A DNA stretch of 40,652 nucleotides from Paenibacillus daejeonensis DSM 15491 (lineage in GTDB: Bacteria > Bacillota > Bacilli > Paenibacillales > Paenibacillaceae), in the NCBI RefSeq assembly GCF_000378385.1, contig NZ_KB899683.1, positions 1 through 40,652 on the forward strand. Direction: 5' to 3'. The notes under the pieces were generated by a model. It saw nothing but the letters and a program-made list of their open reading frames with translations. It did no database searches and was not told where the DNA came from. A program made the position numbers and the translations under genes. Positions within the stretch are counted from its first letter, which is position 1; each line of letters starts with the position of its first letter. Below, in pieces: positions 1 to 40,652 of this stretch.

Positions 1-520
1 CCTCCTGCTCGATCAGTCGACTTAGGAAGCTGAGATCCGTCTCCTGCGACTGGTCGAGACGGTCATAGGTGATGTCGTCCGTTTCAAACAGCAGCTTCAT
101 GCCCGCAGTCTGGGCGATGCGCGTGGCGATCTGCTTCAGCGTCACCTTCTCCCAGGCTTTGGTCCGCGGCTCATCTTTGAGCCTTGAGTTACCAGGGAAG
201 GAAGCAGCCTGGATCGTCACTGCGTCCGGCGGACCGCCCAGCGACACCGTGTCCACATCAAAGGTGCCACACTGCAGCGTCCGCTTGGTTACGCCAGAAT
301 ACCAGTGCAGCAGATCCACCGACGCCTTGATGCGCTCACCCCGCTGTGGCAGCCACGGCCCCCTCCATTTGCCCTCCCGGTCCTCCAACTCGATCCGGAG
401 ATCATCTGCCCGCCCGTTGCCCGCATCTGTATAGCTCAGAGACATCAAAAAAGGCGCGATATCCAGAGAGATATCCACGCCTTGATAAACAATTACCGGT
501 ATTGCTTGTCTTATGGCCAT
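1..520 (-). CDS. Phage late control gene D-like baseplate hub protein (3' part off window)
   Basis: The first 173 residues are visible; the gene runs off the left edge. The reading frame starts at an ATG whose A is the last base of the LysM gene's stop (TGATG overlap), so the two genes are translationally coupled. Visible features include LEDREGKWRGPW, a CGTFDVD segment and a C-terminal IATRIAQTAGMKLLFE stretch. These match my knowledge of the P2 gpD / XkdQ / gp27-like hub family, which joins the tail tube to the spike. Its place directly after the tape measure and the gpX-like gene is the P2/Mu order. Family call is good; the exact subfamily is uncertain because the protein is cut. Confidence 0.8.
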   Translation of the reverse strand, partial: MAIRQAIPVIVYQGVDISLDIAPFLMSLSYTDAGNGRADDLRIELEDREGKWRGPWLPQRGERIKASVDLLHWYSGVTKRTLQCGTFDVDTVSLGGPPDAVTIQAASFPGNSRLKDEPRTKAWEKVTLKQIATRIAQTAGMKLLFETDDITYDRLDQSQETDLSFLSRLIEQE

Positions 521-726
521 CACTGCCCCCTCTTCCACGGCGGCAGCTCGTCATCAATGATCTCCGCCTCCGCCGGAATCCGGAGCCGAACACCCGCCGA
601 AAAGATGACGACCCGCAGGTGCGCGGGATTGAGCTGCATCAGCTCCGTCATCTGCCGACTGCTGCCGTATAGCTTGTGACATATGCCGTCCCAGGTGTCA
701 CCCTGCAGAGTGATATACTCAGCCAT
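520..726 (-). CDS. LysM / P2 gpX-like small tail protein
   Basis: 68 residues, essentially one LysM-type fold: N-terminal YITLQGDTWDGICHKLYG, a central MTELMQLNPAHL, then a hydrophobic strand ending in LRIP. This is the pattern of tail protein X (P2 gpX), a small baseplate-associated protein that in contractile phages may touch peptidoglycan or the hub. The start is supported by GGAGG about 10 nt upstream. It overlaps the end of the tape measure by 8 nt and its stop overlaps the hub start. Confidence 0.85.
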   Translation of the reverse strand: MAEYITLQGDTWDGICHKLYGSSRQMTELMQLNPAHLRVVIFSAGVRLRIPAEAEIIDDELPPWKRGQ

Positions 727-3700
727 GGAAACTCAACCTCCGATCCTCTTGCGCCAGGCGACGCATATATAGTTTGAACTGCTCATAGGTCGGTTGCACG
801 GCCTGGGCTACACGATCCACATCCCCCTGGCTGCCACCGGGTACGGTGATGACCGGGGCAAAGGTGATTGTTGTATTTCCGGCATCCCCCCGTGTTGGGG
901 AGAACGCACTCTCCATCAGCTGAGTCGCAGCCTCCAACAGACGCTGGTTAGGCGACTCATTGACTTGCAGCTCCATTGGTCCAACATCCGTGGATTGTAC
1001 CCCGAAGTCACTTAGACGATTGTTGCTCTCCAGAAGCTCCTGAATCTGCGGATCCAACGTGTGTTGGACCCAAAGCTCGCGCGGTACCTCCGAATAGACG
1101 GGATAGTTATCGACTGCTCCCGCGTCGGGTCGGCTGCCGTCTGGGTTACGACCCATCAGGCGGTTCGTCTCATCCAGCAGCCAGTGGGAACGCGGCCTGT
1201 CGTCTAGTGGGATGGCCATCTCTGGGCCAGCCTCACCAAAAATAGACGGCTCGCTTGCAATGCCTCCCTCGGCATATCCCTTCGCTTTAGGTAGTGTCAT
1301 ATGTGGCGAAATGCCAAGATTCTGGTATGCGACAGTAACGTTCACTGTCTTCTCTGTAGGGAGCATGTTTAATTCCGTTTTCAGATTAGATAAGGAGACA
1401 AACGCCTCATTAAACCTCGTTTTCTCAGCTTCCGTCAAAGTATGAAACTTTGCTGCCTGGTCTTCCAGAGTCCCGCCCAAGTCTAACTCAATGAGAGCTT
1501 GCTGGGAATCATATATTGCTTGGAAGCTGGCTAAAGCATCATCTATATCGGATTCAGCATCAGTCATTTTGTTGTAAAATTTATCGCTCGACTCATATAA
1601 TGACTTCATTTCAACTGCGAGATTCGCCCAGTTCCCACTATAGTCATGTCCCGTGGCTTCGCTTATTTCACGGGCTAGATCCCTAAGCCTTTCAGCCTGT
1701 TCCACATCTGATGAACTTGTTGCAATTATGTCTTGCTGCCGCTCTACGAACTTGCTGTATTGTAAAAACGCTTCTTGGGCTTGTGCATAAGACTCTTCGT
1801 ATTTGGCATGTTCAGCAATAAGCTTTTCGTATTCATTTTGCAATTGAGGAAGCTTATACTGACCGTCCATGACCTCTTTTTCAAGATCACGTTTTTCCAT
1901 TTTCCATCGAACATCCTGCAGTTCGTTTGCCAAGTCTATTTGTTCACGAAAGCGGTCCGATTTAGCGTCTTCCGCCCTCAGTATTTCAGGGTTAAGGGCA
2001 ATAAGTTCCTGTTCAACGAGTTGTATTTTCCGTCGAGCCTCTTCCAATTCAACAGCTGGGGTAGCTGAGTCTTTAATCTTTGCGTTCAAACGATCATATT
2101 CTGTCGTGAGTTCTGCTGTCCGGTCTCGTTGTTCACTGACTGCCGAAAAATCTCTGAATGCTTCATTTAAAGATTCATCCATATTTAATAGAGCTTCGCG
2201 CGCCTTATCTTGGTGCTCCTTGTATGCGAGGACACCCGCCGTCAACAGACCAACCGCTCCGACTGCGATCCCAACGGGATTAGTGAAAAAGCCGAGCGCG
2301 GTCCCAAACTTACCAAGCGTTGTGGTTGCCCCGCCAACGCCCCTCCCGGCCTTGCCCGCCGCATTCTCAACCTGGAAGAAGCCACTTGCAATGGACAAGG
2401 CATTTTTTCCGATCAGCGCTGCAGGTGTGGCCAGGGCCAGAAACTTGATGAGATCCTTGTTGTCGACAGCCCAATCAGCCAAACGCTCAAGAGTTGGCAT
2501 GAGATCCTCCGCGATCGGAAGCACCAGCTCCGTCATAAGCTGCCGACCCAAGCTCTGCCAATCCTTGCCAATGGTATCAAAGCGGATCGCCTCGATCTCC
2601 TCCATGGTCGCCTTGGTCATATCAAACTGACTACGCGCGCTCCCCATTGAATTGATGACTGCCTGCTCCACATCCTCAAACTGTGTACCAAACAACGCGA
2701 CGCCGATCTGATTACGCGCCAGTGGATCCTCGATCTCCTGCAGCTTGGTAATAACCATCTGCATGGCATCGCTACCCTTGACCGATCCGGAGGACAGACC
2801 CTCCAGGATGTTGGCTCCTTCGCCCATGATGCTGCCCAGGATGGTAAAGGTATCGCTAGCCTGCTTACCGCCCTTTTTGAGCTTGCCAACCATGATGTCG
2901 GCCGTCTCCTTGCCAACCTTGCTGACGAGCTCCAGATACTGCGTGGACTTCTTCCCGCCCTTGGTGAGAGCGTCAGTCCACTCGACGATGTTATCTGGCG
3001 CAAACAGCTCAGCTAGGGCGTCATACGTGGCGTCGCTGCCGTCCTTCAAGCGGATATTGAACTCTTTAACCGAGTCACCAACCTTGTCCAAGTTGAACGC
3101 CCCCGCGTCAAGGCCAGCTGCGAAGATGTCGAACATTTCATTGGCCGTGAAACCAAGTGCAGCGAACTGCGGTGCATATTCATTGGCCGAGTCCAGGAGC
3201 TCATTGGACTTGTTCAATCCCTGCTGAGCACCCTGAGCCAGCAAATTGAATGACTCCGTCGACGTAATGCCAAAGTTTTTCATCATGGTGTCGGACGCCT
3301 TCACCGACTCCTTAATGTCCTCGCCGAACACCTCGCGAAAGACCATCGCCTCACGGCTCATGTTCTCCAGCTCATCACCGGTGAGCTTACTTACCTGGCG
3401 AACAGTGGCGATCGAGTTGGAAATGTCAGCAAAGCCTTCCCCAAGAGGTATTTCGTAGAGATCCTTTGCTATCTGCTCCATCTCGGCCATTTCGGCCTTG
3501 CTGACGCCGGTTGAGGCTTCGAGCTGGGCCATTGAATCGTCAAACTCCAAAATGGCAGAGCCGATGTTTTTGATACTATCCTCCACGCCTTGAACGATGG
3601 CGAAAGCTCCGGAATACTCCGCAACGCGCTTGAGTGTATCGCCAAAATTTCGACTACCCTTCTCGGCGTTTCGGATTTCGCGATCAAATTGCTCTACTTC

Positions 3701-3862
3701 CCGGGACATCTTGCCAAAGTTTCCTGATCGGGAGAGCTCCCGCAGCTCCCGATCGATGTTCTCCAGCCCATCGGCCGCTTGGCCGAACGAGCGCTTGAAG
3801 GATGATTCCAGCTCGGCGTCCAGTTTGAAGGATACCTCGTATTCTCTACCTCTTCCTGCCAC
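719..3862 (-). CDS. Tail tape measure protein
   Basis: 1047 residues starting at GTG with AAGGAGG 9 nt upstream. The N-terminal 90 residues are charged and helical; residues about 100-400 resemble the TP901/PhageMin tape measure domain. A glycine/alanine-rich hydrophobic stretch lies near 470-560, followed by long coiled coil to about 850. It sets tail length and occupies the tube lumen before DNA ejection. At roughly 1.5 angstrom per residue it predicts a tail near 155 nm (inference). It lies directly downstream of the E/E' chaperone frame and overlaps that frame's stop by 17 nt, as in P2-like phages. The central coiled coil (about 1300-2200) is visibly more AT-rich than the flanks. Confidence 0.93.
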   Translation of the reverse strand: MAGRGREYEVSFKLDAELESSFKRSFGQAADGLENIDRELRELSRSGNFGKMSREVEQFDREIRNAEKGSRNFGDTLKRVAEYSGAFAIVQGVEDSIKNIGSAILEFDDSMAQLEASTGVSKAEMAEMEQIAKDLYEIPLGEGFADISNSIATVRQVSKLTGDELENMSREAMVFREVFGEDIKESVKASDTMMKNFGITSTESFNLLAQGAQQGLNKSNELLDSANEYAPQFAALGFTANEMFDIFAAGLDAGAFNLDKVGDSVKEFNIRLKDGSDATYDALAELFAPDNIVEWTDALTKGGKKSTQYLELVSKVGKETADIMVGKLKKGGKQASDTFTILGSIMGEGANILEGLSSGSVKGSDAMQMVITKLQEIEDPLARNQIGVALFGTQFEDVEQAVINSMGSARSQFDMTKATMEEIEAIRFDTIGKDWQSLGRQLMTELVLPIAEDLMPTLERLADWAVDNKDLIKFLALATPAALIGKNALSIASGFFQVENAAGKAGRGVGGATTTLGKFGTALGFFTNPVGIAVGAVGLLTAGVLAYKEHQDKAREALLNMDESLNEAFRDFSAVSEQRDRTAELTTEYDRLNAKIKDSATPAVELEEARRKIQLVEQELIALNPEILRAEDAKSDRFREQIDLANELQDVRWKMEKRDLEKEVMDGQYKLPQLQNEYEKLIAEHAKYEESYAQAQEAFLQYSKFVERQQDIIATSSSDVEQAERLRDLAREISEATGHDYSGNWANLAVEMKSLYESSDKFYNKMTDAESDIDDALASFQAIYDSQQALIELDLGGTLEDQAAKFHTLTEAEKTRFNEAFVSLSNLKTELNMLPTEKTVNVTVAYQNLGISPHMTLPKAKGYAEGGIASEPSIFGEAGPEMAIPLDDRPRSHWLLDETNRLMGRNPDGSRPDAGAVDNYPVYSEVPRELWVQHTLDPQIQELLESNNRLSDFGVQSTDVGPMELQVNESPNQRLLEAATQLMESAFSPTRGDAGNTTITFAPVITVPGGSQGDVDRVAQAVQPTYEQFKLYMRRLAQEDRRLSFHG

Positions 3863-4022
3863 GGCTCGGATCCTCCTTCCGTCGCTTATTCATCCGCACG
3901 ATCCAGTCCGTCAGCTCGCGCAGAGGCAAAGAAAGGAAGTACGGGATCGGCGTGTACGTCATCATGGCCAGCGATGCGGCCAGGTCGCGCACGTCGACCT
4001 GGCCATTTAATCCTATCCGAGC
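3846..4022 (-). CDS. E' extension of the tail assembly chaperone, read by -1 frameshift
   Basis: 58 codons open in the -1 frame, starting exactly where a ribosome slipping on the heptamer at 4028-4022 would resume. The last 38 codons contain MMTYTPIPYFLSLPLRELTDW and a basic tail, resembling the short GpE' family (leucine-rich stretch, DW, then basic residues). The product is expected as a 166-residue E+E' fusion. It ends at TAG inside the tape measure start region. There is no good independent ribosome site for the whole segment, which favours frameshift expression over a separate gene. Confidence 0.8.
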   Translation of the reverse strand, partial: ARIGLNGQVDVRDLAASLAMMTYTPIPYFLSLPLRELTDWIVRMNKRRKEDPSRGRKR

Positions 4023-4345
4023 AAAAAACGCTGAGCCCTCAAGGTCACCATGGAGAAATCTTTTGCCGGCAATGCGCGGATCAACTCGACGGGTACCTTA
4101 GCAGCACGGGCCGCTACATAAGCCTGATACTCCTTGTTAGCATCCTTAAAGAGCATTGACGCACCTTCCAGTTGCATGTACTGTCGCTCGCAGGAGATGA
4201 TGTCCTCCCCTGTCAACCGATCAAAATCAAGATTTAGATCTTTCACTTCCCCGCCTTCAAACGACCACGCCCGCCGCAGCGTGTAGATGCTGGTGGCGGG
4301 CGTTTCGGTGGTTACATCCTCTTCGGTTTTTACTTGATCTGTCAT
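4013..4345 (-). CDS. Tail assembly chaperone, P2 gpE-like
   Basis: 110 residues from the ATG with AGGGGAG 8 nt upstream; an upstream in-frame GTG at 4363 overlaps the tube gene and lacks a site. Sequence features: an acidic N terminus, YTLRRAWSFEGGEVKDLNLD, then a helical C-terminal half. Small acidic-to-helical proteins in this place wrap the tape measure during tail assembly. The short form ends 3 codons after the slippery heptamer; the long form adds E'. Neighbours (tube upstream, tape measure downstream) fix the role. Confidence 0.85.
   Translation of the reverse strand: MTDQVKTEEDVTTETPATSIYTLRRAWSFEGGEVKDLNLDFDRLTGEDIISCERQYMQLEGASMLFKDANKEYQAYVAARAAKVPVELIRALPAKDFSMVTLRAQRFLLG
4022..4028 (-). 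promoter_or_regulatory. Programmed -1 ribosomal frameshift heptamer T TTT TTG
   Basis: On the minus strand the E frame reads CGT TTT TTG CTC GGA TAG, so T TTT TTG sits in the correct X XXY YYZ register three codons before the E stop. The -1 frame continues into the E' segment. This heptamer is, to my knowledge, the one used for the P2 E/E+E' switch. The position between tube and tape measure genes is the usual one for this device. Confidence 0.85.
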
Positions 4346-4359
4346 CGTTTGGTCTCCCC

Positions 4360-4875
4360 TCACAATCCAAGTTGTTGGCGCATCTGCGCGAGCGCATCAA
4401 AGCCGTCGACCCGGTAGATAAAATTGTACTTGTCCAACTCGAGCAGCTCGCGGCCATCAATGGTGATCTTGAGGTACGTGACCTCGAGCTCGTTACTGCT
4501 GCCCATTGTCGACGACGGTTGCATATTCCCAATCGTGCCGCCTTTGGGCACGGCCTTGACTGTCACTTTAACAGCCTGCGAGCGGTACGTCCCGCTGGCG
4601 GAGTCATACACCTGGACCGCGCCCCGGAAGTCCAGGGCGTGCGATCGCTGCTGCAGCAAACGGATCGTGCTCTGCTGGACCGTGCGCCAGTTAAGCGTAA
4701 CGGTAATACTCCCGAAGTGGCCGATTGTTGGGCTATCGACTTCGCCTGCAATGCCAGCGCCGGAGACCGTGTCGGTCATGGACTCGAGTGTCGGCAGCAC
4801 GATATCGCTCACGCCGAGGTACTCGGAGCCCTCGCGATACACCGTGAAATTGGATAATCTCTCTGGAATTTGCAT
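4360..4875 (-). CDS. Major tail tube protein, P2 FII-like
   Basis: 171 residues, the normal length for the phage tube family. Recognisable: MQIPERLSNFTVYREGSEYLG at the N terminus, an internal GAGIAGEVDSPTIGHFGSIT and a conserved EVTYLKITIDGRELLELDKY near the C terminus. Polymerises as hexameric rings inside the sheath. AAGGAGG lies 11 nt before the ATG. It follows the sheath gene by 16 nt, the P2 FI-FII order. Confidence 0.93.
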   Translation of the reverse strand: MQIPERLSNFTVYREGSEYLGVSDIVLPTLESMTDTVSGAGIAGEVDSPTIGHFGSITVTLNWRTVQQSTIRLLQQRSHALDFRGAVQVYDSASGTYRSQAVKVTVKAVPKGGTIGNMQPSSTMGSSNELEVTYLKITIDGRELLELDKYNFIYRVDGFDALAQMRQQLGL

Positions 4876-4891
4876 GTTTTTTTCTTCCTCC

Positions 4892-6334
4892 TTACCCTGC
4901 GAACAGGGCGCTCAGATAGGCCGGATCGTACTCAACGATGAACTCGATCGAGCGTGCCGGCGATGGCGGCGTGACGTAGACATGCAACCGGATGATGCCA
5001 TCCATCAGGTCTGTCTGCGGGTTTTCCGACAGGTTAAACTCCACGCGGCCACCCAGGATCGCACCTTGCGCAGCCAGGCCGTTAAGCCACAAGTTGACGC
5101 TGTCAGTGATGGCTTCAATCAGACGTGGCGTGATCGGTGCGTCAAGACGCTGCCAGTAGGTCAGGATCAGCGTGTTGCGGATCCAGTCCATCATGCGGCG
5201 AACAGGGATAAATGCATCCTTGGGATCCGTGGTGCCTGGATAGGCTGCTGTCCGGTTGCCCCACGCCTTCCACCCGCCTAGAAAGTTGAGCGCGGTGACA
5301 ATGCCTTCCCCGTTAAGGTAGGCTGCTTGCTCCGGACCGAGGAACATTGGTGTGCCGTCGGCCAGCACCGCCGCATCCGCCCGCAAGGACTGATTGGACG
5401 GGGAGACATACGGGATATCGCCATTGGCCGCATCCGTGGCCGCCAACACACCAGCCACCTGCGTGGACAGATGGAACGTCCAATCCCCGAGCTTAACCAT
5501 CGGGTACGCTGCAATCTGCGCCGGCGACGAATAGCTGTTGTCGGCTTTCCAGGCTGGAGCATCGCTGTAATTCATGTCGGCGGCGAGGTCCACAATCGCC
5601 GTAGCCCGGAACAATCCATTAATGTTGCCTGCCTTGGCCACCATGACGGCCGCAACGCCTGGATCATCAGAATAGCCTGGCGCCAAGACCATCCCCGGCA
5701 GCAAACGGAAGCGTGGGAAGACCTGGTTTACCAGTTCCAATCCCGTCGGCTGGCCGCTGCCATCGATGCCGCCAATGATATCGGCAGATGTTACCGCATC
5801 CGGATCCAGCTCCTCGTAATCGACTGTCAGCGTAGCCGAGCTGCCAGTGATTGCTCCACCGGTGATACGCTGAATGACGAGCTGGCCATCCCCGTCGTAA
5901 TCCAAATCATAATCCGTACCCAGGACGTAAGTCGTCTCACCATCTGCGGATTTCACAGCCACAGATGAGCCCAAGATCCCTTGTGCAGCCACGACAGCAA
6001 GGTTGTTCACCATCGACACACTCTCACCGGTGAGCGCCGTCTTGTCCGTTGCCGGATCCAGGACGTTAATTAGCACGATCGGGGACATCGCAAAAAGAGC
6101 AAAGTGGGAATAGATCACCTCGCTCAAGGTAAAACGCCAGTCGTTGCTATAACCGAAAGCAGCCACCGCCTCATCGTAGGAAAAGCAGAGTACCGGCTCA
6201 TTGACCGGCGCCGTCGCTCGTTGCGACAGGTTGACCGGCGCGGTACCGATGACAACCGGCACGGATCCGGTAGAGGCGGGCGGCGTGAGAGCCGTTGGCC
6301 GCTCAATGACAGACACCCCATGGTTGTAGGCCAT
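4892..6334 (-). CDS. Contractile tail sheath protein
   Basis: 480 residues. N terminus MAYNHGVSVIERPT and repeated beta-rich domains are typical of the phage sheath family; the C-terminal part (RPMMDWIRNTL-like region, LIEAITDSVNLWLNGL, then a strand-rich end) is the conserved polymerisation domain. The sheath contracts around the tube to drive ejection, so the phage is a myovirus. AAGGAGT lies 10 nt upstream, and the ATG overlaps the previous stop (TAATG). Confidence 0.95.
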   Translation of the reverse strand: MAYNHGVSVIERPTALTPPASTGSVPVVIGTAPVNLSQRATAPVNEPVLCFSYDEAVAAFGYSNDWRFTLSEVIYSHFALFAMSPIVLINVLDPATDKTALTGESVSMVNNLAVVAAQGILGSSVAVKSADGETTYVLGTDYDLDYDGDGQLVIQRITGGAITGSSATLTVDYEELDPDAVTSADIIGGIDGSGQPTGLELVNQVFPRFRLLPGMVLAPGYSDDPGVAAVMVAKAGNINGLFRATAIVDLAADMNYSDAPAWKADNSYSSPAQIAAYPMVKLGDWTFHLSTQVAGVLAATDAANGDIPYVSPSNQSLRADAAVLADGTPMFLGPEQAAYLNGEGIVTALNFLGGWKAWGNRTAAYPGTTDPKDAFIPVRRMMDWIRNTLILTYWQRLDAPITPRLIEAITDSVNLWLNGLAAQGAILGGRVEFNLSENPQTDLMDGIIRLHVYVTPPSPARSIEFIVEYDPAYLSALFAG

Positions 6335-6711
6335 TAAATTGTCACTCCTTCGAGGATCCGGTACGCCTTGTGCTCATGCGTTCCCTTCACCTGGATTTTT
6401 TCTTGCGTTTTGGACAGCTCCGCGATCGGCACAAGCAGCGTGCGGATCTCCGGATGCTGCTCGATCAGCGGGGCGACGTGCGCCGGAATCCCACCGCGGA
6501 AGACGGCATACTGCTGCAAATGCCCCCGGCCAACGTTAGGGCCGGTATAAATGAGCTGATCCAACTGCTTTTTCGCCGGTACCGCTGCTGGTTCCGCTGC
6601 TGGTTCCGGCGTGGGGGCTGTCACTGGGACAGACTCAGCCTGCCTTCGTTCCGCCCTAGATTTTTGCCCTTTCGTTTCTTCCTTCGTTTCATCTGGTCCA
6701 TTGGCTTCCAT
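6334..6711 (-). CDS. Small structural-region protein, function unknown
   Basis: 125 residues from the ATG preceded by a perfect AAGGAG at 9 nt; the longer frame from 6744 has no such site. Two parts: a charged, low-complexity N terminus rich in E, K, P and A (about 50 residues) and a compact C-terminal part containing IYTGPNVGRGHLQQYAVF and a helix ending in a basic segment. Position between a neck/terminator-like gene and the sheath suggests a tail accessory protein. I do not recognise a named family. Confidence 0.75.
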   Translation of the reverse strand: MEANGPDETKEETKGQKSRAERRQAESVPVTAPTPEPAAEPAAVPAKKQLDQLIYTGPNVGRGHLQQYAVFRGGIPAHVAPLIEQHPEIRTLLVPIAELSKTQEKIQVKGTHEHKAYRILEGVTI

Positions 6712-7219
6712 GCAAATCAACTCCTTGTATTTGTTCGGTGACACTCTGGACGGACCAACGCGTCACCGCCTGGCCAACCCACAATGGATAAGGCTGACCG
6801 TCTGGGATGTCCCAGTTGTATGGCTTCTCCAGCCGGTACCGCTGATCAAGCAGCGGCTGCTGCTGCAGAGCCATCCGGACGTGTTCCATCAAATTAAGCA
6901 GATCGTAATTTCCGTCCGGATGGATGAAACCAGCCTCGTCCACCGTGCCGGGATGATACACGCCAAAGCTTAGGTGCACGTGGACCGTGGAACCCGTAGC
7001 ATCCTGTGGCTCCCTCTCCGGATCCTCGCCGTCCATGATGCGAGCGACGATGTAAGGAAAATCAATCTTTTCCTCTTTGCGCGGATCCTTAAACGGGAGG
7101 TACCAATCAAACACACGCGGCACCGTGTAGCGCCCACCGTCCGCCTGCGCGGCCGCATAGTCTGAAACCGCCACCTTCAAATAGGCGACAAGCGCCCGCA
7201 ATAACATAGCTGCTGTCAT
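6689..7219 (-). CDS. Putative tail terminator / neck protein
   Basis: 176 residues with GGGGAGG before the ATG. It contains RVFDWYLPFKDPRKEEKIDFPYI (split here by its charged middle), a strand-rich centre ending HVHLSFGVYHPG, and a helix EHVRMALQQQPLL. Size and place (after gpZ-like, before sheath) fit the protein that caps the tail tube, as gpU does in lambda. The function is inferred from gene order and general composition only. Its end overlaps the next gene by 23 nt. Confidence 0.6.
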   Translation of the reverse strand: MTAAMLLRALVAYLKVAVSDYAAAQADGGRYTVPRVFDWYLPFKDPRKEEKIDFPYIVARIMDGEDPEREPQDATGSTVHVHLSFGVYHPGTVDEAGFIHPDGNYDLLNLMEHVRMALQQQPLLDQRYRLEKPYNWDIPDGQPYPLWVGQAVTRWSVQSVTEQIQGVDLHGSQWTR

Positions 7220-7221
7220 CG

Positions 7222-7785
7222 TTACATCCTCCCCAGCACGCGGCCGACCTCATGGTCGATCCGTTCCGCCATGCGCCGCTGCGCTTCTGTCTGCAGGTGC
7301 TCGGCAACGCCTGGCTCGCTGAGCATGACGGGGATCGCCGGACCAAATAACTGATTAATGGGCGTCCGCTTCTTGCCGGCACGCTCAAATACCCCGAGGT
7401 GTCCGCTACGCATTTCCGCAACAAACGCACCGGGGATCGGCTTCTTTCCACTCTTTTTCTTGACGGCTGCCCGGAGCACACGGGGTTGCTTCCGGGGCAC
7501 CTTGGATGGCGTCGTCTTAAACTTGATCAGCGGGATGCTCGGTCCACGCGAGGTGAAGATCATCTCCAGGCGGGCCGCGCTGGCCTTGGTGATGCGGATC
7601 GTCTGCCGCACGTCTCCGGCTTTGACATGGTAGATCTCCCGAACCTTCTTGACCGCTTCTGTCCGGACGCCTTGGGAGACCCGGTTCATTGCAGCGCTGA
7701 AGGCTTTTGGAATGTTGTTTTGAACAAACTTCAATGCGACCGTAGCCTGCTTAAACTCCTTGCGCGTCGAGGAGAACTTGATCAT
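7222..7785 (-). CDS. Minor tail protein Z-like (GPZ family)
   Basis: 187 residues, basic. The N-terminal half has an alternating helical pattern with SAAMNRVSQGVRTEAVKKVRE and IYHVKAGDVRQTI, characteristic in my reading of the prophage gpZ family, which acts at the head-tail join or tail tip in lambda-like systems. GGAGGGG lies before the ATG, and the start overlaps the previous stop (ATGA). The C-terminal part carries a QTEAQRRMAERIDHEVGRVL helix. Confidence 0.75.
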   Translation of the reverse strand: MIKFSSTRKEFKQATVALKFVQNNIPKAFSAAMNRVSQGVRTEAVKKVREIYHVKAGDVRQTIRITKASAARLEMIFTSRGPSIPLIKFKTTPSKVPRKQPRVLRAAVKKKSGKKPIPGAFVAEMRSGHLGVFERAGKKRTPINQLFGPAIPVMLSEPGVAEHLQTEAQRRMAERIDHEVGRVLGRM

Positions 7786-8096
7786 GTCTGGTTCCCCTCC
7801 AGCGTGACGGTCAACATGCCCATCTCATTCTTGACCAGCCTAACCATGTAGGGCGACCCGTTGACGACAATCATTTGATCATATTCCGGCACATATCCAA
7901 GCTCAGAGAGATTGACATAGAGGACCATGCGGTTACGGAACACACCTTCCTCATAGTCATTGGCCCGGTCGATGAAGGCATCCTCATCCAGGACGCACAA
8001 CACCATGATTCCATCCAAATCGTGCAGCTCGCCGAATTCTTCCGGATTGACGAAAACGGCGAGATTATCCAGGGCGACTTGCTCTTTAAACCCCAT
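7782..8096 (-). CDS. Head-tail joining protein (gpFII-like, inferred)
   Basis: The start chosen is the ATG beginning MGFKEQVALDNLAVF: it has GAGG close upstream and overlaps the previous gene by 11 nt. A longer frame from 8177 would sit largely inside that gene. 104 residues, acidic, strand-rich, containing FVNPEEFGELHDLDGI and a C-terminal DQMIVVNGSPYMVRLV. This D..EF...H.ldG pattern and beta-rich end resemble lambda gpFII-type attachment proteins. The call rests on that and on synteny. Confidence 0.65.
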   Translation of the reverse strand: MGFKEQVALDNLAVFVNPEEFGELHDLDGIMVLCVLDEDAFIDRANDYEEGVFRNRMVLYVNLSELGYVPEYDQMIVVNGSPYMVRLVKNEMGMLTVTLEGNQT

Positions 8097-8415
8097 CTTC
8101 CTCACCCACAGTCGCGTAATAGAGCGTGTATTGCGACACACGCTCATCCGCATTACCTGCAGGCTCAAGCTCGGCATCCTTCAGCATTTCGCGCTGCTTG
8201 GCTGCAGACAGCTTCGCGAACACATCTGGCGTTGGCAAGAATTCCAACTCCTCATCGAATGTATCGGAATCCCCTTCCTCAACCAGCGGCTCGTACTTCT
8301 GGATGTAACGATCCTTCAGCAAGTGTCCAACGTCACGATGAGGAGCATCAAAAAGGGAGCCTTTCCGATAGGAGGCCCCCTCATGCTTCACGATTCCTTT
8401 GATTACTTGATACAT
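8086..8415 (-). CDS. Head-region protein, gpFI position, unknown function
   Basis: 109 residues, acidic. The N-terminal part (MYQVIKGIVKHEGASYRKGS) looks like a small beta barrel; the C-terminal half is helical with a PTPDVFAKLSAAKQREMLKD segment, a helix-turn-like pattern seen in gpFI-type DNA packaging accessory proteins. GGAGGG lies 5-6 nt before the ATG. It sits between the major capsid gene and the joining protein, exactly the lambda FI slot, but sequence similarity alone does not prove it. Confidence 0.6.
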   Translation of the reverse strand: MYQVIKGIVKHEGASYRKGSLFDAPHRDVGHLLKDRYIQKYEPLVEEGDSDTFDEELEFLPTPDVFAKLSAAKQREMLKDAELEPAGNADERVSQYTLYYATVGEEDGV

Positions 8416-8425
8416 GTTATCCCTC

Positions 8426-9571
8426 CTACGGCTTGACTTTGGTATTGATGACTGCCCATGCTGCCACGTCGTATGGAAGTGGTACCGGACGAGACTTGAG
8501 CAGCAGGGACTTGGTATCGGAGTTACGATCGATGGTCACCTTGGGCACACGCGAACCCTCATACGTAACGAAGTTGTCCGAGTTTTCCGGGATCTGCGTG
8601 ATGGCTCCGTACAGCATTTCGCCCAGGTTGCGCGAACCGACGACAACACGGTCCGGATCAATGTAGGGATGCAGGTCTTCCGTCGTGTCGTCATAGTAAA
8701 AGGCGTCATACTGGAACAGATCGATGCCCGGCTTGCGCAGACGGCCCAGGTAGGTATACCCATTACCGTTGACCAACCGCTCATCCGGCGCGAGGCTACC
8801 AAAATCAGCCCGGCGATAGTCCATCAGCTTCAGGATTTTCTCGTCTTGCAAGAAGTTCCATGCCGCATTTTTGCCAAACATCGCAAAGTCGGGGTTGTAG
8901 CCCGCCGACCGCACGAGTGCGGCTGCTTCGTCGAGATCACCAAGCATATTGGGGTTCGCCCCATCCCATTGTGACGTGCCCGTCAGGTTGATGATATTCT
9001 CGAAGCCATAGTCGATGCGATCCGTGCGTACCACAGTAGCAGTGTCATCCACATACCCTGTGATTGTGACAATACCCGTTTGAAGAAGCTCCGCGACCTG
9101 AAGCTCCTCCCGGCGGGTAATCATGTCGTCGAGCTCGTTATAATCGCGCTGCATCAATGCAATTGCGCGATCTTGTGGCGTCGTTGGGCTGTTGAATACT
9201 TGCTCGGCAAACTGCCGATTTTGCAGCAGATCGACATCATACGGACGCGAAATGTTGATGAAGGGAGCGGTGTAGATATCTGTCCGGAAGCCGTCGCGCT
9301 TGATATTGATGGACTTGGAGTTCTCAGCCACATACGGCGCGACCCGCTGCCGATTTTTATAGAAGTCCATCAACACATGCTTGGTAGGGAAGGTATGAAC
9401 ACCCGGAAAAAACGTGTCCCGAATCCAGGTTGTCACCGGCATACGGCGCTGGAACGCCGGCATTGTGGACTGCGGCTCGTAAATGTTGAAGTCCCCGCCT
9501 TGAGTCGTAGCAATGTTTTGCGGGCGACGGGCGCCAGCACGGTTCATCAGTTGGCTTTGCTTAATTTTCAT
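8426..9571 (-). CDS. Major capsid protein, lambda gpE family
   Basis: 381 residues, close to the family's usual 340-380. Recognisable: an N terminus with FQRRMPVTTWIRDTFFP, TFPTKHVLMDFYK, a central DDMITRREELQVAELLQTG, and MFGKNAAWNFLQD in the axial region. Forms the capsid shell of the lambda E type (HK97 fold). AGAGGGG lies before the ATG; the gene follows the decoration protein by 15 nt. Confidence 0.94.
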   Translation of the reverse strand: MKIKQSQLMNRAGARRPQNIATTQGGDFNIYEPQSTMPAFQRRMPVTTWIRDTFFPGVHTFPTKHVLMDFYKNRQRVAPYVAENSKSINIKRDGFRTDIYTAPFINISRPYDVDLLQNRQFAEQVFNSPTTPQDRAIALMQRDYNELDDMITRREELQVAELLQTGIVTITGYVDDTATVVRTDRIDYGFENIINLTGTSQWDGANPNMLGDLDEAAALVRSAGYNPDFAMFGKNAAWNFLQDEKILKLMDYRRADFGSLAPDERLVNGNGYTYLGRLRKPGIDLFQYDAFYYDDTTEDLHPYIDPDRVVVGSRNLGEMLYGAITQIPENSDNFVTYEGSRVPKVTIDRNSDTKSLLLKSRPVPLPYDVAAWAVINTKVKP

Positions 9572-9586
9572 GGTTGGTCCCCTCTC

Positions 9587-9961
9587 TTAGTAATCCGTTT
9601 TGAAGTAGATGCTGACGGCTTCGAGCTCTTGCTGGTGATTGACGACCTCGTCACCATCCGCTACATAGAGCGACTGGTAACGAAACAGGCCTCGCTTATA
9701 GAAGACGGCTTCGACGGCCTCGTCGGTGGTATCGACTTCCTCGGAAAGGACAACGAGCGCCACCTCGCTGCCGTCGGTCGCCGTGCCGTCTACCAACTTG
9801 TATTCATCGTCCTCCGTCACCCGGCCGAGCACCGCCCCACGGAGAAGCACACCTTGGCCAGCTGCTACCGTGCCAGAGGTCGTCAGATATGAAACCTCTG
9901 TTCCGGCGAACAGCGGATGAACCTCAATGCTGCTGTAATTCTGCGTTTTGAAATCTGCCAT
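9587..9961 (-). CDS. Head decoration protein, lambda gpD-like
   Basis: 124 residues, beta-rich, with an early VHPLFAGTEV, a glycine-rich AAGQGVLLRGAVLG and a late VFYKRGLFRYQSL. This is the layout of the gpD decoration family (trimers that clamp the expanded capsid). GGGGGG precedes the ATG. The gene lies between protease/scaffold and major capsid, as in lambda C-Nu3-D-E. Confidence 0.88.
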   Translation of the reverse strand: MADFKTQNYSSIEVHPLFAGTEVSYLTTSGTVAAGQGVLLRGAVLGRVTEDDEYKLVDGTATDGSEVALVVLSEEVDTTDEAVEAVFYKRGLFRYQSLYVADGDEVVNHQQELEAVSIYFKTDY

Positions 9962-9964
9962 AGC

Positions 9965-11095
9965 TTATTGCCCCCCCATTTGTTGTTGACGTGTAGCCTG
10001 CGATTGGCCCGCGAACATACGCATCATCGCATTCACGTCTTTGAGATTGTCGGTGTCGAACTCCTTGTCCTGACCTTGCTGTTGCTCATTGGTTTGCGCC
10101 TTGACGTTGTCAGTGCCGGCAGCTTTGTTCGCTTGGATCGCTGCGTCAAAGGTTCCCGTGTTCAGCATTTTTCCTTCCTTCATCGCACGGAAGGCCAATT
10201 GTTCTGCAGACATCGGATTGTCACCATACTTGGCTTCATTGACGAGGTCCGGATCGATCCCGACTGCAATCTCATCGATTGCTTTCAAGCGGGCGCGCTC
10301 CTGAGCGACAACATCCGGCTGGGAAACATTGCTCGCCTGCGATTGTTGTTGAGTTGGCTGCTGGGCCGGTTGTTGTGCCTGTGGTTGGGATTGCTGCTGG
10401 TTAGTCGCTTGCTGAGTCCCACCTTGATTTTGGATTTCTCCTGGCATTTTACTACCCACTCCTTCTGTTTTAAAATTGGCAAATTGGGTCCTGATTTTTT
10501 CAAGGACCTCCAATGGAATCATGTCTCCAGTAACCGCCGCGACTGCACTCAGCTGGTTCTCCGGATCAAACATGACCTCATCGGCAAACTTGTATTTCAG
10601 TGCATCCTGGGCGCTCATCCACGTCTCTTTGTTCATCAACGTGGTCAGCTCCTGCTGCGACATCCCTGTTTTGAGACGGTATGCATTAGCGATACCCGCA
10701 TCGACGGTTTTTAGCATCTCCGCCGTATGTTGATGGTCCCGCTTGTCACCCCGGGTCTCTGTGCTCGCATTGTGAATCATCAGTTGGCCAGGCGGCGTAA
10801 TCATGACCGTATCGCCACCCATCGCGGCGACGCTGGCCGCGCTGGCCGCAACGCCAACAATTTTCACGACGACGTTCGCCGGATAATCCTTCAGCATGGT
10901 GTATATCTCAGATCCCGAGAACACATCTCCACCGTTTGAATTAATGATGACCTCCAGCTCATCACCGTTGGCCGTAGCAAGCGCACGTCCTACCTTTCCG
11001 GGACTCGTCGCATCCCATTCAAACAGGTCATACACCCACTGATAATCGTTCGGGATGATGACCCCTCTAACTTCGATTCTCGTCGGCATTTTCAT
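9965..11095 (-). CDS. ClpP-type prohead protease with C-terminal scaffold region
   Basis: 376 residues from the ATG with AAGGAGGTG 5 nt upstream; a start 30 nt earlier lacks a site. The N-terminal 180 residues are a ClpP/crotonase-like serine protease: INSNGGDV (52-58) as oxyanion strand, GVAAS with Ser85 as nucleophile, MIH with His108. From about 200 the chain becomes very Q/A/P-rich and then helical, the usual internal scaffold of these fused proteases. It matures the prohead. The start overlaps the portal gene's end by 29 nt. Confidence 0.92.
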   Translation of the reverse strand: MKMPTRIEVRGVIIPNDYQWVYDLFEWDATSPGKVGRALATANGDELEVIINSNGGDVFSGSEIYTMLKDYPANVVVKIVGVAASAASVAAMGGDTVMITPPGQLMIHNASTETRGDKRDHQHTAEMLKTVDAGIANAYRLKTGMSQQELTTLMNKETWMSAQDALKYKFADEVMFDPENQLSAVAAVTGDMIPLEVLEKIRTQFANFKTEGVGSKMPGEIQNQGGTQQATNQQQSQPQAQQPAQQPTQQQSQASNVSQPDVVAQERARLKAIDEIAVGIDPDLVNEAKYGDNPMSAEQLAFRAMKEGKMLNTGTFDAAIQANKAAGTDNVKAQTNEQQQGQDKEFDTDNLKDVNAMMRMFAGQSQATRQQQMGGQ

Positions 11096-12722
11096 TATCA
11101 CCTCCTTCACTTGGTAAACTGCCATCAGAACGCGGCAAATCTTTGCGGGCTTCCCACTCCCGCCGCAGAATCTCGACGTTGCTGTCCCAGTCCATGCCGG
11201 TCAGCTCACTCGTTTCCTTCTCATGCGTGGAGAAGCCGTTGGCAATCTTCTTCTCGGCCGCCAGGACTTCCTTGAGCGGATCGATCTGACCAGGGCTCGG
11301 GCCGACCCAAATCGCCTGGCTCCAGAGCTTCCGACGAATCGGATCGCGGAAGAAACCCGGTGCCTTGATGCGGCCGGTCGCAACTGCCTCAAAGAGAAAC
11401 GTCTCGTAGACGGGTTGGCAGAAGTCATGAGAAAACCAGTCCCTACGATCCCGGAATGACCGCCATGCCTGCAGCAACGCCGCTCGGCTTGCGGAATAGC
11501 TGCTGTTGAATACGCTGAGCATTACCTCATAAGGCATGTCCAGCGATGCGCCAGCGAGCTGAGCCATCGACTTCGTGAAGGAATCGAACCCGGATATAGG
11601 GTGCTTCGGCTCACCAAACGCAACGTCCTCGCCTTCCCCCAGGACGTTGATCGTCCCTGGACCCAATTCGTAGCTCAACAGCCGCTCCTCTAACGATAGT
11701 TGTAGGCGATCCTCTTCATCAATGGCTTCGCCTAACGGGTTGCCTGCTTCGGGAGACGACGTCTTAATGAACGCGGTGAAGAAGCTGTTAATGATGGCTG
11801 CGGAGATCTCCGCTTCCGTGTACCGGTTCATCTGCTTAACCTGCTCAATCACCGGCGCCAAGTACGGAACGCCGCGGTACTGCTCTGCCCGCTCGGCGTC
11901 CATGATGAACAGCATGTTCGGCAGACCACTTACCGGATTCATCGCATCGACACGCGCCCAATCCATTGGCTTGCGGGACATCAATCCAGACTGCGGATAT
12001 TGATTGCTGATCCAGTAGGCAATGACCTTCCCGGATGGGTCCATCTCCACCCCGTTTTGGATGGTTCCGCCTCCCGGCAGTTCGACGTGGGTAATCTGCT
12101 GCACGTCCCCATGCACAAGGGATGACGGTGAACTAATGGAGTCCGGATTGTTCAGCCGATCCGCCTCAATGAGATGCAGACGAAGCCGGTAAGGGTTCAG
12201 CAGCTCCGGAGTGTCCGCGTACTTGACCATCGCCAGCGAGTCGCCGTTCATTAGCCAACCGGTGAGGGCGATCCGCTGCGCATCGTAAAAGTCATTCAGA
12301 CCCGTGTGGTCAATCTTGCTACTGGCCCACAGTCCAAACTCAAATTCGACCTTGTCTTCCCACTCCTTCGCCTGCTCTGGTGTCAAGCCGAGCATCCGAT
12401 GGTTCAACTGGCTCTTGAGTGTGAGGCCAGATCCCAGCACGTTCGACTGGTTCTTCTTCAGCGCCGCCGCCCCGATGCCGCCGCTCATGTACAAGTCGCG
12501 GCTGCGCTCGCGGAGCAACTGCAAATTCTGGCCAATGTCCTCCTGCGGGCTGCGGCTGCTGCTGTCCCATCCCTGCATGGACTTCTTGCGCCGACTCGCA
12601 CCGTTATGACTGTAGCCGCTGTTTGAAAATTGCTGCAGCATGTTCATTTTGGCCCTGGCACCGGCACGCCTCAGAGCCCGATTAGGGGCAAAATAGGCTA
12701 TGGTACGATCAATAAAATTCAC
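11067..12722 (-). CDS. Portal protein, lambda gpB family
   Basis: 551 residues starting at GTG with a GGGGGG-type site about 10 nt upstream. Recognisable family stretches: NSGYSHNGASRRKKSMQGW near the N terminus, a MSGGIGAAALKKNQSNVLGSG segment, GWLMNGDSLAMVKY, and SRAALLQAWRSFRDRRDWF in the C-terminal half. Forms the dodecameric DNA gate to which the terminase and neck bind. Its end overlaps the protease gene. Confidence 0.94.
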   Translation of the reverse strand: MNFIDRTIAYFAPNRALRRAGARAKMNMLQQFSNSGYSHNGASRRKKSMQGWDSSSRSPQEDIGQNLQLLRERSRDLYMSGGIGAAALKKNQSNVLGSGLTLKSQLNHRMLGLTPEQAKEWEDKVEFEFGLWASSKIDHTGLNDFYDAQRIALTGWLMNGDSLAMVKYADTPELLNPYRLRLHLIEADRLNNPDSISSPSSLVHGDVQQITHVELPGGGTIQNGVEMDPSGKVIAYWISNQYPQSGLMSRKPMDWARVDAMNPVSGLPNMLFIMDAERAEQYRGVPYLAPVIEQVKQMNRYTEAEISAAIINSFFTAFIKTSSPEAGNPLGEAIDEEDRLQLSLEERLLSYELGPGTINVLGEGEDVAFGEPKHPISGFDSFTKSMAQLAGASLDMPYEVMLSVFNSSYSASRAALLQAWRSFRDRRDWFSHDFCQPVYETFLFEAVATGRIKAPGFFRDPIRRKLWSQAIWVGPSPGQIDPLKEVLAAEKKIANGFSTHEKETSELTGMDWDSNVEILRREWEARKDLPRSDGSLPSEGGDNENADENRS

Positions 12723-12739
12723 AAGTCACATCCCCCCTC

Positions 12740-13015
12740 TCAAAGATCACGCGGAATCACACGGAATGCCGTCCGTTTGCTTGGACTCCGGCACGTTGCT
12801 ATGGCGCGTTCCAGCTCGTCACGGCGCTTGCGCAACCGGTCCGCTTCATCGAGGATCATTTTCAGATCAACTCGCCGGAGTGACCGGGAGCCGATCCGGT
12901 ACTCCTGGGCGCCGGTGAGGATGGCTTGCTCAGCAGCCAGGTATTGAGCCAGCCGCAAGATCACGCCAGCCAGTTCTTCCTTCCATCGTTTCAGTTGCCT
13001 TGGATCACATCGCAC
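12740..13015 (-). CDS. gpW-like / DUF6148-type head-tail joining protein
   Basis: 91 residues, helical and basic, starting at GTG. The core LAAEQAILTGAQEYRIGSRS followed by a coiled helix with repeated R/E is the signature I associate with small proteins between GpA terminase and portal (gpW-like, DUF6148). In lambda gpW plugs the portal after packaging. Position (7 nt after the terminase stop, before the portal) supports it. Confidence 0.75.
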   Translation of the reverse strand: MRCDPRQLKRWKEELAGVILRLAQYLAAEQAILTGAQEYRIGSRSLRRVDLKMILDEADRLRKRRDELERAIATCRSPSKRTAFRVIPRDL

Positions 13016-13021
13016 TTTTCA

Positions 13022-14851
13022 TCACCACACATTCGCTTTTTTTGTGTACTGCGGGCGTCGCTTCTTCCGTGGCGCAGCTGACGGCGGCACCGCAGGTTCG
13101 ACCGGAACGTCCAACTGAGGATTGAGGATCTCAAGCGCTGCCGTGTTATAGACCCGCAAGTCAAACGGCTCGTTTCGCTCGCGAATCTTGACCCACCGGA
13201 AGTAGGTGACGCCCATTCGCTTGTGCTTCTCCTTTTTCTCCGCAGTCAGACCAAGAAAATAATCCAGGTTGTAGCCACGGCCCAATGGAAAATGACAGTG
13301 GCCAGGGCTGTCCATCGTGGCCTGCAGACTGTCGAACACCTTGGCCTTGCCTTCGTCGACACCCAAACGAAAAAGAACCGCCCGTTCCCGGGGGGTTCTG
13401 GTGTGTCCGTTCAGTAATGGGATGTATTCACCCTTATCGGAGCCCTGGCCCTTGATGGCATATATGCGCCGGCCTTCCCTGGCAGCACAGAACCGGTAGA
13501 CCTCCTGCGTGTGGTGGCCACCCGAATCGATGCACGTAATCGCAATACCAAAGCCGCGACCGTCCTGGTTGCTCCAAGTCCTGGCGAGGAACGCGTCGAG
13601 ATCCTTCCACACTTGCGGATGCCGAGGATTCCCGGGGATCACATGGTACACGATGCCCCATGATTCTTTTCCCGCCCCCCATCCGATCACCTCGACCTCG
13701 AGACGGTTGCCTTGAACGTCGACGGCCGCCGTTAGGACGCGCACTTCATCCGGCACCTCAGCCGGGTACTCTTCGCAGCGATCCAGCAGGACTTGCTCCT
13801 CGAGCTTCTCGCCTTCAGCTTCCCACGTTTCGCCAAGGACGGTGTTTGTCCAGACCTTCAACGTCTCCACGCCGTCGCGTTTGGCTATGAGGAACGATCG
13901 CACGACGTCCCGCCAGGTGGACCATGGGCTGATCAGCCGGTTCAGGTGGAAGCCGCGGCGTGATGTGTGCTTCTTCTGTGCAATCCACTTGCCGGTACCG
14001 CGCTTCCAGTCCTTCTCAGCGTGCATGGCCCCGCAATGCTTGCAGGCATGCAGGGCCTCGGTGACAAGGAACTCGCCTGAGTCGGTCTTCTCATAGGTGA
14101 ATTTCATTCGCTTCCACTCGATCGGCTGCAATTCCTCGCAGCTGGGGCAGGGCAGATTCCAACGCTCCATGGTGCTGTCATTGTAAAGCTGTTCGATGCG
14201 CGACGCTTCCTTAATTGTCGGCGTCGAAACGAATACATGCTTGCGGTTGTAAAATGTCTCGGTCCGTTGCATGGCCAGCGCGATCGGGTCGCCCTCCTTG
14301 CCAGCAGAGACGGGGTACCGGTCCACCTCATCGCACAACAGGATCCGGATCGGACGACTGGACAGCGACGCCGCCGAGTTCGCTCCAACGATCGCAATAT
14401 ATCCACCCGGGAAGCTTTTCTCCGCGATCGTGTTGCTGCTGTCCCGGCTCTTGGCCTCGCTGACCTTATTTCGCAGGACTGGCGTTGCGTCGATCATGGT
14501 GGCAAGCCGTTTTTTCGAGAAGTAGTCGATCAAGCTTTCGTTTGGCAGCATGAGCATAATCGGCGAAGGATCCCGGTCAATGTAAAATCCGATCGCATTC
14601 AGCAGAAATTCTGTCTTGACCAGCTGCGCACTGGCCATGATGACCGCTTCTTCTGTGTCCGGGTCGTTAATGGAATCCATGATTTCGCGTTGGAATGGCG
14701 CGCGATCCGTCCGCCACGGTCCAGGCTCCGCACTCGTCACGGTCGTCAGGATACGGTTTTCGTCAGCCCATGTGGAGATCGTCAGCTCCGGTAGCGGCTC
14801 CCAGAGCTTCATCATTTTGCTGAACAGGCTTTGTGTGTGAGGTTGGACCAT
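13022..14851 (-). CDS. terL: Terminase large subunit, GpA family
   Basis: 609 residues, family-typical. The ATPase has a degenerate Walker A (SAQLVKTE, about 74-81) and a Walker B ILLCDEVD (170-177); a zinc-binding pair CPSC ... CKHC follows near 235-275. The nuclease half begins near 370 with LTAAVDVQGNRLEVEVIGWG and includes ITCIDSGGHHTQEVY. Cuts and translocates DNA into the prohead. GpA relatives usually make cohesive ends, so a cos site is expected nearby. The start overlaps the small-subunit stop (TAATG). Confidence 0.95.
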   Translation of the reverse strand: MVQPHTQSLFSKMMKLWEPLPELTISTWADENRILTTVTSAEPGPWRTDRAPFQREIMDSINDPDTEEAVIMASAQLVKTEFLLNAIGFYIDRDPSPIMLMLPNESLIDYFSKKRLATMIDATPVLRNKVSEAKSRDSSNTIAEKSFPGGYIAIVGANSAASLSSRPIRILLCDEVDRYPVSAGKEGDPIALAMQRTETFYNRKHVFVSTPTIKEASRIEQLYNDSTMERWNLPCPSCEELQPIEWKRMKFTYEKTDSGEFLVTEALHACKHCGAMHAEKDWKRGTGKWIAQKKHTSRRGFHLNRLISPWSTWRDVVRSFLIAKRDGVETLKVWTNTVLGETWEAEGEKLEEQVLLDRCEEYPAEVPDEVRVLTAAVDVQGNRLEVEVIGWGAGKESWGIVYHVIPGNPRHPQVWKDLDAFLARTWSNQDGRGFGIAITCIDSGGHHTQEVYRFCAAREGRRIYAIKGQGSDKGEYIPLLNGHTRTPRERAVLFRLGVDEGKAKVFDSLQATMDSPGHCHFPLGRGYNLDYFLGLTAEKKEKHKRMGVTYFRWVKIRERNEPFDLRVYNTAALEILNPQLDVPVEPAVPPSAAPRKKRRPQYTKKANVW

Positions 14852-15351
14852 TATCCGTCACTCGCTCCAGTTGGATCATAGGCCGCCAGTCCCTTGAGCG
14901 CCGCGTTGATCTCCCGCCGGATGGCCGCCTCGATCACATTGGTTGATTCATTCTCCAGTTGCGGAGCCAGCCTGGTCGGAATCGACTGCAGCTTGGTTTT
15001 GACGGATAGAATCATGTTTGATACAAACTTCTCCACGTCCTCCGCCTTGTGAAGATCCCCGCGCAACTGGCTCAGCTCAAGATCCGCTATCTCCTTCTTG
15101 ATGCGCGTCAGCTCCGTTTGCTCATCCTTTAGGCGTGGCCGGTTGTCCTCCAGTCTGCCGCCCTCTGCGTGTTCGATATACGCCTGGACCGCATCCGACA
15201 GCACGTACTTGCCCCGGCTGACCTGCTTAAGGATACCCTCGCTAGTCATTTGCCGGATCCACCGCGGCGTTTTACCGACGATGGCAGCAAGCTCCGTCTG
15301 TTTGATAACCAGCTCAGATAGCGGCTGCTGTTCCTCAGTCTTCTTTGCCAT
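14851..15351 (-). CDS. terS: Terminase small subunit, Nu1-like
   Basis: 166 residues from the ATG with GTGAGG 8 nt upstream; the longer frame from 15480 runs through non-coding dyads. A winged-helix-turn-helix lies near the N terminus (LAAIVGKTPRWIRQM, then a wing), followed by a long helical region (RIKKEIADLELSQLRGDL) and a C-terminal part that should bind the large subunit. This is the Nu1 architecture; it recognises the packaging site. Confidence 0.85.
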   Translation of the reverse strand: MAKKTEEQQPLSELVIKQTELAAIVGKTPRWIRQMTSEGILKQVSRGKYVLSDAVQAYIEHAEGGRLEDNRPRLKDEQTELTRIKKEIADLELSQLRGDLHKAEDVEKFVSNMILSVKTKLQSIPTRLAPQLENESTNVIEAAIRREINAALKGLAAYDPTGASDG

Positions 15352-15420
15352 CGCCGTTCCCTCACCTCCTCTTTTGACTGACACTGCAACGAAAAAAGCC
15401 GAAATAGCTTCTAATGAAGG

Positions 15421-15468
15421 TACAGATCCAATCTGTATTTTTTCCTGTCTCTGGTAGAGGAACAGGAA
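15421..15468. other. Two adjacent dyads in the gap before the small terminase gene
   Basis: The 137-bp gap 15352-15488 holds two inverted repeats: TACAGAT (15421-15427) / ATCTGTA (15431-15437) with a 3-nt loop and a T-run on the plus side, and TTCCTGTCTCT (15442-15452) / AGAG+ACAGGAA (15456-15468) with a 2-nt bulge. They could be a terminator pair or part of the packaging (cos) region, which in lambda lies just upstream of Nu1. No cleavage consensus can be read directly. Confidence 0.5.
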
Positions 15469-15488
15469 GAAATTTTTCAAAATAAAAA

Positions 15489-16103
15489 CTAGACCGTTTT
15501 CGGGGTCGCCAGCACCCGTACCTCGCCCGGACCCCCAGAAGGACCCGTGGGCCCTCGGCAGAGCCGGTCAAGGATTGCCCGAACGGTACATCCCCACTCC
15601 ACAATAGACGGCTTCGAAGTGCCTCCAGCGTCCTCGTGATACCAACCACGAGGTGATTGCTCGACACAGCCACGCTCAGCACAGAAGCGATGGTTACGCG
15701 TCTTACGATCGCAACGTGAACAGTGGAACGTGCCAGGCTCAGCGGTGTAGGTCGGGGGCCTTGGCCGCTCTGCTGCAGCTGGTGATGTATCGATGGTACG
15801 CTTGACCCCATCATCAATAAACGATGCACCCAGGACAATCAACTCTCCCTCGAATGGCTCAGCCTTGGTCAATCCAATGAACGGACCGAAGCGTGCCATC
15901 AGATCCCACAGCTGAAACGATGCATAGCCGTCTTCATCCGTACGCAGGTTGGATGGTTGGCTTGTCCTGCCAGTCTGCTGCATGAGCCGATGGTGAAGCA
16001 TTTCATGCTGCTGTCGTAGGATCTCAATGCCGGCATCAGTCAGCTTCACCTTCACCCAATCATTGATGTGCATGCCTGCCTTCGCAAAGAAAGCAATCGT
16101 CAT
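15489..16103 (-). CDS. First gene of the late operon, putative zinc-binding protein, unknown
   Basis: 204 residues from the ATG starting MTIAFFAKAGMHIND, with GGTGAT 7 nt upstream; the longer frame from 16208 runs through the terminator hairpin. N-terminal part has DWVKVKLTDAGIEILRQQHE, a motif style also seen in the partial gene at the right end of the window (VELTDNGYQLTERGRA). Near residues 135-155 is a C..C...H..C....C cluster (FHCSRCDRKTRNHRFC) that may bind zinc. Sits alone between the late promoter region and the terminase module. I do not recognise the family. Confidence 0.75.
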   Translation of the reverse strand: MTIAFFAKAGMHINDWVKVKLTDAGIEILRQQHEMLHHRLMQQTGRTSQPSNLRTDEDGYASFQLWDLMARFGPFIGLTKAEPFEGELIVLGASFIDDGVKRTIDTSPAAAERPRPPTYTAEPGTFHCSRCDRKTRNHRFCAERGCVEQSPRGWYHEDAGGTSKPSIVEWGCTVRAILDRLCRGPTGPSGGPGEVRVLATPKTV

Positions 16104-16133
16104 ATCGTAATCACCATCCTTCCTGAATAAATG

Positions 16134-16172
16134 ACAACAAAAAAGAGTCACCCAACAATCATGAGTGACTCT
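16134..16172 (-). terminator. Intrinsic terminator in the late leader
   Basis: On the minus strand AGAGTCAC (16172-16165) and GTGACTCT (16151-16144) form an 8-bp stem followed by TTTTTGTTG. It lies about 30 nt upstream of the first late gene's ATG, between that gene and the promoter at 16352-16381. Transcripts from that promoter must read through it, so it is either an antitermination target or a barrier to upstream transcription. Confidence 0.8.
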
Positions 16173-16190
16173 GCATATAGGATTTACTGT

Positions 16191-16326
16191 ATACGTACTA
16201 TGTGACAAAGGCGGTGTTTAAAAGATGCGGGAGGTGGTGGTTGATCTTAATTTTGATTAATCACATAAATCGTCTCAGGCGCGCACATTGCTGCGCTCGT
16301 GTTTAAAAGCATACGTACTAAGTAAC
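16191..16326. repeat. Direct repeats in the late leader
   Basis: ATACGTACTA-GT-AC occurs at 16191-16206 and 16311-16326 (14 of 16 bases equal), and GTGTTTAAAAG occurs exactly at 16214-16224 and 16299-16309. I found no further copies of the first element in the window. Block order is swapped between the two sites. Candidate binding sites for the late regulator (ArpU-like, 24214-24651) or RNA antitermination elements. Confidence 0.6.
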
Positions 16327-16351
16327 TTTAGAACATAGAAGAGACAAGAGC

Positions 16352-16381
16352 ATTATACTCAGCTACACATAACCTTTGCAA
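16352..16381 (-). promoter_or_regulatory. Putative late promoter
   Basis: Minus-strand TTGCAA (16381-16376), 18-bp spacer, TATAAT (16357-16352). Transcription would begin near 16345 and run leftwards through the direct repeats and the terminator into the late operon, giving a leader of about 240 nt. Confidence 0.55.
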
Positions 16382-16520
16382 CTATAATGTTCAGTCGTTT
16401 TAATAAGAAAATAGCCACCAGATGTAAATTTGTTCATTATAACTCAATTTCTCTTTGTTTTAGATATTAAGTTTCCGTGGCAAACTCCGATAAATATCAA
16501 CAGACGAAAGGTGGGTCAAA

Positions 16521-17084
16521 ATGATCGCAAATTGGATTTATTGGGTTGTTGGAGCCATTGTAATTTTTTTGTTTTTTGTATATGAATTACACAAGTCATC
16601 TGATAACAAAAAAATGCTTAACAAACCTTTAACTATCACATCCTCTAAAAGTCCGTTCTACATAACAGAGCATAGGCTCATTTTAGCTTATAAAGAACTA
16701 AGCAAAGCAGATTTCATGCTCGTAAAGATTGGTGTAAGGTCATTGAACGAAGGTAGCGTATTCGAAAAAACTATTGATGCGCTAGCCAAGTTGCTCTTTA
16801 CTACAGGGATAGCTTTAATTGCAGTTATTGCAGCCCTTCTAAGTTCATTGTTAGCTGTATATGAAAATGATGAGCTAAAAGTTGATCTACAAAGATGGGT
16901 TGACGATGTAAGCATGATTATTTCCGCATTCAATACTATAATCTCTCAATCAGGAAACTTCCTTACGCTCGTTGCTGGTACAACATTATGTGCTATTATT
17001 CACTTTGGATTCGCTCACGAACGTGCGTCTTTAAGAAAGAAGCATTTAGTTATCATTGATGAAGTTGAAAAAGAACGCTCTTAA
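16521..17084 (+). CDS. Plus-strand membrane protein, passenger gene
   Basis: 187 residues; AAGGTGGG lies 7 nt before the ATG. Three hydrophobic segments: about 5-21, 87-112 and 143-163, with a basic C-terminal tail. AT-rich and divergent in strand from the surrounding phage operons; its 3' end overlaps the last bases of the gene on the other strand (17081-17605). Gene of unknown family, possibly a lysogenic-conversion or exclusion gene (inference from membrane topology, base composition and orientation). Confidence 0.7.
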   Translation: MIANWIYWVVGAIVIFLFFVYELHKSSDNKKMLNKPLTITSSKSPFYITEHRLILAYKELSKADFMLVKIGVRSLNEGSVFEKTIDALAKLLFTTGIALIAVIAALLSSLLAVYENDELKVDLQRWVDDVSMIISAFNTIISQSGNFLTLVAGTTLCAIIHFGFAHERASLRKKHLVIIDEVEKERS

Positions 17085-17605
17085 AGTAACTTGGCCTTTA
17101 AATCAATTGCCTTCAACTTCTTCTCCTGGATGCGGGTCAGCGCCTCCTCGAGTCGAATCACGTCCTCTATTCGCCTGAAGGTCGTCTCCTCAATGGACGT
17201 TGTGACCAGTGCGTCGCGGGTGACAACGGTAACCTTACCAGTGCCGTCCGATCGCGGAATCGCATCCTTGACCGTCCGGAGCCCCTGCAGCACGCGGCGC
17301 TGTTTGTCGGAGAGACCGTCAGCTGCTCGCTTGATACGCTGCATCATCCTTCGCTCGCGGATCGTGAATAAGACGATTGCCTCCTCGACCATCCGAAGCG
17401 GATCCGTCACCAGATCGGGCAACAGATCCAGCTCATCCGAATCGAGCGTGTCGAACCATATGGTCTCATGCTCTCCTGTCCGCAGTGCGTGCTTGTTTCC
17501 GGCAGGGCCGCCTTTGCCGCCGCGGTTGCCCAGGGCGTTTCTGCTTCCTAATGGTGGCCCTCGCCGCCGTTTCGTGTTGGTGGATGCTTCCGTCGTGTTG
17601 TTCAA
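17081..17605 (-). CDS. PBSX/YqaS-type small terminase-like protein lacking its HTH
   Basis: 174 residues starting at TTG with GGAGG 7 nt upstream; an in-frame stop lies a few codons above. Visible: RGPPLGSRNALGNRGGKGG, NKHALRTGEHETIWFDTL, DPLRMVEEAIVLFTIRERRM. These are the middle and C-terminal features of XtmA/YqaS-family small terminase subunits. The usual N-terminal HTH is missing, yet the start and site look genuine. The phage already has a Nu1-like subunit, so this one is a remnant, an accessory, or a protein with another job. Confidence 0.6.
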   Translation of the reverse strand: MNNTTEASTNTKRRRGPPLGSRNALGNRGGKGGPAGNKHALRTGEHETIWFDTLDSDELDLLPDLVTDPLRMVEEAIVLFTIRERRMMQRIKRAADGLSDKQRRVLQGLRTVKDAIPRSDGTGKVTVVTRDALVTTSIEETTFRRIEDVIRLEEALTRIQEKKLKAIDLKAKLL

Positions 17606-17689
17606 TCTGCCACCTCCATACACATTCTTTGATGGTTAGTTGCATATATTGAAAAGGTGCAAGCAAATAACTGAATAGGAGTGTGCCAC

Positions 17690-17758
17690 ATGACAACTGT
17701 CTATTTCTCCTTCGAGTTTATGGGAGCAAAAGTTGTTTTCATGTGGGTCAGAATATAA
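17690..17758 (+). CDS. 22-residue hydrophobic peptide (possible)
   Basis: AGGAG stands 8 nt before an ATG opening a 22-codon plus-strand frame rich in F, V and M (MTTVYFSFEFMGAKVVF...). Its stop lies inside the palindrome at 17745-17769. Small hydrophobic peptide genes ending in a strong hairpin recall type I toxins, but no family is recognisable and no antitoxin RNA can be asserted. Confidence 0.3.
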   Translation: MTTVYFSFEFMGAKVVFMWVRI

Positions 17759-17805
17759 TATTTTGACCCATTCCAAAGGGGGCCTTATAGCCCTCTGCGG
17801 AATGG
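17745..17805. other. Two overlapping hairpins
   Basis: First hairpin: an 11-bp near-perfect palindrome (17745-17755 with 17759-17769, one G.T pair, 3-nt loop) starting GGGTCA and ending TGACCC. Second: CCATTCC (17768-17774) with GGAATGG (17799-17805) enclosing GGGGGC/GCCCTC. They share CC at 17768-17769, so full forms exclude each other. No U-run follows on either strand. Between 17605 and 17831 no other gene is evident apart from the small peptide frame. Confidence 0.6.
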
Positions 17806-17830
17806 ATCAATGATAATAATACAAAAAGCG

Positions 17831-18043
17831 TTAAAAATTATCCTTCTGCAGCTTGATGTCGAGCTCAATGAGCTTGCGGAGATCGTCGACCGTGTTGATC
17901 TCGATGCGGTTCTCTTGAAAATCCCGAACCCACCGAGTAATGGCTGCCTTTACGATTTTGCGATATTGTTCCTTGGAATCAATAATGCCGTTGATAACCT
18001 CTATTTCATGCTTCAACAATAAATCGTCACTTTTTGTTCCCAT
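17831..18043 (-). CDS. Small helical phage protein, unknown
   Basis: 70 residues, GAGGG 7 nt before the ATG. Charged and helical throughout; the second half (TRWVRDFQENRIEINTVDDL) has an amphipathic pattern. I cannot name it. It is the gene just left of the plus-strand RNA candidate at 18078-18181. Confidence 0.65.
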   Translation of the reverse strand: MGTKSDDLLLKHEIEVINGIIDSKEQYRKIVKAAITRWVRDFQENRIEINTVDDLRKLIELDIKLQKDNF

Positions 18044-18071
18044 TGTGGTTCCCTCGACTTTCCAGTATGAT
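18043..18071 (+). promoter_or_regulatory. Putative promoter of the 18.1-kb small RNA
   Basis: Plus-strand TTGTGG (18043-18048), 17-bp spacer, TATGAT (18066-18071). The predicted start near 18078 falls exactly at the 5' strand of the 10-bp closing helix. The -35 match is weak (3 of 6), the -10 match good (5 of 6). Confidence 0.45.
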
Positions 18072-18077
18072 GGAAAA

Positions 18078-18181
18078 CGAGATAGCGGATATTCGCAAAA
18101 AGCCGTGCACGGCGGGCCGCTATCTCAGCCGGGGCAACCTGGTGAGTGGGAGAGGCGTTGTCGCGCCTCTCTTTTTATTTT
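18078..18181 (+). ncRNA. Candidate structured small RNA with intrinsic terminator
   Basis: In 104 nt there are: a perfect 10-bp helix GAGATAGCGG (18079-18088) with CCGCTATCTC (18117-18126); a 12-nt perfect palindrome GCCGTGCACGGC inside it (18102-18113); a 5-bp stem CCGGG/CCTGG closed by a GCAA (GNRA) tetraloop (18129-18142); and an 8-bp terminator stem GAGAGGCG/CGCCTCTC (18150-18171) followed by TTTTTATTTT. Only the plus strand gives a GNRA loop and a U-run. It occupies the whole gap between two minus-strand genes and its tail overlaps the methyltransferase stop. No known riboswitch class is recognisable. Confidence 0.65.
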
Positions 18182-19209
18182 GGGAACCACTGCAGATGGA
18201 TTTGCTCTGCAATTCGGTGCATCATCAAGGGTGGGACGCTCATCCCACAGACATAGGAGACGCCAGCATCCATGAAGTCGTAATCCTCTGGGAACGTCTG
18301 GATCCGGATCGAATCCATGTCGCTGATCCTGCATGGTTCGTCGGAACGAAGAAACCACGATGAGCTGGCAAGCGTGTTGGGAACCTTGTTGTTCTTCAAG
18401 ATGATTGTATTGAAGTCACTCGCCCTGCCCTTCTCACGCTCCGTTATATCCCCCATGCTCAAATCAGCCGGGCGCTTCCTGGACCACCGTTTGAACGTTT
18501 CTTTATCCAGATTGAGCAGCTTGCCTTCGCCACTACGAACATCCCCATAAAAAATCAAATCCTCATTGAAATCCAGCTGCAACGGCGGCACGTTGAGATC
18601 CTCACGCACAGCAATGAAAAAGATTCGCTCACGCTTTTGCGGGACGCCCATTGTGGCCGAGTTGAGAAGGAAAAGCTGCGCTCTGTATCCCATCTCTTTA
18701 AAACGGGATAAGATCAGGCTCACATAGCCACGGGCGTTACCCAGGATCATCCCTTTCACATTTTCCGCAACGATGACCTTGGGCCGCAACCGGTCTGCCA
18801 CGTCAAGATAATCGAAGAAAAGATCATCCAGTCTTTGCACCGCCTGGCCTTCGCGGAAGGCAAACTCACTCCCCCACTTGTCCTCTCGATCCCCTGAAAC
18901 AGAAAAGACGCTGCAGGGTGGGGAACCGTCCAGCACGTCCAAATCAAAAAGCTCTGAGGGGATTTCCTCATCAGGCAGCTTCAAGAACCCCTGAATCGGC
19001 ATCATAAAAGGGAAACGAGGGTTATGATTCTGTTGATAGATTTTCATCATCTGCGGGTCAATCTCGACGTTCCCCAACACCGTATACCCGGCAAGTTTGT
19101 ATCCCATTGTCGATCCGCCACCACAAGAGAAGCAGCTGAACACCTTCAAGTCATTCTTTTTGACCTTGGCCAAGTCACTCAGGCGCCAGTTCCAAGATGG
19201 ACGCTTCAT
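18175..19209 (-). CDS. DNA (cytosine-5) methyltransferase, orphan
   Basis: 344 residues with all main C5-MTase motifs: I FSCFSCGGGSTMGYKLAGY (23-42), IV GSPPC with catalytic Cys99, VI ENV (149-151), VIII QKRERIFF (191-198), X near the C terminus (VCGMSVPPLM). The target recognition region lies about 210-310. No restriction endonuclease is nearby, so it probably protects phage DNA from host restriction. Its ATG overlaps the ParB-like stop (ATGA), so they are co-translated. Confidence 0.93.
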   Translation of the reverse strand: MKRPSWNWRLSDLAKVKKNDLKVFSCFSCGGGSTMGYKLAGYTVLGNVEIDPQMMKIYQQNHNPRFPFMMPIQGFLKLPDEEIPSELFDLDVLDGSPPCSVFSVSGDREDKWGSEFAFREGQAVQRLDDLFFDYLDVADRLRPKVIVAENVKGMILGNARGYVSLILSRFKEMGYRAQLFLLNSATMGVPQKRERIFFIAVREDLNVPPLQLDFNEDLIFYGDVRSGEGKLLNLDKETFKRWSRKRPADLSMGDITEREKGRASDFNTIILKNNKVPNTLASSSWFLRSDEPCRISDMDSIRIQTFPEDYDFMDAGVSYVCGMSVPPLMMHRIAEQIHLQWFPK

Positions 19210-19739
19210 GACTGATCATCCCTGTTAAACACGAATCCGCACCGCGGGCATTTACAGTCGAACTTTGATTCGTCAAAATCAGCGACATCCAGTTCTTTGT
19301 TCTTAAAGTCGCCGAGCTGATCCGCAGGTGGTTCCGTAAATTCAGAGAGCAGAAGTTTGATGTCCTCATCTTTAAATCCGGACAACTCGACGTCATCGCC
19401 AGTCTCCATCAGTTCTTGTAGCAAGCTGGCCAACGACTCATCATTCCAGCTTCCCTGGACCTTGTTGAGTGCCAAGTTGAGCAGCTGCTCTTGTCGCTCA
19501 TCCAGTGCAACCACCGATACAGCTACCTCTGTGTCCCCACGCGCACGCAGGATCTTCAGCCGCTGATGTCCGCCGACCATGTTGCCGGTGCGCTCATTCC
19601 ATATGATCGGGGCGACATACCCAAACGCCTCGATGCTCTCGCTCAACTGCTCGTACTCTGGATCGCCAGGCTGCAGGTCCGCACGTGGGTGGTAGGCTGC
19701 AGCGTTAATCTGTTCAATGGGTATGGTCACGATGCGCAT
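19206..19739 (-). CDS. ParB/Srx-like protein with C-terminal zinc ribbon
   Basis: 177 residues from the second ATG (AAGGAG 9 nt upstream; the first ATG is only 3 nt away). The ParB N-terminal fold is shown by PIEQINAAAYHPRADL, SIEAFGYVAPIIWN and MVGGHQRLKIL (the GGHQR box). The C-terminal end carries CKCPRCGF, a zinc-ribbon half. In phages such ParB-like proteins are often fused or coupled to DNA methyltransferases, as here. Confidence 0.88.
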   Translation of the reverse strand: MRIVTIPIEQINAAAYHPRADLQPGDPEYEQLSESIEAFGYVAPIIWNERTGNMVGGHQRLKILRARGDTEVAVSVVALDERQEQLLNLALNKVQGSWNDESLASLLQELMETGDDVELSGFKDEDIKLLLSEFTEPPADQLGDFKNKELDVADFDESKFDCKCPRCGFVFNRDDQS

Positions 19740-19775
19740 AATCATTCACTCCTTGAATTAAGTTGGAATTATTGC

Positions 19776-19802
19776 AAAGAAAAAAGCACCCGCAGGTGCT
19801 TT
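19776..19802 (-). terminator. Intrinsic terminator after the YfbU transcription unit
   Basis: On the minus strand AAAGCACC (19802-19795) pairs with GGTGCTTT (19790-19783), continuing into TTTTTTCTTT. It ends the unit 19808-20433 and insulates the ParB/methyltransferase operon, whose ribosome site begins 30 nt further on. Confidence 0.85.
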
Positions 19803-19807
19803 CCATG

Positions 19808-19912
19808 TTACTTCTCGTAATCATATATTTCGAAGGTCCTACATTCCCCGGGGGAGCCAGATGAATCCATCTTATCAATTACACTTTTGAACCGCCTTTC
19901 AGCATTAAACAT
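19808..19912 (-). CDS. 34-residue ORF before the terminator (possible)
   Basis: Opens at an ATG 24 nt after the YfbU stop and reads MFNAERRFKSVIDKMDSSG and on to a stop lying 5 nt before the terminator stem. Compact placement between stop and terminator argues for a real gene, but the ribosome site is poor. No family recognised. Confidence 0.4.
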   Translation of the reverse strand: MFNAERRFKSVIDKMDSSGSPGECRTFEIYDYEK

Positions 19913-19935
19913 TGTAATATAAGCGCCTACAAACT

Positions 19936-20433
19936 TTAGTTTTCAACAATATGATTGATATCGTTAAAGCTTAAATTGTCTTTCTTCTTGAGTTCTTCCC
20001 ACTTGCGAAGCATTCTTCTATACCCCGGAAGTGTATTTCTATGGCTATTGTAACCTTTGGAAGTTTGTAGTTCATGAAAGCTATCAGCATCATTCAACAA
20101 ATATTTGCAAAAGTTATAGTGATCCCCTTCTTCGTTACCATCAAATCCTTTGAAAGAGATTTTACGTTGAAGAACATCAGACTTCTCTTCATCACTCAAA
20201 TCCTGGTAAGAGAATAATAAGGATCTAAACATCCTAAGGATATTTACTACTTCATCACTGATCTCCTCTGGAAAATCGTCATCAACAGTATCAAGTATTT
20301 CTCCATAATAACGAGAATAGCCCCCGCGGAGAATTGCAATTTTCGATTCGTAGTAATCTGAAGCTTCAGAGTCCAACGCTTTCATAATCTCATATTGATT
20401 TGCTAAAATTACCCTTTCTGCCTTAGACAGCAT
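19936..20433 (-). CDS. YfbU-family protein
   Basis: 165 residues from the ATG with GAGGAG 9 nt upstream; the frame opens 10 codons earlier but the domain begins here (MLSKAERVILANQYEIMKAL). Other family stretches: ILRGGYSRYYGEI, ISFKGFDGNEEGDHYNF, LPGYRRMLRKWEEL. E. coli YfbU has the same order and length. The function is not well established. AT-rich passenger gene with its own terminator. Confidence 0.85.
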   Translation of the reverse strand: MLSKAERVILANQYEIMKALDSEASDYYESKIAILRGGYSRYYGEILDTVDDDFPEEISDEVVNILRMFRSLLFSYQDLSDEEKSDVLQRKISFKGFDGNEEGDHYNFCKYLLNDADSFHELQTSKGYNSHRNTLPGYRRMLRKWEELKKKDNLSFNDINHIVEN

Positions 20434-20574
20434 TCTATCACTCTCCTCACTATTATCATACACCGCCTACCAATATCAGACAATATGTGATATGAATAGT
20501 AAGAGGTGGATCGGATGGAAAGAAAGATTCTTCATTCATCCGCGACTTCAACGTATTAAAAGGAGGAAATGTAG

Positions 20575-20736
20575 TTGGTAGGGATCTTTTCTTGGGTTGC
20601 CGTTTTTGTGATTCCAATTGTGTCATTCATTTTTATGTTAATTTTACTTCAGGATAAGAGATTTAAAATTACTGCTGCCTTATGTTTCGCTATAATTGTT
20701 TGGACAGTTTGCATTCCGCTGTATTCCTCTCAGTAA
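20575..20736 (+). CDS. 53-residue two-helix membrane peptide
   Basis: Starts at TTG with a perfect AGGAGG 8 nt upstream. Two hydrophobic helices (about 4-25 and 33-48) with a short basic turn QDKRFK. It is the first convincing gene of a plus-strand cluster leading to the AlbA_2 gene. A 14-codon frame with a site (20515-20559) precedes it and could be a leader peptide. Function unknown. Confidence 0.65.
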   Translation: MVGIFSWVAVFVIPIVSFIFMLILLQDKRFKITAALCFAIIVWTVCIPLYSSQ

Positions 20737-20759
20737 ATAAAAAGCATGAGGTGGCTTTA

Positions 20760-20957
20760 ATGAAAAAGGTACAGCTCCAAACTTCCGCCGACATCAATGA
20801 TGCTTTCCTCCGCCAGCTACAGGTGGAAGTTTGGGACGGCAATAGACTGGAAGACTACGGCGGCCAGATCGAGCGACACATCAAGGACGCGGCACGGATC
20901 AACGGTGTCTATTACGTTAAGAGCCAATACCAGTTCTATATACTACAGGAGGAATGA
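20760..20957 (+). CDS. 65-residue soluble protein, unknown
   Basis: ATG preceded by GAGGTGG. Contains MKKVQLQTSADINDAFLRQ and WDGNRLEDYGGQIERHIKD, apparently alpha/beta. GC content is higher than in its neighbours. Its stop overlaps the AGGAGGAATGA serving as the ribosome site of the next peptide. No family recognised. Confidence 0.65.
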   Translation: MKKVQLQTSADINDAFLRQLQVEVWDGNRLEDYGGQIERHIKDAARINGVYYVKSQYQFYILQEE

Positions 20958-20962
20958 AGCTC

Positions 20963-21070
20963 ATGTATTACATAACGAAGCCGATTATCGGCAGAGTAGC
21001 TGCTGCAGCCACTGCAATAACGCTGCTCGCATTGGCGTTCCAGGTGTTCAGCTCAGCTACCGGACAATAA
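20963..21070 (+). CDS. 35-residue single-helix membrane peptide
   Basis: The start is the ATG 10 nt after AGGAGG; an ATG 9 nt earlier is too close to the site. Sequence MYYITKPIIGRV followed by an alanine/leucine-rich helix. Small single-pass peptides like this may be toxins or membrane regulators, but nothing beyond topology supports a role. Confidence 0.55.
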   Translation: MYYITKPIIGRVAAAATAITLLALAFQVFSSATGQ

Positions 21071-21176
21071 CATCATAACATGGTTTTTTGCACGTGGACG
21101 GACATAGAGCGGCCATAAAGCGGCCATTTACTTGTGTCAATATACAAAAATCACTAATTTGGAAAGGGTGCTAATC

Positions 21177-22391
21177 TTGTCACTTATAGGTAAGCTAATA
21201 GATCAAATTAATGAAGCCGATATCCAACAACTCATTAATTCTCAAGTCCAAGAAAGTCGTGTCCTTGATTATAAAGAGCAATTACCTGGAAATACAGGTG
21301 ATGATAGACGCGAATTTTTATATGATGTTTCCGCGTTCGCGAACTCTGGCGGAGGTGAGTTAATATATGGCATATCGGAGATTCGCAACAACAATCAACC
21401 AACCGGCAGACCCGATGAGTTATTGGGTGTTTCCATTGACAACCCTGACACCCTTATAAGACAAATGGAAGATATAATCAGAGCAAACATTCAACCTCGT
21501 ATTTTTGGTATTCAAATAAAAGCAATAATATTAGAGTCAGGTCAGTATATTTTGTTAATCAGAATTCCTAACAGTCTCAACTCCCCTCATATGGTTCACA
21601 TGGGTGGAACTCAAAGGTTTTATACAAGAAACTCTGCAGGAAAACATCCAATGGATATAACAGAAATTCGCTCCGCTTTTCTTGCTTCAGCCGGCGTTTC
21701 GGAAAAAGTACGTGATCTACGTGTTTCTCGTATTTCAAAATTAAAAAATAATGCTGGATACACAGAATTAAAGTTCAATAATTCTATACTCGCAGTACAT
21801 TTAGTGCCTTTCAGTTCATTTGGAGAGGAATCGATTGATTTATCCATAGCTCCTGATCACTCTTCAAACCTATGGCCCTTCTTTACGACTGGACTAGACT
21901 ATAAGTATAATTTCGAAGGTTTTATAACGTTTTCAGCATGGCCAGGGGATAATGCTCCACATACGTATGTCCATTTGAACAGACGAGGTGTGATAGAATC
22001 AGTTGAGTCTGGAGGTATCCTTCGTGAAGAGGAGAATGGCAACAAAATTCTCCCAGCACCATACATTGAAGAACAAATTCTCGATAAGGTTATGCGATAT
22101 CTAAATGCCCTCCCGAATTTTGGAATAAGTCCACCTTTAGTTATTATGATAAGTTTGCTGGGTGTTAAGGGCTTCAATTTTGTTACACCTCAATCATATT
22201 TTAGACCTAATCATATTTTCATTGAAGAACAAGATTTATTGTTACCCGAAGTTCTTATAGAATCCTATCCAACAGATATTAATGAACTATCAATAGTCAT
22301 TAAGCCTGCTTTTGATGCGATGTGGAACGCTGCTGGATACCCCAATTCAAATAGTTATAATGCCCAAGGCCAATGGGTAAAGAGTAGATAA
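21177..22391 (+). CDS. AlbA_2 (Schlafen-like) domain protein
   Basis: 404 residues from TTG with an AAAGG site 9 nt upstream; other in-frame starts at 21132 and 21168 are possible. The N-terminal 150 residues are the Schlafen AlbA_2 domain: ESRVLDYKEQLPG, FLYDVSAFANSGGGELIYG and a C-terminal RFYTRNSAGKHPMD. Proteins with this domain bind nucleic acid or nucleotides and occur in anti-phage defence loci. The C-terminal 250 residues are unrecognised. AT-rich, plus strand: a probable passenger gene for superinfection defence (inference). Confidence 0.8.
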   Translation: MSLIGKLIDQINEADIQQLINSQVQESRVLDYKEQLPGNTGDDRREFLYDVSAFANSGGGELIYGISEIRNNNQPTGRPDELLGVSIDNPDTLIRQMEDIIRANIQPRIFGIQIKAIILESGQYILLIRIPNSLNSPHMVHMGGTQRFYTRNSAGKHPMDITEIRSAFLASAGVSEKVRDLRVSRISKLKNNAGYTELKFNNSILAVHLVPFSSFGEESIDLSIAPDHSSNLWPFFTTGLDYKYNFEGFITFSAWPGDNAPHTYVHLNRRGVIESVESGGILREEENGNKILPAPYIEEQILDKVMRYLNALPNFGISPPLVIMISLLGVKGFNFVTPQSYFRPNHIFIEEQDLLLPEVLIESYPTDINELSIVIKPAFDAMWNAAGYPNSNSYNAQGQWVKSR

Positions 22392-22436
22392 AGATTATAA
22401 AAAATGGACTACTCGTCCATAAGAACAAGCAGTTCT

Positions 22437-22649
22437 CAATGATGTGGCTAGGCGGAAAATGGCTACCGATTTAATCCGGCGATAGTGTCTCAACCTCATA
22501 TATAGTTTAGCCGCAACGTCCAAATCGAGAACGTCGTCGTCCATGTAGCGCATGCAGATCAAATGCCTCTATCTGGCGCCCAGGCGATCAATAGCATTTT
22601 TTTTATACTCAACATGGTGTCTGCAGCTCTCCAACTCGTCCAACTTCGA
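22437..22649 (-). pseudogene. Decayed second copy of the ArpU-like regulator
   Basis: Reading the minus strand gives DELESCRHHVEYKKNAIDRL, then an in-frame TAG (22571-22569) where the intact gene has Gln, then CMRYMDDD-VLDLDVA and LRHYRRIKSVAIFRLATSL. This aligns over about 70 residues with the C-terminal part of the gene at 24214-24651, with one nonsense mutation and one codon deleted. The rest of 22392-22740 shows nothing else coding. Confidence 0.85.
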
Positions 22650-22741
22650 GATCACCATATGCTACTAAAGATTCTGCAACATTGACTTGATATTAGATTG
22701 GTTTCATTATGCATAATGTCCCTTTGGTAAGTCTGTTACTA

Positions 22742-22779
22742 CAAAATAAAAATAAAAAACCCACGCTGGAGCGTGGGTT
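22742..22779 (-). terminator. Intrinsic terminator after the secreted protein pair
   Basis: Minus strand: AACCCACGC (22779-22771) with GCGTGGGTT (22766-22758), then TTTTATTTTTATTTT. It lies 8 nt beyond the stop of 22787-23356. Confidence 0.9.
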
Positions 22780-22786
22780 CTTCATA

Positions 22787-23356
22787 TTATTCTACTCCGT
22801 ACTTTTCTATGAGTTCCTGTTTAAATCCAACGGCATTGTCAGTTCTACTCATTATGTTTGCATCATTATCAATATTGTAGATACCTTGGTTTGTACCGAC
22901 AATTACATTAAGATCAGGATATGTTAAATCCGGTCTTAATACTAATAAATATCTACTTTCACCATCCATTTTATTATATCCCTCTGGTGAAAATTCAATT
23001 TTCCCAGGCACTAGTCCTCTATCCACAATGTAAATCGGCTCAGCAACTTTTATTACATCATCGATATTTAAGCCATTTTTCAAGTTGTTTTTATACACCT
23101 TCTCAATTTTGAAATCAGTAATTGTAAATGATTCATCTTTAAATCCTTCTTCATCGTAAGTTACGTGATTCTTACTAGATATAGGGCTACCGCTGACAAT
23201 TAATTCAGTACGATCTTCCAATTCATCCAATGTACTATGATAAAAAGAAAATGCACTTATATTTGAACTGATTACTTTACTATCGGCGTATATATATCCT
23301 GAAACTAGCAATGCTACTGCTACAAAGGTAGTAATTATTGTTTTTTTAGATTTCAT
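22787..23356 (-). CDS. Secreted or membrane-anchored protein, partner of the metzincin
   Basis: 189 residues with AAGGAGGG before the ATG. N-terminal basic stretch and hydrophobic core (about 6-24, MKSKKTIITTFVAVALLVSG) form a signal peptide or anchor. The rest is strand-rich and acidic with VIKVAEPIYIVDRGLVPGK. It starts 18 nt after the protease stop, so both are one transcript ending at the terminator above. Inhibitor, substrate or chaperone roles are all possible; none is shown. Confidence 0.7.
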   Translation of the reverse strand: MKSKKTIITTFVAVALLVSGYIYADSKVISSNISAFSFYHSTLDELEDRTELIVSGSPISSKNHVTYDEEGFKDESFTITDFKIEKVYKNNLKNGLNIDDVIKVAEPIYIVDRGLVPGKIEFSPEGYNKMDGESRYLLVLRPDLTYPDLNVIVGTNQGIYNIDNDANIMSRTDNAVGFKQELIEKYGVE

Positions 23357-23374
23357 AAAAGTCCCTCCTTAATT

Positions 23375-23959
23375 TTAATTTCCGTACTTTGCTCTTATAG
23401 TCGCTCTATCAGCAGCTTGAGGAGTGTTATGACTAAAATTCACCGTATGATCTCTCATTACAGACGCAACGCCTGCACCATTATTGTGGAAGAGACCAAA
23501 GGCATGACCGAATTCATGAGTAAAAATATACTGTCTTTGAGAGTACTGAGCTCTTTGTAAATTTGTGTGATCCATGCGTATACGTGCTCTATCCCTATAG
23601 GCATCTTCAGTTACTTCGCTCCATCCCCAAAATTGATAAGTGTGATAATCCACAACACCAGTGACATCCCAACCAGGAATTGTTTGACCTACATAAATCG
23701 GAACACTAAAGTAAGTTGGAGGGGTAGAAGCTGTTGATACTGTGAAATCTAAGTTTGAAGAAATATTCTTCCAACCGGACATACCGTTATCTGTAAATAA
23801 ATTGTATCCGTAAGTGGATACAGATGCATCTTTCCAGACAACTAAATTTTTTGCCGAGTTTCCAAATCCGATATTGTGATATAACCTTATTTGCGCAAAC
23901 GCAACGACTGAAGATAATAACAACCCGCAAATTGTTATCAACAAAACTCGCTTTTTCAT
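23375..23959 (-). CDS. Secreted matrixin-like zinc metalloprotease (metzincin)
   Basis: 194 residues. Signal peptide about 1-22 (KKRVLLITICGLLLSSVVAFA). Zinc site HEFGHAFGLFH at 148-158 is the full HExxHxxGxxH metzincin motif, and SVM near 166-168 is a likely Met-turn. No long propeptide is seen, so latency would have to come from elsewhere. A host-directed secreted protease is unusual cargo for a phage; together with its partner gene it looks like a lysogenic-conversion unit. Confidence 0.85.
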   Translation of the reverse strand: MKKRVLLITICGLLLSSVVAFAQIRLYHNIGFGNSAKNLVVWKDASVSTYGYNLFTDNGMSGWKNISSNLDFTVSTASTPPTYFSVPIYVGQTIPGWDVTGVVDYHTYQFWGWSEVTEDAYRDRARIRMDHTNLQRAQYSQRQYIFTHEFGHAFGLFHNNGAGVASVMRDHTVNFSHNTPQAADRATIRAKYGN

Positions 23960-24074
23960 AATTTGATCTCTCCCTTATCAATTATTCTAAATTCAATTAA
24001 AAAATTTCTCTCCCTTCACAAAAAAAATGCAGTTTCCATTTAGGAATAATCTTCCTAGACAAAACCACAAGATT

Positions 24075-24103
24075 ACTATATACGAATAAAAAGGCTAATT
24101 CAA
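24075..24103 (-). promoter_or_regulatory. Putative promoter of the metzincin operon
   Basis: Minus-strand TTGAAT (24103-24098), 17-bp spacer, TATAGT (24080-24075), about 110 nt upstream of the metzincin ATG, in an AT-rich 254-bp gap. A 75-codon frame across this gap has no ribosome site and was not accepted. Confidence 0.5.
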
Positions 24104-24201
24104 GCATTAAAATTTGTTTTATAATTTTTTTGTTTATTGTTATAAATAAGGATAGCGATGAAGAAAATTGAATTTCATAATTTGCATTTTGATTATATCT
24201 G

Positions 24202-24239
24202 CAAAAAAAGAGACTAATCGTCACTTATGACGATCAGTC
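24202..24239 (-). terminator. Intrinsic terminator overlapping the ArpU-like stop
   Basis: Minus strand: a 12-base arm starting GACTGATCGTCA (24239-24228) pairs with TGACGATTAGTC (24223-24212) with one mismatch, followed by TCTTTTTTTG. The stem encodes the last residues of the regulator. Confidence 0.9.
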
Positions 24240-24651
24240 CTAGAGTTGTGGCTAGCCGATAGAGTGCCAGTGATTTAATGCGTCTATAGTGCCGAGGGCT
24301 CATGTCCATTTCACAAGCAACGTCGATATCCAAAACGTTATCATCGTCCATGTATCGCATACTGATCAGAGATCTCTGCCTGGCACCAAGCCTATTAATT
24401 GCTTGGTTTGCACGCTGGACATGCTGCCGCCGCCGCTCTGGTTCATCAACGTTAGTACTGGCTATTTCTCCTGTTTGGTCACTGGTAACGTTGGTGTTGC
24501 TGCGGGGCATGCTGCTGTAGGAAGCTGTGACACTCGCTTCCTCTGGGATGTATTCAGTAATGGCATACTCCCTGGCCTGCAGGAGATACTTCTCGACCGC
24601 TGCCCGGGTAGCCGCCTCGTCTACCTTGTAGATGTCCTGTTTGTTTTGCAT
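24214..24651 (-). CDS. ArpU-family late transcription regulator
   Basis: 145 residues. N-terminal helix (VEKYLLQAREYAI), a variable S/T-rich linker, then a sigma region 4-like helix-turn-helix near 85-140 (INRLGARQRSLISMRYMDDD, MSPRHYRRIKSLALYRLA). This is the ArpU architecture; such proteins control late genes in phages of Gram-positive hosts. GGTGGGGG precedes the ATG. A nonsense-mutated paralog lies 1.6 kb away. The target could be the late leader at 16.1-16.4 kb (inference). Confidence 0.88.
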   Translation of the reverse strand: MQNKQDIYKVDEAATRAAVEKYLLQAREYAITEYIPEEASVTASYSSMPRSNTNVTSDQTGEIASTNVDEPERRRQHVQRANQAINRLGARQRSLISMRYMDDDNVLDIDVACEMDMSPRHYRRIKSLALYRLATTLGLIVISDD

Positions 24652-24673
24652 GTTACCCCCACCGCTTTCGTTA

Positions 24674-24744
24674 TGATATTATAGTGGTGGGTTTAAATGA
24701 ATGAACAGCCCCCACGGGCCGGCCAAGGTGTGGGGGCTCTTTTC
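24674..24744 (+). ncRNA. Extended -10 promoter plus hairpin upstream of the ArpU-like gene (stub transcript candidate)
   Basis: Plus-strand TGATATTAT (24674-24682) is an extended -10 element. About 25 nt downstream AGCCCCCAC (24707-24715) pairs with GTGGGGGCT (24730-24738), followed by CTTTTCG; the loop contains GGCCGGCC. A transcript of about 55 nt reading away from the regulator is predicted. The remainder of 24745-24957 is AT-rich with no gene seen. Confidence 0.4.
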
Positions 24745-24984
24745 GTTAGTTAATAGCTCTAGAGGTATAACCAATAACATTTATCGCGGGAATACTTTTT
24801 TTTACGAAATTTCGACACATAAACATCCCGAAATAAATTGTCGATATTATCGATACAAATACCCATACCAATTTTAGGTATAAATTCTATATACTTTGCA
24901 TACACACCGTTACCCTGAATCTTAAAATATCAAAGCGAGAAGGAGTGTGAATACCTACTGTCAGAAAAATATAGGAAACATGTA

Positions 24985-25575
24985 TTGTTATTCATTTCTG
25001 TAGCTATGATCACGGTAATAACATATGGAATTTGGCTCTATAAGACTGATAGCGAACAGGCCGGTATTCACAATGATGAGCATTTTGAAATTAGTTTGCT
25101 AGACGCGTACAAGATAGGACTTTCAAAAGCAAATCACTGGGATCCAAAAGCTAAATTATATCTAATCTCTAGTGTAGATAGCGATTTTGGTCCTGAACAA
25201 GGAATCGACGGCAAAAGAAGATATTGGAACATGATTTTTGCTGTACCTGGATCTCCAAAATCAATCATCTACACGCTTCACGATAGAGAAATTATTAATA
25301 CAATACCCACTACTGACATGACAAGCATTAATGAAGTAATTGATTCAATAGATGCGATTAAATTTGACAGTTCAGCACTTATACAAAAAGTACAAAGCGA
25401 TTTAATGCCTGCTAAAGGCTGGGCAACTGGATACCACTTTATATTATCTAGAGGTATTGACTTTGATCTAATAGAAGTTGTAGGAGCTGACAAAGAAGGC
25501 CTGTTAAAAAAACTATATTTTAATGGACAAACAGGAGAATCTATTAACCCTACTTCTCTTCAAGTTATGAAATAA
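24985..25575 (+). CDS. Membrane-anchored extracytoplasmic protein, unknown
   Basis: 196 residues from TTG as tracked; AAGGAG at about 24941 would suit a rare CTG start at 24958 better, adding LSEKYRKHV before the anchor, which gives a more typical basic N terminus. Hydrophobic anchor about 1-18, then a soluble alpha/beta domain with a C-terminal KKLYFNGQTGE. Plus strand, AT-rich passenger gene. No family recognised. Confidence 0.65.
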   Translation: MLFISVAMITVITYGIWLYKTDSEQAGIHNDEHFEISLLDAYKIGLSKANHWDPKAKLYLISSVDSDFGPEQGIDGKRRYWNMIFAVPGSPKSIIYTLHDREIINTIPTTDMTSINEVIDSIDAIKFDSSALIQKVQSDLMPAKGWATGYHFILSRGIDFDLIEVVGADKEGLLKKLYFNGQTGESINPTSLQVMK

Positions 25576-25621
25576 GTATAGAAGCGAGAATAAAACTCTT
25601 ACATTAATCAGGAGGTATATA

Positions 25622-26071
25622 ATGAAAAAAATAAAAAGCTTCGCAGTCGCTCTTATTGCCTTGAGTGTTACCTTAATTCCAATAAGCCTAGCAAATGCTA
25701 CAACAGAAACATATTTTAACCAAGATGTGACAGCTTATGTGGCCCCTTCAGGATCTTTGACTTACTCAGGCACTACACCGAGCCAATATGTGACAGCGGC
25801 CGTTCATCCCAAGATCGGAGGCAGTCCAAACTCAGGTTTGAAATTCCCTTATGGTGCAATAATTACAGTAGGTGGTAATGGTGTTTCTACCCCCGGAGGG
25901 TTTAAAAGTACATTTCTTGTCTCTGATATGGGTGATGTTTATTTAAACCGAGGGCTGTCGTCAGCCTGGTTTGATATCTACTTCGGCGTCGGGAGTTCTC
26001 CAGGACACACAAATTACGATGCTGCTGTGAACTTTGGCAAAAAGAAAGTAAATTACTATGTGACATGGTAA
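25622..26071 (+). CDS. Secreted 3D-domain-like protein
   Basis: 149 residues, AGGAGG about 7 nt before the ATG. Signal peptide about 1-26 ending IPISLANA. The mature part has LKFPYGAIITVGG, then FLVSDMGDVYLNRGL and WFDIYFG, resembling the 3D (double-psi barrel) domain with its aspartates. Such domains often act on or bind cell wall. Follows 24985-25575 by 46 nt and ends at a strong terminator. Confidence 0.6.
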   Translation: MKKIKSFAVALIALSVTLIPISLANATTETYFNQDVTAYVAPSGSLTYSGTTPSQYVTAAVHPKIGGSPNSGLKFPYGAIITVGGNGVSTPGGFKSTFLVSDMGDVYLNRGLSSAWFDIYFGVGSSPGHTNYDAAVNFGKKKVNYYVTW

Positions 26072-26113
26072 CAAAATTGAAAATTATATGGCCACTACAT
26101 CTTCAGTCTATAT

Positions 26114-26150
26114 AGCCAACCAGAAAGATTTCTGGTTGGCTTGTTCTTTT
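26114..26150 (+). terminator. Intrinsic terminator
   Basis: AGCCAACCAGAAA (26114-26126) and its exact complement (26129-26141) followed by TGTTCTTTTT. Ends the plus-strand pair 24985-26071. Between it and 26263 no gene is accepted. Confidence 0.9.
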
Positions 26151-26262
26151 TCATTTCTCAGCTGAACAAAATTGCCTGCATGTCATGCACATCACTTTTA
26201 CCTGCTCAGACTTACATTGATATGCTGAGACTTGCAATACGGGCATTTGGGCTTCCGGCTCC

Positions 26263-26328
26263 CTACCAGGCGCCCGAGATAGCCACCAGACCGATCGCTG
26301 CGATGGCAGCCAAGATGATCCAGATCAT
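26263..26328 (-). CDS. 21-residue hydrophobic peptide, translationally coupled
   Basis: MIWIILAAIAAIGLVAISGA then W: one transmembrane helix. The ATG overlaps the stop of the upstream gene (ATGA) and GGAGG lies 10 nt upstream inside that gene. Last gene of the replication operon. Role unknown. Confidence 0.5.
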   Translation of the reverse strand: MIWIILAAIAAIGLVAISGAW

Positions 26329-26672
26329 GACTCGCTCGCCTCCGGCCCTTGCTGGCCCGCGATGTAGCGTCGGGCCTGTGTCATTATCGGATTGTCTTGT
26401 TTAAGCGCCCGTAAGACCTCCGACGCCTGCTTCAGTTGCTCGATGGCGCGCTGCGCCGCCTCCGCCCCCTCTGCCAGCTGCTCGCGGAGCCGCTCGACCT
26501 CGTCCCAGGCCGCATGGTAGCCAGCTAGCACGTGCTGCAATGTATGGATGAAGTAGGGATCATGTTCCTGATTATCTCTCAAGCTGACAAAATATGATTT
26601 CATCTGCTCAACCCGGTTATCAGACACGCGTTCAATTTCGACTTTATGTGATGTCTCAGCTATGGCCTTCAT
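26325..26672 (-). CDS. Coiled-coil phage protein, unknown
   Basis: 115 residues from the ATG with GAGAGG 9 nt upstream (an ATG three codons earlier abuts the site). Residues 40-100 are heptad-like (DEVERLREQLAEGAEAAQRA). Possibly an accessory of the replication operon; no family recognised. Confidence 0.65.
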   Translation of the reverse strand: MKAIAETSHKVEIERVSDNRVEQMKSYFVSLRDNQEHDPYFIHTLQHVLAGYHAAWDEVERLREQLAEGAEAAQRAIEQLKQASEVLRALKQDNPIMTQARRYIAGQQGPEASES

Positions 26673-26690
26673 ACCACGCATCCTCTCAGG

Positions 26691-27284
26691 TTATGATTTT
26701 CGCTTATTTCTTCGTTGTCCGATCTTGCTGTAAATATCAGCCATGATGATCCCCGTCTTTGTCAGCTCAGCACTGCCCTGGATGAGCCCTTTTTTGTTGA
26801 GGATAGCCAACTGGCTACGGGACACAAGCAGGAGGTTGCCCGGCGCAAAATTACGCCGGTCCCCATCCCCGAAAATTACTGCATGACCTTTTGGGACTGG
26901 TCTCTCGTTGTGCTTCTCCCAAAGGATCAGATGCTTTCCACGCCATTTGTTTGGATCAGCAATCTTTATATCTACGTAATCGTCGCCGTTCACCCTTTCG
27001 GATCCAACAGGCTTATAATTGTGCGGCTTGTTTCCTTTCTTAAACTGGGTTGCCACGCCACCGGTCGTCATTCCTTTTTTTCCTTTGTTCGCAGGCACGG
27101 AACCCTTTTTAAATGTCGAATCGACGCCATTCGTCAGTCGGTTATTCGTTTTGAATGCTCGCATTTGCGATTGCTTAAGCTCCGTTCCAAAGTGTTTATT
27201 GAAGATTATCGTAAGCTCTGGCACTGTTCTGCCCTTGATATGGGTTTTAATAAAATCGCGCTGTTCCGGAGAAAATCGAAACAT
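26691..27284 (-). CDS. HNH endonuclease, homing-type
   Basis: 197 residues, GGAGGG before the ATG. N-terminal HTH-like region (SPEQRDFIKTHIKGRTVPEL), basic middle with repeated FKKG, then the HNH core: HLILWEKHNERPVPKGHAV, DGDRRNFAPGNLLLVSR. Many phages carry such free-standing HNH genes. It is not next to the terminase, so a role in cos cleavage is less likely than homing. Confidence 0.88.
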   Translation of the reverse strand: MFRFSPEQRDFIKTHIKGRTVPELTIIFNKHFGTELKQSQMRAFKTNNRLTNGVDSTFKKGSVPANKGKKGMTTGGVATQFKKGNKPHNYKPVGSERVNGDDYVDIKIADPNKWRGKHLILWEKHNERPVPKGHAVIFGDGDRRNFAPGNLLLVSRSQLAILNKKGLIQGSAELTKTGIIMADIYSKIGQRRNKRKS

Positions 27285-27286
27285 GG

Positions 27287-27517
27287 CTATCCCTCCAGCA
27301 TCTTCGGAATCGCTGTGTTGGCATTAATTTTGTCATCAGCCAGCTTGATCGAATCCAGAACCAGCGAGCCATTGGCAATGATTTGAGAAGCAACCCCGGT
27401 CACAGCCTTAGCTCTGTTGATTTCCTCCGTCAACTTCTCTCCGGACAGATCCTCATCTGACAAGCGTTCCAGTTGGGCGAAAAGGTGATTGTTCAGATCC
27501 CCGAGTGTGTTCCTCAT
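27287..27517 (-). CDS. Small conserved phage protein, unknown
   Basis: 76 residues from the ATG that overlaps the previous stop (TGATG), GAGG 7 nt upstream. NTLGDLNNHLFAQLERLSDE, then EINRAKAVTGVASQIIANG: a helical family I have seen beside phage HNH or replication genes, without known function. Confidence 0.75.
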   Translation of the reverse strand: MRNTLGDLNNHLFAQLERLSDEDLSGEKLTEEINRAKAVTGVASQIIANGSLVLDSIKLADDKINANTAIPKMLEG

Positions 27518-28833
27518 CACGACACCTCTTTCTGAACAGCTGTAGCTTGGATGTATCTGGCATTGTGATATTCGAAGAAGCGCTGAGCTGGCACAGTTAG
27601 ATCCTGCCCTGGAAGAAGCTCAGCCATGTCAGCGGTAACGAAGGCTACCATCTGCTGCAGTAGCTCAAACATCCGGAGCATGATGTCCCCGCGCTCGATG
27701 ACGGCGGGCTCTACACTCTTATTAAGTGTCTCGATAAGCTCATAGATCATCGCTCGCTGCACGTTGGGTCCGTCCGCTGGGATGACAGGCAAACGCAGCT
27801 GGATGAATCCGGCGGCCTGCTTCTGCAGGTCGATATTGGCGAGGTACACGTCCTGGAATTTAGCCTCCAAGCGTTTGTACTCCGCCTGCAGCTCAAGCAA
27901 TCTCTGATCTGAAGAATCGGCAGTCACGGCATCAACACGTAGCCGGTCGACCTCTGCCTCCAGGTCGGCGATCCGGCTGTCGCGATCTGCAACCTTGGAC
28001 CTCAGCTCAGCAACCAGACGATCACGATCGGAGAGTGAAGCAGCAAAGTCGTCGGCCTGCTGCATGCATCTACCGTGAGCCTCACGCTCCTGTTGCAGCT
28101 CCTCCTGCAGGAGAGCCAGGTCATCTTGCTGCGGCTCTAATTGCCCCGCAAGATCAGCTCCATCAGAAACAGGGGCGGGGATAGGCTCCGGTGTAGCCTT
28201 GGCCAGGCCGGCAGCGTAGATCTCCAGCTCGCGCTCCTCCGCGTCAATCTCCTTGATGCCCCACTCCTTCAGCATGTTATAGGCTTTCTGTGTTGGGACA
28301 CCCATTGAACGAACAATATTTGTCCGTTTCTCCCCATCAAGGCGACGGGCAAGGTACTGCTCTTTGGTTATCGTCTTTTCCATGGTCGTTTTCTTCCTTT
28401 CACGTTTGGTTTCCCGGGGGACGGAAGGTTCTTCAAGCATTCCAGCAGCCTCGGCAGGAGTAATTCCGCGCAGCCCCCACTTATCCACCCTGTAGTTGAG
28501 AGACCCTATAGTTAAATCAAGTTCGTCTTCGATCTGAATCAGTGTCTTCCCGGCAGCCAGCAGGGAGAGAAGAGTGTCCCGATCTGGCAGCTTCGCAGAA
28601 TTGCTTTGTTCATCTTGGCTGATTTTCTTACGTGATCTAACGTGATTTCCAAGCCTTTTGCCTAGATCAGCTAGCTCGATCCCGATTGGACACTTGGAGC
28701 AATGATGCGTGATAAACGAAGTATTCCCGCCATATTTACGGTGATGCTCCGTCTTGGCCTCACAAACTTTGCAATGGCTGTCCAGCAAGTCGCTGATTGC
28801 ATGCACAACCTCCGCGCGCGATTCTGGCGCCAT
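27517..28833 (-). CDS. Zinc-finger and HTH protein with long coiled coil
   Basis: 438 residues from the ATG with AAAGGG 9 nt upstream. Order: zinc finger about 15-50 (LLDSHCKVCEAKTEHHRKYG ... HHCSKCPIG, a C2HCIx2C-like pattern), two HTH-like segments about 85-125 and 155-195 (LSLLAAGKTLIQIEDEL; MGVPTQKAYNMLKEWGI), then coiled coil about 225-335 and a helical C terminus. Probably a DNA-binding oligomer in replication or regulation. Confidence 0.7.
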   Translation of the reverse strand: MAPESRAEVVHAISDLLDSHCKVCEAKTEHHRKYGGNTSFITHHCSKCPIGIELADLGKRLGNHVRSRKKISQDEQSNSAKLPDRDTLLSLLAAGKTLIQIEDELDLTIGSLNYRVDKWGLRGITPAEAAGMLEEPSVPRETKRERKKTTMEKTITKEQYLARRLDGEKRTNIVRSMGVPTQKAYNMLKEWGIKEIDAEERELEIYAAGLAKATPEPIPAPVSDGADLAGQLEPQQDDLALLQEELQQEREAHGRCMQQADDFAASLSDRDRLVAELRSKVADRDSRIADLEAEVDRLRVDAVTADSSDQRLLELQAEYKRLEAKFQDVYLANIDLQKQAAGFIQLRLPVIPADGPNVQRAMIYELIETLNKSVEPAVIERGDIMLRMFELLQQMVAFVTADMAELLPGQDLTVPAQRFFEYHNARYIQATAVQKEVS

Positions 28834-28860
28834 GATAATCAACCCTTTACGTTTGTAGTA

Positions 28861-28885
28861 AAGCCCGCCGGAGAGCGGCGGGCTT
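28861..28885. terminator. Strong hairpin between two operon genes
   Basis: AAGCCCGCCG and CGGCGGGCTT, 10 bp with a 5-nt loop, between the gene ending at 28891 and the start at 28833. No long U-run on either strand, so attenuation or RNA processing fits better than full termination. Confidence 0.55.
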
Positions 28886-28890
28886 GTGTG

Positions 28891-29958
28891 TTATGCTCCG
28901 TATTGCTTGCTTACGAGTTCCTTGTATTTCTTCCATTCAGACGACACTTTACTTGAACTGACGCCCAGATTCTGAGCAATATTCATCCATGTCTCGCCGG
29001 CTTTGCGGCGCTCCAGGAAGGCTGGGAAGTCGTAGGGAATCTCATCATACTTAGGACGATCGCGAAGGATAATAGCTTCGATCTCGTCCTTGCTCAGCTC
29101 GACCGGCTGCTTATCCTCCTGCGGTGGCTCCGGTGGCTGACTATCGGACTGAGGCTCATTCCCCTGCAGGACTTCTTGCTCCCAATCGGAGAGCTCATCG
29201 TCGTCATGTTCCACGTCCGATGGTGGAGTTTGATCTTCGCCCTGGTCGGTATCCTCGCCGTCCTCGAGCTCGATGTCGTCACCCGAATCAGTAGGTTCCT
29301 GGTGCTGGCCAGCGTCGTCACCTTCCTGGAGCGACTCGCCCGGTTCCTCCGCATTGGAACCTTCCGGATCCGTTTGCTGCTGTGCCGGTGCAACAGGCTG
29401 CGTCTTCTTCCACTCGGCCCATTTGGCAGCCAGCGGAGCAACCCGGGAACGGTACTCATCAATTAACTCAATGAGCTTACCGGAAGGCATCTCGTTATCC
29501 TGAGCAATCTTGAGGTATGTGTGGCCATCATTTAGCTGCAGGATCCAAGCGACAAACGGATAATCCAGATCGTTATAGCTAGGGGCAAGCAACTCCATGA
29601 TAAAGGCGTCAACGGTTTCCTTGCTGATTTCTTCGGGGATCTCCGTGATCGGCTCGGACGGATGCGGAATGCCCAGATCCAGCTCAGCTTGCTCACCTTC
29701 CGGCACGACCTTGGTGACGACTCCTTGATGATCGACGTCGTACTTGTGGATAGGCTCCTTGGTCTTAGCGTGGACTGGGACTGAATACCTGACCGACTCG
29801 GAATCGACAGCGATCGAGACGCGGCTGTCGAGCAATGCGGCGAGCTTGTCAATTTTTCCGTAAAGCTCATCGTCCGAGACCTCCAAGACGATCTCTTTGA
29901 CACCCTTAGGCTTGAGGTTAATTTTTTTGAGGTTGGCTCGAAAATCTGTGTATGCCAT
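28891..29958 (-). CDS. Acidic-linker protein with two copies of an HTH module
   Basis: 355 residues from the ATG with CAGGAG 10 nt upstream. After an N-terminal alpha/beta domain (YTDFRANLKKINLKPKGVKE) comes a module YNDLDYPFVAWILQLNDGHT with IAQDNEMPSGKLIEL, then a D/E/Q-rich linker (about 200-300), then a second copy YDEIPYDFPAFLERRKAGET with IAQNLGVSSSKV. An internal duplication is evident. Likely DNA-binding; function unknown. Confidence 0.7.
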   Translation of the reverse strand: MAYTDFRANLKKINLKPKGVKEIVLEVSDDELYGKIDKLAALLDSRVSIAVDSESVRYSVPVHAKTKEPIHKYDVDHQGVVTKVVPEGEQAELDLGIPHPSEPITEIPEEISKETVDAFIMELLAPSYNDLDYPFVAWILQLNDGHTYLKIAQDNEMPSGKLIELIDEYRSRVAPLAAKWAEWKKTQPVAPAQQQTDPEGSNAEEPGESLQEGDDAGQHQEPTDSGDDIELEDGEDTDQGEDQTPPSDVEHDDDELSDWEQEVLQGNEPQSDSQPPEPPQEDKQPVELSKDEIEAIILRDRPKYDEIPYDFPAFLERRKAGETWMNIAQNLGVSSSKVSSEWKKYKELVSKQYGA

Positions 29959-29963
29959 GCTGA

Positions 29964-30491
29964 TCACGCTCCTGATTGTTTTTTGTGGAATGCTGAGCAA
30001 AGGGCTATAGCATCGGCGGGATCAAACAAATGATCCTTGATATCACCCACCTTGTACTTGCCTTTGGGACAACTCTTGGTGTAGTGAACTGGAATGGCAA
30101 TCGAATCAATGTCAATGTCGTAGGTCATGGCCATCTCCAGGGCGACCGTCTCCTTGTCGGCGTTTCCCTTTCCAGTCTGCATTTTTAGCTCGGTAGGTCG
30201 AATGCTCTCGACCTTTACATCGAGATGGAGCGCAGCGAGCGTCACCATCGAATAGGCACCGACCAGAGCAATGACGATTCCCGAATTCCGAAAATGAACC
30301 GGCCTTTCCAGGACAACGAAATCTGGACTTTCCTGCTTTATCATCCGATATGAGTCCTGGTAAATAGCATCAAGCACTATGGGCATCTCTATCTTGGTAT
30401 AATTCCGCAGGCCATAGCCTGTGAGGCGTCCATTCTGCATCGTCGCCCAACCGGCATGATTGGTTCCGTGGTCAATGCCCAGGAGTTTCAT
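29964..30491 (-). CDS. RuvC-like Holliday junction resolvase
   Basis: 175 residues. RNase H fold with acidic residues D7 (GIDHGT), E62 (VLERP) and D157/D160 (DPADAIALCSAF), the RuvC catalytic pattern. Would resolve recombination or replication intermediates before packaging; suits the RecT/SbcC-like pathway upstream. GGAGGG lies before the ATG, which is inside the end of the small ORF 30472-30633. Confidence 0.88.
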   Translation of the reverse strand: MKLLGIDHGTNHAGWATMQNGRLTGYGLRNYTKIEMPIVLDAIYQDSYRMIKQESPDFVVLERPVHFRNSGIVIALVGAYSMVTLAALHLDVKVESIRPTELKMQTGKGNADKETVALEMAMTYDIDIDSIAIPVHYTKSCPKGKYKVGDIKDHLFDPADAIALCSAFHKKQSGA

Positions 30492-30633
30492 CGTCTTGCC
30501 CTCCGTCGTTATTTGTTGAGGGGGTTTTGACGCTCTCTGGCGGCAGGGTGTAGACCTCTCCGATCACCCGGCCACGGTCGAAGATAATTTCCCGTCGCTT
30601 GGTCTGGAATAATGCATCAATCGGCTTTTTCAT
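30472..30633 (-). CDS. 53-residue protein coupled to DnaB
   Basis: ATG overlaps the dnaB stop (TGATG); GGGGAAGG lies just upstream. Reads MKKPIDALFQTKRREIIFDR then GEVYTLPPESVK and an acidic tail, ending 20 nt inside the resolvase gene in another frame. Overlap at both ends fits the operon style. Function unknown. Confidence 0.65.
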   Translation of the reverse strand: MKKPIDALFQTKRREIIFDRGRVIGEVYTLPPESVKTPSTNNDGGQDDETPGH

Positions 30634-32069
30634 CAGGCCTTCCCCTTTCCGCGGTGCATGTCCGGGATCCGGCTACCTGACTTCTCCGCCGGCTCTTCCG
30701 GCTGGGGAGTTGTGCTGTAGTGAGTGCGGTCCAGGTTAACAAACTTGTTGAATTGTTTCAGGAACGCAAGCTCTACCGTGCCAACCGGACCGTTCCGCTG
30801 CTTGGCAATGATAATTTCGATGACATTTTTCTTATCCGACTCTTTGTCGTAGTAGTCGTCACGGTACAGGAAGGATACGATATCTGCATCCTGCTCAATA
30901 GATCCGGACTCGCGCAAATCAGACATCATCGGGCGCTTGTCCTGACGCTGCTCGACGCCGCGGCTCAACTGCGACAGGGCGATGACCGGTACTTCCAGCT
31001 CACGGGCAAGCTGCTTCAACGTCCGTGAGATCTCGGAAACCTCTTCCTGCCGGTTAGCGCCGCGACGGCCGCGCCCCTGGATCAGCTGCAGGTAGTCGAT
31101 CAGGATCATGCCAAGTCCCTGCTCCTTCTTGAGCCGCCGACACTTAGCGCGGATCTCGTGGACGGTGATTCCCGGCGTATCGTCAATGAACATAGCAGCG
31201 TCGGATAGTTGGCCAACAGCCTGAGCCATCTTCTCCCAATCCTCACCCTCAAAAGCTCCCGATCGCATACGGCTCGCATCAACCATGCCTTCCGCGCAGA
31301 TCATCCGCTTAACCAGTTGCGCCTTGGACATCTCCAGCGAAAATATAGCCAGTGTCTCGCCTACACGAATGCTGACATTCTGAGCGACGTTGAGCGCGAA
31401 GGCTGTCTTGCCCACCGAAGGTCGGGCAGCAACAATGATTAAATCATTACGCTGGAAACCGGACGTCATTTTGTCGAGGTCCGCAAACCCTGAAGGAATG
31501 CCGGTGATGCCCTGATTGTTGTCTTTGGCAATGTAAAGCCGCTCGGCCTCATCCATGACCTCCACCAAGACCTCTTTGACCGGCGTAAATTCCGTCGCAG
31601 GCACGGCTTGCTCGGAGAGCTTGGACATTTTCTTGTCCGCCTTGACCAAGAAGTCGGAGACGTCCTGCTGGCTAGCAGCATCATTGACCAGGCTGAGCGC
31701 CATCTCAATCGCTTGCCGTCGTAGGTACACGTCCGCCACCCGTCTAGCGTAAAAATCGACGTTTTTGGTTGTGGCCACTCCGTTTAGGAGGGTTGACAAG
31801 TACGTCACTCCACCAACCTTGTTGAGTTCCTCCGTGTCCTGGAGCCTGGAAGTGACCGAAACCAAATCGATTGGAATCTCTGATTCGGTCAGGTGCCGCA
31901 TGACGCGGAAAATCCGGCCATGAGCTGGTTCGTAGAACTCCCCGCCCTGCAGGATCTCCTCGATCACAGCAAATGCATCAGGGTCAAGTAAGGCAGACCC
32001 AATCACTGCCTCCTCGGCTTGCAGATCGCGGGGGATATCAATCTGGGGCAGATCCTCAATCGTCAGCAT
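30633..32069 (-). CDS. dnaB: Replicative DNA helicase, DnaB family
   Basis: 478 residues. N-terminal helical domain (QAEEAVIGSALLDPDAF), then the RecA-like motor with Walker A RPSVGKTAFALN, Walker B ILIDYLQLI, and QLSRGVEQR ... SDLRESGSIEQDAD in the C-terminal part. Starts overlapping the loader gene by 14 nt. Confidence 0.97.
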   Translation of the reverse strand: MLTIEDLPQIDIPRDLQAEEAVIGSALLDPDAFAVIEEILQGGEFYEPAHGRIFRVMRHLTESEIPIDLVSVTSRLQDTEELNKVGGVTYLSTLLNGVATTKNVDFYARRVADVYLRRQAIEMALSLVNDAASQQDVSDFLVKADKKMSKLSEQAVPATEFTPVKEVLVEVMDEAERLYIAKDNNQGITGIPSGFADLDKMTSGFQRNDLIIVAARPSVGKTAFALNVAQNVSIRVGETLAIFSLEMSKAQLVKRMICAEGMVDASRMRSGAFEGEDWEKMAQAVGQLSDAAMFIDDTPGITVHEIRAKCRRLKKEQGLGMILIDYLQLIQGRGRRGANRQEEVSEISRTLKQLARELEVPVIALSQLSRGVEQRQDKRPMMSDLRESGSIEQDADIVSFLYRDDYYDKESDKKNVIEIIIAKQRNGPVGTVELAFLKQFNKFVNLDRTHYSTTPQPEEPAEKSGSRIPDMHRGKGKA

Positions 32070-32409
32070 TGCCTGCCCCCTTAATCATCTTGCGAATGTT
32101 TTGCCAGTAGTTTGGCGGCGGAGGCTGGTCAAGTTGTCGCCAGCTCTCCAGTCGATTCAAATGATCGGCAGCTGCCTGCTTGCTCCGTTGGCTGTCGATC
32201 TGATCGCCCAGGCGGCCGCGGATATGTGCGATCCCTGGGGTTACGATCTCAACTTGAATATGGTGATCGATATTAGACCAGGCTACCTCTGCTGGGAAGG
32301 ACTTGAGATAGCGCTCGTGGTCCTCACGGACTTTGTCGGTTGTGGCATCGAAGAAGGGGAAATGCTTCTTGATGTGCTTGTAAAGCTTAGCGACCTCAAT
32401 CAGTTCCAC
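32056..32409 (-). CDS. Helicase loader, SPP1 G39P-like
   Basis: 117 residues from GTG with GGAGGAG upstream. ELIEVAKLYKHIKKHFPFFD, AWSNIDHHIQVEIVTPGIAH and a disordered C terminus match the G39P loader/inhibitor family that delivers DnaB-type helicase to the initiator at the origin. Gene order initiator-loader-helicase is the same as in SPP1. Confidence 0.85.
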   Translation of the reverse strand: MELIEVAKLYKHIKKHFPFFDATTDKVREDHERYLKSFPAEVAWSNIDHHIQVEIVTPGIAHIRGRLGDQIDSQRSKQAAADHLNRLESWRQLDQPPPPNYWQNIRKMIKGAGNADD

Positions 32410-33292
32410 GCTTCATCTCCTCCTCTGCAATGAGCCGATCCAGCTCATCAAACTGTTGCTGTTGCTGTTTAGTGCGTTTCGGAGAGCCAGGGGCGACCGG
32501 CACGTGCGGCACCGCACCGGTTATGGCTTTGGACGATCGTTGTACCTCCCAAGCATCATAAATGCGAGGGATGATGAACGATATGCTCCGAATACTGTCA
32601 CGTTTGTGGCGTGGCCTGAAATTGTCAAAGCAATGATCAATGCAGGTCTTAATAAATGGGGACGGCACCCCATCAGCCACCAGCTGCTTTACTTCTTCGT
32701 AGTCGGTCAAGCTCAATTCGAGCCCTCTACCTCTACGCTTCAAGAAGTGATTTCCAATGTCTTGTATCTGTTTCGTCATATCAGCTTCGTCTACCACCTC
32801 CACCTCTTCTTTTGTAATATCTACTGTAATATCTTTATTAGAGTGGACATTTTTGTCCGAGAGACTGGACATTTCTGTCCACTCTGTTTGGGAGACTGGA
32901 CATTTTTGTCCACTCTCTTGGGGTAGAGACTGGACATTTTTGTCCAGAGAGTGGACATTTTTGTCCGAACGATCAGGGAACTTTTTCGAGTTTCTGACTG
33001 AGAAAATCATCCCATAGGGAGCTCTCGTAATTTTGATGTAGCCTTCTTGCTCTAAAGTGTCGATCCAACGTTGAACAGTTCTTTCGGTAACATCAAACTT
33101 CGCTGAGATCTCCTCACGCTTGATAGGCTTATTCCCGAGGACGATGCCCCAAGATACTCCATCCTTTTCGACATCCTTCGTCGTGGAGCTGACGCACCAC
33201 AGGAATAACCATATTGCGCTGCCTATGTTCTTATAATGTTTGGGATCCAGGAGTCCGGAGTACATCGGAAAAGGATAGCTGTCTTGAGACAT
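32396..33292 (-). CDS. Phage replication initiator (O-like) containing the origin iterons
   Basis: 298 residues from the ATG with AGGGGATG upstream. Winged helix about 15-95 (KREEISAKFDVTERTVQRWI, then a wing). Residues about 105-150 are a low-complexity linker repeating DKNV; this stretch is encoded by the iterons. C-terminal part has RHKRDSIRSISFIIPRIYDA, seen in initiators that recruit the loader, ending Q-rich. As with lambda O, the origin lies inside the gene. Confidence 0.88.
   Translation of the reverse strand: MSQDSYPFPMYSGLLDPKHYKNIGSAIWLFLWCVSSTTKDVEKDGVSWGIVLGNKPIKREEISAKFDVTERTVQRWIDTLEQEGYIKITRAPYGMIFSVRNSKKFPDRSDKNVHSLDKNVQSLPQESGQKCPVSQTEWTEMSSLSDKNVHSNKDITVDITKEEVEVVDEADMTKQIQDIGNHFLKRRGRGLELSLTDYEEVKQLVADGVPSPFIKTCIDHCFDNFRPRHKRDSIRSISFIIPRIYDAWEVQRSSKAITGAVPHVPVAPGSPKRTKQQQQQFDELDRLIAEEEMKRGTD
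32813..32834. repeat. AT-rich direct repeats beside the iterons (probable unwinding element)
   Basis: TGTAATATCT occurs at 32813-32822 and 32825-32834 (12-bp period), followed by TTATTAG. It is the most AT-rich stretch of the gene and directly adjoins the iteron cluster, as a DNA unwinding element would. Confidence 0.65.
32844..32966. repeat. Five iterons: probable replication origin
   Basis: TGGACATTTTTGTCC at 32844, 32866 (one change), 32897, 32931 and 32952. Each contains the dyad GGACA/TGTCC. Start-to-start spacings of 22, 31, 34 and 21 bp approximate two or three helical turns. The copies are read in three different frames of the initiator gene, so the DNA, not the peptide, is conserved. 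Confidence 0.85.
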
Positions 33293-33314
33293 ACAAACAT
33301 CCCCTATATCTTGA

Positions 33315-33581
33315 TTAGCGCTGGGACTCGCGAACAGAATACATCTGTACGTGCATGTGACCGACCTGTCCGTGATGGACAATCATTCCGGCCGTGACGC
33401 CAGAAGCTACTTGCTTAATCGTGTCTGAAAGCAGCTCAGGCATTTGTTCTTCCTTTGCTGCCAGTCTTGTAACCTGGATACCAAGGCCCTTCGCCATATC
33501 CTCCAGCAGCGCCTTGGCTTGTTCAGGCCCCTGAGCCATCGCTTCATCCATCCAGTGCTGCATCATCGTCATCTTGCTCAT
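33315..33581 (-). CDS. Small phage protein, unknown
   Basis: 88 residues from the ATG (MSKMTMMQHWMDEAMAQGPE) with AGGGAGAG upstream; its ATG overlaps the stop of the ORF before it (ATGA). C-terminal VHHGQVGHMHVQMY is histidine- and glycine-rich. Overlap with both neighbours confirms the unit. No family recognised. Confidence 0.7.
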   Translation of the reverse strand: MSKMTMMQHWMDEAMAQGPEQAKALLEDMAKGLGIQVTRLAAKEEQMPELLSDTIKQVASGVTAGMIVHHGQVGHMHVQMYSVRESQR

Positions 33582-33733
33582 ATCGATCTCTCCCTCATAA
33601 TTTTCTGTTGCCATTCCTTCGAGAGCCGGCAGCGGGAAGCATGAATCTCGTAGAAGCGCCGCCCCAATGAAAACGAGACGAATTTTTTAGTAGACGTCTC
33701 GTAATAGAAACCATTCAAGTTTGGCGCCGTCAC
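33578..33733 (-). CDS. 51-residue basic protein
   Basis: Starts at GTG 13 nt after the exonuclease stop (weak GGTGG site) and ends with an ATGA overlap onto the next gene. Reads MTAPNLNGFYYETSTKKFVS then GRRFYEIHASRC and a basic tail. It fills an otherwise empty gap in a tightly packed operon, which supports it. Unknown function. Confidence 0.6.
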   Translation of the reverse strand: MTAPNLNGFYYETSTKKFVSFSLGRRFYEIHASRCRLSKEWQQKIMRERSI

Positions 33734-33745
33734 AGCGCCACCATT

Positions 33746-34354
33746 TCAACCGGCATAACGTAGGTTGACGGGTATTAGCTCGGCGTGCTCAGGCGCCCAT
33801 GCCGGCGGACCGTACTTGCTGACATAGGCCAGCTTGTTAACCCACTCATCAACCGGCTCTCTCTCGTGCATAGCCTTGAGCAGCTCCCAGGCACCGATGA
33901 CGTCATTGAGCGCTCGGTGCGCCCCAGTGAGCGTAATGCCGTAGCGCTCGGTCATGTCTGTCAACTTGTGCGGGAAAGTGTGCCGGTCACGCGCGATCGT
34001 ACAGGTATCAATAAAATGATTGCTGAAGGTTGGACGACCGGAACGTTGCAGCCAGTAATGGAGGAACGCCATGTCGAAGGTCGCGTTATGCGCAACCAGC
34101 AGGCTACCCTTGGCCAGGTTGCGCAGAATCTTGAATGCCAGATCCTCCGGCATCCCCTCGGCCACGTCCGCATTTGTCAGGCCCGTAATCTCAGTAATCT
34201 TGGCCGGTAGCTCGCCGTCGAACTGTACGAGCGTTTGAAATTGGCTTACGATCTGGCCATCGATGCAGCGGATCGCTGCCAACTCAATGACGCGGTCAGT
34301 AGCAGGGTTAAGGCCCGTAGTCTCAAAATCAAAAACAGTAATATCATCAAGCAT
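33746..34354 (-). CDS. DnaQ-like 3'-5' exonuclease (DEDDh)
   Basis: 202 residues from the ATG with AGGAG 8 nt upstream. Exo I FDFETTG (D9, E11), exo II HNATFDMAFL, exo III HRALNDV. Acts on DNA or RNA ends; in this operon probably in recombination or proofreading. Start overlaps the previous gene by 8 nt. Confidence 0.9.
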   Translation of the reverse strand: MLDDITVFDFETTGLNPATDRVIELAAIRCIDGQIVSQFQTLVQFDGELPAKITEITGLTNADVAEGMPEDLAFKILRNLAKGSLLVAHNATFDMAFLHYWLQRSGRPTFSNHFIDTCTIARDRHTFPHKLTDMTERYGITLTGAHRALNDVIGAWELLKAMHEREPVDEWVNKLAYVSKYGPPAWAPEHAELIPVNLRYAG

Positions 34355-34562
34355 TGGATCGACTCCTATCGTCTCGCAGCCATATGATGCGCTGCTGGTA
34401 ATTTGCCTTGCGTACGCTCCAGCCCTCGTAACCACGTGCAAAGTACTCTTTGACCTCGCGCTTAAACGCCTCTGGGTCGGTGTGGTACAGCGCCCAAATC
34501 CGCTCGCTCACGCCGGAGCGAGTCAGCGGCACACCGAACTCGTCATAAATTGGCTCTGTCAT
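34347..34562 (-). CDS. Small phage protein, unknown
   Basis: 71 residues from the ATG overlapping the MBL-fold stop (ATGA). EFGVPLTRSGVSERIWALYH, FKREVKEYFARGYEGW: aromatic-rich and helical. The longer frame to 34658 lies inside the MBL gene. Confidence 0.7.
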   Translation of the reverse strand: MTEPIYDEFGVPLTRSGVSERIWALYHTDPEAFKREVKEYFARGYEGWSVRKANYQQRIIWLRDDRSRSNA

Positions 34563-35266
34563 CGCTTGGCCACCCGGACCACTGCCCCGGTGACCTCCTG
34601 CACCTCGCGCCGGAAACGCTCCTCGTCGCTGTTGCCGTCCGAAAGATGCAGCAGCCATATCTCTTGGACCTTAGATACGTCGTTGGCTCGTAGAAAATCC
34701 TTTACGTGATCCAAGCCAAAGTGCGATCGGAGCAGCCGGTGCATCTGCGCCGGATGGAGCTGGCCAGCCTCGACACGCTCCTGGACGATGTCCAGGGCGT
34801 AATTGCACTCGACCATCAAGTGAGTCAGGCCACCGAACCGGTATCGGCAGTAATAGCTGTCCGTCAAAAAGAGCAGCTTGTCCCCGTCACGGTTGGCCAG
34901 CAGGAAGCCCAGGGGCTCCGCCGCATCATGCTCCACGTCAAACGGCAGGATCGTCCAGGTGCCGATTCGAAATGACTTGTGAGCCTGCACGGTATGCAGC
35001 CGATGACTGGACAGCCCCAGGGCGTCCGCTGTCCCTTGTCCGGTATAAATCCGGACGCCTGCTCGCATCAGGTCCTTGATGGCCTTGCTGTGATCGCCGT
35101 GATCATGTGTAACCAGGCAACCGGCAAGCTGGGTCACCTGGAAGGAGAGCGCCCGCTGCAGCTCCTTATACGGCAACCCAGCCTCCAGGAGCAGCGTGGT
35201 ATGCCCGTCCGTGATTCGGTAGGCATTGCCGGCGCTGCTGCTTCCCAGTGGCAGGATCTCAATCAC
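34559..35266 (-). CDS. MBL-fold metallohydrolase (YycJ/WalJ-like)
   Basis: 235 residues from GTG overlapping the recT stop (GTGA). N terminus MIEILPLGSSSAGNAYRI and the metal motif THDHGDH (H54, H56, D58, H59) belong to the beta-lactamase fold; later VEHDAAEPLGFLL and SDGNSDEERF. Relatives include 5'-3' exonucleases, and location after recT suggests it supplies single strands for annealing (inference). Confidence 0.85.
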   Translation of the reverse strand: MIEILPLGSSSAGNAYRITDGHTTLLLEAGLPYKELQRALSFQVTQLAGCLVTHDHGDHSKAIKDLMRAGVRIYTGQGTADALGLSSHRLHTVQAHKSFRIGTWTILPFDVEHDAAEPLGFLLANRDGDKLLFLTDSYYCRYRFGGLTHLMVECNYALDIVQERVEAGQLHPAQMHRLLRSHFGLDHVKDFLRANDVSKVQEIWLLHLSDGNSDEERFRREVQEVTGAVVRVAKR

Positions 35267-36342
35267 TCGAAGTCGAGATCCATTTCATCCGGATTTGGTG
35301 GCGGCGCATCTGCTGCGGGCTTCTTCTGATCGCTGCCTTTATCGGATGCTGGCGGCGGCTCCGGATCGGACGCGGGTTCCGGGTCATCGTCCTCACCCTC
35401 CGGCGTGATATCAATCCGCTGCCGGTTGCCATTCTCTCCGATCTCGTCCTCTACGGACTGGATGTTGTACTCCTGCTCAAGCTGGCTCAGGCGGAGGTAA
35501 TCGTCATCAATCTTCTGGCTGTCAATCGTGATATCGTTGTAGGCAGCCCGAATTACCGTCTTCAAGCACATCTGATCGTACCAGCCCTCTACCTTCTCCT
35601 TGCCCGTCTTCTTGTTTCTTCCGGTATCTTCGTCCTTCTCCCAAACGTCCTTTTCACCGCCCCAAAACTCAGGGGACGCATGTTTGGGTCGTCGCTTAAG
35701 GATTTCCTCGATGCTAAGCATGACCAGCTTGTTTTTGTGTGGCGCCTGTGAAAATGAGTGATAATAGAACCCGCCAACTATCTCACCGCGTTTGAATGCG
35801 TTAGTGATTTCAAAATGATAGCCCTCAACCTCGTTTCGAGCGTCGCGCTTGATGGGGAAGAACTTGTCCGTCGAGTAAACCAACTCGACTATCACTTTGT
35901 CTGGAACATCCAGACCATATTTGACCGCCTTGAGCTCCATGCCGCGGTAGCCCTCGACAAAACCAATATCATATTGGCCGGTTCTTTTATTTTTAAAGGG
36001 AACCATGTTGATATGGTTCTTCTGGGCAGGATCGAAGCCTACTCGCGCGTAGGTCACAACATCCCGGGCCAGTTTCTCCATGTTGATGTTCTGCCAGGTC
36101 ACCGGAGTCGCATCTCGGTTTCTCTCCGACTTTGCAAGTCGCTTCTCCTCCGCGGCTCTGAGCGTGGAGTCCAGGGAGATAAAGTAATTCTGAGCCAGGC
36201 GTTTCTGGAACTGAGTCAAAGCCACTTCACTCACGCCCGCCGAGAACTGCGCCACAACCATATTCATGAAGCGCTCTGATTGGGTCAGTTCCTTCTTAGC
36301 GAGAGCCTTATACTGCTGCTGTTGCTTCTCTTCTTCGCTCAT
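35263..36342 (-). CDS. recT: RecT-family single-strand annealing protein
   Basis: 359 residues from the ATG with GGAGG 6 nt upstream, overlapping the previous stop (ATGA). Core features: MVVAQFSAGVSEVALTQFQK, VTYARVGFDPAQKNHINMVP, YDIGFVEGYRGMELKAVK, WYDQMCLKTVIR. The C-terminal 60 residues are acidic and P/E/D-rich. Pairs complementary single strands in phage recombination. Confidence 0.95.
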   Translation of the reverse strand: MSEEEKQQQQYKALAKKELTQSERFMNMVVAQFSAGVSEVALTQFQKRLAQNYFISLDSTLRAAEEKRLAKSERNRDATPVTWQNINMEKLARDVVTYARVGFDPAQKNHINMVPFKNKRTGQYDIGFVEGYRGMELKAVKYGLDVPDKVIVELVYSTDKFFPIKRDARNEVEGYHFEITNAFKRGEIVGGFYYHSFSQAPHKNKLVMLSIEEILKRRPKHASPEFWGGEKDVWEKDEDTGRNKKTGKEKVEGWYDQMCLKTVIRAAYNDITIDSQKIDDDYLRLSQLEQEYNIQSVEDEIGENGNRQRIDITPEGEDDDPEPASDPEPPPASDKGSDQKKPAADAPPPNPDEMDLDFE

Positions 36343-36617
36343 TCTTGGCCTCCATTCAGCGGCATGCCCGCTTTGATGTAGCACTCTGTGCAGTAAAAGC
36401 GTTCCGGCTCAAACCCGTTGTACGTACCTTCCTCCTCCAGCACGTATTCAACGGGGGTCATGTCGTTAAGCTCAGCCGCCTCAATGTACTCCTCGATCTC
36501 GTCCGGATGCTTATCACATCCGATGCAAGTCAGTGGTTCACCAAATTTAAGACCGCAAACCTTACAAAACTTATCCGTGCTCTGGATCTCGGTGTTACTA
36601 CATTGTGGACATTTCAT
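36339..36617 (-). CDS. Zinc-ribbon protein
   Basis: 92 residues. CPQC ... CKVCG near the N terminus, CIGC in the middle and CTEC near the C terminus make two or more zinc sites; the middle is acidic. TAATG overlap with the ATPase stop. Probably an accessory of the recombination operon. Confidence 0.75.
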   Translation of the reverse strand: MKCPQCSNTEIQSTDKFCKVCGLKFGEPLTCIGCDKHPDEIEEYIEAAELNDMTPVEYVLEEEGTYNGFEPERFYCTECYIKAGMPLNGGQE

Positions 36618-38590
36618 TAGATCGCCTCCCTGCTGATGAAACGGAGCCTTTTGTCGTCCTCTGAAACAATTAAGCGCACGACCTGCGAGTCTGTAGGTTG
36701 CAGTTTGGTAACAGACTCGGCGTTGTCTACAAAGATCGGTGCCGTGACCCCGTAATGCTCACAAAGTGTGTTGATGATATCGATACCGACATTGTTCTGG
36801 GCAGCTTTGTTCAGCCCGCCATCGTACGGCACGCCCTTATACAGCGTGTCGCAGACCTCTTTGATCCCGCCGTTGATCTGTTCCTCAAACAGCCGGAACC
36901 GAGCCAAACGGAACTTGGAATCGATGCGGGACTGCAGCAGGCTGACCTTCGTCCGGATAAACTCCTCTGCTAGAAACAGCTCATGCTGCTGGCGCTCGTA
37001 CTCGGCAGCCAGCTTCGTCTCCTGCTCCTCGAGCTCGGCGATCCGCTCCAGCTGCTTGGCCGCCTGTTCGAACTTGGCCAGGTCGGCCTCATACGTCTGA
37101 ATCTCGGCCTGCAGGTTGTCGATGACGCCTTGCAGTCTTTCTTGCTCCTGCCGAGTGCTCTCCCGCAGCCCCTTGATCTGAGCGGCGATACCATCGGCCT
37201 CTGCGGACAGCCGGCGGTACTCTGGATCCTTGTTTGGATCCTGGACACCACCGCGCAGGCGCTCGAGCTCGACTTCCGCCGCCTTAGCCTGCTCCTGTAG
37301 GGGCTGGACCTTGGCCGTGTTGGCCTGTAACTCCTCCCTGTGCTGGATGACCTCCTCGCTCAACCGATCCGCCTCCGTCTTGACTGCACGACCCCGGGAC
37401 TGGATGCTCGTCAGCCGCTCTGCCTTGCGACGGTTGGCCTCTGCCAGCGCCTTGGCATGTGCCTCCTGTCGGAGGTCCTCTGGCAACAGCTGTCCGCAGG
37501 CCGCGCAGCTGTCGCTCTCGGTATGCTCAAAGGGCTCTGCTTTGACAGCTGCAAACTGATCGGCCAACTGCTTGCGCTCCGCATCCAGAGCAGTGATGCG
37601 CTGCTCGTTTGTTCGGATCTTGTACTGACGGTCATCCGCTGACCGCCGAAGCTCATCGAGCTGGCGGTGCAGGACAGCGACATGATCGCGCTGCTTGGCA
37701 ATCTCATCGAGCACATCCGACTGCAGGCGACGTTTGATATCGACCATCTGCCCATCCAATTGGGTCCATTGGTGCTTCAGCTCCTGGACGCGGCCACCTG
37801 ATTGGACGGCCATCAGCTCCAATTGACGCTCCGTGACCTGGCCGCGCAGGGACGCGATGTCCTCCTGCAGCAGTTCCTCACTCAGCTCAGACACATTAGG
37901 CACGCTACGCTGAGCTTCGCTGATCCGGATTGGGATCTGTTCGATCTCTCCATTTATCCGCTTAAGGGCGGCGGCGACGATCTTTTTATGATCCTCGACC
38001 GACCGCTCTTGCAGGATCTTCTCGAGCGGCTGCAGCTCCTTTTTACTGTGCAGAATCTCGACGTCGGGGATCTCCCCGCAGATCTCCATGAGGATCCGGC
38101 GACGGTCGTCTTTTCTAAGGACCTCGTTGAAATATGATGGGTTGGTGATGAGTTTAAACAACTCCTCCGGAATGATGGAGGTCACCTCAGCCTCATACTC
38201 GCTTTTATTGACCGGCACGCCGTCGAGATGGTAAATTGTCTCGTGGCCACTATAGGTGGCCTTGATGGATCCACGCTTCTTGACCCATTTCTCCTTGAAG
38301 ACTCGCCGGAAGGTCTTCGGTCGCCCGTCGACTGTTAGAACACACTCGACCTCGTGCTCCAGTTTTCGCTGCCGGATACGGCCGATCTCGTCCAGCTCCT
38401 GAATTTCAAAGTCAGCTCGATTCAGGCTATCCTTGCCAAAAAGTGACCAAGTGAAGGCATCGAAGATGGTCGTCTTGCCAGTGGCGTTATCCCCGTAAAC
38501 GTCAAGATCCGAGGCGCCCGTCGTAACGACGAGCTCTCGGAATCCCTTAAAATTTCGAAGCGTCAAGCGCTCCAGTACGATTTGCTTCAT
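36617..38590 (-). CDS. Rad50/SbcC-like ATPase
   Basis: 657 residues. Walker A GDNATGKTT (33-41), two coiled-coil arms about 190-350 and 370-560, and a CxxC hook (CAACG, 362-366) between them, as in Rad50/SbcC. The C-terminal Walker B-like strand is IFVDNAESV. No separate SbcD nuclease is seen in the operon; the MBL or DEDDh protein might be the partner (inference). Often found next to recT in phages. Confidence 0.9.
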   Translation of the reverse strand: MKQIVLERLTLRNFKGFRELVVTTGASDLDVYGDNATGKTTIFDAFTWSLFGKDSLNRADFEIQELDEIGRIRQRKLEHEVECVLTVDGRPKTFRRVFKEKWVKKRGSIKATYSGHETIYHLDGVPVNKSEYEAEVTSIIPEELFKLITNPSYFNEVLRKDDRRRILMEICGEIPDVEILHSKKELQPLEKILQERSVEDHKKIVAAALKRINGEIEQIPIRISEAQRSVPNVSELSEELLQEDIASLRGQVTERQLELMAVQSGGRVQELKHQWTQLDGQMVDIKRRLQSDVLDEIAKQRDHVAVLHRQLDELRRSADDRQYKIRTNEQRITALDAERKQLADQFAAVKAEPFEHTESDSCAACGQLLPEDLRQEAHAKALAEANRRKAERLTSIQSRGRAVKTEADRLSEEVIQHREELQANTAKVQPLQEQAKAAEVELERLRGGVQDPNKDPEYRRLSAEADGIAAQIKGLRESTRQEQERLQGVIDNLQAEIQTYEADLAKFEQAAKQLERIAELEEQETKLAAEYERQQHELFLAEEFIRTKVSLLQSRIDSKFRLARFRLFEEQINGGIKEVCDTLYKGVPYDGGLNKAAQNNVGIDIINTLCEHYGVTAPIFVDNAESVTKLQPTDSQVVRLIVSEDDKRLRFISREAI

Positions 38591-38922
38591 GGCGTCACCT
38601 GGATAAGGCCAGCAACTGCCCGGTATGCCTTAAACTGGATCTGCAGGCGCTCAAGACGGGATACAGTGTTTTTCAACTGCAGCTCACAGCCGGAAAGCAA
38701 TTCCCTCTCGTGGCCAGTGAATTGTCGTGCCTGTGCTGCCCTGGTCTCAGCATTTTTTCCATCCAGTTTGTTATGAAGGAGCAATGAATCTTCTTTTTCT
38801 TGAAGCAGATCCTTAGCTTCAAGCACCTGTTGATGCATAGCCAGAACATCCACCTGAGCAGTTTCGATTTCATCCGGCAACGACAACAGTCTCGCGACAA
38901 GCTCATTCTTGGTCATGGTCAT
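38587..38922 (-). CDS. Helical phage protein, unknown
   Basis: 111 residues, GGAGGTG 8 nt before the ATG, which overlaps the previous stop (ATGA). Mostly one long amphipathic helix (LEAKDLLQEKEDSLLLHNKL, ELQLKNTVSRLERLQIQF). Likely helps the recombination proteins downstream; unproven. Confidence 0.7.
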   Translation of the reverse strand: MTMTKNELVARLLSLPDEIETAQVDVLAMHQQVLEAKDLLQEKEDSLLLHNKLDGKNAETRAAQARQFTGHERELLSGCELQLKNTVSRLERLQIQFKAYRAVAGLIQVTP

Positions 38923-39314
38923 CGGGGCACCTCCTCGGTGAGCTGACCAGCCTGAAGATTAAAAGTGACTTCACGGCCTGGAGAGATATCCTTGCTGTGC
39001 AGATACGCCTCCATCTTCTGCTGCCTTTCCTTAGTAAGTCGCTCGTTCTCTTCTAGCAACTCTTTTCCCCTTGGGCTTGTGAAATATGGAACCTTCAACG
39101 ATTTGTAAAACGAATCACCGTCCTTAAACAGTTGATCAGCATCAGCGATTTCAATCATCTTGAACATATGTTCCGCTACTGCAGCCTTTGAGTTTAGCTC
39201 ATTTAACATGAGACCCTTCCCCAGCATGCGCAGCTGTGACAGCACCGGCTCCTCGATCTTGCAAAGAACTACCGTTCTTGTTGGCTGAAGTGCTTCTAGC
39301 AATTCTCTAAACAT
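38919..39314 (-). CDS. Early phage protein, unknown
   Basis: 131 residues, AAGGAGG 6 nt before the ATG. FRELLEALQPTRTVVLCKIE, then a helical middle (AEHMFKMIEIADADQLFKDG) and a charged C terminus. First gene of the recombination operon, just behind the repeated promoter-like element. No family recognised. Confidence 0.7.
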   Translation of the reverse strand: MFRELLEALQPTRTVVLCKIEEPVLSQLRMLGKGLMLNELNSKAAVAEHMFKMIEIADADQLFKDGDSFYKSLKVPYFTSPRGKELLEENERLTKERQQKMEAYLHSKDISPGREVTFNLQAGQLTEEVPR

Positions 39315-39324
39315 GGGTTCCTCC

Positions 39325-39360
39325 TTGTCGCCCTAGGCATACCGTGGTATGCTAGGAGCA
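39325..39360. promoter_or_regulatory. Repeated promoter/operator element, copy 1
   Basis: CGTGGTATGCTAGGAGCA is repeated at 40130-40146 with two changes. Plus strand: TTGTCG (39325-39330), 17-bp spacer, TATGCT (39348-39353) with an extended TGG. Minus strand: TAGCAT could serve the gene at 39314. A dyad GCATACC-gt-GGTATGC overlaps both, a candidate operator. Confidence 0.5.
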
Positions 39361-39375
39361 GTTCATGGTTTAAAG

Positions 39376-39405
39376 TAGCCCTCTCGCGAAGGGCTATTTT
39401 TTATT
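39376..39405 (+). terminator. Plus-directed terminator behind element copy 1
   Basis: TAGCCCT (39376-39382) with AGGGCTA (39390-39396) followed by TTTTTTATTT on the plus strand. With the promoter above it would give a transcript of about 45 nt reading away from the minus-strand gene. Confidence 0.65.
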
Positions 39406-39513
39406 TCAACAATCATCACAGTTCCGGGGGTATCCCGGCTCATCGCCGTCAATCAGTTCCCCGCAGCACTGGCAAAACAGTCCTTCCAACACTGCATCAG
39501 CTGCTTCACCCAA
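39406..39513 (-). CDS. 35-residue zinc-finger peptide
   Basis: TTG start with GGAGG 7 nt upstream. Sequence MGEAADAVLEGLFCQCCGEL then PGYPRNCDDC: four or five cysteines in a CxxC...CxxC arrangement, a common small phage zinc peptide. Lies directly downstream of the structured RNA at 39539-39793. Confidence 0.65.
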   Translation of the reverse strand: MGEAADAVLEGLFCQCCGELIDGDEPGYPRNCDDC

Positions 39514-39538
39514 ACTCCATCCTCCTCCCTTATGTAGT

Positions 39539-39793
39539 TGAGTGGGCGGGGATTTGCACCCCGCTACGGTTTGCACGTAGTTGTTCGTTGGTCGCCGGTA
39601 GGCTCAATGCCCGGACCAGACTTCACCGCAAAGCCGAATTGGATTTTATAGCAGGCTCAGGCCAGCAACTTAAACGCCGGGATTTGCACCCTACTTCTAC
39701 CGCACAGGCGTTGCGATCCCTTTTCCGCCACCACTCATAGAGCCTATTCAATTTTCAAAGAGCAACGTGGCCAAAGCCACGGCGGTTACCCGC
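39539..39793 (-). ncRNA. Highly structured RNA with T-loop hairpins and a pseudoknot
   Basis: Minus-strand elements, all exact complements: closing stem TGAGTGG/CCACTCA (39737-39731 with 39545-39539); stem AACGCC/GGCGTT (39712-39707 with 39678-39673); three hairpins with seven-base loops TGCAAAY (loops 39688-39682, 39575-39569, 39558-39552) on unlike stems GGG/CCC, CTACG/CGTAG, GCGGGG/CCCCGC; a D-arm-like GCGG/TCGC around AAAAGGGA (39728-39713); a GGT-CCGG/CCGG-ACC hairpin (39617-39590) whose loop GAGCCTA pairs with TAGGCTC (39746-39740), a 7-bp pseudoknot. The last T-loop arm stacks directly on the closing stem, as in tRNA. The 5' end would be made by the hammerhead. Class not recognised. 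Confidence 0.7.
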
Positions 39794-39840
39794 GACGCCT
39801 CCCGGCGTTTCGTCCGCTCCGCTGCGGACTCGTCAGGCGG
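39790..39840 (-). ncRNA. Hammerhead ribozyme, type I
   Basis: Reading the minus strand from 39840: stem I CCGC, CUGACGA (39836-39830), stem II GUCCGC / loop AGCGGA / GCGGAC, GAAA (39811-39808), stem III CGCC / GGGA tetraloop / GGCG, U16.1 C17 (39795-39794), stem I GCGG (39793-39790). Every core position agrees with the hammerhead consensus (CUGANGA, GAAA, A15.1-U16.1, H17=C, G10.1-C11.1). Cleavage is predicted between 39794 and 39793. The 5' strand starts at the base after the AbrB-like stop codon. Stem I is open, so this is type I. A small hairpin GTGGC/GCCAC follows at 39780-39767. Confidence 0.93.
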
Positions 39841-40098
39841 TCAGGACTCAGCGGCTGCCCTAGCAAGCTGCCGGATCGCATCGCGGCTGTACATCTTGCC
39901 ACCAAAGCTGACCAGGTCCTCCAGGCTTCCGGTGATGACGCAGCCGGGCTGATACTTCTTAAGGATGATTCTCTGATCCCCATCGACAAAAAACTCAATC
40001 GGGTCTCCTTCAGCAATGTTAAAAGAACGACGAATCTCTTTCGGGATGACCACACGACCCAGCTCATCGATTTTGCGAACTATACCAGTTGCTTTCAT
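39841..40098 (-). CDS. AbrB/SpoVT-like transcription regulator
   Basis: 85 residues from the ATG with GGGAG 8 nt upstream; an upstream in-frame ATG at 40152 overlaps the promoter element. N-terminal swapped-hairpin domain MKATGIVRKIDELGRVVIPK, RRSFNIAEGDPIEFF; C-terminal helical tail. Dimeric DNA-binding regulator, probably of early genes. The stop codon is directly followed by the hammerhead ribozyme, so its mRNA would end in a cyclic phosphate after self-cleavage. Confidence 0.9.
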   Translation of the reverse strand: MKATGIVRKIDELGRVVIPKEIRRSFNIAEGDPIEFFVDGDQRIILKKYQPGCVITGSLEDLVSFGGKMYSRDAIRQLARAAAES

Positions 40099-40111
40099 AT
40101 TCAGTTCTCCC

Positions 40112-40146
40112 TTGTGCTCCCCCACGCCGCGTGGTATCATAGGAGC
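40112..40146. promoter_or_regulatory. Repeated promoter/operator element, copy 2
   Basis: Plus strand: TTGTGC (40112-40117), 17-bp spacer, TATCAT (40135-40140) with extended TGG, then AGGAGCA as in copy 1. Minus strand: TATGAT (40141-40136) is a good -10 for the AbrB-like gene, start about 30 nt upstream of its ATG. A dyad CCACG-ccg-CGTGG overlaps. Confidence 0.5.
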
Positions 40147-40171
40147 AATCAAATTTTGTAAGTCCTTGATT

Positions 40172-40197
40172 TAGCCGTCCTAGCCGACGGCTATTTT
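40172..40197 (+). terminator. Plus-directed hairpin behind element copy 2
   Basis: TAGCCGTC (40172-40179) with GACGGCTA (40186-40193) then TTTT. The stem overlaps the 3' end of the minus-strand gene 40180-40494. U-run short, so termination is uncertain. Confidence 0.45.
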
Positions 40198-40494
40198 GCT
40201 GTCTGCGGAAGCATGTGCATCCGCGATCTCACGCTCGATCTCTGCCACCAACGTTCTCAGTTCCTGCTGCGCATCCTTATCGCCAAGCCTGGCCGCGCTC
40301 CGGTAAAGAGCCGTCAGCTCGCCGATCCGCTGGCGTGCTGCCTCAAAATCATAGTGTTTGTTGCCCATGTGCGGCTGCCAAGTGCCAGCCTGCTCCATCT
40401 CTACGAATTGGCCGAATGTCAACCGATAGCAAGCACCCACGCGATGAGTGACAAAGTAATCTCCTAGCCTGTCCAGCACCCGATCATCTATCAT
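40180..40494 (-). CDS. Early phage protein, unknown
   Basis: 104 residues from the ATG (MIDDRVLDRLGDYFVTHRVG), starting 2 nt after the preceding stop; a GTG three codons earlier is an alternative. N-terminal half has GACYRLTFGQFVEMEQAGTW, the C-terminal half is helical and charged. No family recognised. Confidence 0.65.
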   Translation of the reverse strand: MIDDRVLDRLGDYFVTHRVGACYRLTFGQFVEMEQAGTWQPHMGNKHYDFEAARQRIGELTALYRSAARLGDKDAQQELRTLVAEIEREIADAHASADSKIAVG

Positions 40495-40496
40495 AG

Positions 40497-40652
40497 CTAC
40501 CACACTGAATGCTGATGCTGGTTAAGTACGTGCAGCTCAATCATCATGGCCATGGCCGGGCGGTGCTCGTATCGCCTGAGCTCCGGCATCACTGCCGCCC
40601 GCCCCCGCTCCGTCAGCTGATATCCGTTATCCGTCAGCTCGACCTTGCCCTC
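40497..40652 (-). CDS. C-terminal end of an early phage gene (5' part off window)
   Basis: 51 codons are visible before TAG: EGKVELTDNGYQLTERGRAA, then RPAMAMMIELHVLNQHQ. The VELTDNGYQLTERGRA phrase recalls the VKLTDAGIEILRQQ of the first late gene (15489-16103), suggesting a common winged-helix-like element. The start lies outside. Confidence 0.6.
   Translation of the reverse strand, partial: EGKVELTDNGYQLTERGRAAVMPELRRYEHRPAMAMMIELHVLNQHQHSVW

Follow-up and report, generated by a model that had tools for sequence, protein, structure and literature searches.

The window, as we call the whole stretch of DNA analysed (40,652 nucleotides), is contig 25 of the 7.46 Mb draft genome of Paenibacillus daejeonensis DSM 15491, and its minus strand carries family matches to SbcC-like, RecT, DnaD-like loader, DnaB helicase, terminase, portal and tail tape-measure proteins. 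An AbrB/MazE-like gene on this strand is followed by a hammerhead ribozyme, a hairpin and a boxA-like signal, and from these matches the element sits early in a long, mostly one-way prophage operon. Its location ahead of early phage genes had been proposed in an earlier note on this DNA and holds, as the SbcC-like, RecT, DnaD-like and DnaB genes follow it on this strand. One ORF on the plus strand (21132-22391) matches a DNA helicase (phrog_12156, E 4.7e-8) and has the other matched genes nearby on the minus strand, so that a single transcript across the 40 kb is not established. The features considered here are the following.

39841 to 40095, minus strand: AbrB/MazE-like regulator, 84 aa (Pfam PF04014, E 9.4e-17; phrog_4681, E 7.2e-32).
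39790 to 39840, minus strand: type I hammerhead ribozyme (RF00163, 30.4 bits; stems checked by script; relatives).
39818 to 39829, minus strand: 5' strand of stem II (39829-39824) and loop II (39823-39818), whose GCGG can pair with CCGC at 39785-39782 (pseudoknot).
39782 to 39793, minus strand: hairpin GCGG-GUAA-CCGC at the start of the 3' product (12 nt), excluding stem I (calculated energies; strict hammerheads of the R1 set, see below).
39766 to 39781, minus strand: hairpin CGUGGC-UUUG-GCCACG in a boxB-like position, between cleavage site and boxA.
39745 to 39765, minus strand: boxA-like signal TTGCTCTTTGAAAATTGAATA, with 28 nt between it and the predicted cleavage site.
39540 to 39736, minus strand: about 200 nt of structured RNA whose ends are tRNA-like, with two GGGTGCAAATCCC hairpins (blocks in common with locus L035).

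The hammerhead is real as a sequence, and its self-cleavage is a prediction. The stop codon of the AbrB/MazE-like gene (TGA, 39843-39841) adjoins stem I, which starts at 39840 as the earlier note had it, and direct reading and a script confirmed its complete type I core in order with C17 at the cleavage site. The CUGANGA...GAA consensus and a cleavage triplet ending in UH are represented at 39836-39794 by CUGACGA (DNA CTGACGA, 39836-39830), GAA (39811-39809) and GUC, with C17 at 39794 and the predicted cut between 39794 and 39793. There are three helices, all Watson-Crick by script and with stem I open: stem I of 4 bp (5' strand CCGC, 39840-39837; 3' strand GCGG, 39793-39790), stem II of 6 bp (39829-39824 with 39817-39812, loop AGCGGA at 39823-39818) and stem III of 5 bp counting A15.1-U16.1 (39808-39804 with 39799-39795). 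Stems I and II and the GGGA loop of stem III are thus as first described, and stem III had been read one pair short, as 4 bp. The Rfam model RF00163 (Hammerhead_1) matches over positions 1-45 of 45 with 30.4 bits (E 1.6e-5, 601 bases searched); the gathering score of 34, a curation threshold and not a biochemical feature, is missed, so that nothing shows in the window under default Rfam settings. At the gathering score there was no match in four related loci either. The earlier note had wanted the hammerhead given up if no model hit stood above threshold, which is formally the case (30.4 bits against 34), but conservation overrides this, since there is a 96%-identical second copy, and stems and loop II contact covary in relatives. 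Shuffles of the 81-nt hammerhead stretch fold as well as the stretch itself (z 0.39), so fold energy alone would have missed it.

The second copy lies on contig 27 of the same genome, where a stretch is 96% identical over 99 bases and again follows an AbrB-like gene (identified by eye). A pattern of the core plus GCGG-N4-CCGC gave at least 120 stretches in viral contigs and at least 117 in genome contigs, and a stem-checking script gathered 161 non-redundant hammerheads in related loci, the window's included. Loop II and the 3' flank could form at least 4 bp in 128 of these 161, compared with a mean of 84.3 and a maximum of 102 in 2000 permutations, and the two sides covary (GGCU/AGCC, GGUC/GACC, GGAUA/UAUCC, UUGAC/GUCAA). 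Excerpts of PMC3088659 report a pseudoknot of the same kind for bacterial and prophage hammerheads. The tertiary contact between stems I and II, not readable with certainty in the earlier note, can thus be deduced from the relatives, and in the window it would join GCGG of loop II with CCGC of the 3' flank (39785-39782). A scan of 394 family genomes with RF00163 and strict filters matched in 3 genomes; it is no census, since it missed both copies in the window's own genome. Several hammerheads per short viral-contig stretch were observed in L076, L079, L117 and L122, as published for prophages, and in a related genome two hammerhead-like motifs flank a small ORF after an AbrB-like gene (L005, 1500-1950, plus strand).

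Behind the predicted cut there is a boxA-like antitermination signal that went unnoticed in the earlier note. The host rRNA leader, read ahead of one 16S gene, contains TGTTCTTTGAAAACTGAACA, to which TGCTCTTTGAAAATTGAATA in the element is closely alike; seven places in the genome carry TTGAAAACTGAACA, a part of the rRNA leader, and one of the seven was read. Each of the two hammerheads is followed by the stricter phage form TTGNTCTTTGANAANTNAATA, which has no other occurrence in the 7.46 Mb genome. A hairpin is close by in the window, a covarying one is found in 14 relatives, and in the second copy the 3' strand of the hairpin is GCCGCG with pairing kept. A terminator-like match at 39781-39766 was rejected, as its T-rich stretch is the conserved boxA and conservation extends beyond it.

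Ribozyme and boxA are found together from both directions. On the ribozyme side, among 149 non-redundant hammerheads that were not chosen by boxA (the window's own left out), the motif TCTTTGA.AA lies within 130 nt downstream in seven and within 130 nt upstream in one, with 0.055 expected from shuffles. Since 142 of the 149 lack the strict boxA motif within 130 nt, cutting has other uses and the ribozyme-boxA element is a subset. The hairpin was aligned in 14 post-cleavage leaders from 23 elements, the nine omitted being four of AbrB type and five pseudoknot-like; six of its seven pairs are changed on both sides, and its covariation score of 0.340 compares with 0.137 in shuffles (none of 500 as high) and with 0.124 or less when partners were slid.

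On the boxA side, a model made of hairpin, linker and boxA with the ribozyme excluded (R1) found 34 places in 30 of the 394 family genomes. One place per genome was read (30 of the 34); a hammerhead core ends directly upstream in 20 and the strict three-stem test is passed by 17. Among the controls, none of 30 reverse complements, 1200 shuffles or up to 1800 random positions passed it. Sequences that went into R1 recur in at least three of these places (L291, L294, L304), and without them the core is present in 17 of 27 and the strict test passed in 14 of 27. Among places with E up to 1.4e-5 the core is found in 19 of 24; these E-values are per genome and rough, and about 4 of the 394 genomes could pass E 0.01 by chance. 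Ten of the 30 places have no intact core: five look decayed by eye (L293, L306, L314, L316, L319), and in the other five (L309, L312, L315, L317, L320), three of which are at E of 6e-4 or higher, no hammerhead was seen. L309 and L312 are hairpin-boxA elements with a terminator-like hairpin upstream instead. A phylum-wide sample gave R1 matches in 7 of 398 genomes, with 9 places and 6 cores. Hammerhead-like motif and hairpin stand together with no boxA in L005 and L006, where R1 has no match at E up to 1. Two loci with a hammerhead or near one (L263, L272) were omitted from the element counts because their boxA-like motif is at an ORF start. Scans with the 3' half of the ribozyme plus boxA (13 and 22 stretches) gave many chance coding matches with no core, narrow module patterns gave 2 and 1 stretches, and a pattern search of the 394 family genomes matched at three places, two in the window's genome and one in G031. 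At the level of sequence, ribozyme, hairpin and boxA are a composite element, found again in other viral contigs and in genomes of related bacteria.

In the window this element has a variant form, with hairpin and spacing unlike the common one. In the common form boxA TCTTT is 49 to 55 nt after the cut, behind the hairpin and a linker UUUACAUAKAU; in the AbrB form (the window, the second copy, L035 and L127) it is 17 to 32 nt after the cut. R1 scores the window with 16.8 bits (E 0.67) and the host rRNA leader itself with 16.6 bits (E 0.72), and as R1 gives the window only this E-value, its boxA rests on the direct match to the rRNA leader and on the second copy. In five further loci (L262, L265, L271, L273, L278) a pseudoknot seems, by eye, to take the place of the hairpin between ribozyme and boxA, with a stem such as CACCA/UGGUG and a loop GGGG facing CCCC just behind; core variants are CTGAATGA in L262 and L273 and CCGATGA in L278.

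Folding of the window product (39793-39745) gave two hairpins and an open boxA with z -2.28 against shuffles; among six post-cleavage leaders folded only the window's clearly beats its shuffles, the other five having z from -0.85 to 0.29. The 5' hairpin GCGG-N4-CCGC can form with four pairs in 16 of the 17 strict hammerheads of the R1 set, or in 13 of 14 without the three that come from a pattern demanding GCGG-N4-CCGC. With nearest-neighbour energies, the pseudoknot omitted, this hairpin in the window beats stem I by 1.9 kcal/mol, and stem I is nearly absent once 12 nt beyond the cut have been transcribed. The uncut 107-nt RNA folds best (-43.6 kcal/mol) in yet another way, with part of the core paired to sequence behind boxA. 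These calculated folds suggest that cleavage of the window ribozyme may be slow or partial.

The structured RNA behind boxA (39736-39540) has no Rfam or ARAGORN match, and as a tRNA, tmRNA or known RNA family it was rejected, having no match and a fold no better than shuffles. L035 (minus strand) has shared sequence blocks downstream of its boxA, ending in a T-arm-like CCGGGTTCGAGTCCCGG, and in L005 the second hammerhead-like motif is followed by this tRNA-like RNA reduced to its 3' end. In L010 (about 300-420, plus strand) a phage hammerhead is followed by a tRNA-like RNA (GGGGTGT ... CACCCCGA) that ARAGORN did not call. The second copy in the window's genome has ribozyme, hairpin and boxA and no structured RNA, so the latter looks optional. 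This speaks against the main role first assigned to the ribozyme, the separation of a regulator message from a structured RNA, and the earlier interpretation as a whole is partly supported.

Position behind a gene is a recurrent property of the element. The stop codon of an upstream ORF of at least 40 codons is -1 to 2 nt from stem I in 17 of 37 elements, compared with 173 of 11100 in the control. The genes upstream of other elements are AbrB-like, HicB-like or in many cases have no match, and those downstream include DNA ligase, methyltransferase, HNH endonuclease, RecT and SbcC-like genes. The carriers are probably temperate phages of Firmicutes, a host group suggested by the named relatives; the carriers L150, L198 and L203 are Paenibacillus. 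BLAST of the window region against phage records found 11 records, all matching inside the AbrB gene region only, and two full elements against phage records and a third query against plasmids found no match, and thus no cultured carrier among these.

In lambda nut the hairpin comes after boxA. The element resembles this site of N antitermination in having boxA and a hairpin in a phage early operon, and differs from it in that the hairpin precedes boxA and a ribozyme is added. With the boxB-boxA-boxC leader of rRNA operons, as described in excerpts of PMC10250234 and PMC4807359, it shares a hairpin followed by boxA close to where a long transcript begins, and its boxA is close to that of the host rRNA leader; unlike that leader, it lies inside a protein-coding phage operon and its 5' end is predicted to be made by a ribozyme. 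The hammerheads of Perreault et al. 2011 (RF00163; excerpts of PMC3088659) have in common with it the core, the three helices, the type I topology, the loop II pseudoknot and the prophage setting. Compared with what those excerpts present, the window's is below the Rfam gathering score, its stem I is abutted by a stop codon, its product can form a 5' hairpin and a boxA-like signal is directly downstream. The device is thus only partly as distinctive as the earlier note had supposed, since prophage hammerheads were already published there. That paper contains no word beginning with "rho" or "terminat", and in the open-licence literature we found no report of a natural hammerhead paired with boxA or antitermination; an excerpt of PMC10250234 does have an engineered hammerhead, placed at the 16S rRNA 3' end.

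We lean towards a mechanism in which the ribozyme trims the nascent mRNA and the hairpin-capped boxA leader then loads an antitermination complex. The analysis shows the sequence parts, their conservation and covariation and the ribozyme-boxA pairing; self-cleavage, NusB-S10 binding, antitermination and the reason for cutting are inferences. RNA polymerase would transcribe the AbrB-like gene and the element inside the early operon, the loop II pseudoknot would aid folding of the ribozyme, and the cut in the nascent RNA would come 47 nt past the stop codon. On the 3' side of the cut, the first 12 nt would then refold into the GCGG-N4-CCGC hairpin; because this is incompatible with stem I, the cut would not easily be undone, and the new 5' end would carry a structural cap. 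The RNA still held by the polymerase would now resemble a trimmed rRNA leader, beginning with two hairpins and then boxA as a single strand, and boxA would bind NusB-S10 and make the polymerase resistant to terminators for the long downstream operon. According to the part of PMC10250234 cited here, boxA binds NusB-S10 in the E. coli rrn operons and is both necessary and sufficient for the complex; boxB, boxA and boxC follow one another in this order there, with a second set ahead of the 23S gene. The cut would also take away the ribosomes that translate the upstream gene, possible competitors for S10-NusG contacts; an excerpt of PMC10931766 states that S10 bound to NusB cannot join the ribosome simultaneously.

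A further step can be suggested tentatively, as a possibility that we hold with clearly less confidence: the cut could be a widespread phage device that arms the antitermination complex, the operon switching from ribosome-coupled to NusB-S10-driven transcription, with a ribosome at the stop codon delaying the cut. If so, the arming cut would separate the elongating polymerase from the upstream message and the ribosomes on it and leave an rRNA-like trimmed 5' leader, and, with the stop codon against stem I, a terminating ribosome would tie the switch to translation of the upstream regulator.

Other explanations have to be weighed against the trimming and loading of a boxA leader. The ribozyme could be an ordinary mRNA processing device that divides phage messages into shorter ones, boxA marking, independently of cleavage, a point at which the operon needs help. 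Gene-flanking prophage hammerheads and the idea of processing are already in excerpts of PMC3088659, 142 of the 149 hammerheads go without the strict boxA motif, and the upstream genes vary (AbrB-like, HicB-like, unknown); we consider it unlikely nevertheless, given the close pairing of ribozyme and boxA from both directions and the fixed order of ribozyme, hairpin and boxA. Making the 5' end of the tRNA-like RNA at 39736-39540 is a very improbable role, since an RNA of this kind is present downstream in the window and L035 but missing from the second genome copy and, by eye, from L127.

The hairpin and UCUUUGANAA might instead be the target of a phage antiterminator or of a LoaP-like NusG paralogue, or NusB-S10 might act there as an RNA chaperone or translational repressor. 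An antitermination leader hairpin in a Gram-positive host is used by LoaP in Bacillus (dfn; excerpts of PMC12691694), boxA represses translation of suhB (excerpts of PMC10931766), and the seeming pseudoknot that replaces the hairpin in five loci, judged by eye, would fit a different factor. LoaP sites, however, bear a UNCG hairpin, of which none was seen by eye in alignment A2, and, unlike them, the element has a boxA. The boxA-like single strand is its most constant part and matches the host rRNA leader, which makes another factor, or another use of NusB-S10, quite unlikely in our opinion.

When bacterial and prophage hammerheads were first described, their function was said to be unclear (excerpts of PMC3088659). 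For one subset of them the recurring boxA partner gives a testable answer, namely processing coupled to processive antitermination. If the trimmed leader does load the complex, boxA would be in use outside rRNA in phages of Firmicutes, and a natural ribozyme would be doing the job of the nuclease that processes rRNA operons.
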